Shown here: one piece after another, positions 1 through 64,000 of the stretch
How the letters are laid out: each line of letters opens with the position of its first letter
Numbering within the stretch: the first letter of the stretch is position 1
Assembly: GCF_030273315.1 (NCBI RefSeq)
Contig: NZ_CP127174.1
Span: 744,001 to 808,000 of the forward strand
Length of the DNA: 64,000 nt
From: Natrialbaceae archaeon AArc-T1-2
Lineage (GTDB): Archaea; Halobacteriota; Halobacteria; Halobacteriales; Natrialbaceae
Direction of reading: 5' to 3'
Position numbers and translations under genes: made by a program
Notes under the pieces: model-generated
Told to the model about the DNA's origin: nothing
The model's input: the letters and a program-made list of their open reading frames with translations, nothing else
The model's database searches: none

Positions 1-1037
1 ACGAGTACGAGTACGAGCTGTTTCGGGAGGTCCGGAGCGACGTCGCCGACGAGGTTGAACGCGTCCAGGCGCTGGCCGAGGCGCTTTCGGCGCTCGATGC
101 GTTCGTCTCGCTCGCGACGGTCGCTGCCCGGTACGACTACTGTCGTCCCGAGATCCGTGAACACGGGGACGGCGGCCTCGGCCTCGAGATCGACATCGAA
201 GACGGTCGCCACCCCGTCGTCGAGCGCACCCAGTCCTCGTTCGTCCCGAACGGTGCCGCCTTCGCGCCCGACCGCCGACTCGCCATCATCACGGGTCCGA
301 ACATGTCCGGGAAGTCGACGTACATGCGCCAGGTCGCGTTGATCGTCCTCCTCGCCCAGGTCGGCAGTTTCGTTCCGGCGCGTGCGGCGTCGATCACGCC
401 CGTCGACCGGATCTTCACCCGCGTCGGGGCCAGCGACGACATCGCCGGCGGACGCTCGACGTTCATGGTCGAGATGGACGAGCTCGCGACCATCCTCGAG
501 GAAGCCGACGAGCGGTCACTCGTCGTGCTCGACGAGGTCGGCCGTGGCACCTCGACGGCCGACGGCATGGCGATCGCGGGCGCGATGGCCGAACACCTCC
601 ACGACGAGGTGGGGGCGACGACGCTGTTTGCCACCCACCACCACCCCCTGACCGAACTCGCCGACGACCTCGAGGCCGCCGTCCGGCTGCACTTCGCGGC
701 GAGCCAGGACGACGGCGAGGTCGTCTTCAGCCACGTACTCGAGCCCGGCGCGGCCGACGGCTCCTACGGCATCGAGGTGGCGACGGCCGCCGGCGTCCCC
801 GGACCGGTTCTCGAGCGCGCTCGAGAGCTCGTCGCCGATCACGCCGACGACGATCCCGAAACGGCCCTGGCAACGTCGGTAGCGGCCTCCGACGGCGGCT
901 CGCCTACCTCTCACTCGGGCGAACTCGACGATCTCGCGGCCGTCGCGAGCGAACTCCGCGAACTCGAACTCGCCCACATGACGCCCGTCGAAGCGATGAC
1001 CGCGCTCGATCGGCTGAAACGGCTGCTCGAGGAGTGA
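1..1037 (+). CDS. mutS: DNA mismatch repair protein MutS, C-terminal part
   Basis: This is the 3' end of a gene that begins before the window; the frame is open from base 3. The visible part is the end of the lever/clamp region followed by the ABC-type ATPase domain. It has Walker A (GPNMSGKST, around base 297), the signature region ([18 protein letters not shown]), Walker B ([16 protein letters not shown]) and the switch histidines ([11 protein letters not shown]). In the MutS family this dimeric ATPase recognises mismatched base pairs and starts mismatch repair. After the ATPase domain comes a short acidic linker and a helical tail that ends [10 protein letters not shown]. The gene converges on the phosphatase-superfamily gene 19 bp further on. 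The family call is firm, but which haloarchaeal MutS paralogue it is cannot be decided from the C-terminus. Confidence 0.95.
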
Positions 1038-1056
1038 CAACGACGGCTATGCGTCG

Positions 1057-2649
1057 TTACTCCATGTAGCCGAGTCCCTTCAGCCGATCCTCGACGTCCG
1101 AGAAGTCGTCGTCGACGTCGTCGCCTCCCGTCGCGCGCGAGACGTCGGCGCGTTCGACGCCGGTGGTCGCCGGGGGCGAGCCGTCACGGAACGCGTCGAA
1201 CAGCACGCGCCCGTCGGCGTTCGAGGGGACAGGTTCGCCGATGCCGTGTAACAGCGTGGGGGCGACGTCGACGACGCGAGCGCTCCGGAGGTCGCTGCCG
1301 GGTTCGATCGCAGGCCCCCGACAGAGCACGACGCCTTCGCTTCGGTGACTCGCAGTGTACGTTCCCGTCTCGCCGAACGGCTCGTCGGTGAGGGCGGTCC
1401 GGATCTCGCGGGCGCCGCGACCGTTGACGACCAGATCCGGCGAGCCGTCGTCGGTCGGAAACAGCTCGTCGCCGTCGAAGACACACAGCGCCTGCTCGCC
1501 CGTTTCCGGATCGACGACGGACTCGAGCAGGTCGGTAAGCTCCCGTTTGATCCGTGGCACCTGCTCGGGTGGAACGATCCCGCGCTCGAAGCGGTCGACG
1601 TCGTTGACGTACAGCGAACCCGCTCCGTGGACGAACGCCGTCGTCTCCTCGTAGTCGACGTCGTAGAGCTCGTGATCGCCCGGTAGCTGGCTGGCGACGG
1701 AGTCGACGAACTCCCGTGGCAGCATCGAGACGAGTTGTTCTTCGGAGATGCCAACCGCGTTCAACACGCGCCTGACGGCGTCCCGCGAGACGCCGAGACT
1801 CGCGAGCGCGCCACGGGTTCCGTCCTCGTCGCGACGTGTCAGGTAGCCCTCACGCTCGAGGATCCGGTTGACGTAGACGAGTCGCTCGAGCGGACCGAAG
1901 CCGTGGTCGGAGACGACGTAGAGGTCGGCGTCGTGGTCGTCGGCGTAGGCGATAGCGTCGCCGACGATCTCGTCGAGCTGGCGGTAGTGTGCACGGAGCG
2001 TCGTCTCGTCCCAGATCAGGTGCTGGAGGCGATCGGGTGCGGTGAACACGAAGAAACACAGCTGCCAGTCGTCGGTCCGGTCCATCAGCAATTGCATGAG
2101 TTCGCGTCGGTTCGCGAGTAGCTCGTCGATCGCGACCTGAAACTCCTCGAGGCGGTCGGCGTACTCGGGGTACTCGAGGCTGATCTGGTAGTCGGGAATC
2201 TGCCGCTCGATCTCGTCGGCGAACGCCGGCGGGTGGGTAAACTCCGCGTCCGTCGACGGCGTCATCATTCCGGCGACGACGGTCCCGTCGATCTCGGTCG
2301 GCGGATACGTCATCGGCACGTTTCCGACCAGCGCGGGCGAGAGCTGTTCCCACAGTGGTGGCTGCGTACAGTCCCGACTGGTGTGCATTCGGTGGGTGTA
2401 ATCCGAAGCGAGATTCTGGAAGCCGTAAATCCCGTGTTTATCCGGCCAGACACCGGTCGCGATCGACGGCCAGGCAAGCGGCGTCGTCGGCGGCCGCGTG
2501 CTCTCGAGCGGGCCGGCGGCACCCTCCTCGCGCAGCCGCGCGAAGTTGGGCAACTCGCCCGCGTCGGTCCATCGCTCGATGAATCGCCACGGTACGCCGT
2601 CGATTCCGAGTACGAACGCTCGGTCGGACGAATAGGTAGATCCACTCAT
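1057..2649 (-). CDS. Alkaline phosphatase superfamily protein (type I phosphodiesterase/nucleotide pyrophosphatase type)
   Basis: The product has 530 residues. The N-terminal strand FVLGIDGVPW supplies the first metal-binding Asp (about residue 17), and PPTTPLAWPS carries the predicted Thr nucleophile (about residue 56). Later APDRLQH and VVSDHGFGPL supply the Asp/His metal ligands. This is the two-metal arrangement of the alkaline phosphatase superfamily, which hydrolyses phosphomono- or phosphodiesters. There is no signal peptide, so it is probably cytoplasmic. Haloarchaeal relatives often sit in surface-glycan loci, and here the divergent neighbour is a polysaccharide deacetylase. Both genes have the same 12-bp promoter-region motif at a similar distance, which suggests joint expression. 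The substrate is unknown. Confidence 0.85.
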   Translation of the reverse strand: MSGSTYSSDRAFVLGIDGVPWRFIERWTDAGELPNFARLREEGAAGPLESTRPPTTPLAWPSIATGVWPDKHGIYGFQNLASDYTHRMHTSRDCTQPPLWEQLSPALVGNVPMTYPPTEIDGTVVAGMMTPSTDAEFTHPPAFADEIERQIPDYQISLEYPEYADRLEEFQVAIDELLANRRELMQLLMDRTDDWQLCFFVFTAPDRLQHLIWDETTLRAHYRQLDEIVGDAIAYADDHDADLYVVSDHGFGPLERLVYVNRILEREGYLTRRDEDGTRGALASLGVSRDAVRRVLNAVGISEEQLVSMLPREFVDSVASQLPGDHELYDVDYEETTAFVHGAGSLYVNDVDRFERGIVPPEQVPRIKRELTDLLESVVDPETGEQALCVFDGDELFPTDDGSPDLVVNGRGAREIRTALTDEPFGETGTYTASHRSEGVVLCRGPAIEPGSDLRSARVVDVAPTLLHGIGEPVPSNADGRVLFDAFRDGSPPATTGVERADVSRATGGDDVDDDFSDVEDRLKGLGYME

Positions 2650-2923
2650 GATTGCCGTCGAGTCAGGGAGGCGTCTCGCACGCCTGCTGTCGAGGGCGTC
2701 GTGAGGTGACCGCTTTGTTATGGATCGACTTTGGGGCCGAAATCGTCACGAACAGCGGACACTCCGTCGGTGCTGTCGGTCGGATCGCCGGGACGGTTCG
2801 GATCGACTGACGGCGACCGACCGTCCGTTCGGAGGCGAACGGACGGAAAAGCCATCCATAACAAAACCGTCGGTCGGGAAACGACACAGCACGCATGTCA
2901 ACCGATGACGGGAGGGGTATCCC
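2650..2923. promoter_or_regulatory. Divergent promoter region with two symmetrical motifs
   Basis: ATCCATAACAAA occurs on the + strand at 2854-2865, 58 bp before the deacetylase start. The same 12 bases occur on the - strand at 2714-2725, 64 bp before the phosphatase start, so the region holds a perfect 12-bp inverted repeat. The CCATAAC core could be a variant TATA element used in both directions; a similar CCATAAC lies about 30 bp before the gene at 19697. Between the motifs, at 2821-2846, is a perfect 10-bp inverted repeat (CCGTCCGTTC, 6-bp gap, GAACGGACGG) that could be an operator. The + gene also has a GGAGG ribosome-binding site at 2911-2915. Confidence 0.5.
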
Positions 2924-3862
2924 ATGGGAAGTGTAGTGGTCTCGCTGGATGCCGAACTCGGCTGGGGGTTTCACGATCTCGCGGATCCGCCGACCGACCG
3001 CATCGAGAACGCACGCCGAGGGTGGCAGACGCTGCTCGAGCTGTTCGAGCGGTTCGAGGTGCCGGCGACCTGGGCCGTCGTCGGTCACCTCATGCTCGAG
3101 ACGTGCAACGGTGAACACGCCGACCACCCGGCACCGGACGGCTGGTTCGAACGCGAACGAACGAGCTGGCGCGACCGCGAAGATCTGCGATTCGGTCCCG
3201 ACCTCGTCCGGGCAGTGCTCGCATCGGACGTCGAACACGAACTTGGCTGTCACTCCTTCTCGCACGTCCTCTTCGGCGAGGCAGACACCTCGAGCGACCT
3301 CGCTCGCGCCGAACTCAGACGCTGTCACGAGCTCGCCGCCGAGTGGGGCCTCGAGCTCGAGTCGTTCGTCTATCCGCGAAACGACGTCGGTCACCGCGAA
3401 GCACTTTCGGAGGCAGGGATCAGGGCGTACCGAGGGTCGACACCGACGCCCGAGGGCGTTCGTGGCGTACTCGGAACGCTCGCCGGCCAGTCGTTGCTGG
3501 TCGAGCCCCACGTCGACGAGTACGGACTCGTGAACGTACCGGCGTCGACGTTTCTGTTCGGGTTCGAGGGACCGATCCGGACCGTCGCGGAGTCCGTCTG
3601 GGAGGATCCGATGGTGGCGACGGCGCGTCGGGGCATCGACCAGGCGACGGCAAACGACGGCGTCTATCACCTGTGGCTCCACCCGAACAACCTCGTCGAC
3701 GACCGCGACCGCGAGCGCATGCGTGCGGTTCTCGCGTACCTCGCCCGACGGCGGGACGAGACCGATCTCACGGTCGAGACGATGGGCGAGGTGGCTCGCC
3801 GGGTCCAGAACGACTCGAGCGTTGACGGTGGATCTCCCGTCCGTCGACCCGTCTCGCGGTGA
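2924..3862 (+). CDS. Polysaccharide deacetylase family protein (NodB-like)
   Basis: The product has 312 residues with the NodB-type fold. The N-terminal catalytic/metal segment is VVVSLDAELGWG (Asp at about residue 9), the zinc-binding His pair is in HSFSH (about residues 110-114), and a YPRNDV strand follows. Late in the protein, HLWLHPNNL supplies the conserved C-terminal His region. Members remove N- or O-acetyl groups from polysaccharides or act on related amide bonds. No signal peptide is visible, which suggests a cytoplasmic substrate such as a lipid- or nucleotide-linked sugar. The ATG follows a GGAGG site by 8 bases, which is unusual here where many genes look leaderless. It is divergent from and probably co-regulated with the phosphatase-superfamily gene. 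Confidence 0.87.
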   Translation: MGSVVVSLDAELGWGFHDLADPPTDRIENARRGWQTLLELFERFEVPATWAVVGHLMLETCNGEHADHPAPDGWFERERTSWRDREDLRFGPDLVRAVLASDVEHELGCHSFSHVLFGEADTSSDLARAELRRCHELAAEWGLELESFVYPRNDVGHREALSEAGIRAYRGSTPTPEGVRGVLGTLAGQSLLVEPHVDEYGLVNVPASTFLFGFEGPIRTVAESVWEDPMVATARRGIDQATANDGVYHLWLHPNNLVDDRDRERMRAVLAYLARRRDETDLTVETMGEVARRVQNDSSVDGGSPVRRPVSR

Positions 3863-3920
3863 AGCGAGCCCGACGTCGGCACTCGGACCGCGTAGCGGTC
3901 GATCTCAGACCGATCGATCG

Positions 3921-4052
3921 TCAGTTTCCGATCGGCGTCACGTTTCGCATCTCGCCCCCGCAGCGCGGACAGGTGCTGAAAAGCGCGTTCGTCGACGTCT
4001 CCCGGCGTCGACACTGGAGACACTCGTACTCGATCTCCTGGTGTGCGCCCAT
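3921..4052 (-). CDS. Small rubrerythrin-like zinc-ribbon protein
   Basis: This 43-residue product has two CxxC knuckles (ECLQCRR and TCPRCGGEM) spaced 20 residues apart, a single zinc ribbon resembling the rubredoxin-like part of rubrerythrin. Haloarchaea encode many such stand-alone mini zinc-finger proteins. The start ATG lies 2 bp from a 13-bp palindrome. It ends MRNVTPIGN. Its role is unknown; the cysteines may bind zinc or iron. Confidence 0.72.
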   Translation of the reverse strand: MGAHQEIEYECLQCRRRETSTNALFSTCPRCGGEMRNVTPIGN

Positions 4053-4053
4053 A

Positions 4054-4066
4054 GGTAACTGTTACC
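4054..4066. promoter_or_regulatory. Palindrome GGTAACTGTTACC upstream of the zinc-ribbon gene
   Basis: This perfect 6+1+6 palindrome lies directly before the start codon of the zinc-ribbon gene. Related GTAAC/GTTAC palindromes occur at 15492-15505, 43718-43730 and 59096-59111. It could be a transcription-factor site, but the spacing between half-sites differs from copy to copy. Confidence 0.3.
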
Positions 4067-4208
4067 AACGTAGTGTGTTAACTCTTTGCACAATCGCAGG
4101 GGTTGCGGTAGTAACCGCGGACTCGCCCGCGGACGCGTTCCAACGACGGCCGTGAGTCGGTACCGGTGCGATCGAGACGGTTCGCGGTTGTACGCGAATA
4201 CAGTCGTA

Positions 4209-5366
4209 TCAGGCGTGGTCCTCGAGGAACGCCTCGATGCGAGCCAGCGCCTCCCGGAGGTCGGCAAGCCCCGTCGCATAGGACACCCGGAGGTGGCCGG
4301 CGCCGCCGTCGCCGAAGACGTCACCAGGGACGGCCGCGACGCCCTGTTCGTGCAGCAGGTCCTCGGCGAACTCCGATGCGGTCCAGCCCTCGGGTACCTC
4401 GGGGAAGACGTAGAAGGCGCCTTTGGCCTCGAAACAGGGCATGCCGATCTCGGAAAAGCGCGAGAGAACGAACCGGCGGCGACGGTCGTACTGGGAGACC
4501 ATCTCCTCGACGTCGTCGTCACAGGAGGCAAGCGCCTCGAGGGCGGCGTGCTGGGCGGTCGTCGGCGCAGAAAGCATGCCGTACTGGTGGATGCGGTTCA
4601 TCGCGGCGATCGCGTCGGCGGGGGCGAGCGCATAGCCCAGCCGCAGGCCGGTCATCGCGTAGGCCTTCGAGAAGCCGTTGAAGACGACGGTGCGTTCGCG
4701 CATCCCCTCGAACGTCGCGATCGAGGTGTGTTCGCCCTCGTAGGTGAGTTCGGCGTAGATCTCGTCGGAAAAGACCGTCAGGTCGTGCTCGCGGGCGAAG
4801 TCGGCGATCGGCTCGAGGTCGTCTTCGGGCATGATCGCACCCGTCGGGTTGTTCGGATAACAGAGCACGAGCGCGTCGGCCTCGGCCGCGCCGGCGTCGG
4901 CGAGGGCGTCGACGGTGAGCCGAAAGTCGTCTTCCTCGAACGTCGGCACCGGCAGCGCCTCGCCGCCGGCGAAGATGACGCCGGGCTCGTAGGAGATGTA
5001 CGACGGCTGGGCGATCGCGACGGTGTCGCCGGGATCGACGAACGCCCGGAACGCCAGGTCGACGGCCTCGCTCGCGCCCGCGGTGACGAGGATCTCCTCG
5101 TCGGGGTCATAGCCCAGATCGAATCGGTCGGCGACGTACTCTGCGATCGCCTCCCGGAGCTCGCGCATGCCACGGTTCGCGGTGTAGGAGGTCTTGCCCT
5201 GCTCGAGAGAGGTGATCGCAGCGTCGCGGGCGGCCCACGGCGTCGCGAAGTCGGGTTCGCCGACGCCCAGCGAGATAACGTCGTCGCGTTCTTCGGCAAT
5301 CTCGAAGAAGCGACGGATACCCGACGGCGGAACCGCCTGGACACGCTCGGACGGCTCGAGCGTCAT
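4209..5366 (-). CDS. Pyridoxal-phosphate aminotransferase, class I/II (aspartate aminotransferase-like)
   Basis: The product has 385 residues and is full length for fold-type I aminotransferases. VTAGASEAVDLAF is the PLP-phosphate-binding turn, LVLCYPNNPTGA contains the conserved Asn, VFSDEIYAELTY the PLP-ring Asp/Tyr, and NGFSKAYAMTGLRLGY the Schiff-base Lys. RVSYAT near the C-terminus has the Arg that binds the substrate carboxylate. It probably transfers amino groups between amino acids and 2-oxo acids in the cytoplasm; the specific substrate cannot be read. Its ATG overlaps the stop of the upstream Lrp-type regulator (ATGA), so the two are co-transcribed and the regulator may respond to an amino acid in the same pathway. 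Confidence 0.9.
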   Translation of the reverse strand: MTLEPSERVQAVPPSGIRRFFEIAEERDDVISLGVGEPDFATPWAARDAAITSLEQGKTSYTANRGMRELREAIAEYVADRFDLGYDPDEEILVTAGASEAVDLAFRAFVDPGDTVAIAQPSYISYEPGVIFAGGEALPVPTFEEDDFRLTVDALADAGAAEADALVLCYPNNPTGAIMPEDDLEPIADFAREHDLTVFSDEIYAELTYEGEHTSIATFEGMRERTVVFNGFSKAYAMTGLRLGYALAPADAIAAMNRIHQYGMLSAPTTAQHAALEALASCDDDVEEMVSQYDRRRRFVLSRFSEIGMPCFEAKGAFYVFPEVPEGWTASEFAEDLLHEQGVAAVPGDVFGDGGAGHLRVSYATGLADLREALARIEAFLEDHA

Positions 5367-5848
5367 GGCGAGATCGAGAGCCGGTCGTCGTCGTCGCCGT
5401 CGCCGAGTTCGACCCCGCTTTCCTTGTAGGAGGTCATTATGTAGTGGGTGACCGTCTGTGTGATCTCGGGCACCGGCGCGACCTTCTCGCTTATGAACTG
5501 GGAGACCTCGCGGATCGAGTCGCCCTCGACTTCCATGTCGAAGTCGTAATCGCCGCTGACCAGCCGGAGCGCACGGACCTGCGGGAACCGGGCGAGCCGT
5601 TCTGCGATGTCGCCGTAGCTCGTCTCGCGGTCGAGTTTCACGTTGAGTTCGACCTCCGCGCGGACGCGCTCGTCCTCGAGTTTGTCCCAGTCGACGACGG
5701 CCCGGTACCCCCGGATGACGCCTGCCGACTCGAGTTCCTCGATCACTGCCTCGACCTCGTCTTCCTCGAGGTCGGTCATCCGCGCGATGTCCGCGACGTC
5801 GTATCGCGCGTTCTCCCGAAGCAACTCGAGCACCTCGCGTTGGCTCAT
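5363..5848 (-). CDS. Lrp/AsnC family transcriptional regulator
   Basis: The product has 161 residues, the usual length for Lrp/AsnC proteins. Residues 1-50 form a winged helix-turn-helix (REVLELLRENARYDVADI, then GVIRGYRAVVDWDKL). Residues from about 65 on form the ligand-binding RAM domain (AEVELNVKLDRE, RLVSGDYDFDMEV, VTHYIMTSYKESG). The frame is open further upstream, but the ATG at 5848 gives the canonical start MSQREVLELL. It shares 4 bp with the downstream aminotransferase gene, so it probably regulates that gene and responds to an amino acid. Confidence 0.9.
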   Translation of the reverse strand: MSQREVLELLRENARYDVADIARMTDLEEDEVEAVIEELESAGVIRGYRAVVDWDKLEDERVRAEVELNVKLDRETSYGDIAERLARFPQVRALRLVSGDYDFDMEVEGDSIREVSQFISEKVAPVPEITQTVTHYIMTSYKESGVELGDGDDDDRLSISP

Positions 5849-5964
5849 ATCCTGCCCCAGCGCGAGCGCAACCAAAAGGATTTCCTCACGAGCAACACTC
5901 ACACATTTGATACATCCGTCACGCGGCGGGTGTCGACAGTAGACGAGCGGCTCCGACCGCCGGC

Positions 5965-6960
5965 TCAGGGCGCAAGCGCCTCGATCGTCGTCCGGACCTC
6001 CTCGGACGAAGCGCCGCGAGGGAAACTCACCGCGATCGCGTCGAGGCCGTCGACCGCCTCGAACCGCGCCAGTTGCTCGCGTGCCCGGTCGGGCGTGCCG
6101 GCGGCCCCGAGTTCGTCCAGCAACTCGGCGGCGAGGGCGCTCGCCCGCTGGCGGTCGCCGCTTCCCCACGCCGTCGCGATCTCGGTCGCGACGTCCTCGT
6201 ACCCTTGTCTGGCCAGCGACTCGCGGTAGTACGTTCCCATCGCACCCACGTAGAAGGCGACGTGTCCGGCGACGAGTTCGCGGGCGCGCTCGCCGTCCTC
6301 GAGGGCACACGCCGTGACCGACAGCGTCGTTCGCACGTCGTCGGGATCGCGATCGCCGAGCGTTGCACCGCGACGGAGGTCCTCGAGTCGGTCCCGGAGC
6401 CCGTCGGGCGTGAAGACGGTGGCGTGCCAGCCGTCGGCGAATCGGCCGGCGAGTTCGACCGCCGTCGGTCCCATTCCCGCGACGTCGATCGGGACGGGTT
6501 CGTCGGGGGGATCACACCGCAACCGGAAGCCACCGAGCGTGAAGAGCTCGCCGTTGTAGTCGACGGTCTCGCCGCTCATGACCGCCCGCATGACCTCGAG
6601 ACACTCGCGGGTGCGACGCAGTGGGCGGTCGAAGTCGTCCCCGTGCCAGCCCTCGATCACGGCGGGGCCGCTGGGGCCGATGCCGACGCGCAGGCGTCCG
6701 TCGGCGATCTCTTGCAGCGTGGTCGCAGTCTGGGCGAGCAACGCCGGCGAGCGCGAGTAGACGTTACAGATGCTCGGCCCGAGGCCGATCTCGTCGGTTT
6801 CGGTGGCCACGCGCGTCAGGACGGAGACGGCGTCACGACCCCAGGTCTCGGGGAGCCAGACGCGCTCGTAGCCACAGTCTTCGCCACGGACGGCGTACTC
6901 GAGAAGCGTCTCGACGCGTGGCTGTGCGGCGACGGGGAGGTGAAGCGTTCTGTCTGTCAT
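5965..6960 (-). CDS. Luciferase-like F420-dependent oxidoreductase
   Basis: The product has 331 residues with the bacterial-luciferase-like TIM barrel. YERVWLPETWGRDAVSVL is the typical second strand/helix, GLGPSICNVYSRSPALLAQ is the cofactor-binding segment, and GIGPSGPAVIEGWHG is characteristic of this family. Archaeal members use the deazaflavin F420 rather than FMN; methylenetetrahydromethanopterin reductase is the best-known relative. The substrate is unknown. It stands alone, 116 bp from the Lrp gene, on the same strand. Confidence 0.82.
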   Translation of the reverse strand: MTDRTLHLPVAAQPRVETLLEYAVRGEDCGYERVWLPETWGRDAVSVLTRVATETDEIGLGPSICNVYSRSPALLAQTATTLQEIADGRLRVGIGPSGPAVIEGWHGDDFDRPLRRTRECLEVMRAVMSGETVDYNGELFTLGGFRLRCDPPDEPVPIDVAGMGPTAVELAGRFADGWHATVFTPDGLRDRLEDLRRGATLGDRDPDDVRTTLSVTACALEDGERARELVAGHVAFYVGAMGTYYRESLARQGYEDVATEIATAWGSGDRQRASALAAELLDELGAAGTPDRAREQLARFEAVDGLDAIAVSFPRGASSEEVRTTIEALAP

Positions 6961-7051
6961 GATCGAGGTGGGGAGCCGGCCGCCGAACCCGCAGTTCCGG
7001 CTCGAAACGCACAGTCGGGGTGGACGGGAAAAGAGGTTCGGACTGCCCCTT

Positions 7052-8701
7052 TCAGACGAACTGGCGCTCGAATCGACTCACGCTCTCGTCGGTGCCGGCC
7101 AGTACGAGTTCGTCCTCGACCACGAGCTCGAGCGTGTCGGGATCGAACTCCGTACGCACCTCGTCATCTCTGACGATGGCGAGAACGGTCGCGCCGGTCT
7201 CGTTGCGGACGTCGGCGTCGACGATCGTTCGTCCCGCCAGTTCGCCGGCGGGCGTCGTCACCACCCGGATCTGCTTGTCGAACCCGAGCGCTGCCTCGTC
7301 TTCGAAGACAGTCGCGGCCAGCATGCGGCCGCTGACCGTCGCCAGCGACTGGACGTCATCTGCGCCCGCCCGGTAGAGTTTTGCCACGTCCTCCTCCTGG
7401 ACCGCCCGGACGAAGACGTCGACGTCCGGGTTCAGATCCCGGACGATCAGCGTGGTGAAGATCGCAGTCGTGTCGTCGCCGACGGTGACGATCACCGCGT
7501 CGGCGTCCTCGACGCCGGCTTCCTGTAACGTCTCGGGATCGCGGGCGTCTCCGACCACGTCCACGCCCGGCCGGTCCTCGACGTCGAGAACGGTCACCGC
7601 CGAACTCGTGTCGGCGAACGCCTCGACGGCTGCTGCCCCCGACTCGCCGTAGCCGGCGATCAGCACCTCCCGAGGCGACAGCTCGCGAACCGTCGACAGC
7701 GCCGTCGATCGGAGATCGTCGACGCCGTCCGGATCGCCGGCGGCGAGCAGTCGGGTGCCGGCGTCTAGCTCGAGGTCGGGACCGACCGGACTCACGAACT
7801 CGCCGTCGAGCCAGGCGCCGACGACCGTCACTCCGAACCGGTCCTGGAGGCGACACTCGGCGACGGACCGGCCACAGAGCTCACATCTGCCCGTGATGGA
7901 GACCTCGACTAGCTCGAGGTCCTCGCCGAGTTCGACGCGTTCGTCGGCCGCGGTCGTCACGGCCGTCGGCACCCGTTCCGCGAGGCTCTGACCGAGTAGC
8001 TGGCGTGGTGAGAGCACCTCGTCGGCACCCGCGATCCGATGATAGGCGGCCAGCTCTTCGTCCTCGACGACCGTGACAATCCGGACGTCCCCGTCGACTT
8101 CCCTGGCCGAGAGCACGATGCTCGCGTTCTCGTCGTCCGCCGCGTCCGCGACGACCGCCGTCGCCCGTTCGGTCCCTGCCCGCTCGAGGACGTCGACGGA
8201 TTCGGGGTCGCCGTGGACGACGTCGATCCCGGACTCGTAAAGCTCGGTCGCCGTCTCATCGTCGGATTCGACGACGACGAACTCGTAGTCTCGAGATGCC
8301 AGCTCCGTCGTGAACGCCTCGGTCCGGGGCGTGTAACCACAGACCACGACGTGGTTCTCGACGGCGACCGCTTCGGTCGGCGGCGACGCCTCGAAGGCAG
8401 CCCGGATCAGCGGAACGGCGAATGCCTGTATCGCCGCCACGATCAGCCCGATCCCGGCCAGTTGCATCGCGATCACCAGCACGTTCATCTGGAACGTCTC
8501 CCAGGGGGCGTCCTGGCCGTACCCCGTCGTCGTGAAACTCTGGAAGACGACCTCGAGAGAGCGAATCAACGACTGGGGACGCCCCTCCCAGATCGCCATA
8601 CCGAGATTGTACGCGACCGTAAAGACCGCCGTCGTCAGCGCGACCAGCGCGAGGTAGTTGAGAGTACGACGGGACCGCCACAGCGCCATGCGTGTTGCCA
8701 C
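7052..8701 (-). CDS. Potassium channel protein with two TrkA-N/TrkA-C (RCK) modules
   Basis: The product has 549 residues. The N-terminus has a helix (about 13-33), a pore loop with the selectivity filter TTTGYGQD (about 56-63), and a second helix (about 73-95), so it is a two-helix K+ channel subunit. Two RCK modules follow: NAD-binding TrkA-N 1 (VVVCGYTPRTEAF, a degenerate glycine motif), TrkA-C 1, TrkA-N 2 with a good GxGxxG (VLIAGYGESGAAA), and TrkA-C 2 to the end. The first TrkA-C has a CxxC...C cluster (CELCGRSVAEC) that may bind metal or sense redox. Such channels gate K+ flow in response to nucleotides or ions, which matters for a cell that accumulates molar KCl. Confidence 0.87.
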   Translation of the reverse strand: MATRMALWRSRRTLNYLALVALTTAVFTVAYNLGMAIWEGRPQSLIRSLEVVFQSFTTTGYGQDAPWETFQMNVLVIAMQLAGIGLIVAAIQAFAVPLIRAAFEASPPTEAVAVENHVVVCGYTPRTEAFTTELASRDYEFVVVESDDETATELYESGIDVVHGDPESVDVLERAGTERATAVVADAADDENASIVLSAREVDGDVRIVTVVEDEELAAYHRIAGADEVLSPRQLLGQSLAERVPTAVTTAADERVELGEDLELVEVSITGRCELCGRSVAECRLQDRFGVTVVGAWLDGEFVSPVGPDLELDAGTRLLAAGDPDGVDDLRSTALSTVRELSPREVLIAGYGESGAAAVEAFADTSSAVTVLDVEDRPGVDVVGDARDPETLQEAGVEDADAVIVTVGDDTTAIFTTLIVRDLNPDVDVFVRAVQEEDVAKLYRAGADDVQSLATVSGRMLAATVFEDEAALGFDKQIRVVTTPAGELAGRTIVDADVRNETGATVLAIVRDDEVRTEFDPDTLELVVEDELVLAGTDESVSRFERQFV

Positions 8702-8866
8702 GTGTGTCCGGATGTAGAAGCTGTTGGTCGGACTCTCATCGCTGGTCGCCGTGGCGGTCTCGTCGGCCAGCGCTCGATCGACGGCGGGAGAAAGCGTCAG
8801 GGGGACCGATTGACCGGCGAACTCGAGCGTTCGTTCTCGAGACCAGCCCGCTGTCGGGGTATCGCC

Positions 8867-10033
8867 CTAGAAGAGCGCGTCGAGCTCGCCGCCCGTGTCC
8901 ACCAGGGCGGCGGTTTCGTCCCGACTTCGCGCGCGGATGTCCTCGGTCGTCTCCTTGGCCTCGATGGCGACCTGCTGGAGCTGGTCGACCCGTTCGACGT
9001 CGGTGACGCCCGAGAGGAGGACGATCGACTTGACCTCGTCGTGGCCGGGAAGCGGGTAGTCCCCGCCCCGGACCTCCATACTGCTCGTTTCCTCCTCGAG
9101 CCACGTCCGACCGCGTTCGATGCCTTTCCGGTTCAGCTCGTTCGGCGGACCGGCAGCGACGACCAGCGCACGGCTGGTACTCGAGACGTTACAGGGAAGC
9201 GTGAGCCGTCCGAGCGTCGCCTTCCGGACGAGACTCGTCATCCGATTCGTCTCGGTGACCTCCTGTTTGTTCGAGGTGTCGTCGCTGCCGAACCGCGAGA
9301 GCAAGCCGCCGCTTTGCTCGACCGTCTCGGTCGCGTAGCCGACGGTAGAGATGCCCCCACCCTCGAGCGTGTTGATGATCTCGGAGGAGTCGACGATGCT
9401 CTCGGCGACGTGATCTTGCGAATCGACCTCGCCGGCCGCGAACAGGCGACCGAACCGTTCGACGATCTCCTGGTTGATCCGATCGTAGCCCGATCCAACC
9501 GATTCGCCGTTGCGTCGCCAGACGTCGTTGTCGAAGACGAGCAGGTTGTCGACTTCGCGGACGAACGTCTGGAACGAGCGCGCGGCGTTTAACGTGTAGA
9601 TGCTTCCCTCGTCGGTTCCGGGGAGGATACCGAGTCCGTACACCGGTTCCGAGTAGATCCGTTTCAGGTGCTTCGCGAGGACGGGTGCGCCGCCCGAGCC
9701 GGTGCCACCGCCCATCCCGGCGACGATGAGAAACGCGTCGAGTTCGTGAACCGGCACCGCGTCGACCGCGTTCTGGATCTCGTCGATGTCCGCCTCGGCG
9801 ATCTCCGCGCCGAGTTCGTTGTCCGCGCCGACGCCGTGACCTTTCACGCGTGCGCCGCCGATCAACACCTGTTTTTCCTGCGGGACGTGTTCGAGCCCCT
9901 GTAGATCGACGCTCGCGGAGTTGACCGCGATCGCATCGCCGACGAAGCCACCGTCGATCGCCTCGTCGTACTCGATGAACGCGTCGACGACCTTTCCGCC
10001 TGCCTGACCGAAGCCGATGAGTGCGAGTTTCAT
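8867..10033 (-). CDS. cetZ: Tubulin-like protein CetZ
   Basis: The product has 388 residues of the FtsZ/tubulin superfamily. It has the CetZ-type N-terminus MKLALIGFGQAGGKVVDAF, the GTP-binding T4 loop GMGGGTGSGGAP (about residues 105-115), and a C-terminal domain without the FtsZ tail. CetZ proteins polymerise with GTP and control cell shape and motility in haloarchaea rather than division itself. The gene is monocistronic, with 275 bp of non-coding sequence upstream containing short AT-rich blocks. The CetZ call is strong; which CetZ paralogue is uncertain. Confidence 0.9.
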   Translation of the reverse strand: MKLALIGFGQAGGKVVDAFIEYDEAIDGGFVGDAIAVNSASVDLQGLEHVPQEKQVLIGGARVKGHGVGADNELGAEIAEADIDEIQNAVDAVPVHELDAFLIVAGMGGGTGSGGAPVLAKHLKRIYSEPVYGLGILPGTDEGSIYTLNAARSFQTFVREVDNLLVFDNDVWRRNGESVGSGYDRINQEIVERFGRLFAAGEVDSQDHVAESIVDSSEIINTLEGGGISTVGYATETVEQSGGLLSRFGSDDTSNKQEVTETNRMTSLVRKATLGRLTLPCNVSSTSRALVVAAGPPNELNRKGIERGRTWLEEETSSMEVRGGDYPLPGHDEVKSIVLLSGVTDVERVDQLQQVAIEAKETTEDIRARSRDETAALVDTGGELDALF

Positions 10034-10308
10034 GGGTTCTCACGTGTACCGCGTCCCTTTCCCCGCCGCGTCGTCGCCCCACGACGGCTCATCTGCCGGG
10101 GTCCGGGAACGGATACCACGTCCGGTCACAACTCGATCAGAGCCATTGTTATGCCCCAGTTAGTGACTGTCATGGGACCCATACTTTCACGTTAACTGAT
10201 CACTGTCTGTTCCTAACAGGTGGCTACTGTATCGGAGCCCGACGGCGGATCCGCAAAAACCGGGGCCGTTCAGAACGTTTACGTGATGGGGACGCGGACG
10301 TCTCGCGT

Positions 10309-10482
10309 ATGGAAGCGGAGACCGATCACGACTCGGCGGCCGACGTCGGACACGACCTCGAGGCCGACAGAACCACAGCACCGATGAGCGAGTATACGGT
10401 CCGTGACGTCGCCGTCGGCGTGGTGATCATGGCCATCGGACTGGCAGTCGCGTTCGGCGTTCCGGTACTGATCGGGATCTAA
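10309..10482 (+). CDS. Small single-span membrane protein
   Basis: The product has 57 residues: an acidic N-terminal half (EAETDHDSAADVG) and one hydrophobic helix near the C-terminus (VGVVIMAIGLAVAFGVPVLI). I chose the ATG at 10309; an internal ATG at 10384 would give 32 residues covering only the membrane part. It resembles a family of small haloarchaeal membrane proteins of unknown function. It converges on the ribbon-helix-helix gene 22 bp away. Confidence 0.55.
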   Translation: MEAETDHDSAADVGHDLEADRTTAPMSEYTVRDVAVGVVIMAIGLAVAFGVPVLIGI

Positions 10483-10504
10483 GGAACGGGAGACGTGAGA
10501 AAGG

Positions 10505-10717
10505 CTAGAAGACGTACTCGTCGTCGTGTCCCATCATTCCGTCGTCTTCGAACCCCGGTTCCTCTTCGTCCTGTGGCCCGCTGGTCTTGTACGCTTTGAT
10601 GCCAGTCGAGAGAAGCTCTTCGACGGCTTCCTCCCGATTGACGAACTCGCCTCGCTCGACCATCTGGGCGATCTGCATCTCGAGATGTTCCGGTATGGTG
10701 ATCTCTACTTTCGGCAT
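10505..10717 (-). CDS. Ribbon-helix-helix (CopG-like) DNA-binding protein
   Basis: The product has 70 residues. The N-terminal strand KVEITIPEHLEMQIAQMV and helix EFVNREEAVEELLSTGIKAY form a ribbon-helix-helix, which binds DNA as a dimer through the strand. An acidic tail of about 25 residues follows. A TATA-like box (CTTAAATA on the coding strand, 10742-10749) lies about 28 bp before the ATG, so the mRNA is probably leaderless. It is not beside a toxin gene, so it is more likely a stand-alone regulator than an antitoxin. Confidence 0.75.
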   Translation of the reverse strand: MPKVEITIPEHLEMQIAQMVERGEFVNREEAVEELLSTGIKAYKTSGPQDEEEPGFEDDGMMGHDDEYVF

Positions 10718-10739
10718 CTGGTTCGGCTTTCGGTGAGGG

Positions 10740-10755
10740 GGTATTTAAGTTTGAC
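10740..10755 (-). promoter_or_regulatory. BRE/TATA promoter of the ribbon-helix-helix gene
   Basis: The coding strand reads CAAACTTAAATACCCC here. The TATA part is centred 28 bp before the ATG at 10717, the spacing expected for a leaderless archaeal transcript. Confidence 0.6.
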
Positions 10756-10942
10756 GGGGATAATACCCGGCCGGGAAAGAAAAACTTCAGAATGTAAAAG
10801 AGCATTCGCCGATTCCCGCTAAATTGTTCGAGGGAAACGGCCGGTTCGGAGGTCAGAACGAACTCCCTGGTCGGTAAGGCGAATATCCGATCGGATTCGT
10901 CTCCCCGTCGCATGCGCCATCGCGAACAGGCGCTATCGGTTG

Positions 10943-11242
10943 CTACCGGTTACCCATCATCGAATCGATCGCGTTCTTGAGCGTCGTCCCCGGCCGTGTG
11001 AGCGTCTCGAGTTGCTGGCGCATCTTTCGCTGGTTGATGTAACTCGCGAACGCGAGGATCGTCGGCGGCCAGAGTCCGACGAACAGCCCGCGCTGTTTCT
11101 CGCCCCGGATGAAAAAGTAGTACCACGAGAGGCCGACCGACGCCGCCGACACGAGAAGGGCAGGGCCAAACGCCTGTTCGCTTACTTCCTGTGCAGCCTC
11201 TCCGGACACGTCTCGTTCCGCTAGCTGTTGTCTACTCGCCAT
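10943..11242 (-). CDS. Small membrane protein of unknown function
   Basis: The product has 99 residues from the ATG at 11242 (MASRQQLAERDVSGEAAQ). It has an N-terminal polar segment, two closely spaced hydrophobic segments (FGPALLVSAASVGLSWYYFF and LFVGLWPPTILAFASYI) joined by a charged turn (RGEKQRG), and a basic, helical C-terminus ending IDSMMGNR. The arrangement predicts a two-helix hairpin with both ends on the same side. I do not recognise the family. Confidence 0.6.
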   Translation of the reverse strand: MASRQQLAERDVSGEAAQEVSEQAFGPALLVSAASVGLSWYYFFIRGEKQRGLFVGLWPPTILAFASYINQRKMRQQLETLTRPGTTLKNAIDSMMGNR

Positions 11243-11734
11243 ACACGACGGCAGTCGGCAAGCGCACACTTCGTTATAGCGAGGGTATCAACTGACGCCG
11301 GCGCTGCCGATCGATCGATAGACCGTTACGCTCGGTTTCGAGGCGCATCCCGTCCCTGGAACTGGAGGTTTATCTGACGGCGATCGTGGAAGTCGTCGCA
11401 TCATACGGATTGCTGTACCGATGTCCCGGTGCAACCGCAGAACGGTCGCTGTTTCGCCGGGACAGACGGACAACGGCCCGTATCAGAACACTTCCGCGTC
11501 GGGTGGACTCGTGATGGGGCAAAGGGTAGGTGGTGAAACGAGTATCCCGTTTGCGCGCCCCACCAGTCGAGCCTGTTGCCCGACAGGATAGTACCGTTAT
11601 TGGTTCGTCTCTCGAATCGAACGCAAGAACCTCCGAACACCGACCGAAGCGGCCCTGGCCGTTGGCTCGCGTGACGATCCAGAGACGGGTACAGATAGTT
11701 AGGCTGAAGGCGGCGGCGTCCCGAGTCCGGTCCA
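11243..11734. other. Intergenic region with one palindromic repeat
   Basis: These 492 bp lie between the small membrane protein and menF. An 85-bp palindrome occupies 11401-11485. A TATA-like GTTTATC at 11369-11375 would start a + transcript near 11397, exactly where the palindrome begins. No supportable gene is seen in the rest; the open frames here are short and arginine-rich, typical of chance frames in GC-rich DNA. Confidence 0.5.
11401..11485. repeat. 85-bp palindromic repeat, copy 1
   Basis: This is one of four related intergenic elements. It is an imperfect palindrome with arms of about 36 bp and a loop of 10-12 bp; the edges read TCATACGG and CCGTATCA. It lies in the opposite orientation to the copy at 33457-33540 and matches it over almost its whole length, including GCGACCGTTCTG in the loop and CATCGGTACAGCAATCCGTAT in one arm. 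Confidence 0.75.
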
Positions 11735-13087
11735 ATGGATCGAGCGTCGGGCGACGGACGGCTTGCGGGGGGGCCGGAGTTGGATGGGTCGCTCGTGAGC
11801 CGAAGCTGTGAACTCGAGGACGTCTCCTTCGGTGCCGTCCTCGAGGTCGACGGCCATCCCCGCGTGCAGTGGGCGACGCCACACGGACTCGAAGCCGCCG
11901 GCTGTGGCGTCGCGATGCGATTCGAAACGTCCGGTCCCGACCGGTTCGAGACGGTTCGATCGGCTGCCGCCGACCGGCTCACGGCACTGGAACACGACGG
12001 TGCGCCGGCGAGCCGACCGCGGGCCTTCGGCGGCCTCTCCTTTCACGACAGCTACGATCACGACCACGACCACGACCCTGCAGAGCCGTGGCAGGGCTTC
12101 GCCGGAGCGTCGTTCGTCGTGCCTCGCGTCCAGGTGACCAGAACCGACGACGGCACGTGGCTGACGGTCGTCGCCGAAAGTGACGCGGCGGCGGCCGACG
12201 CGCTCGAGACGTGGCGAACGCGATTCGCGACGCTTCCATCGATGCGTCCAAGCGGCTCCGCGCCCGGAATCGACGCGACTCGACGGACGACGGACCGGGA
12301 GGCCTGGACTGACGGCGTCGAAACCGCCCTCGGGCGGATCGAGGCGGGTGACCTCGAGAAGGTCGTTCTCGCACTCTCGCTCATCGCAGACCTCGAGACG
12401 CCGATCGACGTCGCTGCGACGCTCGAACGACTGCGCCGGCGGTATCCGGACTGTTATCGATTTATGATCGATCGCGGTGACGACGGTATCTTCTTCGGTG
12501 CACCGCCGGAGCGGCTCGTCGCGGTCCACGGCGACCACGTCGAAACCGAAGCGCTCGCGGGATCGGTCCCGCGCGGGGAGACGCCCGTCGAAGACGACAC
12601 GCTCGTCGACCGACTCTGTGACAGCGAGAAGTTCCAGCACGAACACCGCCTCGTCGCCGAGACGATTCGCGACCAGCTCGAGCCGCTTTCGAGTGAGGTG
12701 AGCGTCGGCGAACGGACCGTCCGCCGGCTTGCGACGATTCAACACCTGCAGACGCCGATCGAGGCGACGCTGTCGACGGATCGTCACGTCCTCGAGCTCG
12801 TCGAGGCGTTGCACCCGACGCCGGCAGTCGGCGGGATCCCGCTTTCGGCGGCCTTCGAGACGATTCGAGAGGTCGAGTGCTTCGACCGCGGCTGGTATGC
12901 GGCACCCGTCGGCTGGTTCGACGCCGACGGCAACGGCGAGTTCGCCGTCGGAATCCGCTCGGGCGTCGCGACCGACGATGCGGTCACGCTGTTTGCCGGC
13001 AACGGCATCGTCGCCGACAGCGACCCCGGCGAGGAGTGGGAGGAAGTTCAGCTGAAGTTCCGGCCGATCCTCGACGAACTCAGATGA
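11735..13087 (+). CDS. menF: Isochorismate synthase MenF
   Basis: The product has 450 residues of the chorismate-utilising enzyme family. The N-terminal 180 residues are variable. The C-terminal catalytic domain contains EKVVLALS, FMIDRGDDGIFFGAPPERLV, VETEALAGSVPRG, DSEKFQHEHRLVAETI, LHPTPAVGGIP and AVGIRSGVA, the usual active-site and Mg2+-binding blocks. It converts chorismate to isochorismate, the first step of menaquinone synthesis, in the cytoplasm. Its stop codon overlaps the menD start by 4 bp (ATGA), so the two are translated together. A His/Asp stretch at about residues 107-113 is an oddity within the variable region. Confidence 0.92.
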   Translation: MDRASGDGRLAGGPELDGSLVSRSCELEDVSFGAVLEVDGHPRVQWATPHGLEAAGCGVAMRFETSGPDRFETVRSAAADRLTALEHDGAPASRPRAFGGLSFHDSYDHDHDHDPAEPWQGFAGASFVVPRVQVTRTDDGTWLTVVAESDAAAADALETWRTRFATLPSMRPSGSAPGIDATRRTTDREAWTDGVETALGRIEAGDLEKVVLALSLIADLETPIDVAATLERLRRRYPDCYRFMIDRGDDGIFFGAPPERLVAVHGDHVETEALAGSVPRGETPVEDDTLVDRLCDSEKFQHEHRLVAETIRDQLEPLSSEVSVGERTVRRLATIQHLQTPIEATLSTDRHVLELVEALHPTPAVGGIPLSAAFETIREVECFDRGWYAAPVGWFDADGNGEFAVGIRSGVATDDAVTLFAGNGIVADSDPGEEWEEVQLKFRPILDELR

Positions 13088-14853
13088 CGGCACCGAATCG
13101 CGCCACGCTGTGGGGACGGGTTCTCGTCGACGAGCTCGCCGCGGGCGGACTCGAGGCGGTCTGTCTCGCCCCTGGGAGTCGGTCGACGCCGCTTACCGTC
13201 GCGTTCGCCGCCCACCCCGACGTCGAGGTCTACTCGCATCTCGACGAACGATCCGCGGCCTTCTTCGCGCTCGGGCGGGGCCGTCGGACGGGCGAGCCGA
13301 CGGCGCTCGTCTGTACCTCCGGCACGGCGGCGGCGAACTTCCACCCCGCGGTGATCGAGGCGAGCCAGGCACGGGTGCCCCTGCTCGTGCTCACGGCCGA
13401 CCGCCCGCCCGAGCTACGCGACAGCGGCGCGAACCAGACGATCGACCAGCTCGACCTCTACGGCGACGCCGTCCGCTGGGAGGGGCAACTCCCCGAACCG
13501 GAGGCCGACGAACGAAAAGTCCGATCGGTACGGACGACAGCCGCGCGAGCGCTCGCGAAGACCACGCAGACGCCCGCGGGGCCGGTTCATCTCAACTGTC
13601 CGTTTCGCAAACCCCTCGAGCCCGTCGAGGTGCCCAGTGACGTCCCCGAAGACTTCGGGGAGACGCTCGCGGGTGGAGGACGGGACGGCCCGTTCGTCGA
13701 GACGTCCGGCGGGCGAACGAGGCCGGATCAGCCCGACGTCGAACTGGTCGCGAACGCGCTCGAGGACGCGGCCCGGCCGCTTCTCGTCGCCGGCCCCGCC
13801 GACCCGCCTGGGCTCGACGCGGACGCGCTCGCGGAGCTCGCGACTGCCGTCGACGCGCCGATCCTGGCCGATCCACTCTCGGGCGTCCGATTCGGCTCCC
13901 ACGTCGTCGACGTACCCGTCTTCGGGGGGTACGACGCCTACCTCGAGGCCGTGCCCGATCCGGACGTCGTCGTGCGAACGGGCGCGTCGCCGACCTCGAA
14001 ATCCCTCCGGCAGTACCTCCGCGACGCCGACGCCCGGCAGTTCCTGGTCGATCCCGCCGGCGAGTGGCGCGAGGCGACGTTTACCGCCACCGACCTGCTC
14101 GCGGTCGACCCCGAACTCCTGCTCGCGGCGGTGTGTGAGACCCTCGCCGACTGCGACGCCACGAGTGCGACCGAGGACGGCTGGCTCGAGCGGTTCCGCG
14201 TGGCCGAGGATCGTCACTGGGCCGTCACCGACGAGGCCTGCGAGCCCGGAGCGGTTGCGGACGCGCCGTTCGAGGGTGCGATCCTCGCGGCCGTCCTCGA
14301 GGGCGCGCCCGACCCCGCGACGGTGTTCGTCTCCAACAGCATGCCCGTCCGCGACGCCGACCGGTTCGGCCGGCCGCGCGAGGCCGCGCTTACGGTGCTG
14401 GCGAATCGTGGGGCAAGCGGCATCGACGGCATCACGAGCACGGCCCTGGGTGCCGGTAGCGCGACGACGGAGCCACTCGTCTGTGTGCTCGGCGACCTCG
14501 CCTTCTATCACGACATGAACGGCCTGCTCGCACTCTCGCGGTGTGGCGTCGATGCGACGATCGTCCTCCTGGACAACGACGGCGGCGGCATCTTCCATCA
14601 GCTCCCAATCGAGGCGTTCGATCCGCCCTTCACCGAGCAGTTCAAGACGCCTCACGGTCTCGCGTTCGACCCCGTCGCAGAGCTGTACGACCTCGAGTTC
14701 GAACGCATCTCGCCCTCGGCGTTCGCAGACGCCTACCGAGCGTCGCTTTCGGCGCCGGGGACGCAGGTACTTGCCGTCGAGTTCGACGCCGAGGCGAGCC
14801 ACCGACGACGGGAAGAACTGCAGCGACGGGTTCGTGACGCGCTCGAGACGTAG
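13084..14853 (+). CDS. menD: SEPHCHC synthase MenD
   Basis: The product has 589 residues from the ATG that overlaps the menF stop. It is a thiamine-diphosphate enzyme. The N-terminal Pyr domain has CLAPGSRSTPLTVA and SHLDERSAAFFALG with the catalytic Glu; ALVCTSGTAAANFHPAVIEA and LLVLTADRPPELR follow. The central domain spans about 200-380. The C-terminal PP domain has FVSNSMPVRD, NRGASGIDG and CVLGDLAFYHDMNGLL, with the GDxxF...N thiamine-diphosphate/Mg2+ motif, then IVLLDNDGGGIF. It joins isochorismate with 2-oxoglutarate in menaquinone synthesis. No further men genes follow within the window. Confidence 0.94.
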   Translation: MTAPNRATLWGRVLVDELAAGGLEAVCLAPGSRSTPLTVAFAAHPDVEVYSHLDERSAAFFALGRGRRTGEPTALVCTSGTAAANFHPAVIEASQARVPLLVLTADRPPELRDSGANQTIDQLDLYGDAVRWEGQLPEPEADERKVRSVRTTAARALAKTTQTPAGPVHLNCPFRKPLEPVEVPSDVPEDFGETLAGGGRDGPFVETSGGRTRPDQPDVELVANALEDAARPLLVAGPADPPGLDADALAELATAVDAPILADPLSGVRFGSHVVDVPVFGGYDAYLEAVPDPDVVVRTGASPTSKSLRQYLRDADARQFLVDPAGEWREATFTATDLLAVDPELLLAAVCETLADCDATSATEDGWLERFRVAEDRHWAVTDEACEPGAVADAPFEGAILAAVLEGAPDPATVFVSNSMPVRDADRFGRPREAALTVLANRGASGIDGITSTALGAGSATTEPLVCVLGDLAFYHDMNGLLALSRCGVDATIVLLDNDGGGIFHQLPIEAFDPPFTEQFKTPHGLAFDPVAELYDLEFERISPSAFADAYRASLSAPGTQVLAVEFDAEASHRRREELQRRVRDALET

Positions 14854-15134
14854 CCGAAAGAAATCCGGAATGGGGCGATCGTGGTCGGACGTTCAACCGT
14901 CGTACTCGTCATCGAGGACGCTCTTGACGCGGTGTACCGTGTCCCGAGTCGGGCTCCCTGAACACGAGAAACGGTGTCGCCCACGTACCGGGTCAGCGTT
15001 TCGACCGTAGCTGTTGGCCCGAGACGTCTCGAGTGTGGATGGCCGAACGACTTAAATTCGGCTACCCCATACTGGGTTTCGAGAATAGCACAATACGTCC
15101 AAACGTGCGTGCCGGATCCGACGCATCCTCTTCC

Positions 15135-15452
15135 ATGTCGACTCCACCCACCCACACGACCGACGTCGAACTGCTCGAACGAGATGCAGACGAGGGTACA
15201 GCCGTCCTGTCGTACGACCTGGCGGACCGACCCACGGTCGCCGTCGTCGACGCCGTCGCGACCGTCGAGGGCGTCGATCCGATCTCGCTCGAACCGCTTC
15301 ACGACGCCGTCGATACCGACGCGCTCGATCGGCTGGTCGGGCACACACGTTCGAACGGAGACGTTCGCGTTACGTTCGCCTTCGCCGGATACGAAGTCGA
15401 AATCGAAATCGGATCTGCCGGGCGGATCCGTCTCGAGCCACGCGACCGGTAA
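15135..15452 (+). CDS. HalOD1 domain protein
   Basis: The product has 105 residues. The core ATVEGVDPISLEPLHDAVDT, then DALDRLV, then VRVTFAFAGYEVEIEIGSAGRI matches the haloarchaeal output domain HalOD1, first described as an output module of haloarchaeal signal-transduction proteins. The ATG at 15135 was chosen; an upstream GTG at 15033 is in frame but overlaps the promoter area. It stands alone, so its partner is unknown. A second HalOD1 protein lies at 35291-35536. Confidence 0.75.
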   Translation: MSTPPTHTTDVELLERDADEGTAVLSYDLADRPTVAVVDAVATVEGVDPISLEPLHDAVDTDALDRLVGHTRSNGDVRVTFAFAGYEVEIEIGSAGRIRLEPRDR

Positions 15453-15491
15453 CTGACGGATTTCGAGCCCCGAACGGATCACAGTTAGGGA

Positions 15492-15505
15492 GTAACCATT
15501 GTTAC
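15492..15505. promoter_or_regulatory. Inverted repeat GTAAC-CATT-GTTAC upstream of hemH
   Basis: This perfect 5-bp inverted repeat with a 4-bp spacer ends 37 bp before the hemH start. The same half-sites with a 4-bp spacer occur at 59096-59111 (CGTAAC-ACCC-GTTACG). It is a candidate operator; no factor can be assigned. Confidence 0.3.
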
Positions 15506-15542
15506 AGTCCGCCCCCAACACGCAGTTACGACGAACACGAAC

Positions 15543-16619
15543 ATGAACACTGGAATCGTCCTGTTGAACTTCGGCGAACCGCCGGAGCCGGATCGCGACA
15601 TCGTCGTCGAGTATCTCACGAACATCTTCTACAACAACGCCGACCTCGAGGACGCAGCCACCGACGAGGAGGCGAGAGAACGCTCCCGGGAGCTGGCCCG
15701 CCGGCGCGCGCCGGGACTGATCGAGGAGTACGAAGAAATCGGCGGCTCGCCGCTGAACGAGCAATCACGGGCCCAGGCGACGCTGCTCGAGGAGACGCTC
15801 GAAGAGCGAGGTCACGACGTCGAGACCTACGTCGGCATGCAGTTTCTCGAACCCTACATCGACGACGCCGTCTCCCAGGCCGCCGCGGACGGGATCGACC
15901 ACCTGATCGGACTCCCGATCTACCCCCTGTGTGGTCCCTCGACGACCGTCGCCGCACTCGAGGAGTTGCGCGAGTCAGTCGACGCCCGCGACGACTGGGA
16001 CGTCGAGGTCGACGAGATCACCGGCTGGCACCGCCACCCCACCTACAACCGCCTCCGAGCCGACGCGATCGCGACCTTCGTCGACGAACAGGGTCTCGAG
16101 CTGACCGAAGACGGGACGACGCTCGTCTTCTCGGCACACGGCACGCCCCAGCACTACCTCGAAGAGGGGAGCCGGTACGTGATCTACGTCGAGGAGTACT
16201 GCGAGACGATCGCCTCCCTGGTCGGCGTCGACGACTACGAACTTGGATATCAGAACCACGAAAACCGCGACATTCCCTGGACCGAGCCCGACGTCGAGAC
16301 GCTGATCGAGGATCTCGAGACCGACCGCGTCGTCGTCGACCCGGTGAGTTTCATGCACGAGCAATCGGAGACGCTGTCGGAACTGGACGACGACCTCCGC
16401 GAGGAGGCCACAGACGTCGGCCTCGAGTTCCACCGGGTGCCGATTCCTCACGACGATCCCCGCTTCGGCGCGGTACTCGCGGATCTGCTCGAGCCGTTCG
16501 TCGCGGACTTTGGGCCCGACTACTACGGCTTCCGGCAGTGTCAGTGTCGCGACGAACCGGGGACGATGTGTCTCAACGCGCCACTGCGGCCGGTCGGCGA
16601 GCCGTCCGGCGACCGGTAG
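15543..16619 (+). CDS. hemH: Ferrochelatase family protein HemH
   Basis: The product has 358 residues. MNTGIVLLNFGEP is the family's N-terminal strand, LIGLPIYPLCGPSTT the conserved central motif, and LVFSAHGTPQHYLEEG contains the catalytic His. Ferrochelatases insert Fe2+ into a porphyrin. The C-terminus has CQCRDEPGTMCLN, three cysteines of the kind that bind a [2Fe-2S] cluster in some ferrochelatases, so a cluster is possible here. Whether the substrate is protoporphyrin IX or coproporphyrin III cannot be read from the sequence. The gene is monocistronic. Confidence 0.88.
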   Translation: MNTGIVLLNFGEPPEPDRDIVVEYLTNIFYNNADLEDAATDEEARERSRELARRRAPGLIEEYEEIGGSPLNEQSRAQATLLEETLEERGHDVETYVGMQFLEPYIDDAVSQAAADGIDHLIGLPIYPLCGPSTTVAALEELRESVDARDDWDVEVDEITGWHRHPTYNRLRADAIATFVDEQGLELTEDGTTLVFSAHGTPQHYLEEGSRYVIYVEEYCETIASLVGVDDYELGYQNHENRDIPWTEPDVETLIEDLETDRVVVDPVSFMHEQSETLSELDDDLREEATDVGLEFHRVPIPHDDPRFGAVLADLLEPFVADFGPDYYGFRQCQCRDEPGTMCLNAPLRPVGEPSGDR

Positions 16620-16703
16620 CCGTCCGGAGCCGAGACGAACGACTCGCCGGTCGGACCTCTCCGTTCCCGAAACCTTTTGCTGGATGCGGCCCGGGCTTGT
16701 ACC

Positions 16704-16898
16704 ATGAAGGAATCGTTGCTTGATATCCTCTGTTGTCCGCTCGACAAACACGATCTCGACCTCGAAGACGCCGAGTACGAGGGCGACGAGATCATCTCGG
16801 GAACGCTCGTCTGTACCGAATGTGGCGAACGCTACCCGATCGAGGACGGCATCCCGAACCTGCTCCCGCCGGATATGCGCGAGCAAGCGCCGGCCTAA
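16704..16898 (+). CDS. Trm112 family protein
   Basis: The product has 64 residues. It has a zinc-binding N-terminal half (LDILCCPLDKHDL) and a second knuckle (LVCTECGERYPIEDGIPNLLPPDM), the hallmark of Trm112/UPF0434 proteins. Archaeal Trm112 is a small partner that stabilises and activates several methyltransferases acting on tRNA, rRNA and translation factors. The gene is followed immediately (1 bp) by a GTG-started membrane-protein gene, so they probably form an operon. Confidence 0.85.
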   Translation: MKESLLDILCCPLDKHDLDLEDAEYEGDEIISGTLVCTECGERYPIEDGIPNLLPPDMREQAPA

Positions 16899-16899
16899 G

Positions 16900-17475
16900 G
16901 TGACGACCGTGCCCGGGGAGGAGATCACCGTCCACGTGAGTCACGAGGGGCCGGATACCATCGCGGCTGCGACCGATTCTCTCGAGGTACGCGAGTCGTT
17001 CGGTATCGTCCTCGAGAGCCACGGGGGACCGGCTCACGTCCACTGCCGGCTCGACGACGCCCTCGACCGGGTCGTCACGCTCGAGAACACGAACTACTAC
17101 GTCGAACCGCCCGAGGAGACGTACGTGCCGGTGTTCGTCGACGACGTCGACGAGCCCGTTACGGGCAGGCTCGAGGTCTCGACCGGCTACGGTGCGACGG
17201 CGACGACGGTCGCGGTCACCGTCGCCCCGTCGCCCGCCGGCGTCGAGGTCGACGAGAGTCTCTCGCGTCCGCGCGAGCCGGAGCCGGAGCCGACGCCGCT
17301 CGAGCGGATAGTAGCTGGCGTCGACTCCGGAACGCTCGGCGTACTCGCTCTGGGGGCGGTCGCGATCGGGACGGCAGCCGTGACGGCCGCCGTCGTCGGT
17401 GGATTCGTCGCGTTCGTCGGCTTTCTCGTCGTTGCCGTCGGCGTCGGCGTCGCACTCGTCTTGCTCCTTCGGTAA
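16900..17475 (+). CDS. Membrane-anchored protein with N-terminal beta domain
   Basis: The product has 191 residues starting at GTG 16900, directly after the Trm112 stop. Residues 1-115 are soluble and rich in beta-strand patterns (EEITVHVSHEGPDT, VHCRLDDALDRVVTL, GRLEVSTGYGATATTVAV). A proline/glutamate linker follows (REPEPEPTP), then two hydrophobic helices at the C-terminus (GVLALGAVAIGTAAVTAAVV and FVAFVGFLVVAVGVGVALVL). No signal peptide is seen, so the soluble domain should be cytoplasmic with a C-terminal helical hairpin in the membrane. It appears conserved beside Trm112 in haloarchaea, but I do not know its function. Confidence 0.65.
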   Translation: MTTVPGEEITVHVSHEGPDTIAAATDSLEVRESFGIVLESHGGPAHVHCRLDDALDRVVTLENTNYYVEPPEETYVPVFVDDVDEPVTGRLEVSTGYGATATTVAVTVAPSPAGVEVDESLSRPREPEPEPTPLERIVAGVDSGTLGVLALGAVAIGTAAVTAAVVGGFVAFVGFLVVAVGVGVALVLLLR

Positions 17476-17573
17476 CCGGTAACCGCGGTCGGGCGACGTC
17501 GGCGGCCGATCCTGGGTCACGCCGTGTGTGAAAATCACTCCCTTTACGGTCTCGGTCATCGAACCGGACCGAC

Positions 17574-18698
17574 ATGGAGGTTTCAGACGAGCAACAGCTC
17601 ATCCAGGAGACGGTGCGGGCGTTCGTCGACGAGCGAGTCCGTCCCGTCGTCGACGAGGCCGACGAGAGCCAGACGTTTCCAGAGGACGTCTGGGACGCAC
17701 TCGCGGAACTCGATCTGACCGGTCTGACGGTCCCCGAATCCTACGGCGGGTTCGACGCCGATGGGCTGACGAAAAGCATCGTCAACGAGGAACTCGCGTA
17801 CGGACACCTCTCGATTGCGACCGCACTCTCCGTACACTCGCTCACGACGTCGTGTATCGCCGAGTTCGGCTCCGACGAACAGAAAGAGCGGTGGCTCCCC
17901 GAGATGACGACCGGACGTCCGGTCGGTGCGTTCGCGCTGTCGGAGGCCGACGCCGGCTCGAATCCCGCGGAAATGACCACCGAAGCCCGGAGAGCGGGCG
18001 ACGAGTACGTCATCGAGGGACAGAAACAGTGGATCACCAACGGTCAGCGTGCGGGCGTCGTCGTCCTCTTCGCCAAGACCGACCGCGACGATCCGGACAC
18101 CGTCACGCAGTTTCTCGTTCCCGCGGACGTCGACGGCCTCGAGGTCGGCAAGAAAGAGGACAAACTGGGACTGCGTGCCAGCGACACGACGACGCTGCTT
18201 TTCGACGACGTTCGGATCCCCGCCGAAAACCGGCTAACGGCGGTCGGCGAGGGGCTGAAAGCGGCCTTTTCGATCCTGACCGGGGGACGTATCGCCATCG
18301 CCAGCCAGGCCGTCGGCCTCGCGCAGGCGGCGCTGGACGACGCCGTTGCCTACGCCAACGAACGCGAGCAGTTCGGCGAGCCCATCATCGAACACCAGGC
18401 CATCGCCCACAAGCTCGCTGACATGCAGACGAACGTCCAGGCCGCACGGCTGCTTACCCGCGATGCCGCCCGGAAAAACGACGACGCCCTCGATCCGATG
18501 GCCGCGAGCATGGCGAAGTACTTCGCCAGCGAGACCGCCGTCGAGGTCGCGAACGAGGCAGTGCAAGTCCACGGCGGCTACGGCTACACCAAAGACTTCG
18601 ACGTCGAACGCTACTACCGCGACGCCAAGGTCACGACGATCTACGAAGGGACCTCGGAAATTCAGCAGACGATCATCGCTCGGCACCTGAAAGAGTGA
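17574..18698 (+). CDS. Acyl-CoA dehydrogenase
   Basis: The product has 374 residues, full length for the family. It has the N-terminal helical domain, FALSEADAGSNPAEM (flavin/substrate loop), the middle beta domain with QKQWITNGQRAG, and the C-terminal helical domain with GRIAIASQAVGLAQAAL. VHGGYGYTKDFDVERYYRDA and TTIYEGTSEIQQTIIAR include the catalytic Glu (YEG). It oxidises acyl-CoA to enoyl-CoA with FAD; electrons pass to electron-transfer flavoprotein. The chain-length preference is unknown and no other beta-oxidation genes are adjacent. An 85-bp palindromic repeat starts 31 bp downstream. Confidence 0.93.
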   Translation: MEVSDEQQLIQETVRAFVDERVRPVVDEADESQTFPEDVWDALAELDLTGLTVPESYGGFDADGLTKSIVNEELAYGHLSIATALSVHSLTTSCIAEFGSDEQKERWLPEMTTGRPVGAFALSEADAGSNPAEMTTEARRAGDEYVIEGQKQWITNGQRAGVVVLFAKTDRDDPDTVTQFLVPADVDGLEVGKKEDKLGLRASDTTTLLFDDVRIPAENRLTAVGEGLKAAFSILTGGRIAIASQAVGLAQAALDDAVAYANEREQFGEPIIEHQAIAHKLADMQTNVQAARLLTRDAARKNDDALDPMAASMAKYFASETAVEVANEAVQVHGGYGYTKDFDVERYYRDAKVTTIYEGTSEIQQTIIARHLKE

Positions 18699-18728
18699 CC
18701 CCCCGCAGCTGGGTGCTTTCGAGCGCGC

Positions 18729-18813
18729 TCATACGGGCCGCTGTACGTCAGTGCCGGCGAACCCACGACCTGTCTGTGATTTCGCCAGTACATCGGTACA
18801 GCAGTCAGTATCA
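18729..18813. repeat. 85-bp palindromic repeat, copy 2
   Basis: The edges read TCATACGG and CAGTATCA. It lies between two convergent genes. Its right edge contains the stop codon (TGA on the - strand, 18811-18813) of the membrane-protein gene. The arm CATCGGTACAGCAGTCAGTAT matches copies 1 and 3, while the central part has diverged. Confidence 0.7.
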
Positions 18814-19386
18814 CTCCTCGCTTTCGTCGTCACCGGTGGCGGCTCCCTCGAGCGACTCCTCCTCGTCGTCGGACTCGGCGTCGGTCGTCGACGGCCCCTC
18901 GTCCTCGATGCCGACCGCGGGTTCGAACTCGTCGATTGGTTCCCACTCGTCTTCCTCCGAGGAACGGAGCCGCCGCCGTAGGAGTACGATCGCGCCGACG
19001 ATCCCGAGGGCGACGAGTAGCCGTCGGAGACGGCTGCCACCTCCCTCGGTCGGTTCCTCACCGACGTCGACGTCAGCATGCTCATCTGCTGACTCCTCGT
19101 CCGACAGCTCTTCCGGTACGTCTTCGATGATTTCGGGCGTCTCCTCGTCCACCGACCGCTCCTCGAGTTCGCCGCTTCGGCGCGTGCCGACGAGGTAGCC
19201 CACCGCGGCACCGAGCCCGAGCACCGCACCCACTACCGGTAGCCGGCGTCTGCTCGCCCGCTCGGCGTCGGACTCCTCGACGGCCTCGACGATCGAATCC
19301 CGCATCGGTGACTCCATTCCCTTGCCGACGGCTTCTTTTACGACACGCTCGGAGAGGCGTTCGTCCTGTTGGCTCTTGTCGGACAT
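18811..19386 (-). CDS. Acidic membrane protein with two hydrophobic segments
   Basis: The product has 191 residues from the ATG at 19386 (MSDKSQQDERLSERVVKEAV). It has a charged N-terminal segment of about 50 residues, a first hydrophobic segment (VVGAVLGLGAAVGYLV), a long acidic linker, a second hydrophobic segment (LLVALGIVGAIVLL) followed by RRRLR, and a very acidic tail. A TATA-like CTATTTACA lies about 26 bp before the ATG. The stop codon is the edge of palindromic repeat copy 2, so its C-terminus may have been set by that element. Function unknown. Confidence 0.62.
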   Translation of the reverse strand: MSDKSQQDERLSERVVKEAVGKGMESPMRDSIVEAVEESDAERASRRRLPVVGAVLGLGAAVGYLVGTRRSGELEERSVDEETPEIIEDVPEELSDEESADEHADVDVGEEPTEGGGSRLRRLLVALGIVGAIVLLRRRLRSSEEDEWEPIDEFEPAVGIEDEGPSTTDAESDDEEESLEGAATGDDESEE

Positions 19387-19696
19387 ATCGTGGTCGACGA
19401 CAACACTGTAAATAGTTCTGTCCAACGTTTCGATTATTTTTTGCAGACAGTAATCCGTTACTCGCTACCTAACGACGTCGTTCCGAGCGACAATCGCCGA
19501 CTACCCACCGTTCGCCGTCCGGGAACGTCGTCGGCGGAATCGACTCCCGTGCCGGGCCGGTTCGAAACCTCGAGCCGAGGCGGACAGTCGTCGGAGACAG
19601 TCCGACCTCGGAACTGGCTACGTGACGGTTTGTGTGGCTGCAACCGTGCTAGCTAATGCCTTCCATAACGAAACGGGTAGAGTCCAACGTGGTGGT
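19387..19696. other. Divergent intergenic region
   Basis: These 310 bp hold the promoters of the two divergent membrane-protein genes: CTATTTACA on the - strand at 19407-19415, and CCATAACGAAAC on the + strand near 19663, about 30 bp before the ATG at 19697. Nothing else is recognisable between them. Confidence 0.45.
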
Positions 19697-20362
19697 ATGA
19701 GCGTCATTCGACGGCCGGGCATGCTCGGTCGAACGACACAGCGCCGCCTCGTCGGAACGACGGCAGCACTGTCGGCCGCGCTGGTCGAGACGCTCGCCGT
19801 CGGCGCGTGGTTCGTTCTCGTCACGGAAGCACGAACGGTCTCGACGGCGATGGCCGGTCTCGGTGTTCTCTTCTGTGGTTCGTTGCTCCGGGTGAGCGTC
19901 TTCGGGGCGGCGACGAAACAGCCCGTCGACGTGTTGCGTCCGCGACGGCTCGTGGCCGTTCCCACCCTGGCGGGCTGTTGGCTCGTCTGGCTGCTCGTCG
20001 CCGAACGCGTGTCCGGACTCGCTGGAATCGGCGTCGCCAGCGTCGTCCTCGCGGCCGTCCTTACCGGTCAGTTCGCCCTCGAACGACGGGTGTTCCGCGT
20101 CGGTCGGGTATATGATACCGCCTCACACACGGGCCTCGTTCCGGTCCTGATCGCCGTTCCGGGCGTCCTCGTCGCCGTCGGTGCGACGGCCTTGCTCTCG
20201 ACGGCGTGGCTTCTCGACTGGACGCTCACGGCGACGGCGTTCTCGCTCGAGGGAATGACGCTCGTCCTCGAGCTCCAGTCACTTCACGCCGGCGTTCTCG
20301 CGTTCGGCTGTGCCTCGTTTCTCGCCCAGCAGCGGCGGTTGTACCGTCTTCTGACTTCGTAG
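19697..20362 (+). CDS. Multi-span membrane protein
   Basis: The product has 221 residues with about six hydrophobic segments, for example AALSAALVETLAVGAWFVLV, AVPTLAGCWLVWLLVA, GIGVASVVLAAVLTGQFAL and GLVPVLIAVPGVLVAVGATA. The positive residues between them (LERRVFRVGR, QQRRLYRLL) put some loops and the C-terminus in the cytoplasm. The ATG at 19697 follows a CCATAAC element at TATA distance. I recognise no family. Confidence 0.6.
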   Translation: MSVIRRPGMLGRTTQRRLVGTTAALSAALVETLAVGAWFVLVTEARTVSTAMAGLGVLFCGSLLRVSVFGAATKQPVDVLRPRRLVAVPTLAGCWLVWLLVAERVSGLAGIGVASVVLAAVLTGQFALERRVFRVGRVYDTASHTGLVPVLIAVPGVLVAVGATALLSTAWLLDWTLTATAFSLEGMTLVLELQSLHAGVLAFGCASFLAQQRRLYRLLTS

Positions 20363-20373
20363 CTGGCCACGCC

Positions 20374-20979
20374 CTACGCACCGACGTTCTGGTCGCTCTC
20401 GAACGAGTCCGGGTCCGGTTCGATGGCCGCGTACTCGACGGCTCGCCGACCGAGCGTGGCGACCCGCTGCTCGAGGCTCTCCTCGACGAACGCGCCGTCT
20501 TCGAACGCCTCGCTGGCGTTCGGAACGACCGCCTGGTGTGGGAGCACCCACGCGTTGAGCGCCCGGCAGACGGATCGCAGGTGCTCGAGGGTCGTCACCG
20601 GGAACGAGCCACCCGAGACGGCGAGCAGCCCTACCGTCTTGTCCTCGAACTCCTCGAAGCCACAGTAATCGAGTGCGGTCTTCAGCGGCGAGGAGTACGA
20701 GCCGTGATACATCGGCGAGCCCAGCAGGACCGAATCCGCCTCGCGTACGCGGGCGGCGAACGCGGCGGCGTCGCCGGCGTCCTCGCGGTCGACGTCGGCG
20801 TCGAAAAGCGGCAGTTCCCACTCGCGCAAATCGAGCAGTTCCGTCTCGGCACCCAGCCGGGACGCCTCCTCGAGGGCGCGCTCGAGGGCGAGCCGGGTGT
20901 AACTCTCCTCGCGCAGGCTGCCACAGATCGCGACCACGCGAACGGACTCTCCACTCCCATCCGAATCGGTCTCTGTCAC
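20374..20979 (-). CDS. NADPH-dependent FMN reductase family protein
   Basis: The product has 201 residues with a flavodoxin-like fold. The FMN phosphate loop is VVAICGSLREESYTRLAL, the second loop is LLGSPMYHGSYSSPLKTALD, and the third is VGLLAVSGGSFPVTTLEHL. Such enzymes reduce FMN, quinones or azo compounds with NAD(P)H. The gene follows the stranded native 3' end of mutY on the same strand, so it was probably the original downstream neighbour of mutY. Confidence 0.88.
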   Translation of the reverse strand: MTETDSDGSGESVRVVAICGSLREESYTRLALERALEEASRLGAETELLDLREWELPLFDADVDREDAGDAAAFAARVREADSVLLGSPMYHGSYSSPLKTALDYCGFEEFEDKTVGLLAVSGGSFPVTTLEHLRSVCRALNAWVLPHQAVVPNASEAFEDGAFVEESLEQRVATLGRRAVEYAAIEPDPDSFESDQNVGA

Positions 20980-21037
20980 GGTCGACCACTCGACTCCCCA
21001 CGTGAAAAACCCCGCCGGCGGGCCGTCGGCGGACCGG

Positions 21038-21490
21038 TCAGCGACGGAGCCGTGCGACCGTCTCCTCGCTGCCGTCCTCGAGGGTGACCAGCCCGTCCTC
21101 GGCCAGGTCCTCGAGTAGCCCTCGCAGCCACGACCGGCCGTACTCGCCGTCGGGGGCGTAATCGACTCAGATCCGGTGGCCGAGCGCGTCGAGCTCGAGG
21201 TCGTCGTACTCCCGAAGCGTGGCGATCACCCGACCCCGGAACTGGCGACGGCTCCCCTCGAACCTGGGCTGGGTGGGGACGTCGGGCGCAGTGAAGTCGC
21301 CGGTGGCGTAGGCGGTACACCACTCGCGCCAGGGACAGCCGACCTCGTCACAGCGAGGAGTCTGCTGACAGGCGACGCCGCCCAGTTCCATGATCGCGTT
21401 GTTCCAGACGCGTGACTCGCCGGCGGGCATGAGCTCGTTCGCTGCTCGCTCGAAGGCCCGATCGTCATCCGGGACGTCGAAGGCGCGATA
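21038..21490 (-). pseudogene. mutY: Native 3' half of mutY, separated from its 5' half
   Basis: Read on the - strand this begins at YRAFDVPDDDRAF and runs through ELMPAGESRVWNNAIMELG and the cysteine cluster CQQTPRCDEVGCPWREWC to the natural C-terminus. It aligns residue for residue with the second half of the intact MutY at 25345-26274. It has no start of its own, is cut off at GCGCGATA (21483-21490), and carries a nonsense codon (TGA, 21167-21169) where the intact copy has CGA. Its GC content is high, like the surrounding genes and like the 5' half at 25796-26274. It is therefore best read as the original 3' end of mutY, now decaying. Confidence 0.85.
21483..21490. repeat. Direct repeat GCGCGATA, left boundary of the mutY island
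   Basis: This 8-bp sequence lies in the YRA codons of the stranded mutY fragment. The same 8 bases in the same orientation and at the same mutY codons are at 25796-25803. The pair marks the two edges of the inserted segment, with a spacing of 4313 bp. Confidence 0.65.
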
Positions 21491-21588
21491 TTTGCGGAAA
21501 TATATTGGTCGTGTCCCAAACTCGTCTAGAGTCGTAACTGACTCCTGTGGAAACAGGGTCACCTCTGGTACCTACCCCGAAGTGACCC

Positions 21589-23014
21589 ATGCACGCCACA
21601 ATCGACGCGCAAGTCACGGTTAGCATCGACTTAGACAAAACGCTACCGCTTGCCACTCTCGCTGAATCTCTCACAGAGCTTCACCTCGAGGCGACGATCC
21701 TCGAGGAGCTTGTCAAAAGCCTCGACGAGCGCCTCGTCGAGGCGTACTGTGGGGAGAAACACGCGCGCGGAAACGGCGATCGCCGTTTCCAGCGCGCCGG
21801 AACCACAACACGAACAGCTGTGACAACCGCAGGAGAGCACGAATTTTCCCTTCATCACGTCAAAGACACCGCTGCCACCGGTGACGATCCTACCTACTTC
21901 CGCCCTCTCGAAGATCTCATCAAATTCGACGGGCAGCGCATCTATCAAGAGGATATTTCGCTCCAGAGTACCGAACTCGCTACGTCGCTCAGCTTTCGTG
22001 ATGCCGTTGCCCACGGCGACGGCTTCACTCCGATGCCTTCGAGAACCACGATCAACCGCCGAGTCCGTGAGTACGGCAGCAAACTCGGTGACTTCGTTCG
22101 TGATCGGCTTCCTGGGACGAATGCAGACACTGTCGTTCCTGACGGAACGAAGTGTCATAGCCAGGACGATCACTGCACGTACCACGACGTCAACGTCACT
22201 CTCGGACAGATCACCGAAGACAACGCGGAAACCACGCTCTTAGACGTCAATGTCAACGAACCGTGGGACGATACAGCAGAAGATCTCGAAGAGAACGAGG
22301 CGATCACTGACGACGCGACGGTCGTCAGTGACGCCGAGGAATCCCTCGTCGACGCCTTCGAGACCAGCTATCGATCTCATCAGCTCGATCTCGTTCATGT
22401 CGGTCGAACGCTTGGATACAAGCTGTGGAAGGACGGTACCTTTTCGCTCGAAACGCGGAAAGCGATCGCCTCAGACGTCACAAACGACTTGTTCCATCTG
22501 AAAAACTCGGTTGCGCTCCATGCACCGAGGAATGAGCGTTTGGCGATCCGCGAGCGGATCGACCAAACGCTCGAGAACCTCACGAAGGAGGCGTGGCGCT
22601 TAGTGGCGTTCAAAGCCTGAACTGATGGGTGAAACCGAGTGCGGTTGACCGGTTTCACTCATCAGTCGACGCTTGGAACGGTACTTAGAGCAACAGGACT
22701 CTCCAAAAGCAGCGGCGTACCTCCGAAAATGGGCACAAGCAACCGTCACATTCGCCGAACTCGCACTCGAGGGACAAGAGGTTCTGTGGACATCGAACGT
22801 GGTTGAACGAGCCATGGGCGAAATCTCGAAGCGGTGTAAAAACCAGTGGATGAGATGGACAGAGTCCGGCTTAGAATCGCTCCTCTGGCTCAATCTCGTG
22901 AGATATGCCGATTCCGAGCAGTTCGCGGCGTTCGCCGACGAACTGCTCGAGCGTTCAGCCAAAACAGCCATGACATTGGAGGTGTCAGTTGACGCTACCA
23001 GAGGCGAACTCTAG
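21589..23014 (+). pseudogene. ISH6-type transposase, broken by a frameshifting insertion
   Basis: The first reading frame (21589-22620) begins MHATIDAQVTVSIDLDKTLP and contains the family blocks YCGEKHARGNGDRRFQRAGT, PDGTKCHSQDDH and DATVVSDAEESLVDAF. The second (to 23014, frame +1) contains SPKAAAYLRKWAQATVTFAE and SNVVERAMGEISKRCKNQWM and ends at the right inverted repeat. Both parts match one ISH6-family transposase of about 450 residues. The break lies between EAWRL and ERYLEQQ, where a 73-bp palindromic insertion adds a stop and shifts the frame. The protein is very probably inactive unless frameshifted. Confidence 0.85.
22602..22674. repeat. 73-bp palindromic insertion inside the transposase gene
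   Basis: The insertion is flanked by the 5-bp direct repeat CGCTT (22597-22601 and 22670-22674). Inside it are 17-bp inverted-repeat arms with one mismatch (22621-22637, ACTGATGGGTGAAACCG; 22650-22666) around a 12-bp loop. It has no coding capacity. The structure looks like a very small non-autonomous element or a hairpin-type insertion, but its full end sequences are not symmetrical. Confidence 0.5.
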
Positions 23015-23955
23015 ACGAGTTTGTGACGGGACCAGTAGCTATCCGCGAGTTTCTTGTATGCCCAGGGATCCTCGGGATACTCCTCGATGAGCGCCTCGAA
23101 CTCGGCCCTGCTGTCAGCGGTTCTACCCAGTTCCGCGAGCGAGTCGGCGACGAAGTGGCGAAAGTCGAGAAGAAACTCGTCGTCTGCGTCCGGAAACTGC
23201 TCGCAGACCTCCCGGCAGAACTCGAGTCGGTGCTCGTGATACGCCGGATCGTTCTCAGCGACGGTGGCAAGATCGCTATCGAGCGTTCGAATGAACGCCT
23301 CGAGTGAGAGAAACGTCGGTAATGTTCGGTCTGCCTCTCCGATGGTCGTACTGTCGTCGGGTATGACGGCGAGGATGTACTCCCAAGCAGTTAGCCACTG
23401 ATCGCAGGCCTCAGCGCGGTTTCCCTTCTCCCGGAGATCGCGTCCCTCCTGTACGAAGTCGTATATCCGTTCTTCATTCGGAACCTCGGGTGCCCAGCGC
23501 TCACAGAGTTCCTGTGCCGCCATCCAGATAAAGTCCTGATCGTAGCCTGTGGCATCGACCTCGTATTCGGCTTCCCACTGCTCAGAGAGTGTCGTCGCCG
23601 AAGCGAGGTCTTCTGCTCGGTCCCGAAACGCCGCCTCGTTTGTTTCGATGCCGTGATCCGCGAGCTTCTCAACGATTTCGTCCGTCGAGAGTGCTTCGAC
23701 ATCACTGAGTTCCCACGCATCTGCAGGATAGGTACCGTCTGTTGCATTGGCTGTTCGTTGCTCACGCTGGATGGATTGACTGGCGTCCGTGTCTGCGTCG
23801 TTACTGCTCTCATCTACGCCGTGTTCGTCGACGTATTGCTCGACACGCTTTCGATCGATTCGGCTCAGTTCGTCACGTTCGTGGGACTCGTAGAGATGCT
23901 CTCGGAGCGCAGTCTTCTCATCGAAAGTTTGTTCGCAGTAGCGACAGTCGCTCAT
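23011..23955 (-). CDS. C2H2 zinc-finger protein with helical-repeat body, 3' end cut by the IS
   Basis: The product has 314 residues from the ATG at 23955. A C2H2 finger forms the N-terminus (CRYCEQTFDEKTALREHLYESH spans residues 4-25; C4, C7, H20, H25). A charged linker follows, then a helical region with tetratricopeptide-like segments (EEYPEDPWAYKKLADSYW near the end, EGRDLREKGNRAEACDQW in the middle). The last residues, SRHKLV, are encoded by the inverted repeat of the ISH6-type element, so the natural C-terminus has been lost. Codon use is less GC-rich than in the flanking chromosome. It is part of the mutY island. Function unknown; the finger suggests nucleic-acid or protein binding. 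Confidence 0.65.
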   Translation of the reverse strand: MSDCRYCEQTFDEKTALREHLYESHERDELSRIDRKRVEQYVDEHGVDESSNDADTDASQSIQREQRTANATDGTYPADAWELSDVEALSTDEIVEKLADHGIETNEAAFRDRAEDLASATTLSEQWEAEYEVDATGYDQDFIWMAAQELCERWAPEVPNEERIYDFVQEGRDLREKGNRAEACDQWLTAWEYILAVIPDDSTTIGEADRTLPTFLSLEAFIRTLDSDLATVAENDPAYHEHRLEFCREVCEQFPDADDEFLLDFRHFVADSLAELGRTADSRAEFEALIEEYPEDPWAYKKLADSYWSRHKLV

Positions 23956-24064
23956 TGGTCGAAATACGTAGGGAGGGCGGTAAAACAACTGGTGTCAATG
24001 GGACATCCCCGACAAAGCGGCCAAGAATCATTGTGGCCTGTGATATAGTCTCCACCAAAGAACC

Positions 24065-24110
24065 ACCTTACCAATCGATTCGAAGGAGGATTCCAATCAT
24101 TTGGTAAGGT
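24065..24110. promoter_or_regulatory. Perfect 10-bp inverted repeat before the Fic/Doc-like gene
   Basis: The arms are ACCTTACCAA (24065-24074) and TTGGTAAGGT (24101-24110), with a 26-bp spacer. The right arm ends 54 bp before the ATG at 24165, and AT-rich promoter-like sequence (GTGTTTTAATTACC) follows it. The position suits an operator for self-regulation, as is common for toxin-type genes. Confidence 0.45.
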
Positions 24111-24164
24111 AAGTACTTTAGAACGAAGTGTGTTTTAATTACCTTCACGGGCTACGTCTATTGG

Positions 24165-25010
24165 ATGACTGCCTACATCTATTACCATTATCCAGATGAT
24201 CCCCAATACTCTCTCGCATACGTTACTCAGGATCAAGACGAAATAACCGCTGGACAGAACGCAATTATTGAGCGTTATGAGCTTGATGAAGAGTTCTTCG
24301 TGTTGTATACGAATCAAGGGGCCAGTGGGACAGTCGAAAATCTCGACGATGATTTCGAAGATGCACTCGATGAGATGTCACCACAGAACCGGACGATAGC
24401 TATACGACTACTCCAGATTTTCGAAGAGATAATCGAAGAGAAAGAACTTGAAGAGGATGCAAAGCTCGAGATATACAAACAGATCGAACTTGAGCGGATC
24501 CCCGATGCGATCGACCGAATCAATTGGGACTGCGCAGCTGTCGATGTTGCTGGTCAGCTGATGTCTACCCTCATTCTCAAGCATGCGCTTCCCAATGCAA
24601 ATCATCGGACATCGATCAGTATGGCAAAGTGGTATCTAGAAAGTATCGAAACAGGATTCTCATTCCCGGAATTTGCCACTGAAGAGTACGACTGGAAGAA
24701 ATGGGTCAACGAGTATATTATCGAATCTAAGCGGATCCTCACTGTTCGACGAAATACCACGGCATTTTCTCTGCTTGCAGAATGGGGTTGTGACGTCGTC
24801 AAACGAAAGAACGATATTGAGATCAATCTCGCGGAGTATAATCTTGATCTGTCGCAGTCAGATGCCTACGAGTATTACGGGGACAAGCATACTGATCTCT
24901 GTACAGAGTTCCTTATTGAGTCGGTTACACGGGCTGGACACGATGAACTGATTAGTACTGATGGAATCAGTAAAATGGAATTTGTCACGTATCTCGAAGA
25001 GTCAGAATAG
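24165..25010 (+). CDS. Fic/Doc-like protein with divergent active-site motif
   Basis: The product has 281 residues encoded by clearly AT-richer DNA than the flanks, a sign of transfer. The central helix pair AAVDVAGQLMSTLILKHALP, then NANHRTSISMAKWYLE, resembles the Doc/Fic core, whose motif is HxFx(D/E)GN(K/G)R. Here it reads H140-A-L-P-N-A-N-H-R148, so the His, Asn and Arg are kept, the acidic residue is Asn and the Gly is Ala. Fic proteins transfer AMP, phosphate or other groups from nucleotides to proteins; Doc is a toxin that phosphorylates EF-Tu. The N-terminal part is acidic and helical. Activity with the changed motif is uncertain, and no clear antitoxin gene is adjacent. Confidence 0.5.
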   Translation: MTAYIYYHYPDDPQYSLAYVTQDQDEITAGQNAIIERYELDEEFFVLYTNQGASGTVENLDDDFEDALDEMSPQNRTIAIRLLQIFEEIIEEKELEEDAKLEIYKQIELERIPDAIDRINWDCAAVDVAGQLMSTLILKHALPNANHRTSISMAKWYLESIETGFSFPEFATEEYDWKKWVNEYIIESKRILTVRRNTTAFSLLAEWGCDVVKRKNDIEINLAEYNLDLSQSDAYEYYGDKHTDLCTEFLIESVTRAGHDELISTDGISKMEFVTYLEESE

Positions 25011-25344
25011 CGGCGCTAATCCTGAAGATGAGCGACTGTACGCCCGAGTTCACGGGCATGTTCGCTTTCGCCTACATCGTACCGCTCTTCTATTGAGCGG
25101 AGTCGTTCTTGGAAGGTCATTTGGTGAAGCCTCCAATAGCTCCTGTTCTAAAGGAGACGGTTCTGACATAAGAACGTTTTCCTAGCTCTTATACTTAGAA
25201 CCAGCCGGCCTTGCTTAGACATCAGTAACAACGTTCTTTGGCAGTCAAACAAGCTCGAATGTCGTGTGTAGGTTTCGTGGATAGATTGAGATTCAGACTA
25301 ATTTTACCTTGCGCCAATCCTGTTTCAGCATCAATAAACCGCAG
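25011..25344. other. Intergenic region of the island, with a possible 34-residue gene
   Basis: These 334 bp are AT-rich and lie between the Fic/Doc-like gene and mutY, which are convergent. On the - strand, 25016-25120 encodes 34 charged, helical residues (MTFQERLRSIEERYDVGESE...). Just upstream, in another frame, are residues MSEPSPLEQELLEASPN from an ATG near 25170, so a slightly longer gene may have suffered a frameshift. If real, it could be a small partner of the Fic/Doc-like protein, but the usual Fic-inhibitor motif (S/T)xxxE(G/N) is not evident. Confidence 0.25.
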
Positions 25345-26274
25345 CTACTGCTGGAGTCTAGCAATAGTCTTCCCATCTCGTTCAAGAGTTTGAACCATCC
25401 CATCATCAGAAAGATCGTCTAATAAGTCCTGAAGCCAGTCCTGTCCATAGTCACCGTCGGAGGTGTAATCGACTCGAATCCGTGGTCCAAGCTCATCTAA
25501 CGATAGTTCACCGTATTCACTTAGAGTACGGATGACCCGGCCACGGAACTGTCGACGGCTCCCCTCAAAACTGGGCTGAGTTGGTACATCAGGGGCAGTA
25601 AAGTCACCTGTTTCGTAGGCGTCGCACCACTCTCGCCACGGACAGTCGGCTTCATCACATCGGGGTGTTTTCTTGCAGGCGACGGCACCAAGTTCCATAA
25701 TAGCGTTATTCCAAACGCGAGATCGGCCATCCGGCATTAACTCGTCCGCCAGCTTCTGATACGGTGGATCTTCTGTATTATGTATTTCCGAAAATGCGCG
25801 ATAACAGACCCGCTCGACGTTCGTGTCGACGACCGCGTCGCCCGCGTTGAACGCGAAACTCGCCACCGCGTTGGCGGTGTAGGGGCCGACCCCCATCAGC
25901 TCCTCGAGCCCCCCGGGCGTCGTCGGGAACTCGCCGTCGAACTCCGTCTCGACCTGTCCGGCCGCCTCGTGGAGGTATTTCGCGCGGTTGTTGTAGCCGA
26001 GGCTGTGGTCGGTCCAGAAGCCGACGACGTCCGCGCGGTCGGCCGCCGCGAGCTCGGCTGTCGTCGGCCAGCGCTCGAGAAAGCCCTCCCAGGCCTCGAC
26101 GACGCGCTCGAGCTGGGTCTGCTGGCTCATCACCTCACAGACGAGGATCTCGTAGGGGTCGTCGGTCCGTCGCCACGGGAACTCGCGGTGGTCGTCTTCG
26201 TACCACGCGAGCAGGGCCTGGCGGACGGCCGCGAGGTCCTCGGGCAGGGTCCACTCGGTGTCCGGATCGGTCAT
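25345..26274 (-). CDS. mutY: A/G-specific adenine glycosylase MutY, chimeric
   Basis: The product has 309 residues from ATG 26274. The N-terminal part has CEVMSQQTQLERV (catalytic Glu at about 47) and the helix-hairpin-helix LMGVGPYTANAVASFAF, with the catalytic Asp in VVDTNVERV (about 150). Four cysteines (200, 206, 211, 217) ligate the [4Fe-4S] cluster. MutY removes adenine mispaired with 8-oxoguanine. The first 160 codons are GC-rich and native. From the YRAF codons on, the DNA is much lower in GC and has different codons, so the 3' half is foreign. The joint lies at GCGCGATA (25796-25803). A second, stranded 3' half is at 21038-21490. The fused gene looks intact. Confidence 0.88.
   Translation of the reverse strand: MTDPDTEWTLPEDLAAVRQALLAWYEDDHREFPWRRTDDPYEILVCEVMSQQTQLERVVEAWEGFLERWPTTAELAAADRADVVGFWTDHSLGYNNRAKYLHEAAGQVETEFDGEFPTTPGGLEELMGVGPYTANAVASFAFNAGDAVVDTNVERVCYRAFSEIHNTEDPPYQKLADELMPDGRSRVWNNAIMELGAVACKKTPRCDEADCPWREWCDAYETGDFTAPDVPTQPSFEGSRRQFRGRVIRTLSEYGELSLDELGPRIRVDYTSDGDYGQDWLQDLLDDLSDDGMVQTLERDGKTIARLQQ
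25796..25803. repeat. Direct repeat GCGCGATA, right boundary of the mutY island
   Basis: This is the second copy of the 8-bp sequence at 21483-21490, at the same mutY codons. GC content changes sharply here, from the foreign to the native half of the gene. Confidence 0.65.
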
Positions 26275-26421
26275 CGCCCGTCGTTGGGAACGAACGCCCT
26301 TTAGGCCTGCCGATAACGCTGTCATAGCGGGGCGTACTGACCGCCAGTCAACGTACCAGATTCAGATACTGTCTTTCGTGGCGTGCAAGAGACAGGGCGA
26401 ATATACAACACCAGCGTACGG

Positions 26422-26799
26422 TCAACGATCTGCCAACACAGCACGAGTTGAGACAACCACCAGTGCAAGACAAAGGACGATCATACTCCCTTGCGAAGCC
26501 ACGGCGACAGCGGAGTCAACCTCTTCGCCGGTCGCAAACGCGATTATGTCGGGAACGGCACGGAGTGAGCCCAGAACACCTAACGCTCCCAGTGCACCGA
26601 GCCCGTAGACTGCAAGACGCTCGCGGTCGGTCTCCTGACCTACAGTTGCAAATCCAACGACGAGAATGCCAAAGAGAGCCGGGATGAGCGCCGTCATACT
26701 GGCGAAGTCGGTGAGAACCCAAGCGCCGATGCCAAGCACGACCAACACAACGCCGATGATGAGTCCACTCGTGAATGCGAACGGCGTACTGTCTGTCAT
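26422..26799 (-). CDS. Small four-helix membrane protein
   Basis: The product has 125 residues from ATG 26799 (MTDSTPFAFTSGLIIGVVLV). Hydrophobic segments are at about 11-30, 36-57, 69-87 and 101-120, the last being SQGSMIVLCLALVVVSTRAV. Few loop residues exist, so it is an almost wholly embedded small membrane protein. It resembles small haloarchaeal membrane proteins without known function. Confidence 0.6.
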   Translation of the reverse strand: MTDSTPFAFTSGLIIGVVLVVLGIGAWVLTDFASMTALIPALFGILVVGFATVGQETDRERLAVYGLGALGALGVLGSLRAVPDIIAFATGEEVDSAVAVASQGSMIVLCLALVVVSTRAVLADR

Positions 26800-26859
26800 A
26801 GCTGGATGTTTTGCCACCAGCCCTTATAGGTTAGTCATATTATCGATAAGATCGGCAAG

Positions 26860-28095
26860 TCAGCTACCAACGGCTGAAGCCGTTGGCTTGTCAGTGGACT
26901 CCCGTTCTGCCGACACGTAGGCGTCGGACGCCACTTCAGTAGCGTTCACGGTCATCGTTCCCGACTTCAGGGCGTACTGACAGAACGCCCCTCCAGCGGG
27001 GGACTTCTGCCCTCGCTGGAGTTTCAGTGCCAATTTTCGGGCCACGTTCTTCGCTGCGTTGTAGTCAGCGTTTGCCGAGTACGAGCAGTCAAGACACTTG
27101 AACTGTTGCCCGTCGCGGTTTTCTTCGAGTGTACACCCACACTTCGAGCATTGCTGGCTGGTGTAGGACGGTTCGACTGTTTCGACCACGATGCCAGCCA
27201 GTTCTGCTTTGTTCGCGGTTTGTTCTTGCAGCTCGCGGAACGCCCACTGCTGAAACCTCTTGTCGTCGCTGATACGCTCTCGAATCCGCTCCAAGTCCTC
27301 GAAGGCGATGTGCGTACAGCCGTGGCGCTTGGCTTCCGCGACGATCTCTTTGGAACACCGATGAAGATAGTCTTCGCTCCACCGACCGAACCTATCACCG
27401 ATCCGTTGGAACGTCAGATGGGCGCTCCGTGTTCCAGTCTGTTGGAGGCTGGCACGTCGTTTTTCGAACTCGCGGCGTTGGTGGTTGAGGTAGTCGGCGT
27501 TCCCGACGAATGCACCCGTTGAGGTCACTGCAATGTGGTCATCAACGTTGCAGTCCACGCCAAGCACGTTCGAATGCTCGGCTTTCTCAGGACGAGTAAC
27601 GTCGAGTTCCCGTTCCATCACTGCGTGCAGGTAGAACTCGTCGGCTTCGCTGTCGTAGTGGACGGTGCTGGTCGAAAAAGAGTACTCGTCGTTCAGCAAG
27701 TACTCGCCATGTGGTGTGCCGTCTGGGTCGTCGGGTAGGTCGTATTCGCATTCGACTCTGCCGTTGACGGTGGCGAGACTTACTTTATCGCGGTAGTAGG
27801 TCGCTGCCCGCTTATCGTAGACGATGCTGAACGTGTCGTAATGGGGTTTGCTGGTGTTCTCACCGTCTGCCAGCCGGTCAACGCAGTTGTCAATGTCGTC
27901 GGTGGCGCGTTTGATAGCCTTCTGGACGAGATTCGCGTGCAGGTAGTCGGTTTCTTCACGAAGGTCGTCGTAGATAGCGGCTTCGGCTTCGCTCGCAGGT
28001 TTCCAGTAGAGGAGTATGCGAACGTTCTGTGAGACTCCTCCAGTCGACGGCTCGCTCGAAAGCGATATGGGGCCGTGGCTGGTTGTCCCGGCCAT
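26860..28095 (-). CDS. tnpB: TnpB (IS200/IS605, IS1341-type), 5'-truncated
   Basis: The product has 411 residues. The RuvC-like nuclease residues are present: D181 (VLGVDCNVDDH), E266 (HIAFEDLERIRE) and D344 (NADYNAAKN). The zinc ribbon has C316, C319, C334 and C337 (CSKCGC and CLDC). TnpB is an RNA-guided nuclease encoded by IS200/IS605-type transposons. Compared with typical haloarchaeal TnpB, alignment begins at YDDLREETDYLHANLVQ, so roughly the first 45 residues have been replaced by unrelated sequence; the cut is near 28015. No tnpA is nearby. A hairpin follows the stop codon. The truncation removes part of the guide-RNA/DNA-binding region, so activity is doubtful. Confidence 0.85.
   Translation of the reverse strand: MAGTTSHGPISLSSEPSTGGVSQNVRILLYWKPASEAEAAIYDDLREETDYLHANLVQKAIKRATDDIDNCVDRLADGENTSKPHYDTFSIVYDKRAATYYRDKVSLATVNGRVECEYDLPDDPDGTPHGEYLLNDEYSFSTSTVHYDSEADEFYLHAVMERELDVTRPEKAEHSNVLGVDCNVDDHIAVTSTGAFVGNADYLNHQRREFEKRRASLQQTGTRSAHLTFQRIGDRFGRWSEDYLHRCSKEIVAEAKRHGCTHIAFEDLERIRERISDDKRFQQWAFRELQEQTANKAELAGIVVETVEPSYTSQQCSKCGCTLEENRDGQQFKCLDCSYSANADYNAAKNVARKLALKLQRGQKSPAGGAFCQYALKSGTMTVNATEVASDAYVSAERESTDKPTASAVGS
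26867..26886. repeat. Hairpin within the 3' end of tnpB (element right end)
   Basis: CCAACGGC-TGAA-GCCGTTGG is a perfect 8-bp stem with a 4-nt loop, inside the last codons of tnpB. Subterminal hairpins of this kind mark the ends of IS200/IS605 elements and lie in the region that yields the TnpB guide RNA. Confidence 0.55.
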
Positions 28096-28417
28096 GAGCC
28101 TCGAGGAGTTGAACGAGGAGATGCAGGACAGCTACTCCGAACTGGGCGAGGAACTCACCGTCTCGCTGGATCGGGAGACCAGGAACGAGCTCGCCTTGCT
28201 CGAGACCGCACTCGAGCCCGACGAGACCGACGAACTCGTCCGGCGGGCGGTCCACATGCTCTTTCAGACGGCCGTCGACACCGGTAACCTCGATTTCCAC
28301 CTGCGGTCGGGCTACGACGTCACCTACGACGAGTACCTCACGGGGATGACCTTCGAGGAGATGACCGGTGAGGACCGGTATCCGTCGATGGACGACGAAC
28401 GTCGGTACCAGTTCTAG
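28094..28417 (+). CDS. Conserved small protein of unknown function
   Basis: The product has 107 residues from the ATG at 28094 (MSLEELNEEMQDSYSELGEE). It is acidic and mainly helical. A central segment ETALEPDETDELVRRAVHML resembles the dimerisation helices of small regulators, and the C-terminus is YDEYLTGMTFEEMTGEDRYP. The gene start overlaps the truncated tnpB start on the opposite strand by 2 bp, so the transposon remnant abuts its promoter. It converges on the photolyase gene 7 bp away. Confidence 0.6.
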   Translation: MSLEELNEEMQDSYSELGEELTVSLDRETRNELALLETALEPDETDELVRRAVHMLFQTAVDTGNLDFHLRSGYDVTYDEYLTGMTFEEMTGEDRYPSMDDERRYQF

Positions 28418-28424
28418 CTCTCAA

Positions 28425-29825
28425 TCAATCGTCGCCACGCGCGCGTTCGAACGTCTCGATCGCAAGCTCCCGCCGGTCTGCGTGATCGACGATCGGCGCG
28501 GGATAGTCGGGCGCGAGGTCGCGCCGTCGGGTCGGCTCGAGGTCGTCCCAGGCGTGGATCGCCTCGGCCGGGACGCCCTCGAGTTCGGGGACGTACTCCC
28601 TGATGTAGGCGGCGTCGGGGTCGTATCGCTCGCCCTGTGTCATCGGGTTGAACACCCGGAAGTACGGCTGGGCGTCTGTGCCAGTCGAGGCGGCCCACTG
28701 CCAGCCGCCGACGTCGTTCGCCGTGTCGTGGTCGACGAGTTTCCGTCGGAACCAGTCGTAGCCCGCCCGCCAGTCGATCAGGAGGTCTTTCGTGAGAAAC
28801 GAGGCGACGAGCATCCGCACGCGGTTGTGCATCCACCCCTCCGCACGGAGCTGGCGCATCCCCGCGTCGACGATCGGGTAGCCGGTCTCCCCGCGTTGCC
28901 AGGCCGCGAATTCGTCGGGGGCGGTTCGCCACTCGATCTCGCGTTCGTACCTCGAGACGTTCTCGCGGACGATCTCGGGGTTGTAGGCGAGGACGTGGGC
29001 GTAGAACTCCCGCCAGGCGAGCTGACGTCGGAACTCCCAGACCGACTCGCGGTCGGCGTCGGACCGGGCACGCGCTATCGCGTCCTCGGTCGCGGCGTAC
29101 ACTTCCCGGACCCCGAGCGTTCCCCACGTGAGGTGTGCCGAGAGTCGCGAGGTTCCCTCTCTGGCCGGGTAGTCCCGATCCTCGGCGTAGCGGTAGATGT
29201 CTTCCCGACAGAACGACTCGAGGCGGGCCTGCCCGGCCGGCCGGGTGACGGCCGGCAGTGATGCCTCGGGCTCGTCGAATCCCAGCTCCGCGACCGTCGG
29301 CAGGGGCTCGCCCTCGACGGCCGCGAGCTCGTCGGCGGCGGGCGGGTCGACCGGATCGGCTTTCGTCCGGTCGCGCCACTTCGTCCAGAAGTACGAGAAG
29401 ACGGAGTAGTGCTCGCCCTGGTTCGGCGTGATCGAGCCCGGCTCGTGGGCGATGGCGTCCTGACAGGTCGTGACCTCGAGGTCGGCGTCCTCGAGTGAAG
29501 CGGTCACCGCCCGGTCGCGCTCGCGGGCGAGGCCGCTGTAGTCGTCGTTCCAGCTCACGCCGTTGGCCCCGTACTCGGAAGCGAGGTCGGGCAACACCGC
29601 GCTCGGCTCCCCGTGGGCGACGACGAGGTCGCTGTCGTGTGCACGGTAGCTATCCCGGAGTGTGGACAGGGCTTCGAGCATGGCGGCCACGCGGACGGAC
29701 GAGGCGTGTGTGAGAATCGTCGGGTCGAAGACGAAGACCGGGACGACCGGGCCACGCTCGGTGCCGGCCGAGAGTCCGCGGTTGTCCGCCGGCCGAAGGT
29801 CCCGCCGGTGCCAGTGGATATGCAT
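28425..29825 (-). CDS. phr: Deoxyribodipyrimidine photolyase (cryptochrome/photolyase family)
   Basis: The product has 466 residues. The N-terminal alpha/beta domain begins MHIHWHRRDLRPADNRGLS and binds the antenna chromophore. The C-terminal helical FAD domain contains GTSRLSAHLTWGTLGVREVY, RRQLAWREFYAHVL, TGYPIVDAGMRQLRAEGWMH, NRVRMLVASFLTKDLLIDWR and NDVGGWQWAASTGTDAQPYF, typical of class I CPD photolyases. It repairs UV-induced cyclobutane pyrimidine dimers using blue light. The gene lies 38 bp downstream of a PAP2-type gene on the same strand. Confidence 0.93.
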   Translation of the reverse strand: MHIHWHRRDLRPADNRGLSAGTERGPVVPVFVFDPTILTHASSVRVAAMLEALSTLRDSYRAHDSDLVVAHGEPSAVLPDLASEYGANGVSWNDDYSGLARERDRAVTASLEDADLEVTTCQDAIAHEPGSITPNQGEHYSVFSYFWTKWRDRTKADPVDPPAADELAAVEGEPLPTVAELGFDEPEASLPAVTRPAGQARLESFCREDIYRYAEDRDYPAREGTSRLSAHLTWGTLGVREVYAATEDAIARARSDADRESVWEFRRQLAWREFYAHVLAYNPEIVRENVSRYEREIEWRTAPDEFAAWQRGETGYPIVDAGMRQLRAEGWMHNRVRMLVASFLTKDLLIDWRAGYDWFRRKLVDHDTANDVGGWQWAASTGTDAQPYFRVFNPMTQGERYDPDAAYIREYVPELEGVPAEAIHAWDDLEPTRRRDLAPDYPAPIVDHADRRELAIETFERARGDD

Positions 29826-29863
29826 ACGCGTGACAACGACCGCACGACGGAAAACGTGATCTG

Positions 29864-30724
29864 CTATCCGCCGGGTGGGATGCCGCCCTCGAGCGAGCGT
29901 CGTGCCGATTCGAGGACGCCTTCGACCGTGTAGTTGACGCCGATGTGAACGCTGACGGCGGCGAGGATGGTCCCGGCGACGACGTCCGAGAACCAGTGGA
30001 TACCGAGATACATCGTCGAGAGGACGACGCTGCCTGCGAGTACGCCCGCGACGGGTACCCACAGCGGGTACTCCTCGCGGGTGAGCCACGCCAGCAGGAA
30101 GACGGTCACCGACAGCGACGTGTGCAACGACGGAAAGACGTTCACGCTCTGGTTGACCGTGTGTGTCAGGTAGCCGTACTGCGGAACCGTCTCGTACAGC
30201 AACCCGTCGAAGGCAATGTTGTCGAAGTTTCGCGGACCGTACGCGATGAACAGGGCATAACAGACCAGCCCGATCCCGTAGTTGGCCGTGAACGCGACGA
30301 TCAGCGTCGAGAGATAGTCGGTCTCTTCGAGCGCGAAGTACGCGATAAACGGGAACGAAAGCAAGAACGCGTAGCCGTAGATGTAGACGAAGACGAAAAA
30401 CGAGGTGAGTTCGGGCGTCTGGAACGATTGCAGTACCAGGACGGGGTTCTCACCGAAGACCGTCCGCTCAAGCGCGTAGATGTACGGCGTGATGTTCTGG
30501 CCGATGATCCGCCAGGAGAGCCACGGCATCACGTCCTGCGTGCTCCAGCGAACGAACAACACGCCGGCGAGCACCGAAAGCGAAAGCGCACAGGCGCGGA
30601 CGCGGGGTCTGAACTCCCGGAGTGCGGTCGTGAACCGCCGTGGACCGACGAAGACGAGCGTCGCCGTGACGAGCATCGTCGCGACGACCACCGCGAGCTC
30701 GAGCAAGACCCCGGCGAGCACCAT
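29864..30724 (-). CDS. PAP2-type membrane phosphatase/phosphotransferase
   Basis: The product has 286 residues with about six to seven membrane helices. The PAP2 catalytic motifs are near the C-terminus: VNVFPSLHTSLSVTVF (SxHT) and MYLGIHWFSDVVAGTILA (GxHxxxDV), plus a basic GPRNF upstream. The long N-terminal region with YGYAFLLSFPFIAYF resembles the AUR1/inositolphosphotransferase-like subgroup. It probably acts on lipid phosphates or transfers a phospho-alcohol head group on the outer membrane face. It precedes the photolyase gene on the same strand. Confidence 0.83.
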   Translation of the reverse strand: MVLAGVLLELAVVVATMLVTATLVFVGPRRFTTALREFRPRVRACALSLSVLAGVLFVRWSTQDVMPWLSWRIIGQNITPYIYALERTVFGENPVLVLQSFQTPELTSFFVFVYIYGYAFLLSFPFIAYFALEETDYLSTLIVAFTANYGIGLVCYALFIAYGPRNFDNIAFDGLLYETVPQYGYLTHTVNQSVNVFPSLHTSLSVTVFLLAWLTREEYPLWVPVAGVLAGSVVLSTMYLGIHWFSDVVAGTILAAVSVHIGVNYTVEGVLESARRSLEGGIPPGG

Positions 30725-30784
30725 ACCGAACCGATGGACGTCCAGCAGTTTAAACGGTGAGATTCACAGACCCTGCCGGGACGT

Positions 30785-32536
30785 TCACGCGAGGAGGTTT
30801 CCGTCCTCGTCGTAGCGATACCCCCCGGCCTCCTCGAACCGAGTGCGGACCACGTCTGGGTCTATCTCGCCGTCCGTGCCTGGAAAGGTCAGGACGTCCG
30901 GGCGCTGTGATCGCCACTCGTCGCCGAACACGCCGACCAGTGCATCGGGGGTAAGCGCCGGCTCGGCACGTCCGTCGCAGAACTCGTCGACGACGTATCG
31001 ACGGTCGACCAGCTGTGAGACGACCTCGCGGAACCGATGATTCCCGAGCTCCGGGCGACGGGTGTTGTAGCCGACGAGATAGAACGATCGCGTCGACGTC
31101 CCCATCGTGGACGTGCCGGGGTCGTCCGCGACGGGCTCGAGCGTACTCGGCGTGAACGACCCACGAACGAGGTCGACGTCGTCCGCGAGCAACGTCTCGA
31201 CCACCGTGGTCGCGGTCGGCGAGACTCGAAACTCGAGTCCGGCGTCCCCGTGATCTCCCTCGAGCAGGTCTTCGTAGCCGGGAACGCCGTCCCGCCGAAG
31301 GACGTGGTCGTCGTACGGCTGGAGTTCGAGTCGGTCGCCGCTCGCGTCCGCGAACGTGAACAGACCGGAACCGACCGGCTCCTCGTTGTCCCAGGCCAAC
31401 GCCTCGGTGAGCGACTCGTCGATCGGTTCGGTGCGGTCGGCCCAGACGTGTTCGGGAAGCAGCGGGATCGTCAGCGCCCGCCGGGCGACTGCCCTCGAGC
31501 GATCGTCAAACGAGAACCGGACGGCCCTCCGACCGACTCTCGAGACGCCGTCGATGGCGGTCACGAGTCCTCGGTGTCGTGGCGCGGGGAGTGGACTCTC
31601 GGTCGCACCGTCTGCGGTATCCTCGAGGAACGCGACGGTGAACGTGACGTCTCCGGGCGTGATCGACGTCCCGTCGTGCCAGGTCAAGCCGTCTCGTAAC
31701 GGGACAGTCGCCTCGAGTTCGCCGTCTTCGTCCCACCTGACGTCGTCGGCCAGCCAGGGGACGTAGCCTCGAGGCGTTTCGCGAACGAGGGGATCGTACA
31801 GCAGATCACAGACGAACTCGACGTCCGCGACGTCGACGGCGACGGGGTTGAGCCGGTCGATGCTTACCTGGCCGAACAGCCCGGCCCGGACCGGCTCCTC
31901 TCGGTCGTGCTGTGAGGAGACGTGCTCGAGCAACTGCACGAACTCCACCGGCCGACGTGGTGGCGCCGAGAGTCCGAGCGACGAGTTGGCCGCGCCGAGA
32001 CGATCCGGGAAGACGATCGCGGTGTACGGCGACGTCGCTAACAGATACTCGAACAGTTCGGTGAGCGGCTCCTCGCGGTCGTCGTCGGTCGCTTGCCGCT
32101 CGAGCAGCTCGTCGACCGTCGGATCCGAGAACCCGAACGGGTTCTGCCATCCCCGTTCGCCGGCGAAATCGGAGTGTAACAGCGCTCGAAGCGCATCGGG
32201 ATCGTCGAACCCCGGATGGCGCGTCACGAAGAGATCGAAGTCGTGCTCGAGGAGGACCTCGCGGTACAGCTCCGGCGGATCGACCGGTTCCGGAACGGCG
32301 TCTACTCCCGCTGCCCGAAGGTTTTCGGCGTGCTGGCTGGCGATCTTCGCCGCGATCGGATCGTCGTCCGGCGGCGGCGTCTTGACGGTCAGTGACACCT
32401 GCTCGGGTGCGGAGTTGCCGGCTCGAAACCGGAGGTCGTCCGAACAGCCGGCCAACGCGGTCGCCGCCGCTCCCGCAGCCGCGAGCAGCCGCCGTCGGCC
32501 GATCGATTCACTCGTCACTGTCGACACGTTGGCCAC
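30785..32536 (-). CDS. ABC transporter solute-binding lipoprotein, family 5 (peptide/dipeptide type)
   Basis: The product has 583 residues. The N-terminus has a twin-arginine signal (GRRRLLAAAGAAATALAGC) ending in a lipobox Cys at about residue 31, so it is exported folded and lipid-anchored. The body has the family-5 blocks PLRDGLTWHDGTSITPGDVT, EEPVGSGLFTF and FYLVGYNTRRPELGNHRFRE. These proteins capture oligopeptides, sugars or metal complexes for an ABC importer. No permease or ATPase gene is adjacent, so it either serves a distant importer or acts as a receptor. Confidence 0.85.
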   Translation of the reverse strand: MANVSTVTSESIGRRRLLAAAGAAATALAGCSDDLRFRAGNSAPEQVSLTVKTPPPDDDPIAAKIASQHAENLRAAGVDAVPEPVDPPELYREVLLEHDFDLFVTRHPGFDDPDALRALLHSDFAGERGWQNPFGFSDPTVDELLERQATDDDREEPLTELFEYLLATSPYTAIVFPDRLGAANSSLGLSAPPRRPVEFVQLLEHVSSQHDREEPVRAGLFGQVSIDRLNPVAVDVADVEFVCDLLYDPLVRETPRGYVPWLADDVRWDEDGELEATVPLRDGLTWHDGTSITPGDVTFTVAFLEDTADGATESPLPAPRHRGLVTAIDGVSRVGRRAVRFSFDDRSRAVARRALTIPLLPEHVWADRTEPIDESLTEALAWDNEEPVGSGLFTFADASGDRLELQPYDDHVLRRDGVPGYEDLLEGDHGDAGLEFRVSPTATTVVETLLADDVDLVRGSFTPSTLEPVADDPGTSTMGTSTRSFYLVGYNTRRPELGNHRFREVVSQLVDRRYVVDEFCDGRAEPALTPDALVGVFGDEWRSQRPDVLTFPGTDGEIDPDVVRTRFEEAGGYRYDEDGNLLA

Positions 32537-32587
32537 CGCGAGGTATAGACGTTTCTTCGGCCGGCGGAGTCTCTGTCCCTGTGGGCG

Positions 32588-33334
32588 TCACGGCGTTTCA
32601 CAGAAATTGTGCGTCGCGAACACCTGTCCGTCCTCGGTCAGATAGATACCGACGCCGCCTCGATCCCACGACGCTTCGAGGATGGCCTCCCGGTGTGGCG
32701 GCGAATTCATCCACTGGTCGACGAGTCCCGCGGCGAGTTGCTCCGGCGTCTCGTGTCTGGTCGTCCCGCCGTCGGGCTGGGCGATCGGCCGCTCGAGGTG
32801 GGTCATCGCGATGTTCTCGCCGTAGGCCCGACAGTAGCCGGCGACGTCGGTAAAGCGATCCATCGGATCCTCGCCGTCGGGGTTCGTGTGCTCGAAGTAC
32901 GCACGCTCGTGCATGTCGGCGCTGTGGGCTCGCGAGACCGACGCGATAGTGCCGTCCCACTCGATGGGATCGAGACCGCGTTCGGCCCGCCGATCGTTGA
33001 CCTCGTGGTGGACGTAGTCTTCGACGGCGGCCGACGAGACCGTTCCGCCGGCGGCCTCGTAGGTCGACTCACCGGGATCTGCCGGATCGACCCGGTCGGG
33101 GTCGCGGTCGCCGGCCGGTGGTGGATCCTCGAAGCCGACCGGACCCGTCCGATCCTCGAGGTCGTCGATCAGTCCCGGGCCGACGAGGACGGCACCGGCG
33201 ACGAGCGCCGCGAGAACGACGGCGACGACGAGCATCCGGAGGATAGCGAAGAGGACGCGGGCGACGGCACGAACGGGGCCGGAACCGTCGCTCGAGGCGG
33301 CCGACGGAGCGTCGACGCGGCGGGGACCGGGCAT
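32588..33334 (-). CDS. CAP (SCP/PR1) domain protein, membrane-anchored
   Basis: The product has 248 residues from ATG 33334 (MPGPRRVDAPSAASSDGSGP). One N-terminal helix (ILRMLVVAVVLAALVAGAVL, about 31-52) anchors it, with the rest outside. The C-terminal CAP domain (about 105-248) has VEDYVHHEVNDRRAERGLDP, RAHSADMHERAYFEHTNPDG, YCRAYGENIAMTH and VDQWMNSPPHREAILEASWD, including the conserved His and Glu residues of the CAP cavity. The role of prokaryotic CAP proteins is mostly unknown. A longer upstream frame is open to 33760 but runs through the palindromic repeat and is rejected. Confidence 0.85.
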   Translation of the reverse strand: MPGPRRVDAPSAASSDGSGPVRAVARVLFAILRMLVVAVVLAALVAGAVLVGPGLIDDLEDRTGPVGFEDPPPAGDRDPDRVDPADPGESTYEAAGGTVSSAAVEDYVHHEVNDRRAERGLDPIEWDGTIASVSRAHSADMHERAYFEHTNPDGEDPMDRFTDVAGYCRAYGENIAMTHLERPIAQPDGGTTRHETPEQLAAGLVDQWMNSPPHREAILEASWDRGGVGIYLTEDGQVFATHNFCETP

Positions 33335-33456
33335 TCGTCTGCCGTTCGTCGGCCGAGGACAAGTCAGTGCCGTTGACTCGCGGACAGTGCGAGCAATCTC
33401 GTCGCGGCGGACGACGGCTCGAGTGCAGTCCGTGTGTCGATCCGTTCGGACGGGTA

Positions 33457-33540
33457 TCGTACGGACCGTTGTACGTCTGTACCGGCGCAACCGCGACCGT
33501 TCTGGGTTGCACCGGTACATCGGTACAGCAATCCGTATCA
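33457..33540. repeat. 84-bp palindromic repeat, copy 3
   Basis: The edges read TCGTACGG and CCGTATCA. This is the most symmetrical copy: left arm ...GTCTGTACCGGCGCAACC and right arm GGTTGCACCGGTACATCGG... The right edge supplies the TGA stop (33538-33540, - strand) of the lycopene-cyclase-domain gene. Confidence 0.78.
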
Positions 33541-33843
33541 GCCCGTCTCGCCGAATATCGTCTCGTGGACGCCGACGACCAGTCCTGGCACGACGGCCAT
33601 GAAGAGGTGTTCCTCGAGCGGGATACCGGCGACGTCGATCCCCGTCCGGAGATCGATCGAGAAGACACCGACGGCGAGGGTGTACCGGTCCCAGAGATAC
33701 GCGATCGGATACAGCGCAGCGATCGTGACGGCGGCCCTGTCTATGGCGTCGGCACGCCACAGGAGGGCGGCGGCGACCGTCCCCCAGACGACCTCCGTGA
33801 CGAGGTAGGTGTACCGGCCGAAGACGCTAATGTCGGGAACCAT
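33538..33843 (-). CDS. Single lycopene-cyclase-type membrane domain protein
   Basis: The product has 101 residues with three hydrophobic segments. IAALYPIAYLWDRYTLAVGV, followed by GIDVAGIPLEEHLFMAVV, matches the repeat of the small-subunit (CrtYc/d, CarR-type) lycopene cyclases, where PxEE is the conserved motif. A full cyclase has two such repeats, while this protein has one. It may be one subunit of a heterodimer, as in CrtYc/CrtYd, or a related protein with another role. Its stop codon lies in the edge of palindromic repeat copy 3. Confidence 0.65.
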   Translation of the reverse strand: MVPDISVFGRYTYLVTEVVWGTVAAALLWRADAIDRAAVTIAALYPIAYLWDRYTLAVGVFSIDLRTGIDVAGIPLEEHLFMAVVPGLVVGVHETIFGETG

Positions 33844-33956
33844 GACACACCGATTCGACGGCCATCCGGAAAAAGGCGTGTGCTCGCCACACAGTCACCC
33901 AGACGTGTGCGGGCGGTACGTTGAATACCGTCGCGCGAGTAGCCTCGCGCGAAACG

Positions 33957-35114
33957 ATGGATATCGCCGAGATCGCCACCACGGACTACGTCGAGGTCGA
34001 TGCCGGGACGCGAATGGGACAGGTTCGTTCTCTCTTCGAAAACGGAAATCCGAAGGGGCTCATCGTCACGAACGACGGTGAGTACGAGGGAGTGATCGGC
34101 GAGCGCGAGGTGCTTCAGTCACACGTCGAAGACGACGCCACGGTGGCGGCGCTCACGAAACCGAGCCGGACGGATCCGGCCCCGACGGTCGGCCGAGAGG
34201 AAAACGTCCGCGAGGTCGCCCGCAAACTCATCGAGGGGAACGCAAAGATCGCACCCGTCATGGAGAACGACGACCTCTGGGGGATCGTCAGCACGGACGC
34301 CATCCTCGAGGGCGTCCTCGAGAATCTCGACGCGATCACCGTCGCGGACGTCTACACCGACGATCCGGTCACGCTCGAGGAAGACGACGGCATCGGGAAG
34401 GCGATCAACTACCTGCGAGAACACGGCATCTCCAGGCTGCCCGTGCGCAACGAGAACGGCTATCTCACCGGTGTCGTGACGACCCACGACATCGCCGACT
34501 TCGCCATCCGGAAAAACGAGACGACGACGACCGGCGACCGCGTCGGCGACACCGACCGAATGCTCGACGTGCCGGTCTACGACATCATGAACAGCCCCGT
34601 CGAGACGGCCTCGATCGAGGAGACCGCCCGCGAGGCCGTCGAACGGATGCTCGAGAGCGACTACGGCGGGCTCGTGGTCACGCCCGACCACGACGACCGC
34701 GCCATCGAAGGCATCATCACCAAGACCGACGTGCTCCGGGCGCTTACCTACACCGAACGCGAGCACATGGACGTCCAGATCACGAACATCTCACTGATCG
34801 ATACGATCTCGCGTCAGTCGATCGTCCAGCACATCGAGGAAGTCTCCGATAAGTACGCCGACATGCAGGTGTTTCACGCTCACGTGCGCTTTCACGAACA
34901 CAAGGAGAAACTGCGTGGCACGCCGCTTATCGCCTGCCAGATCCGCCTGCGGACCAACAAGGGCCAGGTCGCCGGCTCCGGCGAGGGCTACGGCGCGGAG
35001 AACGCCTTCCGGGTCGCGATGGACAAACTCGAGCGCAACGTCCTCGAGCTGAAAGGGCTCGAACACGACGAGGAGTATCGCGGCCAGTTGTTGCGAAAGC
35101 TGAACGAGCTGTAG
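33957..35114 (+). CDS. Four-CBS-domain protein with C-terminal HPF-like domain
   Basis: The product has 385 residues. There are four CBS domains (about residues 1-60, 65-125, 130-195 and 200-265), with typical ends such as GVIGEREVL, GIVSTDAIL, GVVTTHDIADFA and GIITKTDVLRAL. From about 270 to the end (QITNISLIDTISRQSIVQHI, FHAHVRFHEHKEKLRG, YGAENAFRVAMDKLERNV) it resembles the ribosome hibernation factor fold (HPF/RaiA). CBS pairs bind adenine nucleotides, so the protein may link cell energy state to ribosome shutdown. The ATG at 33957 starts the first CBS domain exactly. Confidence 0.78.
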   Translation: MDIAEIATTDYVEVDAGTRMGQVRSLFENGNPKGLIVTNDGEYEGVIGEREVLQSHVEDDATVAALTKPSRTDPAPTVGREENVREVARKLIEGNAKIAPVMENDDLWGIVSTDAILEGVLENLDAITVADVYTDDPVTLEEDDGIGKAINYLREHGISRLPVRNENGYLTGVVTTHDIADFAIRKNETTTTGDRVGDTDRMLDVPVYDIMNSPVETASIEETAREAVERMLESDYGGLVVTPDHDDRAIEGIITKTDVLRALTYTEREHMDVQITNISLIDTISRQSIVQHIEEVSDKYADMQVFHAHVRFHEHKEKLRGTPLIACQIRLRTNKGQVAGSGEGYGAENAFRVAMDKLERNVLELKGLEHDEEYRGQLLRKLNEL

Positions 35115-35290
35115 GCGTCGGCGCTCGGTCCGCGTTTCGTTTCGTCCGTCCACACACGGTCGAAGCGTACGGACGGGAGGTGCCGATCGAGTCGTCGTGA
35201 TTATTTATCTATGCGAATATGTTCGCCCGGATTCTCTCGAGATAGGAATCGACTCCAACCACTTATATCTCGAATCTGGGTTTGAGTATC

Positions 35291-35536
35291 ATGAACAAGA
35301 ACAAATACCGACGGCGTATCGAAGACGGCGAATCCGCGACGGTGGCAGTCACGAGAGCCGTTGCGAGAGTCAGCAACACTCCTAGCGAAGAGCTTCCCAC
35401 GCTCTATGGATCGATACCCACGAACGCCCTCGATGCGCTCGTCGACCGCGGCGACGACGTGCAGATTCGATTCGAGTACGACGGCTTCGACGTCGAGGTG
35501 ACGGCGGAGGAAGTTCGCCTCGAGAAACGCCACTAG
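35291..35536 (+). CDS. HalOD1 domain protein
   Basis: The product has 81 residues from ATG 35291; a TTG 9 bases upstream is also in frame. ATVAVTRAVARVSNTPSEEL, followed by DALDALVDRGDDVQIRFEYD and VEVTAEEVRL, matches the HalOD1 output domain. A TATA-like CTTATATC at 35262-35269 lies about 27 bp before the ATG, so a leaderless mRNA is likely. It stands alone between the CBS-HPF gene and radB. Confidence 0.72.
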   Translation: MNKNKYRRRIEDGESATVAVTRAVARVSNTPSEELPTLYGSIPTNALDALVDRGDDVQIRFEYDGFDVEVTAEEVRLEKRH

Positions 35537-35596
35537 CGACTCGTCGCCGGTCGTTCCGGAACCGACTCTGCGAACGCGACACGTCCGAAGCGTCGG

Positions 35597-36298
35597 TTAC
35601 ACTCTCTCCGTCGCATCGCTCCCTTCGAGTCCCGTCTCCGTGATTCGGAACTGGACGGACTCGCCGGCGGGTTTCGAGCGGTGTTTCGCGAGCGTCGCCC
35701 GACGGTTGCCGCCACGGAAGCGCTCGAGGCGGACGACGGCTCCGGTCCAGTGTTCTAAGGTGTTGCCGCCAAGCGGCCGGGTTCGGTCGGCGTCGGGGTC
35801 GGCGAACACCTGGTTTGTGACGACGACCGCCAGATCGTGTTTGCGTGCAAGCGAGAGCAGGTGTGTCACCTGTCGCGTGACCCGTCGTAAGGCGTCGCCT
35901 TCTGCGTCGTCGTCGCCGCGTTCGAGCCGGTAGAAGCCGGTCGCGCTGTCGAGGACGATCAGGTCCGCCCGGTCGGCGAACTCCTCGGCGTCCCGGACGG
36001 CTTCTGCCTGCTCGTCGAAATCGAGGGCGTCCTCGATCACGATCCGGGACGCGACCGCCTCGACGTCGTCGGTTCGGGCCTCGAGCAGCTGGTGAAACCG
36101 ATCGACGGAGACGCCTTCGGTGTCGACGTAGACCGTCGTCCCCCCGGCGGCGGCAGCCTCGATCGAGCCGCTCAACGCGAGATTCGTCTTGCCGGACGCC
36201 GGCGGGCCGTACAGCTGGGTCACGGTGCCGCGTTCGAACCCTCCCCCCAACAGTTCGTCGACCGGCGCACAGCCGGTCGGAATCGCCTCGTCGTTCAC
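35597..36298 (-). CDS. radB: DNA repair and recombination protein RadB
   Basis: The product has 233 residues from a GTG at 36298, which gives the normal N-terminus VNDEAIPTGCAPVDELLGGG. Walker A is LYGPPASGKTNLAL, Walker B is LIVLDSATGFYRL, and VVTNQVFADPDADRTRPLGG and EHWTGAVVRLERF are RecA-family blocks. RadB is the archaeal RadA paralogue without the N-terminal helix-hairpin-helix domain; it aids homologous recombination. An A/T-rich box about 29 bp before the GTG supports this start. The gene is divergent from an RNase H-like gene with a 91-bp shared promoter region. Confidence 0.9.
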   Translation of the reverse strand: MNDEAIPTGCAPVDELLGGGFERGTVTQLYGPPASGKTNLALSGSIEAAAAGGTTVYVDTEGVSVDRFHQLLEARTDDVEAVASRIVIEDALDFDEQAEAVRDAEEFADRADLIVLDSATGFYRLERGDDDAEGDALRRVTRQVTHLLSLARKHDLAVVVTNQVFADPDADRTRPLGGNTLEHWTGAVVRLERFRGGNRRATLAKHRSKPAGESVQFRITETGLEGSDATERV

Positions 36299-36389
36299 GC
36301 CCGGACCTGAGGTGCAGGCGAGCAAAAAGCTCCCGGACACGCGTCGTCCGTGCGGAACACGTTTATCCGCCGGCGACGCAACTGCATCC
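36299..36389. promoter_or_regulatory. Divergent promoter between radB and the RNase H-like gene
   Basis: GTTTATCC (36360-36367) lies about 27 bp before the GTG start at 36390. On the other strand CTTTTTGC lies about 29 bp before the radB GTG at 36298. Both spacings fit leaderless transcripts and support the two GTG starts. Confidence 0.5.
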
Positions 36390-37163
36390 GTGATCGTCGT
36401 CGCCACCGATGACTTCGAAGTCTACCACGGCGTCGTCAACGAGCTGCGCGAACGCGGCGTGACGTTCACGACGATCGAACCCGACGAGGAGCTTCCCGAG
36501 CGAACGAGCGTCGTCGTCACCGACGCCGAGTACGCCGGGGCCTTTCCCGAGGCACAGACGGTCGTCGCCGACCCCGACGGGGCGAGACGAGCCGTCGACG
36601 GCGCGCTCGCGACGCTTCGGAGCGGGAGTGGCCGCACCGTCGTCGGCGTCGACCCCGGCCGAAAGCCAGGCATCGCCGTTCTCACCGGCGAGACCGTCGT
36701 CGCGGCGTTTCAGGTTCCGCTGGCCGACGCCGTCGACGTCGTCGAACGCGAGATCACCGACGCTCCCGATCCAGTCGTCAGGATCGGCGACGGCGCACGT
36801 CTCCAGGGAGCACAGCTGATCACCGACCTCGAGGACGTCCGGGTCGAACTCGTCGACGAAACCGGGACGACGCCCTACCTGGGGACCGGAACGCGGGGGA
36901 TGGGCGACGTGCTCGCGGCGGTCAACATCGCCCGCCTCGAGGGCGAGCCAGTCGACGCCCGCGAGATCGAGCCGACAGAAGGCGAACTCCGCCGGATCAA
37001 GGAACGCTCGCGCGAACACAGCGAGACGAACCGGGCGATCGACGACGGGCTCGCCAGACGCGTCGCTGCCGGCGAGTTGACGATCGGAGAGGCACTTTCC
37101 GAACATCGGCGACGGGATACCGACACCGATCTCGAGCCAGAGCCCGGCGACGAGAACGGTTGA
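36390..37163 (+). CDS. RNase H-fold protein of unknown function
   Basis: The product has 257 residues from a GTG at 36390. The N-terminal 80 residues form a small alpha/beta domain (VIVVATDDFEVYHGVVNELR). From about 87, TVVGVDPGRKPGIAVLTGET is the first strand and turn of an RNase H/RuvC-like fold with an Asp, followed by PVVRIGDGARLQGAQLITDL and GTGTRGMGDVLAAVNIARLE. The C-terminal part is helical and charged. It may be a nuclease or structure-specific DNA/RNA-binding protein; the shared promoter region with radB suggests a repair role. Not all catalytic acids of RuvC can be identified by eye. Confidence 0.55.
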   Translation: MIVVATDDFEVYHGVVNELRERGVTFTTIEPDEELPERTSVVVTDAEYAGAFPEAQTVVADPDGARRAVDGALATLRSGSGRTVVGVDPGRKPGIAVLTGETVVAAFQVPLADAVDVVEREITDAPDPVVRIGDGARLQGAQLITDLEDVRVELVDETGTTPYLGTGTRGMGDVLAAVNIARLEGEPVDAREIEPTEGELRRIKERSREHSETNRAIDDGLARRVAAGELTIGEALSEHRRRDTDTDLEPEPGDENG

Positions 37164-37260
37164 ACGCCAGTCGTCGTCCGTTTCCCGATCCCGGAACGTC
37201 GTCCTCGACCCCGGCAAAAAATAACGATCGTCGGAGTCACCCGGTCGCGCTCGAGCGGCC

Positions 37261-37275
37261 GTCACCGACGGTGAC
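37261..37275. terminator. Hairpin between convergent genes
   Basis: GTCACC-GAC-GGTGAC is a perfect 6-bp stem with a 3-nt loop, between the convergent ends at 37163 and 37335. It may help terminate or process both transcripts; no T-run follows it. Confidence 0.3.
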
Positions 37276-37334
37276 AGACCGCGAGATGGGACCGGGTTTC
37301 AGCGTCCGTTGACCGACACTGTCGCGTCGTCGAC

Positions 37335-39143
37335 TCACCGCTTTGTGTGCAGTCCGAGCATCGCAGCGGCGAGCATTGCGACGAGGGCGACGGCGACGCC
37401 GAATCCGGGCATCGCCTCCTCTTTCGTTTCGTCGGCCGCTTCGGTATCGGCTTTCTCGTCGTCGTAGTCGTTCGTGGCCTCGTCTTTCTTATCGTCTTTC
37501 TCGGCCTCGTCTTTCTTATCGTCTTTCTCGGCCTCGTCTTTCTTATCGTCTCGTTCGTCGTCGATCGACCCCTCTTCGACTGCCGTCGCCTCACTCGAGG
37601 CGATCTGGACGTTCTCGTTTTCCTGTATAGTCATCTGGAACGCGGAGGCGTTACCGTCGTCCTCGGCGACTGCGAGCGCGTTGTTCGAGTTCTGGTTCAC
37701 CTGCGTCACGTCCTGGCTCTGTTCGATCTCCGCGGTCGAGTACTGATCGACGTCGTTGAGCTGGTCGTTGTCGCCGTCGTAGTCGAAGGTGGTCCGGTCG
37801 GCGTCCTCGACGCCGTCACCGCCGATCGTCGCGCTCGTCGTTTCGGTCAGCACGGCTCCATCGTAGTCGTATCCGTCCTCGTACTCGCAGTCGTCGGTCG
37901 CGTCCTCGAAGAAGACGTTCAGCGCCTCGGCGGAGCCGACCTGCGCGTTGACGTTCTGCTGGAAGGTCAGCTGGATCGCTTCGGCCTCGCTGCCGTTCGT
38001 AGCGATCGCCGTGGCCGAACTGTTGAGTTCGACGTTCAGCTGCTCGGCGCTTTGGTACTGCGTGACGCTGGCCTCGGCAGTCTGGCTCACGTCACCGTCG
38101 TGGGGATCGTCGTCGTTCTTGTCCGTTGGCTTGGGATACTCCGTGCTATCCTGGTCCACGACGTCGGTGCCGCCGTCGGTGTTCGCGGTCGCGACGTTCA
38201 TCCCAGCGGCGTCCATCAGGACGTTCATCGCTTCGGCCGTGCCGATCTGTTCGTTGAGGTTCGACTGTTCGGCGATCTGGGCAGCCGTCGCAACGGAGTC
38301 TTCACCCACCGCGATCGCGACTGCGCTTCCGTCGAAGGAGTTCACCTGGTCGACTTCCTGAATCTGTTCGACGTCTGCGTCGGCCGATTGCTGGGCGTTC
38401 GGGCGGTCGTCGTCGCCTTTCTTGTGCTCGTCGTATCGGTCCGTCTCCCCGTCCTCGAGGTCGCTGGCGTAAACGTTCGTCGCGTTCGCCGAGCCCTCCT
38501 GGAGGTTCAGGTTGGACTGTTGGGTCTGTTGCAGCGCATTCGCCGTACTCTCGTTTTCGGCGAGCGCAAACGCGGTGGTGTTCTGGTTGACGTTCGCCTG
38601 GCTCACGTCCTGCGTCTGGGAGACAGCCGCTTCGGCGGCCTGGGTGACCGTCGAGTCACCGTCGTCGACGATTCCCCAGCCGTCGAACTGCTTGTCGGAG
38701 CCGTTGCCCACGACCACGTAGACGTTACCGACGTCCTCGAACGTCGTCTCGTGGTTCTCCGCGGTGGCGTCAGCTTCCTGTACGTTGTCATTTTGCTGGG
38801 CCACGTCCTGGATGGCCGTCGCATCACCGCCATCGATCGAGATGGCGACGGCTTGACCCTGTTCGTGGACGTTCACCTGGCTAACGTCCTGGTACTGGAC
38901 GACCTCCGCGTTCGCGTCGTCGCTCGGGTTGTCGTCTGCGTACTTCTCGATGTATTCCTCGAGACTCTCGTCGTCGAAGTCGGCACCGAACGAGAGGTAG
39001 AGATCCTCTCCGTTCTCCATCGCGTGTACGTCGCTCGTCGGAGCTGTACCGTCGTTCGCGCCGGCGGGGATGGCCATCCCGGTCATAGCGATGGCCACCA
39101 TCGCGGCGACGAGAACCGTCGTGAATCGTATGCTACGTTTCAT
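37335..39143 (-). CDS. Q/N-rich five-repeat surface protein with PGF-CTERM anchor
   Basis: The product has 602 residues. It has a signal peptide (FTTVLVAAMVAIAMTGMAIP) cleaved near residue 29, and five repeats of about 50 residues. Each repeat has the pattern QxQDVxQxNxN, AxA..., then AxQxxxQxNxNxQxGxAxA, for example VSQTQDVSQANVNQN and QQTQQSNLNLQEGSANA. The spacers between repeats are acidic. Near the end is a lysine/aspartate region (EKDDKKDEA repeated), then the PGF-CTERM motif MPGFGV, a helix, and basic residues HTKR, which archaeosortase would process. The regular Q/N ladder resembles curlin-type beta-solenoid repeats, so a surface fibre or adhesin is likely by inference. It is divergent from a small secreted protein with the same motif. 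Confidence 0.72.
   Translation of the reverse strand: MKRSIRFTTVLVAAMVAIAMTGMAIPAGANDGTAPTSDVHAMENGEDLYLSFGADFDDESLEEYIEKYADDNPSDDANAEVVQYQDVSQVNVHEQGQAVAISIDGGDATAIQDVAQQNDNVQEADATAENHETTFEDVGNVYVVVGNGSDKQFDGWGIVDDGDSTVTQAAEAAVSQTQDVSQANVNQNTTAFALAENESTANALQQTQQSNLNLQEGSANATNVYASDLEDGETDRYDEHKKGDDDRPNAQQSADADVEQIQEVDQVNSFDGSAVAIAVGEDSVATAAQIAEQSNLNEQIGTAEAMNVLMDAAGMNVATANTDGGTDVVDQDSTEYPKPTDKNDDDPHDGDVSQTAEASVTQYQSAEQLNVELNSSATAIATNGSEAEAIQLTFQQNVNAQVGSAEALNVFFEDATDDCEYEDGYDYDGAVLTETTSATIGGDGVEDADRTTFDYDGDNDQLNDVDQYSTAEIEQSQDVTQVNQNSNNALAVAEDDGNASAFQMTIQENENVQIASSEATAVEEGSIDDERDDKKDEAEKDDKKDEAEKDDKKDEATNDYDDEKADTEAADETKEEAMPGFGVAVALVAMLAAAMLGLHTKR
37476..37550. repeat. 27-bp tandem repeat, 2.8 copies, in the surface-protein gene
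   Basis: The unit GGCCTCGTCTTTCTTATCG... (27 bp) repeats without change and encodes EKDDKKDEA in the C-terminal linker. Perfect identity suggests recent expansion, and copy number may vary between strains. Confidence 0.8.
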
Positions 39144-39736
39144 GTGTTTGTCGCAACAGCATTGATACGACCCGTGAGAGTCGCCGATTGCTGAACGTCT
39201 GCGACGCGAACCGGTCTATTTCGATGACCGTCTTTGTTATCTGGAAGCTGCCATGAGCAACAAGACGACACACGTATCGGCTACCGAACTGGACAAAAGC
39301 CTTCGAATACAGAATATATACAAATATTTGTTCTCTTGAATAAATCAGAGCGTTGAGACAGCGAGATCGTCGTTGCAGGGAACACAACGGTTGCAGGTGC
39401 GACAACAGCAGTATGCCTTCGCCGACGTGTAAACCCGCGCTCGAGCCCGTATAGCCGTCGCACAGACAGCTGTCATCCATCCCGACGTACGCTCTGAGAG
39501 CACGGGCTAGAATGTGACTACCCACAGTTTAGTATACAGAACAGTCGACGGAAGCTGAAACGGCACAAGTCTCAGTTTGAATGAGTGATCTACGATAACG
39601 AAACCGAGGATATAGTTAGTGGAACGGTATTTTGGCTATATCATCCCCTCTGTTGTGACGAGAACCTGGGCAACGCGTCGGGGATCGCCGATTTCCCTGC
39701 TCCCGGGCGCACAACCGTGCCCACCGAGTGACAACT
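39144..39736. promoter_or_regulatory. Long divergent intergenic region between the two Q/N-repeat protein genes
   Basis: These 593 bp are much AT-richer than average, especially 39295-39350 (AATATATACAAATATTTG lies within it). No convincing gene is found on either strand. It must hold the promoters of both exported-protein genes. Its length and composition suggest complex regulation; no known binding site can be named. Confidence 0.5.
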
Positions 39737-40165
39737 ATGAAACGCACACTCACGATCACGTTGACAATGGCGTTGATTGGCGGCCTCATGTTCATGGGGT
39801 TTGCCGGAACGGCAGCTGCACAGGATGTAAGTATCGACGCCAGTCAAGAGACCGGCGATGCAACGAACAACGCCGAGGTGAGCCAAGAGAATAACAATGC
39901 TCAGGTCGGTATCAGCGGTGCGTTCGCTGCAGGGGACGCGGCCGATAACAACGATCACAAGAAAGACTACTACAACGACGACAACAACGACGGCGACGGC
40001 GTGTCTGCCACCGCCAGCGTCGACCAGACACAAGACGTCGCTCAGGGTAACGAGGCTAACGTAGACCAGACTGCCGAAACTGGTGACGCCGCTGTCGGCG
40101 ACATCACTATTGATCTCGGCGAAGAGCCCGTCGACGATAACGACGATAACAATAACGAAGAGTAA
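39737..40165 (+). CDS. Small secreted Q/N-rich protein related to the five-repeat protein
   Basis: The product has 142 residues. Its signal peptide (LTMALIGGLMFMGFAGTAAA) is cleaved near residue 28. The mature part has NNAEVSQENNNAQVGISGAF and ATASVDQTQDVAQGNEANVD, the same QxQDVxQxN pattern as the 602-residue protein across the divergent promoter. A very acidic, Asn-rich centre and tail (DDNNNDGDG-like) surround them. No membrane anchor is present, so it is probably released or attached through the larger protein. A minor-subunit or nucleator role is a guess from the arrangement. Confidence 0.68.
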   Translation: MKRTLTITLTMALIGGLMFMGFAGTAAAQDVSIDASQETGDATNNAEVSQENNNAQVGISGAFAAGDAADNNDHKKDYYNDDNNDGDGVSATASVDQTQDVAQGNEANVDQTAETGDAAVGDITIDLGEEPVDDNDDNNNEE

Positions 40166-40320
40166 CGGAACGGGATTGCTACCGAGCGGGTACTCGTCCG
40201 AGTTCCCCATTTTTATCGTCCGGCTCGGGACCGTATCTGTACCTGCACCCGTACCACACACCGTGTCAAACATACCATGCTAACGGATGCACCGATGTCC
40301 ACCGACGGGGAGAATAACGT

Positions 40321-40758
40321 ATGAATCGACTGGCAGTGACGGGAATCGTACTGGTCGTCTGTCTGCTCGTCGTGGCCACCACCGGTGTCGCCGACAGCGT
40401 CGTCGACGATCCGAACGACTCGAGCGGATCTCTCGGCGACTGTGAAGAGAGCCTCGAGACCACGAGCGATGATACCATCGCCGTGAACGTCTCCGTCGAC
40501 GCGGACGACCACCTCGAGTGTCACGTGACCGAGAACGAATCCCCGTCCGAAATCGCCGTCCACTCCGGCGACCCGGACGAGTCTCGGAGTACGACCGTGA
40601 GCGTCGATGCCCACACCGAAAGCGAACACCGCAGTGTCTCGAGCGTACAGAACGTGACGTCGAACGTTTCGGTACACACCCACGCAGAGAGCGCCGAGGG
40701 TGACGAGATCGACGTTGACGTCGACGTCGGCGATGGCGATCCCGGTTCGGACGAGTGA
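40321..40758 (+). CDS. Secreted acidic protein of unknown function
   Basis: The product has 145 residues. A signal peptide (AVTGIVLVVCLLVVATTGVA) is followed by an acidic, Ser/Thr-rich mature part with alternating beta-like patterns (DDTIAVNVSVDADDHLE, STTVSVDAHTESEH, NVTSNVSVHTHAESAEGDE). Several N-x-S/T sequons (NVS, NES, NVT, NVS) suggest N-glycosylation. It follows the small Q/N protein on the same strand by 155 bp. No family recognised. Confidence 0.55.
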   Translation: MNRLAVTGIVLVVCLLVVATTGVADSVVDDPNDSSGSLGDCEESLETTSDDTIAVNVSVDADDHLECHVTENESPSEIAVHSGDPDESRSTTVSVDAHTESEHRSVSSVQNVTSNVSVHTHAESAEGDEIDVDVDVGDGDPGSDE

Positions 40759-40902
40759 GCCCCGGTAACCGGGTGCCGAATCGCCACTCCATCGGCGTCG
40801 CTGGCGATCTGTACGACCGCCGCATACGCGTTTCTCTCGCGTTCTACGCCGCACTAGCCGGAAGGCGGGATCAGTCTCGAGGGCTGTCGCCGAACCGTCG
40901 AG

Positions 40903-42030
40903 TCAGTCGTCTTTCTTCCCGCACGAGCGGTCGTCGGCTTTTTTCTTCTCGTCTTTCTTGCGGCGAGTCCGGGTTTTTTCCGTTCGCTTTCGCTTTCGTT
41001 TCTTTTTCTTCGGCCTCGGCTTGACACACGGCGCATCGACCGCCTCGACGAACATGTCGAATATTTCCGTTTCCTCGAACGTCACGACGAGATGGGCCGG
41101 ATCTCGATCTCCTGGGAGGTCGACGACTGCAACGCCGTCCGCATCGACATCGGGCAGGAACGTTAACACGGTATCATCCGCGAACGTAACTGTCACGTTC
41201 AGCGTCGATCCCGGGTCGATGTTCTCGGTTTCGATCGTGATCCTGTCACAGGTGACCTTGAAGTCGACCACCGCTGGCTGGAGTCCACACGGAGCGTCCT
41301 TCGCCATCACGCCCGCATCGAACAGGATCATACCTAGATACTCGATCCGAACCCATATCGGATCAACATCGCCGGGCAGCCCGACTGTTGCCAGTCCGTC
41401 TTCGTCGACCGTTGGCGTGTAGAGCTCAGTGCTCCCGTCCGCAAACGTTACCGTCACGGCTAGCTCGGTTCCTGCGGGGATGTTTGCGGTCTCGATGGTG
41501 ATGAAATCGCACGTAACCTTCACGACGTTGGCAGTCGGTGGATCCTCGCCTTCACACGAGTAGAACGTCGCGTTACTGATGTCCTGTAACCGCTCCGGAT
41601 TCCCCTCCGCGTCTTGTGTCAAACGGAACGTAACGTCCCCGCTCGGTGCAGCAGGCACCTCCGCGAGGAAGCAGTTCGGACCCGCCTTGAGAGTCAGATA
41701 GTCGGCACCGGCCGGAATCTCCGCCGCCGGAATCGTGAAATCGATCCCGTCAAAGTAGTCGGGTTGGTCGTCCGTATTGAACAACGGGTCCAGCGCAACT
41801 GGCCCTTCACAGACCGCCGCGACACAGTTGATACACTGTCCCGCCTGTCCGCCTGGTGGGCTAACCGGTGGCAGGCTGGCCTCGCCACAGAACGTCGCCG
41901 GAATCGGATCGTTTTCCTGCGCGAATGCACTCACGGGAAGGCCGGCCAACCCGGCGATACCGATGCCCGCTGCAGTTCCTTTCAAGGCCCTTCTTCGAGT
42001 AATGTTCTCTGTCGGATTACTGTCTTCCAT
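40903..42030 (-). CDS. Tat-exported beta-repeat protein with a strongly basic tail
   Basis: The product has 375 residues from ATG 42030 (MEDSNPTENITRRRALKGTA). It has a twin-arginine signal peptide (TRRRALKGTAAGIGIAGLAG). The mature protein has cysteines early (CINCVAAVC) and two clear repeats of about 82 residues, each with VTCD-ITIET-N, VTVTFAD, V-LPGD-DP and DAPC. The C-terminus KPRPKKKKRKRKRTEKTR and the following KK-rich stretch are extremely basic, in contrast to the acidic proteome. The tail could bind nucleic acids or acidic surface polymers. Function unknown; the neighbourhood is rich in exported proteins. Confidence 0.6.
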   Translation of the reverse strand: MEDSNPTENITRRRALKGTAAGIGIAGLAGLPVSAFAQENDPIPATFCGEASLPPVSPPGGQAGQCINCVAAVCEGPVALDPLFNTDDQPDYFDGIDFTIPAAEIPAGADYLTLKAGPNCFLAEVPAAPSGDVTFRLTQDAEGNPERLQDISNATFYSCEGEDPPTANVVKVTCDFITIETANIPAGTELAVTVTFADGSTELYTPTVDEDGLATVGLPGDVDPIWVRIEYLGMILFDAGVMAKDAPCGLQPAVVDFKVTCDRITIETENIDPGSTLNVTVTFADDTVLTFLPDVDADGVAVVDLPGDRDPAHLVVTFEETEIFDMFVEAVDAPCVKPRPKKKKRKRKRTEKTRTRRKKDEKKKADDRSCGKKDD

Positions 42031-42270
42031 CTGCAACCGTTCGGATTCCAGTACTGGCATTTGTTATTCGGCAACTGGACCGCGTGGTCTCGGCGTAGAC
42101 GGTGGCTTCCTTGATCCCGTTCGCGATCCGCTCGAGAACGGTCCGGTTACCCGGATTTCGAGATCCGTCGGTCGAAGTGAAACGCGTCCGTACGGTGTCC
42201 GGTCGAAAGCGGCCGTTTCGCAACGGTAGCGATAGATGTCGACGACGACGCGAGTTCGTCTCGCGGTCCG

Positions 42271-43572
42271 CTACCCCTCGAGTAGCTCCCGTTCGGCCCG
42301 TCTGGTGACCTCCCGGATCGGGAGGGCGGTCTCTCGAGCCACGGCGAGAGCGTCGTCGTACTCCGCACTCACGTCGTAGACCTCGCCGTTTTCGTCGCTC
42401 GCCACCTTCACGGTCACCTCGTACGTTTCGCCGTCGGCCTCGAGGGTGACCGTCTCGAACTCCCGCTCGGCGATCCAACGGGAGGTCACGCCCGTCTCGC
42501 GGATCCCCAGCGTCCCCGTCTCTTCGGCGAGGGCTCGAGCCACGCGCTCGCGATCCTCGGGTTTGCAGATCACCTTCACGAGGTGGCCCGGCCGGGACTT
42601 CTTCATCGTCACCGGGAGGACCGAAACGTCCCGCGCGCCTGTGCCCCCGAGCGTCTCCTGCAGCCCGCCGAGTACCTCCGGGGTGGCGTCGTCGAGAGTC
42701 GTCTCGAGAACGGCGATCTCCTCGCGGACCAGTTCGCCCGCGGTTTCGCCGACGAGCGCCCGGAGGACGTTCGGGTGGGGATCGAGGTCGTAGCCGCCCG
42801 CACCGTAGCCCGAGGCCTCGAGTTCGAGAGTCGGCAGCGTTGCGACGCCGTCGGCGAGGTGGCCGAGGATCGCCGCTCCCGTCGGCGTGAGCAGCTCCCG
42901 CTCGACGGGGCCGCCCGACAGCGACCAGTCGGCGCGTTCGGCGATCTCGACGACCGCCGGCGTCGGGACGGGGTACTCGCCGTGGCTCATCGAGACCGTC
43001 CCCCCGCCGGTCGAAAGTGGCGTGGTGACGATCCGGTCGGGCTCGAGGTCGGCGACCAGAAGCGCCGCGCCGACGACGTCTGCGATGGCGTCGTCCGCGC
43101 CGACCTCGTGAAAGTGGGTCTCCTCGAGGTCGGTGCCGTGGACGCCCGCTTCGGCCCGCCCGAGCAGTTCGAAGATCTCGCGGGCGTCGGTCTCGACGTC
43201 GGCAGGCAGGTCCAGTCCCTCGACGATCTCGACGACCTCGGCGTAGCTTCGGTGGGGGCCGTGGCCCTCGGCGTGGACGTGGTCGTGCTCGTGATCGCCG
43301 TGATCGTGGTGATGATCGTGGCCGTCGTCGCGGTCGTGGTGGTCGTGTTCGCCACCGTGTCCGTGCTCGTATCCGTCGCCGCGGTCGGTCAACAGCACGT
43401 CGACGGCCGTTGCCTCGATCCCACACGTGACAGTTCGATCGACGCGATACTCGAGCTCGAGTGCGTCTTCGACGGGGGAAAGCGTCTCGCGATCGGCCCC
43501 GGCGGCCAGCAGGGATGCGAGGATCATGTCACCGCTTGCGCCCATGCGCCCGTCGAACGCCAGTACTCGCAT
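42271..43572 (-). CDS. larC: LarC-type nickel insertion protein
   Basis: The product has 433 residues from ATG 43572 (MRVLAFDGRMGASGDMILAS), the family N-terminus. HETHFHEVGADDAIADVVG-like residues, STGGGTVSMSHGEYPVPTPA and LLTPTGAAIL are typical LarC blocks. LarC inserts Ni2+ into pyridinium-bisthiocarboxylate mononucleotide to make the nickel-pincer cofactor of lactate racemase and related enzymes. A His/Asp-rich stretch of about 35 residues near residue 70 should bind metal. No larA, larB or larE is adjacent, so the partner genes lie elsewhere. Confidence 0.88.
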   Translation of the reverse strand: MRVLAFDGRMGASGDMILASLLAAGADRETLSPVEDALELEYRVDRTVTCGIEATAVDVLLTDRGDGYEHGHGGEHDHHDRDDGHDHHHDHGDHEHDHVHAEGHGPHRSYAEVVEIVEGLDLPADVETDAREIFELLGRAEAGVHGTDLEETHFHEVGADDAIADVVGAALLVADLEPDRIVTTPLSTGGGTVSMSHGEYPVPTPAVVEIAERADWSLSGGPVERELLTPTGAAILGHLADGVATLPTLELEASGYGAGGYDLDPHPNVLRALVGETAGELVREEIAVLETTLDDATPEVLGGLQETLGGTGARDVSVLPVTMKKSRPGHLVKVICKPEDRERVARALAEETGTLGIRETGVTSRWIAEREFETVTLEADGETYEVTVKVASDENGEVYDVSAEYDDALAVARETALPIREVTRRAERELLEG

Positions 43573-43717
43573 GGGTACACCGGGGGGAGACAGCGCCAAA
43601 AACCCATCCGTGCACTGGAGACTGGTAGTGAAAAATCGGACGACGACACCCGGGTCGGTACATCTATGTAGCTCCGTCACCGAGGTCTATGTGCTAATGA
43701 CTGCCACGGTGGGAGCC

Positions 43718-43730
43718 TGTTACGGTAACA
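43718..43730. promoter_or_regulatory. Palindrome TGTTACGGTAACA upstream of cdc48
   Basis: This perfect 6+1+6 palindrome is 55 bp before the cdc48 start and is followed by an A-run (AAAAAA). It resembles the palindromes at 4054-4066 and 15492-15505, but with the half-sites in the opposite order. Confidence 0.3.
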
Positions 43731-43785
43731 AAAAACCTATCCGCGCACGAATCGGAGTCACGAGTATCCCCGTCCATCGAGAACC

Positions 43786-46014
43786 ATGAACGAAGTTCAA
43801 CTGGAGGTCGCGAAGGCGTACCCGAACGACTCGGGTCGTGGCATCGCCCGACTCGACCCGGACACGCTCTTGCATCTGAAGCTCAGTCCGGGCGACATCA
43901 TCGAGATCGAAGGGGCCGATACGACTGCCGCGAAAGTCTGGCGGGCCGACCGGCAGGACTGGAACACCGACACGGTCCGCATCGACGGCTTCACGCGACA
44001 GAACGCCGACGTCGGCATCGGCGAGCGCGTCACCATCCGGAAAGCCGAGGCGACGAAAGCCGACTCGCTCGTGCTCGCGCCGCCGGAGGAGGCGTCCGTC
44101 CAGTTCGGCTCCGACGCCGCTGGCATGGTCAAACGCCAGATCCTCAAGCGACCCGTCGTCGAACGAGACATCGTCCCCGTCATGTCCTCGACGAACCACC
44201 CGTTCATGCGCTCGCCGGGTCAGGCGATTCCGCTGATCGCCGTCGAGACCGAGCCCGAAGGCGTCGTTCTCATCACCGAGGACACGGACGTCGAACTCCG
44301 CGAGGAGCCGATCTCGGGCTTCGAGAAGACCGGCGGCGGGATCACCTACGAGGACATCGGCGGCCTGCAAAACGAGATCCAGCGCGTCCGGGAGATGGTC
44401 GAACTCCCGATGAAACACCCCCAGATCTTCAAGAAACTGGGGATCGAGCCGCCACAGGGCGTCTTACTCCACGGACCGCCCGGAACGGGTAAGACGCTGC
44501 TGGCGAAAGCGGTGGCGAACGAAACCGCCGCGAGTTTCTTCTCTATCGCCGGCCCGGAGATCATCTCGAAGTACTACGGGGAGTCCGAACAGCAACTGCG
44601 GGAGATCTTCGAGGACGCCCAGGAGGAGTCGCCCTCGATCATCTTCATCGACGAGCTCGACTCGATCGCGCCCAAACGCGAGGACGTCACCGGCGAGGTC
44701 GAACGTCGCGTCGTCGCTCAGCTGTTGACGATGATGGACGGCTTAGAGTCCCGGGGTCAGGTCATCGTCATCGCCGCGACGAACCGCGTCGACAGCGTCG
44801 ACCCCGCACTTCGCCGTCCCGGTCGGTTCGACCGAGAGATCGAAATCGGCGTCCCGGACGAGACGGGCCGCGAGGAGATCCTCCAGATCCACACCCGCGG
44901 AATGCCGCTCTCGGACGACGTCAACCTCTCGCATCTGGCTGATGAGACCCACGGCTTCGTCGGCGCGGACATCGAGAGCCTGACCAAAGAGGCCGCGATG
45001 AAGGCGCTGCGACGATACCTCCCCGAGATCGATCTGGACGAGGAAGACATCCCGCCGTCGCTGATCGACCGGATGATCGTCAAACGCGAGGACTTCGGTG
45101 GCGCGTTAAACGAGGTCGAGCCCTCCGCGATGCGAGAGGTGCTCGTCGAGTTGCCGAAGATCTCCTGGGACGACGTCGGCGGCCTCCACGAGGCCAAAGA
45201 CCAGGTCAAAGAGTCCGTCGAGTGGCCCCTGTCTCAGCCCGAGAAGTTCGACCGGATGGGGATCGATCCACCCGCAGGCGTCTTGCTGTACGGCCCACCC
45301 GGCACCGGCAAGACGCTGATGGCGAAAGCCGTCGCCAACGAGACCAACGCCAACTTCATCTCGGTGCGCGGACCACAGCTACTCTCGAAGTGGGTCGGCG
45401 AATCGGAGAAGGCGATCCGTCAGACCTTCCGGAAGGCCAGACAGGTCTCCCCGACGGTGATCTTCTTCGACGAACTCGACTCGCTCGCGCCGGGTCGGGG
45501 CGGCGACGTCGGCTCGAACGTCTCCGAACGGGTCGTCAACCAGCTGTTGACCGAGCTCGATGGGTTAGAGGAGATGGGCAACGTGATGGTCATCGGCGCG
45601 ACCAACCGTCCCGACATGATCGACCCCGCACTTCTGCGCTCGGGCCGGTTCGACCGGCTCGTGATGATCGGCGAACCCGACGTCGACGGTCGCGAGCGCA
45701 TCCTCGAGATCCACACCGCCGACACGCCGCTTGCAGAAGACGTCAGTCTGAAGGAGATCGCCGAGATCACCGACGGCTACGTCGGCAGCGACCTCGAGTC
45801 GATCGCCCGCGAGGCCGCGATCGAGGCGCTGCGGGAGGACGACGACGCAGACGCCGTCGAGATGCGTCACTTCCGACAGGCCCTCGAGAACGTCAGGCCG
45901 ACGATCACCGACGACATCCTCGATTACTACGAGCAGATGGAAGAGGAGTTCAAAGGCGGCTCGAGTGCCATCGAACCGACTGGACGACGGGGCAGTCGCA
46001 TCGGGTTCCAGTAG
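43786..46014 (+). CDS. cdc48: Cdc48/VAT-type AAA+ ATPase
   Basis: The product has 742 residues. The N-domain (1-180; [31 protein letters not shown]) is the substrate-adaptor part. Two AAA+ modules follow: D1 with Walker [15 protein letters not shown] at about 229 and Walker [13 protein letters not shown], and D2 with [14 protein letters not shown] at about 502 and [12 protein letters not shown]. Arginine-finger motifs ([25 protein letters not shown]) follow each. It unfolds proteins with ATP as a hexamer, often feeding the proteasome. An 85-bp palindromic repeat starts 12 bp after the stop. Confidence 0.95.
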
Positions 46015-46025
46015 CGGAGCCGGTC

Positions 46026-46110
46026 TGATACGGGCGGTCGTACGTCGTTTTCGACGCAGCCGGGAACCACCTTCGGTTGACCGGTACAGCGTTACAGCAC
46101 ACCGTGTGCT
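46026..46110. repeat. 85-bp palindromic repeat, copy 4
   Basis: The left edge TGATACGG is 12 bp after the cdc48 stop codon. The right edge is about ACCGTGTGCT. It is the most diverged copy but keeps ATACGGGC, GTACGTC, ACCGGTACAG and TTACAGCA at the right positions. Confidence 0.6.
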
Positions 46111-46193
46111 CACCACCGCGTCGGCGACTGCCATCGTCCCGCCCCGGTTCGATTGGAGAAGTTATAAGTATCCCCTCTCCAATTAGACGACCG

Positions 46194-46457
46194 ATGACGA
46201 GTGTTCGCACGTACACGATAATATACGCCATACTGCTGGTGCTCGGGAGTGCCAAGTTCGTCTTCTTCGAGTTCGACCTCTTCACGTACTGGATGGCAAT
46301 GGGCGGTACGATCGCTCTCGCAGCGGTCAAGTCGGGACTGATCGCTGGCTACTACATGCACCTGATCGAGGAACCGCGTGCCGTCACGTACATGATGGCA
46401 ACCGCGCTGTTTATGGTGCTGTTGCTTACCATCGCCGCTGGATACTCCATCCAGTAA
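46194..46457 (+). CDS. Cytochrome c oxidase subunit IV-like membrane protein
   Basis: The product has 87 residues with three membrane helices (YTIIYAILLVLGSAKFVFF, MAMGGTIALAAVKSGLIAGY and TYMMATALFMVLLLTIAAGY). The motif KSGLIAGYYMHL matches the prokaryotic COX4 family of small accessory oxidase subunits. A TATA-like TTATAAGTA (46162-46170) is about 28 bp before the ATG, so the mRNA is probably leaderless. Other oxidase genes are not in the window. Confidence 0.78.
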   Translation: MTSVRTYTIIYAILLVLGSAKFVFFEFDLFTYWMAMGGTIALAAVKSGLIAGYYMHLIEEPRAVTYMMATALFMVLLLTIAAGYSIQ

Positions 46458-46529
46458 CGTCGTATCGACCGTCGTGCGATCTTCTCTCTGGCCGATCTAC
46501 TTCTATCCTCTGGGGACTAAACACGGACG

Positions 46530-46551
46530 CCCCGCGCCACCGTGCGCGGGG
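46530..46551. terminator. Strong GC hairpin in intergenic DNA
   Basis: CCCCGCGC-CACCGT-GCGCGGGG is a perfect 8-bp stem with a 6-nt loop, in the 246-bp gap between the COX4-like gene and dctM, which are convergent. It could be a terminator. The preceding GGGGACTAAACACGGA is reminiscent of right ends of IS605-type elements, so it may be a transposon-end remnant. Otherwise nothing is seen in this gap. Confidence 0.35.
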
Positions 46552-46703
46552 TACTTCACCACCTGTACGAGCGACTATGCAGTGGTCGTAGCGGTTGTGA
46601 ACTTGCTCGAACTCGAGAAGCTACCCACCTCCCGACGGTGACGACGAGATGCTCACTTGTCTGATAAACACCGATCGCATCGAGAAATCGCCACAGCCCG
46701 AGA

Positions 46704-47999
46704 TCAGCCCGGAGCCAGGACGTTCAACTCGGGGACGAGGAAAAACGCCGTCCAGATCCCGATCAGAACGAGTAAGTGCGGTAACGCCGCGTAGGCTACC
46801 TTCATGTAGTCGATGTCAGTCAGACCGCTGATGACGTAGAGGTTCAGCCCGTACGGTGGTGTGATAAAGCCGATCGCGTCGCTCATCATGAAGAGAACGC
46901 CCCACGTGACCGGATCGAGTCCGAGTTCCATCGCGGCGGGAGTGAGAAACGGGGCCGTGAGGACGATGTTCGGGACCGACGAGAGCAGCGATCCCGTAAT
47001 CAGCATGATGATCATCATCGCGAGGATGATCGCCCAGTCGGAGTCGAGACGCAAGATCGCATCCGAGACGACCGTCTGGACCCCGAGAAACGAGAGATTC
47101 TGCTGGACGAGCACGGCGAACACCGTTACCGGCATGATGACGCCGATGAGCAACAGCGAGGTGAAACAGGCCCGGACGATCTGATCGAGTCCGTCGATTC
47201 GCCGTGCGAGGATGCCGGTGAGCAGGATGTAGACCACGGCGACCGCGGACGCCTCCGAAGGGGTGAAAAATCCGAGGAAGATTCCACCCAGGAGGATCAC
47301 GATCGTCCCGAGTCCGAGTTTCGCCTTCCACGTGGAGAGTGCGATCTCGGCGGGACGAAACTCGAAGTCGTGACTCGAGACGCCGTATGTGGTTCTCGAG
47401 GAGAGATACGAGTTGACCGCGACCATCCCGCCGACCATCGCGATCCCGGGAACGATCCCCGCGATGAAGAGGTCGGTGATCGAGACGCCAAAGAGCACGC
47501 CGTAGATGATGAGCAGGATACTCGGCGGGATGATCGCACCGACGGTCCCGCCGGCCGCGACGGTCGCCGCCGCGTACGTCGAGTCGTAACCCTCGTCGAC
47601 CATCGGCGGATGAAGCGCTTTGCCGACCGCAGCGGTCGTCGCCGTGTTAGAGCCGGTGATCGCAGAGAAGATCGCCGAACACGAGAGGGCGGTGTTACCG
47701 GTACTTCCCGGCAGCCAGCCGATCGTCTGTCGTGAGAACGCGATGAGATCGTCCGCGATATTCCCCTCGTGTATGAGGTCGCCGACGAGAATGAAAAGCG
47801 GTATCGCGACGTACGCGAAGTTCTGGAGTTCCGCGTGTGACTCGATCGCCATGTTCGTCATCGGAAACTGCGGAACGAGGAGATGAAAGCCGACGACCCA
47901 CAGCCCGAACACGAGCAAGATCGGCATTCCGAACACGAACAGGAGTGCACACAGAAGCGCCAACCCGACCAACACCGTGGTGAAGCCGAGTTCAATCAT
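46704..47999 (-). CDS. dctM: TRAP transporter large membrane subunit
   Basis: The product has 431 residues with about 12 hydrophobic segments. PLFILVGDLIHEGNIADDLI, FSAITGSNTATTAAVGKALH, YAAATVAAGGTVGAIIPPSI and DAIGFITPPYGLNLYVISGL are DctM hallmark regions. It is the ion-coupled channel subunit of a tripartite ATP-independent periplasmic-type importer for organic acids. Its start overlaps the end of dctQ by 8 bp, so the two are translated together. Confidence 0.92.
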   Translation of the reverse strand: MIELGFTTVLVGLALLCALLFVFGMPILLVFGLWVVGFHLLVPQFPMTNMAIESHAELQNFAYVAIPLFILVGDLIHEGNIADDLIAFSRQTIGWLPGSTGNTALSCSAIFSAITGSNTATTAAVGKALHPPMVDEGYDSTYAAATVAAGGTVGAIIPPSILLIIYGVLFGVSITDLFIAGIVPGIAMVGGMVAVNSYLSSRTTYGVSSHDFEFRPAEIALSTWKAKLGLGTIVILLGGIFLGFFTPSEASAVAVVYILLTGILARRIDGLDQIVRACFTSLLLIGVIMPVTVFAVLVQQNLSFLGVQTVVSDAILRLDSDWAIILAMMIIMLITGSLLSSVPNIVLTAPFLTPAAMELGLDPVTWGVLFMMSDAIGFITPPYGLNLYVISGLTDIDYMKVAYAALPHLLVLIGIWTAFFLVPELNVLAPG

Positions 48000-48570
48000 C
48001 GATCTCGCCTCCCGTCCCGATCGACGCCGTCGGCGTGACGTCTTCGCCGCGACGGTACGCGTTTCTTACGCGGACGATCTGTTCTGTCGCACGTAGCACG
48101 ATCAGACCCATTCCGACGGGAACCGACAGGTACAACAGTGCAGACGGGACGAACCCGGTTCCGACGACGATCCGGCCGGTCTCCCACCGGTCGAGGAAGA
48201 TCGGCACCGAAAACCGGAGGACGAGCCCCATCACGACGATCCAGGCGACGTACTCGAGCCAGTACATGACGTAGTTGGCCCGGTTCGAGAGCTGTTTGCG
48301 AACGAGCGTAAACCGGAGGTGCGACCGGTGTCGAACCGCGAATGCCGCACTGAGCCACGTCATCCACGTGAACAGTCCGAGGACGATATCGAGACTCCAC
48401 GTGAACGATCCACCCCAGAGCGTCCGCTGGATCACGTCGAGTGTGATGATCGTCGTGTAGACGGCCAAGATCGCGAGCGCAAGGAGGCCTTCTAGATGTG
48501 CGGTTGCCCGTCTCACGGCATCTTTGAACTCGATTTGCGTCCCACCGATCTCGAGCGTGCGAGTGTCCAT
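47992..48570 (-). CDS. dctQ: TRAP transporter small membrane subunit
   Basis: The product has 192 residues with four membrane helices. TWSLDIVLGLFTWMTWLSAA followed by FAVRHRSHLRF is the DctQ signature. It couples the binding protein to the large subunit. It lies between dctP (26 bp upstream) and dctM (8-bp overlap). The C-terminal tail is acidic. Confidence 0.9.
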   Translation of the reverse strand: MDTRTLEIGGTQIEFKDAVRRATAHLEGLLALAILAVYTTIITLDVIQRTLWGGSFTWSLDIVLGLFTWMTWLSAAFAVRHRSHLRFTLVRKQLSNRANYVMYWLEYVAWIVVMGLVLRFSVPIFLDRWETGRIVVGTGFVPSALLYLSVPVGMGLIVLRATEQIVRVRNAYRRGEDVTPTASIGTGGEIDD

Positions 48571-48596
48571 GGGTTAGGTTACGGGTAGGGTATCGG

Positions 48597-49817
48597 TTAC
48601 AGATCGTCGACGTAGTCGTCCCACCAGGTGTCGACGGTGACGTCAGTGACGTCCGTCGGTGTGGTGTCGGCACGGGCCTCGGTCCAGAGGTAGTCGTGGA
48701 ACTCCTGGCCGTCGACACCGAGATCGTCGACGTACGCGTATATCTGGTCGTAGAGTTCGGGATGGTCCTGTGGATCGACCGGCGCTCGCCACGCGTCCAG
48801 CTCGTCGTCCTCGAGTGTGTTCACCGTGATGTCGTGTTCGGCCATCGCAGTCCCGTCGGCCGGCGGCGACGTCTGCCCGATGCGCTCTTCGACGACGTCG
48901 TCGTGCAGGTGGACGGCGTCTTCCGTGAGTTCGCGTGTGACGTCGGCGAGGAGTTCGCGGTCCTCGTCGTCGAGGCTCTGGAGCCAGTCGACGCTTGCCC
49001 ACCAGCCCTGGTAGCCGATCGACCAGTCGTTGACGACGACCTCACCGAGCGTCTCCGTCATTCCGAACGCCGCCGCGGCGCTCGACCAGGTCTCGGCTCC
49101 GTCGATGACGCCCGTTCGAAGCCCCTCGACGGTGTCGCCCCAGGCGACCGACTCCGGGTTCGCACCCCACGCTTCGATCGCCGTCGAGGCGTTCTCGCTT
49201 TCGGTCCGACGGATTGCGAGCCCCTCGAGGTCCTCTGGCGTCCGGATCGAATCGTCGGCGTCGTGGGTGTCCTGACCGATCATGAGCTGACGGAAAAACG
49301 GGACGCCGAAGAAGAACGGAACGACGCCGTACTCCTCGGCGAACGGCACCCAGTATCGCTCCCAGGTCTCCTCGTGGCTGATCACGTGCGTGACCGAGGC
49401 CACCGTCGGGAACGTATACGGGATCAGGAACACGTCGTTCGACGGCCACTGGCTACTCGAGTTGCCGATCGAGGCAGAGCCGACGTCGACGAGATCTTGC
49501 ACGACGCTCTCCGGACAGTCCTCTTCACCACAGATCGAACTATCCCCGGAGTAAGACACCTCGAGGCCGCCGTCGCTTGCGTTTTCGACTCGTTGCACGA
49601 ACTCGTCGTGACCGTAGACACCGGTGCCGTCCCACAGGTGTGCCTCGGACTCGAGACTGGGAGCCCCTGCCATAGAGAACGACCCCGGCTCGTCACCGTC
49701 GAGTCCCGATGGATCATCGATACATCCGGCCAGCAGTGCGGTCACAGCGATACTACCACTCGTCAGGTACCGTCTGCGGGTGAGCCGCGTCACGTCCAGG
49801 GACCAACGTAGTAACAC
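48597..49817 (-). CDS. dctP: TRAP transporter solute-binding lipoprotein
   Basis: The product has up to 406 residues. A Tat-like signal with lipobox (LTRRRYLTSGSIAVTALLAGC) means it is exported folded and lipid-anchored. The DctP body contains DLEGLAIRRTESENASTAIE, WGANPESVAWGDTVEGLRTG and VIDGAETWSSAAAAFG, where the Arg (RRTES) normally binds the ligand carboxylate. Both possible starts are GTG: 49817, or 49793, which gives VTRLTRRRYL and a more typical signal. The ligand is probably a carboxylic acid. The 283-bp gap to the divergent MFS gene holds the promoter and nothing else I can identify. Confidence 0.9.
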   Translation of the reverse strand: MLLRWSLDVTRLTRRRYLTSGSIAVTALLAGCIDDPSGLDGDEPGSFSMAGAPSLESEAHLWDGTGVYGHDEFVQRVENASDGGLEVSYSGDSSICGEEDCPESVVQDLVDVGSASIGNSSSQWPSNDVFLIPYTFPTVASVTHVISHEETWERYWVPFAEEYGVVPFFFGVPFFRQLMIGQDTHDADDSIRTPEDLEGLAIRRTESENASTAIEAWGANPESVAWGDTVEGLRTGVIDGAETWSSAAAAFGMTETLGEVVVNDWSIGYQGWWASVDWLQSLDDEDRELLADVTRELTEDAVHLHDDVVEERIGQTSPPADGTAMAEHDITVNTLEDDELDAWRAPVDPQDHPELYDQIYAYVDDLGVDGQEFHDYLWTEARADTTPTDVTDVTVDTWWDDYVDDL

Positions 49818-50100
49818 ACTTGGGGGTTACGAACTCGAACGAAACGGTTGATTCTACTAGGTAACGTGAAGAAACATCTCACTACTGGGGTTCTCAAGGT
49901 AGCTGTCCGCTGACTCGGGACGGCACCAAGTGGCTACCCCTGCCCTCGAAGTGACTCTCGAGCATCGCGATCACCGACGACCACCTCGTCTGAACGCGGC
50001 CTGATCGGGGGGCGGGAGTCGGGATCGAACTAGCCCGTACGAACCGTTCTGAACCGCCGCCTTCGTAACTGTCTTTGCCAGCAGTAGTGAACGCGCCGCT

Positions 50101-51423
50101 ATGTATGGGCTGTCGAGGCGTGAGATCCGCTTTGCTCTCGTTATCAGTTCATCTCATTTCACCCAGCACGTATATTACCGACTCCTTCCGCCACTCATTC
50201 CAGTACTGGCAGTCGCGCTAGAGTATCCACTGTGGCAGCTCGGCTTGCTGATCTCGGTTTACCAATTTGGCATGGGTATCGTCCAGGCCCCCCTGGGCGT
50301 TCTCTCGGACCAGCTCGACCGTCGGTACCTGCTGCCCACGGGGCTTGCAATTACCGGAGGGGCATACATCGGATTTGCGTTTGCACCGACACTCGGAGAT
50401 CCACTTTCGGCGCTCTCTCTTTTCGGCTACACCGTCGAGGGCGGATTTATCATCATGTCGCTCGCGATGCTTTTGGTCGGCGTCGGGTTGGCCGTCGTTC
50501 ACCCGGTCGGATATCCGATGATCACGGACAACGTGAGCGACACGAACAAGGGCAAGGTGCTCGGTGTTTTTGGAGCCTCTTCGAAACTCGGGGACGCAGC
50601 AGCACCTGCTGTCATCGCCGTCTTGATTCTGGCTCTCGCCTGGGAACAGATCATCCTTCTTTTCGGTGTTGCAGGGGTTCTTTACGGAATTTCTCTCTAC
50701 GTAGTGCTTCGAAGCGACGACTACGAGACGGTCCCTGCCGGGAAACGGACCGAAGATGGTGCTGGATCGTCTGGCGACACCGTAGAGCGACGAGGGTATC
50801 TCTATCCGATGGTCGCTATCTACCTCTTTTTCATCTCGACGCATATCTCGACCCGCGGTCTCAATACGTTCCTTCCCGCATTCTTGGTCGCTGTTTACGC
50901 GTATTCGTTCGAGATCGTGGGCGTTCAGGTCGGTGCGGAGTCGGTGGCGAACATGTACTTTTCGGGAATGTTGATCGCCGGTGCCGCGATGCAACTCGTT
51001 TTGGGCGGGCTGACCGACGCGTACGACTCACGACAGCTTCTGTTGTACTGTATGGCAATCGCGACGGGAGGGATGATCGCACTTGCGCTGTTCGATCTTT
51101 CGTTCCTTCTCCTCCTCGTCGTCGTCGCTATGCTTGGGGTCGGGCTCTACGGCGTCAACCCGGCGCGTGATGCGCTGGTTAGTGACTTCTCGCCACCCGA
51201 TTACGAGGGGCGGTCGTTTGGATACATCTTTACTGCTGGAACGTTGACGGTAGCACCGCTGCCGGCCGTCATTGGGTACGTTCTTGAAACCGCCGGGATG
51301 AGAATGGGGTTTCTCTGGCTCGCTGTTGGACCCGTCCTCGCCGCTGGCTGTATTGGACTGCTCTATTCCAATCGGATCTATCTGGAGTCGGATGTCGGCG
51401 CATGCACCGACACGTCGGATTGA
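50101..51423 (+). CDS. MFS transporter
   Basis: The product has 440 residues with about 12 hydrophobic segments. GIVQAPLGVLSDQLDRRYLL is the typical MFS loop 2-3 motif (GxxxDxxxRR), VHPVGYPMITDNVSDTNKGK the central conserved loop and LYGVNPARDALVSDFSPPDY the second-half equivalent. A soluble loop lies between helices 6 and 7 (about 205-235). MFS proteins move small solutes by proton or sodium coupling. The substrate is unknown; being next to the TRAP genes may be chance. Codon use is slightly less GC-rich than the neighbours. Confidence 0.88.
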   Translation: MYGLSRREIRFALVISSSHFTQHVYYRLLPPLIPVLAVALEYPLWQLGLLISVYQFGMGIVQAPLGVLSDQLDRRYLLPTGLAITGGAYIGFAFAPTLGDPLSALSLFGYTVEGGFIIMSLAMLLVGVGLAVVHPVGYPMITDNVSDTNKGKVLGVFGASSKLGDAAAPAVIAVLILALAWEQIILLFGVAGVLYGISLYVVLRSDDYETVPAGKRTEDGAGSSGDTVERRGYLYPMVAIYLFFISTHISTRGLNTFLPAFLVAVYAYSFEIVGVQVGAESVANMYFSGMLIAGAAMQLVLGGLTDAYDSRQLLLYCMAIATGGMIALALFDLSFLLLLVVVAMLGVGLYGVNPARDALVSDFSPPDYEGRSFGYIFTAGTLTVAPLPAVIGYVLETAGMRMGFLWLAVGPVLAAGCIGLLYSNRIYLESDVGACTDTSD

Positions 51424-51533
51424 GCGAGCATCCTTTCCGAACGCTGTTCGATCGATCGTCACGCTCGAAGTGACGTCGATATCGGATACTCCCTATTGTT
51501 GTCACTCGTCTTCGACTCGTGACGAAACAGAAA

Positions 51534-51684
51534 TGCCCGGGGAGGGCTCCGAACCCTCGATCTCCGCATGTCCCAGGTTCGAGGCTCGGCAGTCCTCTGT
51601 GGGACAGGGAGGCTTCCAAGGCGAACCGCACCGAATCTCTGAACCCTATGAGTGCGGCGCTATGTCCAGCTAAGCCACCCGGGC
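51534..51684 (-). tRNA. Elongator tRNA-Met (CAT) with intron
   Basis: The 5' exon is 51684 down to 51647: acceptor GCCCGGG, D arm GCTTAGCTGGACATAGC, anticodon stem CCGCA, loop CTCATA. The 3' exon is 51569 to 51534: ATGCGG, variable AGATC, T arm GAGGGTTCGGAGCCCTC, acceptor CCCGGGC and discriminator A; CCA is not encoded. The two acceptor halves pair perfectly. The intron (51570-51646, 77 nt, borders uncertain by 1) follows the anticodon loop at the canonical archaeal site and would be cut by the splicing endonuclease. Haloarchaeal elongator tRNA-Met is known to carry an intron of about 75 nt. Confidence 0.93.
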
Positions 51685-51708
51685 TCACTCTCCCGTAGAG
51701 TGGTCTCG

Positions 51709-51720
51709 TTCTTTAAAGTT
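51709..51720 (-). promoter_or_regulatory. tRNA-Met promoter
   Basis: AACTTTAAAGAA on the - strand is centred about 30 bp before the 5' end of the tRNA, the expected position of an archaeal TATA box. Confidence 0.6.
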
Positions 51721-51786
51721 CTCATTCGCCACAGCCGTGGGGCCTGCACCCACGGATTTATCACACGACGTTACGAATTCGTACGT

Positions 51787-52938
51787 ATGAACGTTCCCGG
51801 TATCGTACAGTCTACTCTCGACGACGAAGAGATTGCGGCGCGAGCCTCACTCGGCGGCGACGACGAGCTTTTCATCACTCCGACACGAACGATCATCTAT
51901 CGAGCCGACGGACTGCTTAGTGACGAATCCGTCGACGACTATCCTCACGACGCCGAACGGGTTACGCTCTCTGAGGGACGACGGAAGACACGCATTACGC
52001 TCGAGTACCCACTCGAGGGCACACGCGAGTTTACCGTCCCGTCGAGTCGCACCGAGACGGTCTTGCATCCGGTCCTCGCGGGTATTCTCAACGGCAACGA
52101 CATCACCGATCCCGGCGAGACGGTCGCGAAGACGTACCGGTTCAGCGAGCTGACGCTCATCATCACGAGCGACCGGATCGTCAAACACATCGGCGAGGCG
52201 GTCTGGGACGGCGACTTCGAACAGCATCACTTCGACGACGTGACGAACCTCTCGTTCGAGGACGGCAGCGTCGCAACCCAGATCGTCCTCGAGGTCGACG
52301 GCCGCCAGCAGCGAATCAAAGCCCCGAACGATCAGGCCGATGAGGTCCGGGAACACCTCGAACAGGCGCTGTTCGAGTACTACGACGTTACCTCGCTCGA
52401 GGAACTCAACGAGTACGTCGCACCCGACGACGACGACGAACGGACGGACGACCCGGCCGACGCGTTCGGTGACGGCGTCGATCCACTCGGCACGAGCGGG
52501 TCCGAGGTCGACACACCGGCAGGTACGAACACAACCGACGCTGGGGCCGATCCTGACCCTCTCTCAAGCACCGACGACCCGCTCTCGTCAGTCGGTGACG
52601 AAACTGCGGGAAACGCCGAGGCGGCTTCCACGGACGGACGTAACTCGAGCGCCGTACACGAGACCGACAAGAACCTCGCAGGCGAGACGCCGGACGCAGA
52701 CGCTACGACCGGCGGCGGCGTCGCCGCAAGCGTCGAACGGCCGGTCGCGAACGATCGTCGGTCGACCGCCGGTCGCGACGGAGCCATCGGCAGCGACGCG
52801 CACGGACGTCTTTCCGATCCGGAGCTGCGTGAGCGGATCGCGGATCTCGAGGCGACCGTTTCCCGTCAGAACGAACTCCTCGAGCGCCACCAGCGGACGA
52901 TCGAAAAACTGATCGAAGAGCTCCGACAGGGTCGCTGA
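51787..52938 (+). CDS. Protein with two PH-like domains and a C-terminal coiled coil
   Basis: The product has 383 residues from ATG 51787; a TTTATC box lies about 27 bp upstream, so it is probably leaderless. The first 200 residues form two similar beta-rich segments (GGDDELFITPTRTIIYRADG; RFSELTLIITSDRIVKHIGE) of the kind seen in bacterial PH-like domains. A disordered acidic Asp/Ser/Thr-rich region follows (about 205-345). The last 40 residues are a coiled coil (LRERIADLEATVSRQNELLE). It may be a scaffold that oligomerises through the tail. Function unknown. Confidence 0.65.
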   Translation: MNVPGIVQSTLDDEEIAARASLGGDDELFITPTRTIIYRADGLLSDESVDDYPHDAERVTLSEGRRKTRITLEYPLEGTREFTVPSSRTETVLHPVLAGILNGNDITDPGETVAKTYRFSELTLIITSDRIVKHIGEAVWDGDFEQHHFDDVTNLSFEDGSVATQIVLEVDGRQQRIKAPNDQADEVREHLEQALFEYYDVTSLEELNEYVAPDDDDERTDDPADAFGDGVDPLGTSGSEVDTPAGTNTTDAGADPDPLSSTDDPLSSVGDETAGNAEAASTDGRNSSAVHETDKNLAGETPDADATTGGGVAASVERPVANDRRSTAGRDGAIGSDAHGRLSDPELRERIADLEATVSRQNELLERHQRTIEKLIEELRQGR

Positions 52939-52959
52939 CGACGGTCCAACGAGAGACGA

Positions 52960-53322
52960 TCACTCCCGACCAGTCACCTTTCGAATGCACGACGAACCGA
53001 ACGGCCCGATCTCGCCGGCATCGACGTCGATGAAGTAGCCGGTCGAAAGCGTCGACCCACAGCGCTCGCACGTAAACTCACCGTCTTTCGTGATCACGTC
53101 CCGGTCGAACCGGACGTACGATCGACTTTTCGGGCGAACGATGCCGTCGTCGCGGTCGATGATCCCCCGGAGTTCCGCCTCGTCGAGAACCGTCCGGGTT
53201 ACGGTCGGGTCGGTCGTTACCGTCTCGAGCCGATCGACGACGGCCGACAGCGGCAGTTCCTCGTGTTCGAGACGCTCGAGAAGTGCCAACCCTCGTTCGA
53301 CGCGGTCGTCCGTCGATCCCAT
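52960..53322 (-). CDS. Small protein with winged-helix-like N-terminus and zinc ribbon
   Basis: The product has 120 residues. The N-terminal 60 residues are helical and resemble a winged helix (VERGLALLERLEHEELPLSA, TRTVLDEAELRGIID). The C-terminal part has FTCERCGSTLSTGYFIDVDA, then a third Cys (SSCIRKV), an incomplete zinc ribbon. It resembles the haloarchaeal DUF5830 group, in my judgement; no function is known. It converges on the PH-like gene 21 bp away. Confidence 0.65.
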   Translation of the reverse strand: MGSTDDRVERGLALLERLEHEELPLSAVVDRLETVTTDPTVTRTVLDEAELRGIIDRDDGIVRPKSRSYVRFDRDVITKDGEFTCERCGSTLSTGYFIDVDAGEIGPFGSSCIRKVTGRE

Positions 53323-53415
53323 CGGTCCCTCGTGTCTTCCAGATCCGGTTAAGCGTTGTGTCCTATTCGGCGGAGAGTCACAAAGCCTTCAACGCTCGAG
53401 GTCGAACCGCGGTCG

Positions 53416-54108
53416 ATGACGCTGCCGCGTTCGGCCCGTGTCGTCGCGAGTGCGGTCGTTCTCGGGGGAGTCGTCGCGGCGGGGCTGCTGTCGTCGCCGT
53501 CTACGCCGCTCACGGCAGTCGAGTCGACGGCATCCGACCCGTACCGATTCGGACTCGTCGTCGCGGGACTGTACCTCGTCCGACCGGCGCTCGCCTGGCC
53601 GACCACGCCGCTCGCGGTCGTCGTCGGCTACGGCTACGGCGTGGCGCTGGGCGTGCCGATCGCGCTCGTCGGCGTCGTCGTGACGGTGATCCCGGTCTTC
53701 GTCGTCGTTCGGCGGACGGTCGGACGCGCCGGCGGTCACGACGGCGACGTACTCGGCGGGTTCGGTCTCCTCGAGCGGACGGGCCGGGCCGTGGATCGCT
53801 ACTACGAGGCAGCGGGCCCGGTCAGGGGCGTGACGGCCTCGCGACTCGCGCCGATCCCGTCGGACGTCTCGACGGCCGCAGCGGCGACAAGCGGCGTGAA
53901 GCTCCGTCATCTCGTCGCCGGGACGGCGATCGGCGAACTGCCGTGGACCGTCGCGGGCGTCGTCGTCGGCGCATCGGCGGCGACGGTGACGACGACCGGA
54001 CTCGGCGAGTTCGGTCTTCCACTCGCTGTGGCGTGTGCCCTTGCAGCGACGCTATTGCTCGCCGGGCCTGCCTATCGGCTCGCACGGGAGCGGGCCACGC
54101 CACGCTGA
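53416..54108 (+). CDS. VTT (DedA/TVP38-like) family membrane protein
   Basis: The product has 230 residues from ATG 53416. It has a signal-anchor helix, then VVVGYGYGVALGVPIALVGV, a hydrophilic loop with a basic helix, RLAPIPSDVSTAAAATSGVK, and GTAIGELPWTVAGVVVGASA. The G-x-x-x-G-P-like turns are those of the VTT/SNARE-associated domain found in DedA and TVP38/TMEM64 proteins, which are membrane scramblase-like or flippase-like. The exact role is unknown. The gene almost touches the convergent zinc-finger gene (2-bp gap). Confidence 0.7.
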   Translation: MTLPRSARVVASAVVLGGVVAAGLLSSPSTPLTAVESTASDPYRFGLVVAGLYLVRPALAWPTTPLAVVVGYGYGVALGVPIALVGVVVTVIPVFVVVRRTVGRAGGHDGDVLGGFGLLERTGRAVDRYYEAAGPVRGVTASRLAPIPSDVSTAAAATSGVKLRHLVAGTAIGELPWTVAGVVVGASAATVTTTGLGEFGLPLAVACALAATLLLAGPAYRLARERATPR

Positions 54109-54110
54109 AG

Positions 54111-54257
54111 CTACAGAAACGGATCGCTACAGTCGACGATCACGCCGTGTTGGGGACAGACGTACTTGCAGTGGCGGTCGTACAGCGCAGCGCCACAGCG
54201 TGGACAGCGCGGTCCACGGCGATCGTCGTCCTCGTCTGGCTCACTCGGTCCGGCCAT
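54111..54257 (-). CDS. Small zinc-finger protein
   Basis: The product has 48 residues from ATG 54257 (MAGPSEPDEDDDRRGPRCPR). The finger is CPRCGAALYDRHCKYVCPQH, then C in VDCSDPFL; the CxxC...HCxxxCxxH pattern could bind two zinc ions. It resembles the HVO_2523-type haloarchaeal small zinc-finger group. The longer frame from 54311 is not supported. It lies 47 bp upstream of the nrdJ end reading the other way along the same strand, so it is unlikely to be in an operon with nrdJ. Confidence 0.65.
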   Translation of the reverse strand: MAGPSEPDEDDDRRGPRCPRCGAALYDRHCKYVCPQHGVIVDCSDPFL

Positions 54258-54304
54258 CGTGTCACGGTTCGGACGAGGCGGTGCTAAGCGTTCTGGATGC
54301 GAGG

Positions 54305-57300
54305 TTAACACTCGCTCCAGCCACAGGACTCGCAGGTCTTACAGCCCTCCGAGTAGTAAAGCGACAGCGAGCCACAGTCGGGACACTCGGGGGATTCGCC
54401 GGCGTCGATGAGGTCCTGCGTCGCGTCGTCGCCCTCTCGGGCGGCCGCACCGCCGTCGGTCTCGTGGTCGACGTCTACGGCTGCGTCGGCGTCAGCCGAC
54501 TCTTCGAGCGTCTGTTGTTTCGGATAGGGTTTGTCGATCTCGCCGTCCAGATACCGACGCATCGCCGTCCCGATGGCGTCGGGGATCGACTGGATCTGTT
54601 CGCCTTTGTCCCAGGCGATCTTCGGGCTGCGCGTTCCACAGAGTTCGTCGACGATCTCTTCGGGATCGACGCCCGAGCGCAACGACGTCGAGATGACCTT
54701 CGCCAGCGCCTCGGTAAAGGAGTTGGTGAAGCCGCCGGAGTGACCGATGTTCGCGAACAGCTCGAACGGCTGGCCGGTTTCGGGATCCTCGTTGATCGTC
54801 ACGTAGATCTTCCCGTAACCGGTGTCGATGCGCTGGCTGACACCCTGCAGGGCGTCGGGGCGGTCGCGCTTCTCGGTGAAATCGACCTCGGCCGGCTGTC
54901 GGTCGCCGACCGGTGAGCCGACGCCCGTCTCGCGGACGTCTCGAGCTTCCTCGCTCTCGAGGAACGCCTCGAGGCCGCCGAAGATCTCCTCGATCTGTTC
55001 GACCAGGGCCTCGGCGGCTTCGGTCTCGTCGGCGAACTCCGCGTTGTCAGCGCGCGTGGTCAGCACCTGCTTGCTGCGGGTGCCGTCGCGGTAGTAGGTG
55101 ACGCCTTTCCCGCCGTGTTCGTAGACCCACTCGAAGACGTCCTTTGCGTCCTCGACCGTCGAATCGCTGGGCGCGTTGACGGTCTTCGAGATCGCGGAGT
55201 CGACGCCGTCCTGGCAGGCACACTGGACCGCGGCGTGTTCTTTCGCCGAAAGGTCACTCGTGATGACGAACAGTTCGCCGATCGCGTCCGGAACGGTCGA
55301 GAGACCTTCGACGCCCTCGAACTGGTTCGTCGCCATCTGCTCTTGGGCCTCCGTTTTGACGGCGTCGACGTCGATGTCGTTCGCCTCGAGCGTTCGAAGG
55401 AAGTAGTCGTCGAACTCCACCAGCATCTCATCGCCCTGGACGTCGTCGGTGACGTTCTTGTAGTAGGCGACGTTGTAGATCGGTTCACAGCCGCCGGTGG
55501 TGTTGCCGACCATCGAGGTCGTCCCCGTCGGCGCGATGGTCGTCACGTTGTGGTTGCGGATGGGGAAGCCGTCTTCCCAGTCCTCGGCGTTTTCGCCGGT
55601 CTGTTTCTCGAACCACTCGCGGTACTCGGTCGGGTTCGCGTACTTCGAATCCTCCCAGTCGGCGAACGAGCCTCGTTCGTTCGCGAGGTCGTGGCTCGTC
55701 GCTTTCGCCCCGTGGTTGATGTGGGTCATCAGCTGGCGGGCGATCTCGTTGCCTTCCTCGCTGCCGTAGCGAACGCCGAGTTGGATGTACAGCTGGGCCA
55801 GTCCCATGACGCCAAGCCCGATCTTGCGCATCTCCCGGACCTTCTGTTCGATCTCTTCGACCGGGAAGTCGCTCATCGTGACGACGTTTTCCAAAAAGCG
55901 CGTGCCGTACTCGATGCGCTCGTCGAACTCCTCGTAGTCGATCGCCTCCTCGAGAAACGCCGCGATCGCGTCCTCCTGGCTGTCGTAGTCGTCGCCGTGT
56001 TCCGCAGACCAGACCCGCCAGTCCGGTGCGTCCAGATCGGCGAGCGTCGAGAGGTTGATGTGTCCGAGATTGCAGGCCTCGTACTCCTCCAAGGGTTGCT
56101 CTCCGCAGTTGTGAACGACAAGGCCGTTCGCAACGAAGGAGTGGGTGTCGGGCTCGGTCAGGTCGTACACGGCTTCGTGGCCGTCGTGTTCGACTGATTC
56201 GACGGTCGCTTCGAATCGCTCGCTGTATGGACCGCGCTCGTACTCGGAGAGACGGTGCTCGAGCGTGTCGGTCTTGTTATCGAGCAAGAAGCCGATCTCG
56301 TCGGCGAACCGCTCGAGGTTGTCCTTGACGATGACGAGTTCGTGCTGGTCTTTCGTCTCGTATTCCTTCGTTCCGCCCCGACCGTCGGAGAGTTCTCGAG
56401 TTCCCGCTTCCTTGCGGTTTTTATAGATCTTGCTGGCGATACCGAAGTTGAGGAGAAGCTGCTGGACGTCGCCGAGCAGATCGCCGTCCGAACTCCACAG
56501 TCGGACCGAGACGCCCTTTTCGACGTTACCCTGAACGCATCCGTCTGCAGTGAACAGCGACTGGAGGAATCCACGCGCCATCTCCTCGCTGCCGCGCATC
56601 ACTGTATCGGGAACCTGCAGCTTGTCTTCCGTCAGGCCGACTTCTTCGGCGTACTCGTAGAGACGGGTGGATCGAATACGCTGTTCGATCGCTTGCGCAC
56701 CGCGATACCCGTCGTCACGGCTAATCTCGTTGACGCCGATTTCGTAATCCGCGTTCCCGAGGGGCTCACGAACGACGTCGTTGACGTCCTCGACGAGCGT
56801 CTCGGAGATGTCGGCGTCCTCGTCGTAGAAGTTCAACACGGCACGTTCCTCCCCGTGTTTGAGGTGACCATCTCCGACGAGCCAACCGAGCGTCCGACCT
56901 TCCTCGACGGTTCCGTGCTGCCCGAATCCGCCCTTTCTATTCTGAATGTGAACCGTATCACCGGCGTCAAGCTCCTGTGTTTCGACCCATCCGTCGTCGG
57001 TCATGACACGGTGGTCTGCGGTGAGTCGAAGTTCGTATCCTTCTTCGGTCGTGAGCTTGTAGACGTCTTTCTCGCCGGTTTTGTAGACACTACTTGCTTC
57101 TTTGATTTCGTCTTCACTAAGCCGTCCGTCGACGACGACGTCGGTCGCGACACCCTGTTCGTATAGCTCTTCTGCAGGGACGAGACCACGTCCGGTACTA
57201 ATGAGCGTCTCTCCAGTGACACACGGGTTCGTCGCGAGGATCCGGTGATCGTCGTGTTCACCGACGTCGAAGGAGTGCTCCTTGTTCACCCGCTCTAAGT

Positions 57301-58522
57301 AGATCACGCCGGGTTCGCCGTTCTCGTGAGCGCCCTCGACGATGCGCTCCCAGACGAGCTCCGCGGGGATCGACAGTTCCTCGCCGACCTCGACGTACTC
57401 GCCGAGGTCGTAGCGGCTGTACATCTCTTTTGTCTCCTCGGTGGCGATATGGGGCTCTTCGGTGCGCGGATTGGTGAACGTGTACTCCTCGCCGTTCTGG
57501 ACGGCTTCCATGAAGTCGTCGGTGACGCCGACCGAGATGTTGAAATTCGAGAGGTGGCCTTCGACGGCGTTGCGGAGGTGTTCGGGAACCCGTCCCTCGT
57601 CGTCGATGAGGTCGCGGGCTTCCTCGAGTGCTTCCGAGAAAGAGGTGTAGGTATAGTCGTCGGGGTCGTTCAACCGGAGACAGTGAGCGAGCGAGACGTC
57701 CTTGTTCTTGGCGTGGATGAACTCGATGACGTCGGGGTGAGAGATACGCATGATCCCCATCTGGGCACCGCGGCGAGTGCCGCCCTGGGCGATCGTCTCA
57801 CAGAGCTGGTCGTACGTGCGCATGAAGGTGATCGGTCCCGACGCGATGCCGCCGGTCGAGCCGACTGAGTCGCCGTACGGGCGAAGCTGCCAGAAGCCGT
57901 AGCCGACCCCACCACCGCTCTGGAAGACCTCCGCGGCCTTTTTCGCGGTCTCGTGGATGTCCGAGAGGTCGTCGTCCGGAGACATCACGAAACACGCCGA
58001 CAGCTGCTGGAGTTCGTCGCCGGCGTTCATGAGCGTCGGCGAGTTCGGCATAAACGAGAGCGACTCCATCCCCTCGGTGAACGTCTCGGCGACGCCCTCG
58101 ACGTGCTCGCGAACGTCGTCGGGGAGTTCGGGGACGACGGTGTCGTAGGCGAACTTGTTGACGTTGTGTTCGGTGAGTTCTGTCTCGACGTCGTCGTTCG
58201 TCGTCACGCCTTCCCCGAACACCTCTTCGGCGAGTTCGTCCCGACGCGGGTGATCGGGCTTGAGCTGGGCGGGCGTGACAGTGATCTCGAGGTCGCGTTT
58301 CTCGGCCTCGTAGACGGCCTCCGCCAGGGCGATGTTCGTGCCGACGCGCTCGAAGAGATCTTCCTGTTCTTCGATCAGGTCGCCGTCGGCGTTCTTCCGG
58401 AGGTACCGTGCCGGGAGGATGTTGTGGTAGGCGTTGTCGGTCATCCGCTCCTCGAGCGTCTCGCCCTCGGTGCGTTTGATCGGGAGCGTGATCTCGTCTG
58501 CGGAGCGTTCGGACTCGCTCAT
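54305..58522 (-). CDS. nrdJ: Adenosylcobalamin-dependent ribonucleotide reductase (class II) with an intein
   Basis: The precursor has 1405 residues. Without the intein (residues 434-805) the enzyme has 1033. QLSACFVM (C177) carries one of the redox cysteines, ESGGGVGYGF-like residues QSGGGVGYGFWQLRPYG follow, the active-site loop is NP|CGEQPLEEYEACNLG, and IAPTGTTSMVGNTTGGCEPI is the typical substrate loop. The C-terminal zinc-ribbon tail has CPDCGS and GCKTCESCGWSEC, with the final cysteines that shuttle reducing power. The enzyme makes deoxyribonucleotides using a B12 radical, independent of oxygen. The gene has its own promoter region, probably within the 300-bp repeat upstream. Confidence 0.95.
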   Translation of the reverse strand: MSESERSADEITLPIKRTEGETLEERMTDNAYHNILPARYLRKNADGDLIEEQEDLFERVGTNIALAEAVYEAEKRDLEITVTPAQLKPDHPRRDELAEEVFGEGVTTNDDVETELTEHNVNKFAYDTVVPELPDDVREHVEGVAETFTEGMESLSFMPNSPTLMNAGDELQQLSACFVMSPDDDLSDIHETAKKAAEVFQSGGGVGYGFWQLRPYGDSVGSTGGIASGPITFMRTYDQLCETIAQGGTRRGAQMGIMRISHPDVIEFIHAKNKDVSLAHCLRLNDPDDYTYTSFSEALEEARDLIDDEGRVPEHLRNAVEGHLSNFNISVGVTDDFMEAVQNGEEYTFTNPRTEEPHIATEETKEMYSRYDLGEYVEVGEELSIPAELVWERIVEGAHENGEPGVIYLERVNKEHSFDVGEHDDHRILATNPCVTGETLISTGRGLVPAEELYEQGVATDVVVDGRLSEDEIKEASSVYKTGEKDVYKLTTEEGYELRLTADHRVMTDDGWVETQELDAGDTVHIQNRKGGFGQHGTVEEGRTLGWLVGDGHLKHGEERAVLNFYDEDADISETLVEDVNDVVREPLGNADYEIGVNEISRDDGYRGAQAIEQRIRSTRLYEYAEEVGLTEDKLQVPDTVMRGSEEMARGFLQSLFTADGCVQGNVEKGVSVRLWSSDGDLLGDVQQLLLNFGIASKIYKNRKEAGTRELSDGRGGTKEYETKDQHELVIVKDNLERFADEIGFLLDNKTDTLEHRLSEYERGPYSERFEATVESVEHDGHEAVYDLTEPDTHSFVANGLVVHNCGEQPLEEYEACNLGHINLSTLADLDAPDWRVWSAEHGDDYDSQEDAIAAFLEEAIDYEEFDERIEYGTRFLENVVTMSDFPVEEIEQKVREMRKIGLGVMGLAQLYIQLGVRYGSEEGNEIARQLMTHINHGAKATSHDLANERGSFADWEDSKYANPTEYREWFEKQTGENAEDWEDGFPIRNHNVTTIAPTGTTSMVGNTTGGCEPIYNVAYYKNVTDDVQGDEMLVEFDDYFLRTLEANDIDVDAVKTEAQEQMATNQFEGVEGLSTVPDAIGELFVITSDLSAKEHAAVQCACQDGVDSAISKTVNAPSDSTVEDAKDVFEWVYEHGGKGVTYYRDGTRSKQVLTTRADNAEFADETEAAEALVEQIEEIFGGLEAFLESEEARDVRETGVGSPVGDRQPAEVDFTEKRDRPDALQGVSQRIDTGYGKIYVTINEDPETGQPFELFANIGHSGGFTNSFTEALAKVISTSLRSGVDPEEIVDELCGTRSPKIAWDKGEQIQSIPDAIGTAMRRYLDGEIDKPYPKQQTLEESADADAAVDVDHETDGGAAAREGDDATQDLIDAGESPECPDCGSLSLYYSEGCKTCESCGWSEC
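56108..57223 (-). other. Intein in NrdJ with LAGLIDADG homing endonuclease
   Basis: The intein has 372 residues. It begins with Cys (CVTGETLISTGRGLVPAEEL, block A) and has block B LTADHRVMT, with the TxxH motif. It ends VVHN followed by Cys of the extein (block G, HN/C), so all splicing residues are present. The endonuclease has two LAGLIDADG-type motifs (LGWLVGDGHLK at about 545; LQSLFTADGCV at about 653), each with the acidic residue. The insertion point splits NP|C of the active-site loop, a known hotspot for ribonucleotide-reductase inteins. Without splicing the enzyme would be dead, so the intein must be active. Confidence 0.92.
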
Positions 58523-58593
58523 ACGCGCCCCACCTCGTCTGTACGCCGACGTCTCGTGCCGGTTTTGGCCGGAGTTCGGGTGTTGGCTCTCAT

Positions 58594-58893
58594 CGTTCGT
58601 GACGAAGGTTCGGTATTCATGCTATTCTCATAAAACAACTGGTTTGCAGTAGTCCAATTCTATTTGTACAGATATCTCTATGGGGTCGTGCGTGTACGGA
58701 GTCGCCGGTCTGTTCGGCCGTCTCCGAGCCTGTACCCACCTACGGAAAGGACGCTCTTAACGATTTTCAGAACGTACTGAAAGTAATTGTGAGCGAGGAC
58801 GGGGTTGCGTCCCGACGGCGAGTTTTCTCTTTCACTGACGGGCGTGGCGTCCGGAGCCGGAACCATCGCTGTGGGTACGTGCTCGAGGCAAAT
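58594..58893. repeat. 300-bp direct repeat, copy A
   Basis: This copy lies just upstream of nrdJ. The nrdJ-proximal 55 bp is almost identical to copy B (GTGACGAAGGTTC, then GTATTCATGCTA and CTCATAAA), and further blocks match, such as TACGGAAAGGAC, ATTTTCAGA and CCGGAACCATC. A TATA-like TTTTATGA on the - strand (58629-58636) may be the nrdJ promoter, giving a leader of about 80 nt. Confidence 0.78.
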
Positions 58894-59151
58894 AACCCTG
58901 ATCGACAGGTTTCAATCTCCCTGGTGAGAATCTATGGTTACCGGTGGAATCTCTTATATCACCATTGGTGTGCGAGTGGTCAGGGTTGGCCAAAGACAGT
59001 GCGAATGATGATTATATAAATTTAGTTACTATAGAGTGATGCCAGTTCTAACGGGAAAAGCGTAAATAGGCGGCGACATATCTGACAAACTGTCTCGTAA
59101 CACCCGTTACGGACGACAGAGACAAGAAGGCCGGACTTGACTGCTACGCAA

Positions 59152-59262
59152 TCAAGTCTGGTGTTCAGCGTACCATACACCGAACCATACGACCATCGCA
59201 AAGGCCCAAGCGACCATCGTGATGGCGATGGTTACAGCCAATATTGCGGTAGATGGGCCCAC
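59152..59262 (-). CDS. Possible small single-span membrane protein
   Basis: A GTG at 59262 opens a 36-residue frame: VGPSTAILAV, then TIAITMVAWAFAMVVWFGVW, then YAEHQT. The hydrophobic helix is convincing, but the start is not; the frame is open back to 59355 without an ATG. It could be a remnant of a longer gene. It lies downstream of repeat copy B as nrdJ lies downstream of copy A. Confidence 0.3.
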   Translation of the reverse strand: MGPSTAILAVTIAITMVAWAFAMVVWFGVWYAEHQT

Positions 59263-59410
59263 AGTAGTGCTGGTAAGGCAACCTACCGTGAAGGTTCGGC
59301 TGCCAGCCTTTGCGAAGGCCAACGATGCTTCGTCGGTGATGGTATCACGGCGGCTTCACTTTTTGCGCGCCAATCCGCCGGGCACGATCACAAGACGTTA
59401 GTTTCTGTAA

Positions 59411-59711
59411 CGTCCGTGACGAAGGTTCAGTATTCATGCTACTCTCATAAAGCAACTGGTTTTGCAGTTATGAAAATCTATTTTCAAAGATGTCTCTACT
59501 GGTTCGTGCGTTCGCAGAGCCGCCGACCAGTTCGGCCGTCTCCGCGTCCGTACCCGACTACGGAAAGGACCGTCTTAATGATTTTCAGACCATCCTGAAA
59601 GTGGTGGCGGCCGGAGCCGATTTCGGCGCCCGACGTCGGCGTTTCTCGCTCACCGGCCGCTTTCGTACCCGAACCCGGAACCATCAGTGACGGTACGCGC
59701 TGGACGCAAAT
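59411..59711. repeat. 300-bp direct repeat, copy B
   Basis: Same orientation as copy A. It contains TATGAGAGTAGCATGAATAC on the - strand, equivalent to the presumed nrdJ promoter in copy A. The 62-codon - frame here (59496-59684) and its counterpart in copy A (58678-58866) have the same length and share blocks such as VLSV, GDGRT and FQ. Confidence 0.78.
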
Positions 59712-59802
59712 GAGGCCAACGTTGTTTTTGAACAGATGGTCACGAACGCGTCATATTCATTCATCCGGAACAGTTACGGTATCGCAACGTCGTGTCTCGG
59801 GT

Positions 59803-59976
59803 ATGCTCGAGCCACTTACGGCGGGTACGACGCTACTGCTCGTCCTCGCGGCGCTTGCTGCTATCGTCGTCGTCATCACGGCGATCAAGATAGCCGTCAG
59901 AATCGCGATCAGGGTCGGTCTGGTCGCCGCGGTCGTCCTCGCGGCCTTGTATGCCGTCGGCGTTATCGGCTTTTAA
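59803..59976 (+). CDS. Small hydrophobic membrane protein
   Basis: The product has 57 residues from ATG 59803 (MLEPLTAGTTLLLVLAALAA). It is nearly all hydrophobic: one long helix (TTLLLVLAALAAIVVVITAI), a basic turn (KIAVRIAIRVG), and a second helix (LVAAVVLAALYAVGVIGF). Its 3' end overlaps the trpG 3' end by 14 bp on the other strand. Function unknown. Confidence 0.6.
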   Translation: MLEPLTAGTTLLLVLAALAAIVVVITAIKIAVRIAIRVGLVAAVVLAALYAVGVIGF

Positions 59977-60634
59977 CTTCTGCGAGGAAGTTTTCGATCA
60001 CGTCGTGACCGACGGCCGTGAGCACGCTCTCGGGGTGAAACTGGACGGCCTCGATCGGGTACTCGCGGTGGCGAACGCCCATGACCAGAGTCTCACCGTC
60101 GTCCTGGGGCTCTGCCACAGAGCCAGCGGAACCGTGTTCTACGCTGTGTTCGGCCGTCGCCGTCACCTCGAAACACTCCGGTACGTCCGTCGCGACCAGC
60201 GAGTGGTACCGCCCGGCCCGAAAGCCCTGCTCGAGGCCGGCGAAGACGCCCTCGCCGTCGTGGTCGACCGCGGAGGTCTTCCCGTGGATTGGCTCCGGGG
60301 CGCGGCCGACGCTGCCGCCGTAGGCGTAGACGGCAGCCTCGAGGCCGAGACAGACCCCGAGCGTCGGCGTCTCGGGGCTTACCTCCCGGAGGGCGTCTAT
60401 CGACACGCCCACGTCCCGATCGTTTTCCGGATGACCGGGGCCGGGACTGATGACGATCGCGTCCGGATCGACGGCCCGGACCGCCTCGAGCGTGGCCGTG
60501 TTCTTCAGCACCTCGGTCTCGGTGCCGGCCTGCTGGCTGACGTACTCGACGAGGTTGTACGTGAACGAATCGAAGTTGTCGACGAACAGCACGCGCGTCG
60601 GCTCTGACGCGAGTTCGTCTGCGGTGGCGTTCAT
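59963..60634 (-). CDS. trpG: Anthranilate synthase component II (glutamine amidotransferase) TrpG
   Basis: The product has 223 residues with the class I glutamine amidotransferase triad: Cys in TLGVCLGLEAAVYAYGG, His and Glu in AVQFHPESVLTAVGHD. FVDNFDSFTYNLVEYV and VISPGPGHPEN are the other family motifs. It supplies ammonia from glutamine to TrpE. The usual HQ after GVCLG is replaced by LEA, which leaves the nucleophile intact. It is the last gene of trpDFEG and its start overlaps the trpE stop by 4 bp. Confidence 0.94.
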   Translation of the reverse strand: MNATADELASEPTRVLFVDNFDSFTYNLVEYVSQQAGTETEVLKNTATLEAVRAVDPDAIVISPGPGHPENDRDVGVSIDALREVSPETPTLGVCLGLEAAVYAYGGSVGRAPEPIHGKTSAVDHDGEGVFAGLEQGFRAGRYHSLVATDVPECFEVTATAEHSVEHGSAGSVAEPQDDGETLVMGVRHREYPIEAVQFHPESVLTAVGHDVIENFLAEVKSR

Positions 60635-62262
60635 CGACTCACCTCCGGCGTCGACGCCGGCGCGTCGGCTTCGATCCGCTCGAGGGCGACCCGGACGCCG
60701 TCCATCTTCTTTTCGGTCTCCTCGTACTCGGCGGTCGGGTCGCTGTCGGCGACGAGCCCGGCACCGGCCTGAATCGTGATCCGCTGGCCGCCGGGAACGG
60801 TGTCGTCCTCCTCGACGGTCGCCGTCCGGATGACGATCGCGAAGTCGGCGTCGCCCGTCCAGGAGTAGTAGCCGACGCCGCCGCCGTACAGGCCACGGGG
60901 CTCGCGCTCGAGATCGTCGATGATCTCCATCGCACGCACCTTGGGCGCGCCCGAGAGCGTCCCGGCGGGAAACGCGGCCCTGGTCGCGTCGAAGGCGTCC
61001 GTATCGGTTGCGAGCATCCCCGTTACCGTCGATTCGATGTGCTGGACGTGGCTGTACTTGAGTACGTTCATGAACTCGTCGACCCGAACCGATCCCGGTT
61101 CGGAGACCCGCCGGACGTCGTTTCGCGCGAGATCGACGAGCATCGTGTGTTCGGCTCGTTCTTTCTCGTCGGCGAGCATCTCACCTGCGAGCCGTCGATC
61201 CTCGACGGGCCCCGACCCGCGGTCGCAGGTGCCGGCGATCGGGTTCGACATCACCTCGCGACCGCGAACGGAGACGAGCGTCTCGGGGCTGGCACCGACG
61301 ACGGTGAGATCGTCGTGCTCGAGCAGGTACATGTACGGCGACGGGTTGACCTCGCGCAGGGATTCATAGAAGCCGAGCGGGTCGACCTCGCCGTGGAGCT
61401 CCCGGGTGCGGGAGATCACCCCCTGGTAGATGTCGCCGTCGAGGACGTGTTCTTTCGCCCGCCTGACGCTGTCCTCGTAGTCGTCCTGTGGTCCTGCCGT
61501 CTCGTCGTGACGGACGAAGCCGCCGGTCTCGAGGGGGTCGGCCGCGGCGAGTGTCTCCCGGACTGTGGCGGCTTCGGCGACCAGTTCGTCGTACACCGCG
61601 CCGGGGTCGTCGTCGGCCCCCACGACGGGCGTGAACACGAGCGAAACCGTCCCGTCGCGTTCGTCGAACGCGAGCGTCTTCGTCGTCAGGACGAACTCCG
61701 CGTCGGGAAACCGCGAGTCGGGTCGCTCGCAGCCGACCTCCTCGAGATAGAGGTCGTACACCGCGTCGTAGGCGAGGAAGCCGACCAGTCCGCCCTCTAA
61801 GTGCTGGCGGTCCCGGTCGGGGACGTTCGCCAGCCTGACGTCGGGCATGGCAGCCCGCAACGCGTCGACGACGTCGCCGTCGGCGTCTCCCTCCACGTGC
61901 TCGATGGGTGCCTCCGGGGCCAGCGCCTCTACTGTCGTCCCGTCGGGACCGACCGTGACGACCGCCTCTGGGTCGTAACCGACGTAGGAAAAGCGCGCGT
62001 GGCGCTCGGCCGGCGTCGACTCGCGCTGGAACGCGCCGTCGGGGTCGCTCGAGGCGGTCTTCTCCGCGCTCTCGAGCAGGAAGGCGTGCGACGACCGTTG
62101 CCTGCCGTTGGTCCGTCCGGTCAGGGCCGCGTAGGCCGCAAGCGGCGTCACGTCGACGGCAAGCGTCGCGGCGGTTCGGACGACGACGGGGCGGTCTGTC
62201 TCGTCGCCAGCGAACTCGATAAACGCCTCCCGGGAGAGTTCGAGTTCGGGTTCGTCGGTCAT
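60631..62262 (-). CDS. trpE: Anthranilate synthase component I TrpE
   Basis: The product has 543 residues. The C-terminal chorismate-binding domain contains YQGVISRTRELHGEVDPLGF, NPSPYMYLLEHDDLTVVGAS, NPIAGTCDRG, DLARNDVRRVSEPGSVRV, FPAGTLSGAPKVRAMEIIDD and GGVGYYSWTGDADFAIVIRT. It converts chorismate and ammonia to anthranilate, the first step of tryptophan synthesis. The N-terminal part should carry the tryptophan feedback site. It overlaps both trpF and trpG by 4 bp. Confidence 0.95.
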   Translation of the reverse strand: MTDEPELELSREAFIEFAGDETDRPVVVRTAATLAVDVTPLAAYAALTGRTNGRQRSSHAFLLESAEKTASSDPDGAFQRESTPAERHARFSYVGYDPEAVVTVGPDGTTVEALAPEAPIEHVEGDADGDVVDALRAAMPDVRLANVPDRDRQHLEGGLVGFLAYDAVYDLYLEEVGCERPDSRFPDAEFVLTTKTLAFDERDGTVSLVFTPVVGADDDPGAVYDELVAEAATVRETLAAADPLETGGFVRHDETAGPQDDYEDSVRRAKEHVLDGDIYQGVISRTRELHGEVDPLGFYESLREVNPSPYMYLLEHDDLTVVGASPETLVSVRGREVMSNPIAGTCDRGSGPVEDRRLAGEMLADEKERAEHTMLVDLARNDVRRVSEPGSVRVDEFMNVLKYSHVQHIESTVTGMLATDTDAFDATRAAFPAGTLSGAPKVRAMEIIDDLEREPRGLYGGGVGYYSWTGDADFAIVIRTATVEEDDTVPGGQRITIQAGAGLVADSDPTAEYEETEKKMDGVRVALERIEADAPASTPEVSR

Positions 62263-62921
62263 ACTGACTTCCTCCGTTCGACTCGTCCGCGGGCCGTCGT
62301 CGCTCGCTCGATGAACGACCGGACAGCGGCCTCGTCTTTGATCCCGCCGCTTGCTTCGACGCCGCTTGCGACATCGACGGCGAACGGCTCGACCGTCTCT
62401 ATCGCGTCGGTCACGTTTCCTGGCTCGAGTCCGCCCGCGAGGACCACCGGCGACGCGAGGTCGGTCGTCGCTTCCGCCGTTCGGTCCCAGTCGTGGGTCT
62501 CGCCCGTGCCGCCGCCGCCGTCTCCGTCGACGGAGTCGACGACGAGCGCGTCGGCGACATCGTCGTAGGTGCGTGCCGTCTCGAGGTCGTCGGCGTCGAC
62601 CGCGCGAAACACGTCGACCCCGACGCGCTCCCGGAGTTCGGCGAGCTCGTCAACGCCGAGTCCGTCGTGGACCTGTACCGCGTCCGGCTCGATTGCCTCG
62701 ACGAGGGAAACTGCGTCCTCGAGATCCGCGGGCATCGTCACCAGCACGCTCGTCACGAACGGCGGGACGGCATCGACGAGTTCGCGTGCCCGTTCTCGCG
62801 AAACCTCCCGCGGCGTCTCGACCGGCACCGAACAGACGACGCCGACCGCGTCCGCACCCGCTGTGACGGCCGTCTCGAGGTCGTCCTCGCGAGTGAGCCC
62901 GCAGATTTTCACGCGCGTCAT
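62259..62921 (-). CDS. trpF: Phosphoribosylanthranilate isomerase TrpF
   Basis: The product has 220 residues with a TIM barrel. It starts MTRVKICGLTREDDLETAVT with the catalytic Cys, and continues AGADAVGVVCSVPVETPREV, DAVQVHDGL and SPVVLAGGLEPGNVTDAIET. The Asp of the active site is in VDVASGVEASGGIKD. It isomerises phosphoribosyl-anthranilate in tryptophan synthesis. It overlaps trpD and trpE by 4 bp each. Confidence 0.93.
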   Translation of the reverse strand: MTRVKICGLTREDDLETAVTAGADAVGVVCSVPVETPREVSRERARELVDAVPPFVTSVLVTMPADLEDAVSLVEAIEPDAVQVHDGLGVDELAELRERVGVDVFRAVDADDLETARTYDDVADALVVDSVDGDGGGGTGETHDWDRTAEATTDLASPVVLAGGLEPGNVTDAIETVEPFAVDVASGVEASGGIKDEAAVRSFIERATTARGRVERRKSV

Positions 62922-63925
62922 CGTGCCTCTTGGGCGCTCCGGAGCCGCTCGAGCGTCGCCGCCGCCTCGCCGTCGTCGATCGCCTGTCGGGCGCGTTCGG
63001 CCCCGTCCTCGAGACTGTGGGCGACGCCGGCGACGTACAGTGCTGCGCCCGCGTTCGCGAGGATGACGTCTCGTTTCGCCCCGTCGCGTTCGCCCGCGAC
63101 GATCGCGCGCATGTCCGTGGCGTTCGCTTCGGGGCTCCCGCCTGCGATGTCGCCGATCGCGTGTCGCTCGAGGCCGAGGTCGGCCGGTTCGAGTTCGTAG
63201 GTCTCGACGTCCTCGCGGGAGACCTCGGCGACGGTCGTCTCGCCGTGGATCGCGATCTCGTCGGTACCGGAGCCGTGAACGACCAGCGCGCGCTCGACGT
63301 CCATCCGGGCGAGCGCGTCCGCGAGCACGGGCACGAGATCGGGGTCGTAGACGCCGACGACCTGGGCATCCGCGCCGGCGGGGTTGGTCAGCGGACCGAG
63401 CACGTTGAAGACCGTCCGCATCCCGAGTTCCTTGCGCGGGCCGATGACGGCTTTCATCGCGGGGTGGAAGACCGGCGCGAGCATGAACCCGATCCCGTCG
63501 CGTTCGATGGCGGCCTCGACCGCCGGCGGCTCGGCCTCGACCTCGACGCCGACCGCCTCGAGAACGTCCGCACTGCCCGAGGACGACGAGACCGAGTAGT
63601 TACCGTGTTTCGCGACCGGGACGCCCGCCCCGGCGGCGACGATCGCGCTCGTCGTCGAGACGTTGATCGTGTCGTAATCGTCCCCGCCGGTCCCGCAGGT
63701 GTCGACCAGCGGCTCGCGGTCGGGGTCGATCCGGCGGGCGACCTCGCGCATCCCCTCGGCGAAGCCGGCGATCTCGGCTTCCGTCTCCCCTTTCGCGCGC
63801 AGCCCCGCCAGCAGCGCACCGATCTGTGCCTCCGTCGCGTCCTCGAAGACCGCACTCGAGGCCGCTCGAGCCTCCGTCTGGGTCAGGTCGCGTCCGTCCG
63901 TGACGCGTTCGACGTATTCCTGCAT
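62918..63925 (-). CDS. trpD: Anthranilate phosphoribosyltransferase TrpD
   Basis: The product has 335 residues from ATG 63925 (MQEYVERVTDGRDLTQTEAR). VDTCGTGGDDYDTINVSTTS binds PRPP, KHGNYSVSSSSGSADVLEA is the second conserved block, and FAPVFHPAMK-like residues LAPVFHPAMKAVIGPRKELG and VFNVLGPLTNPAGA complete it. It attaches phosphoribose to anthranilate. It is the first gene of the trpDFEG operon. The frame extends 13 codons upstream, but that would overlap the promoter. Confidence 0.95.
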   Translation of the reverse strand: MQEYVERVTDGRDLTQTEARAASSAVFEDATEAQIGALLAGLRAKGETEAEIAGFAEGMREVARRIDPDREPLVDTCGTGGDDYDTINVSTTSAIVAAGAGVPVAKHGNYSVSSSSGSADVLEAVGVEVEAEPPAVEAAIERDGIGFMLAPVFHPAMKAVIGPRKELGMRTVFNVLGPLTNPAGADAQVVGVYDPDLVPVLADALARMDVERALVVHGSGTDEIAIHGETTVAEVSREDVETYELEPADLGLERHAIGDIAGGSPEANATDMRAIVAGERDGAKRDVILANAGAALYVAGVAHSLEDGAERARQAIDDGEAAATLERLRSAQEAR

Positions 63926-64000
63926 AGTGAACACCAATGTACGCTGTTGTGTTGTGATGATCAAATCCGTACATCCACTTAAGCGTGTCGTCGACGAGCC
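63926..64000 (-). promoter_or_regulatory. trpD: trp operon promoter region
   Basis: On the - strand GCTTAAGTGG (about 63976-63985) is the best TATA-like element, giving transcription start near 63953. An inverted repeat TGTACG (63938-63943) with CGTACA (63968-63973) spans the presumed start and could bind a regulator. The region runs to the end of the window. Confidence 0.4.

Follow-up and report, generated by a model that had tools for sequence, protein, structure and literature searches.

The window analysed here is a 64,000-nucleotide stretch of DNA from Natrialbaceae archaeon AArc-T1-2 (NZ_CP127174.1, positions 744,001-808,000), in which positions 37335-40165 carry two divergently oriented genes, one for a large exported repeat protein and one for a small secreted protein (Table 1). 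The sequence between the two ORFs has a GC content of 51.6% compared with 63.4% over the whole window, and an earlier note on this DNA, made from the sequence alone, had placed both ORFs and the AT-rich divergent region correctly. In most of the relatives that were read in detail, the pair is flanked by what we take to be genes for a CDC48-type ATPase and a LarC-like protein on one side, and a RadB-like protein and a CBS-domain gene on the other. The flanking gene at 40321-40758 has just two matches in the loci of relatives, both marginal (E about 4e-4 and 6e-4), and for this reason it is not counted as part of the system. Further along, at 40903-42060 on the minus strand, the window encodes a 385-residue protein that carries a Tat-type signal, has weak matches of the Ig-like/Rib type and possesses a long tail rich in Lys and Arg, which is unusual in an acidic halophile proteome.

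Table 1. Positions in the window of the two genes, the parts of their products and the region between them.
Feature	Position	Strand	Basis
Large Q/N-ladder repeat protein, 602 aa	37335-39143	-	ORF including stop; 99 of the 125 family genomes have a homolog
PGF-CTERM anchor, residues 576-602	37338-37418	-	TIGR04126, 32.4 bits (cut-off 24.5)
Acidic Asp/Lys-rich linker, residues 524-575	37419-37574	-	Present in anchored relatives (alignment)
Repeat 5, residues 467-523	37575-37745	-	Motifs at 475 and 503; strands predicted
Repeat 4, residues 354-410	37914-38084	-	Motifs at 362 and 391; strands predicted
Repeat 3, residues 252-308	38220-38390	-	Motifs at 260 and 289; strands predicted
Repeat 2, residues 168-224	38472-38642	-	Motifs at 176 and 205; strands predicted
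Repeat 1, residues 75-131	38751-38921	-	Q.Q...Q.N at 83, Q...Q.N.N.Q at 112; strands predicted
N-terminal export signal, residues 1-29	39057-39143	-	Hydrophobic segment with PAGA end; type conserved across homologs
Divergent intergenic region, 593 bp	39144-39736		51.6% GC; blocks adjoining both start codons kept among relatives
Conserved leader of small gene	39661-39739	+	Covariance model match, 35.8 bits, E 3.5e-10 (window copy among the 19 model sequences); arm pairing against controls in relatives
Complementary leader arms TGGGCA / TGCCCA	39667-39672 / 39718-39723	+	Pairing of the arms in relatives, compared with controls
Small secreted Q/N protein, 142 aa	39737-40165	+	ORF including stop; 95 of the 125 family genomes have a relative
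Export signal of small protein, MKRTLTITLTMALIGGLMFMGFAGTAAA	39737-39820	+	Best conserved part of small family (alignments)
B half of repeat unit, residues 30-60	39824-39916	+	Unit profile match
A half of repeat unit, residues 90-106	40004-40054	+	Unit profile match

Distribution, linkage and conserved noncoding blocks

The earlier note had staked its proposal on the two genes travelling together, and across the family they do: 94 of 125 Natrialbaceae genomes hold both, five the large gene alone, one the small gene alone and 25 neither (Fisher p about 3e-20, uncorrected for kinship). Two of the five genomes with the large gene alone are incomplete, and the lone case of the small gene by itself is a weak match. 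Of the 51 loci taken from named genomes, 38 have a small gene as divergent neighbour of the large one, across a gap of 505-1143 bp, and small genes are present in one to four tandem copies. The locus is largely fixed apart from two relatives, G011 (L053, L071) and G021 (L065, L070), where about 27 kb with sugar-nucleotide and glycosyl-transfer-like genes splits the pair. Large homologs extend beyond the Natrialbaceae to Haladaptatus, Halomicrococcus and Halalkalicoccus, and a search of phage records returned no homologs. Where homologs are annotated (these are plasmid-borne), their RefSeq names are hypothetical or PGF-CTERM protein.

Most small genes, tandem copies included, are preceded by a conserved leader that starts YGGGCAACGCGYCACA and is closed, shortly 5' of the start codon, by a near complement of that start. 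The complementary ends (GGGCAACGCGYCACA ... TGTGATGCGTGCC) are seen in the window and upstream of small genes in L051-L126. Mean pairing of the arms was -21.5 kcal/mol in the native combination, -19.1 with arms swapped between species and -13.6 after shuffling, and over 0.95 Mb the covariance model matched upstream of small genes and at only a few weak places elsewhere. Run on the organism's own genome it gave no convincing further site, with a first filter that dropped the known one as well. Covariation within the stem is weak, with three pairs showing two-sided changes and 100 of 500 shuffles scoring equally high, because the arms are so conserved. This pattern suggests that the leader likely acts as an RNA hairpin, with a DNA operator as a live alternative; Rfam models run over the intergenic region gave sub-threshold chance matches only. 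A second conserved noncoding block, GATAACAAAG.C.GTCATCG..., lies upstream of the large gene at about 39150-39260 of the window and is found family-wide.

Repeat architecture of the large protein and its small partner

The large protein contains exactly five matches to Q.Q...Q.N and five to A.Q...Q.N.N.Q, and both halves are present in each repeat. When its core was shuffled 20,000 times, the two motifs occurred on average 0.037 and 0.0004 times and at most 2 times and once, respectively. Its Q and N residues recur with a period of two (autocorrelation 0.76-fold at lag 1, 2.16-fold at lag 2, 0.77-fold at lag 3 and 1.92-fold at lag 4), an alternation that would be expected if Q, N and A made up one conserved face of a beta strand. 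The consensus of 245 units, taken from the large window protein together with its 51 homologs, spans 57 residues (Q.a.A.v.Q.Q.V.Q.N.NeQ..A.AiA.dgseAtA.Q.s.Q.N.N.Q.g.A.A.n), in which a short turn joins two alternating stretches. In alignments of 19 and 51 homologs, whose mean column identities are 48% and 37%, nearly all invariant columns are Q, N, A or G, and five units were detected in 42 of the 52 large proteins. The repeats match no Pfam family above its curated cut-off. Three N-glycosylation sequon positions are filled in about two thirds of the homologs, with a total number of sequons not above that given by composition.

An AlphaFold2 model of the large protein, built with the 51-sequence alignment, places two beta strands of 15-26 residues in every repeat, ten in all, with pLDDT of about 75-89 on most strands, a mean of 61.7 and a pTM of 0.56; the linkers between repeats are modelled at low confidence. 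The repeats would thus be neither helical nor disordered, either of which the earlier note had regarded as fatal to its proposal, and long paired strands are predicted instead. Its expectation of a beta-solenoid fared less evenly, as a beta-repeat protein is indeed predicted, whereas a canonical curli-like solenoid finds no support in strands of this length and in a fold search with no significant match. At a pTM of 0.56 for the model as a whole, the strands may stack as hairpins or make up a wide solenoid with two sides. Foldseek searches with the model, comparison with a viral fold library, and PDB sequence searches with the single protein and with a profile gave no significant match. Structure prediction for the small protein was uninformative (pLDDT 53).

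Relationship between the small protein and the repeats was assessed with a unit profile made from large-protein repeats alone and run on 64 mature small proteins. The mature part of the small window protein scores 17.3 bits, compared with 1.7 for the best of 50 shuffles. Across the family, 41 of the 64 exceed 10 bits, a level reached by 0.03% of shuffles matched for composition, and 52 outscore all 50 of their own shuffles; in the reversed-sequence control, three of 64 also pass 10 bits. The small window protein carries the B half followed by the A half, which reverses the order in the large protein, whereas some small relatives, L083 for example, have one unit in normal order. The claim that the 142-residue protein has the same pattern as the large one therefore stands in that the profile finds one unit in it, and falls short in that the likeness is weaker, with a single Q.Q...Q.N and no complete second half. 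The mature part of the small family is poorly conserved and much of the family similarity resides in the signal peptide. In a few proteins of the small-family clusters the signal peptide is common and the domain different; in L112:2558-3622, L113:4272-5336 and L090:5294-5971 the domain that follows it is unrelated and partly duplicated (DTITFYNDDGGELEQLAQATW).

The C-terminus of the large window protein has what makes up a PGF-CTERM anchor, namely the PGF motif, a transmembrane helix and a basic end, is matched by a second profile as well (PF18204, 20.1 against a cut-off of 18.8), and is accompanied in the same genome by archaeosortase A (TIGR04125, 330 bits). The earlier description of a 602-residue exported protein with five strict Q/N-ladder repeats and this anchor is thus borne out by the ORF, the shuffles and TIGR04126. 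This anchor, also present in a few relatives, is that of the surface proteins processed by archaeosortase A, though it is a sorting tag rather than a function and is absent from most large homologs. Among the 51 homologs from named loci, five end in PGF-CTERM, two in a PGL variant and about 35 directly after the last repeat. With most large homologs free of a membrane anchor, surface attachment is not general, and the proposed layout of an anchored base with a free subunit fails as a rule for the family: it can hold just for the minority, about eight of 52 large proteins, to which the window species belongs. In a Natronococcus/Halalkalicoccus group, the large homologs have Tat-like N-termini, and their tails are basic or mixed. 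A second large subfamily (L117, L119-L122, L125) has tails that are mostly lysine-rich or mixed and no adjoining divergent small gene; where read, its N-terminus is Tat-like (RRGYLKGLAATG in L117; RRGYLSGLAASG in L064, which shares a contig with L125).

A candidate two-component extracellular assembly

Our preferred reading, to which we assign a probability of roughly 0.45, is that the pair encodes an undescribed two-component extracellular assembly of the Natrialbaceae, in which beta-repeat proteins form a surface or matrix fibre. Based on the model, each 57-residue unit would fold as two strands of about 20 residues with a short turn between them. The conserved Q/N/A face would point inward and stack on the like face of the next unit through ladders of side-chain amides. 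The five-unit protein would serve as scaffold or nucleus, which in the window species PGF-CTERM would keep at the membrane. The one-unit protein, supplied from one to four gene copies, would be exported separately and would join open beta edges, either on the scaffold or on other copies of itself, to build a fibre or a matrix sheet. Haloarchaea have a single membrane, and hence no dedicated outer-membrane secretion pore would be needed. In its more specific and more tentative form, this assembly would be a functional amyloid with cross-beta structure, the first in haloarchaea, in which a five-unit nucleating scaffold and tandemly encoded one-unit subunits arose independently of curli and use Q/N strands of about 20 residues in saturated salt.

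To our knowledge, there is no well-supported fibre gene for haloarchaeal biofilms that stain for amyloid, and the large/small pair provides a concrete, testable and family-wide gene set with which to address this question. If the pair assembles, Q/N-ladder fibres would have been invented independently in a domain characterised by a single membrane and molar salt, and the pair would offer a natural comparison through which the features of curli needed for stacking could be separated from those needed for secretion.

A somewhat less probable explanation is that the large protein stays monomeric and acts, at the surface or in the medium, as a rigid stalk or adhesin built of beta repeats, with the small proteins as soluble ligands or competitors and the ladder stabilising the fold without any polymer. 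The prevalence of five units resembles a defined fold more than an open polymer, and an acidic linker followed by PGF-CTERM is the ordinary layout of a haloarchaeal surface protein; what such a stalk leaves unexplained is a partner with one copy of the large protein's own unit, its tandem multiplication and the co-inheritance of the two genes. We consider it distinctly unlikely that the small protein acts as cap or chaperone to the large one, in a role comparable to CsgC or CsgE, and guards against premature assembly rather than entering the fibre. A single unit could bind and block an open beta edge, and the divergent linkage suggests co-regulation, yet a gene in tandem copies that have conserved leaders of their own would be more in keeping with a structural subunit than with a helper, and the mature sequence diverges faster than would suit a dedicated chaperone.

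Relationship to curli and other extracellular assemblies

The fibre reading took its cue from the regularly spaced Q and N of curli, and likenesses to CsgA and CsgB are apparent: both systems have exported (here predicted) beta-repeat proteins whose spaced Q and N could stack as ladders, and more than one subunit gene, with a many-repeat protein and a related partner. They differ in several respects. Window repeats span 57 residues with predicted strands of 15-26, while curli has repeats of about 23 residues with 7-residue motifs, and the conserved face is Q/N/A rather than the curlin motif N-x-psi-x-psi-x-Q (as defined in PMC10192328). That motif is absent from the core of the large window protein (0 counted, 0.8 expected), and the large homologs are depleted of it (10 against 43.7); in the small family it is little above expectation (19 against 13.3), with 2 against 0.17 in the window small protein alone. 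The curlin family PF07012 matched neither window protein, none of the 51 large homologs and nothing in the organism's own genome. CsgG (PF03783) likewise had no match in the genome, and it is not expected in single-membrane haloarchaea.

The same archaeal family does hold genuine curlin-repeat proteins. L127-L130, which come from a single Natrialbaceae genus (genomes G057, G058, G059 and G061), score above the Pfam cut-off for PF07012 and consist of frames of 230-268 codons with a signal peptide followed by 19-residue repeats such as NNDADVDQRNKAFVDQDGK; L127, with 22 motifs, was the positive control for the motif counts. They resemble the window family in their signal peptide and short, Q/N-rich repeats and differ in that these are 19-residue curlin motifs, encoded by a separate gene family present in four genomes alongside the window family. 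Their detection indicates that the method would have found curlin repeats in the window pair. Membership in curli is rejected on the PF07012 searches, the motif counts, the missing CsgG and the lack of a sequence or significant fold match; the pair may work like curli and is not a member of it. A true archaeal curli, with the pair as divergent CsgA and CsgB, is accordingly very improbable, in spite of its Q/N ladder, repeat subunits and divergent genes and of CsgA (8c50) being the single PDB entry returned at E up to 10, a hit without evidence value (E 9.2, TM 0.04); the curlin proteins of this very family look different. Chance regularity and spurious likeness in acidic, Q/N-rich halophile sequence, as the low complexity of both proteins and the part of the signal peptide in defining the small family might suggest, are refuted by the shuffle controls and by Q/N positions invariant over 51 homologs, and such an artefact can be practically dismissed.

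Consistent with the view that this is not a described haloarchaeal system, we found no paper in the library searched that links functional amyloid to haloarchaea and none that describes this family. One passage in the literature mentions a single archaeal protein with curli-like repeats (PMC3521004). Archaeal extracellular amyloid-like assemblies that bear comparison are the sheath protein of Methanospirillum hungatei, which is amyloid-like (PMC10593813), and the putative amyloid of Haloferax volcanii biofilms, which is known by dye staining only and for which HVO_1403 was proposed as a possible gene (PMC4180959). They differ from the window pair in being a methanogen sheath in the one case and a staining property in the other.
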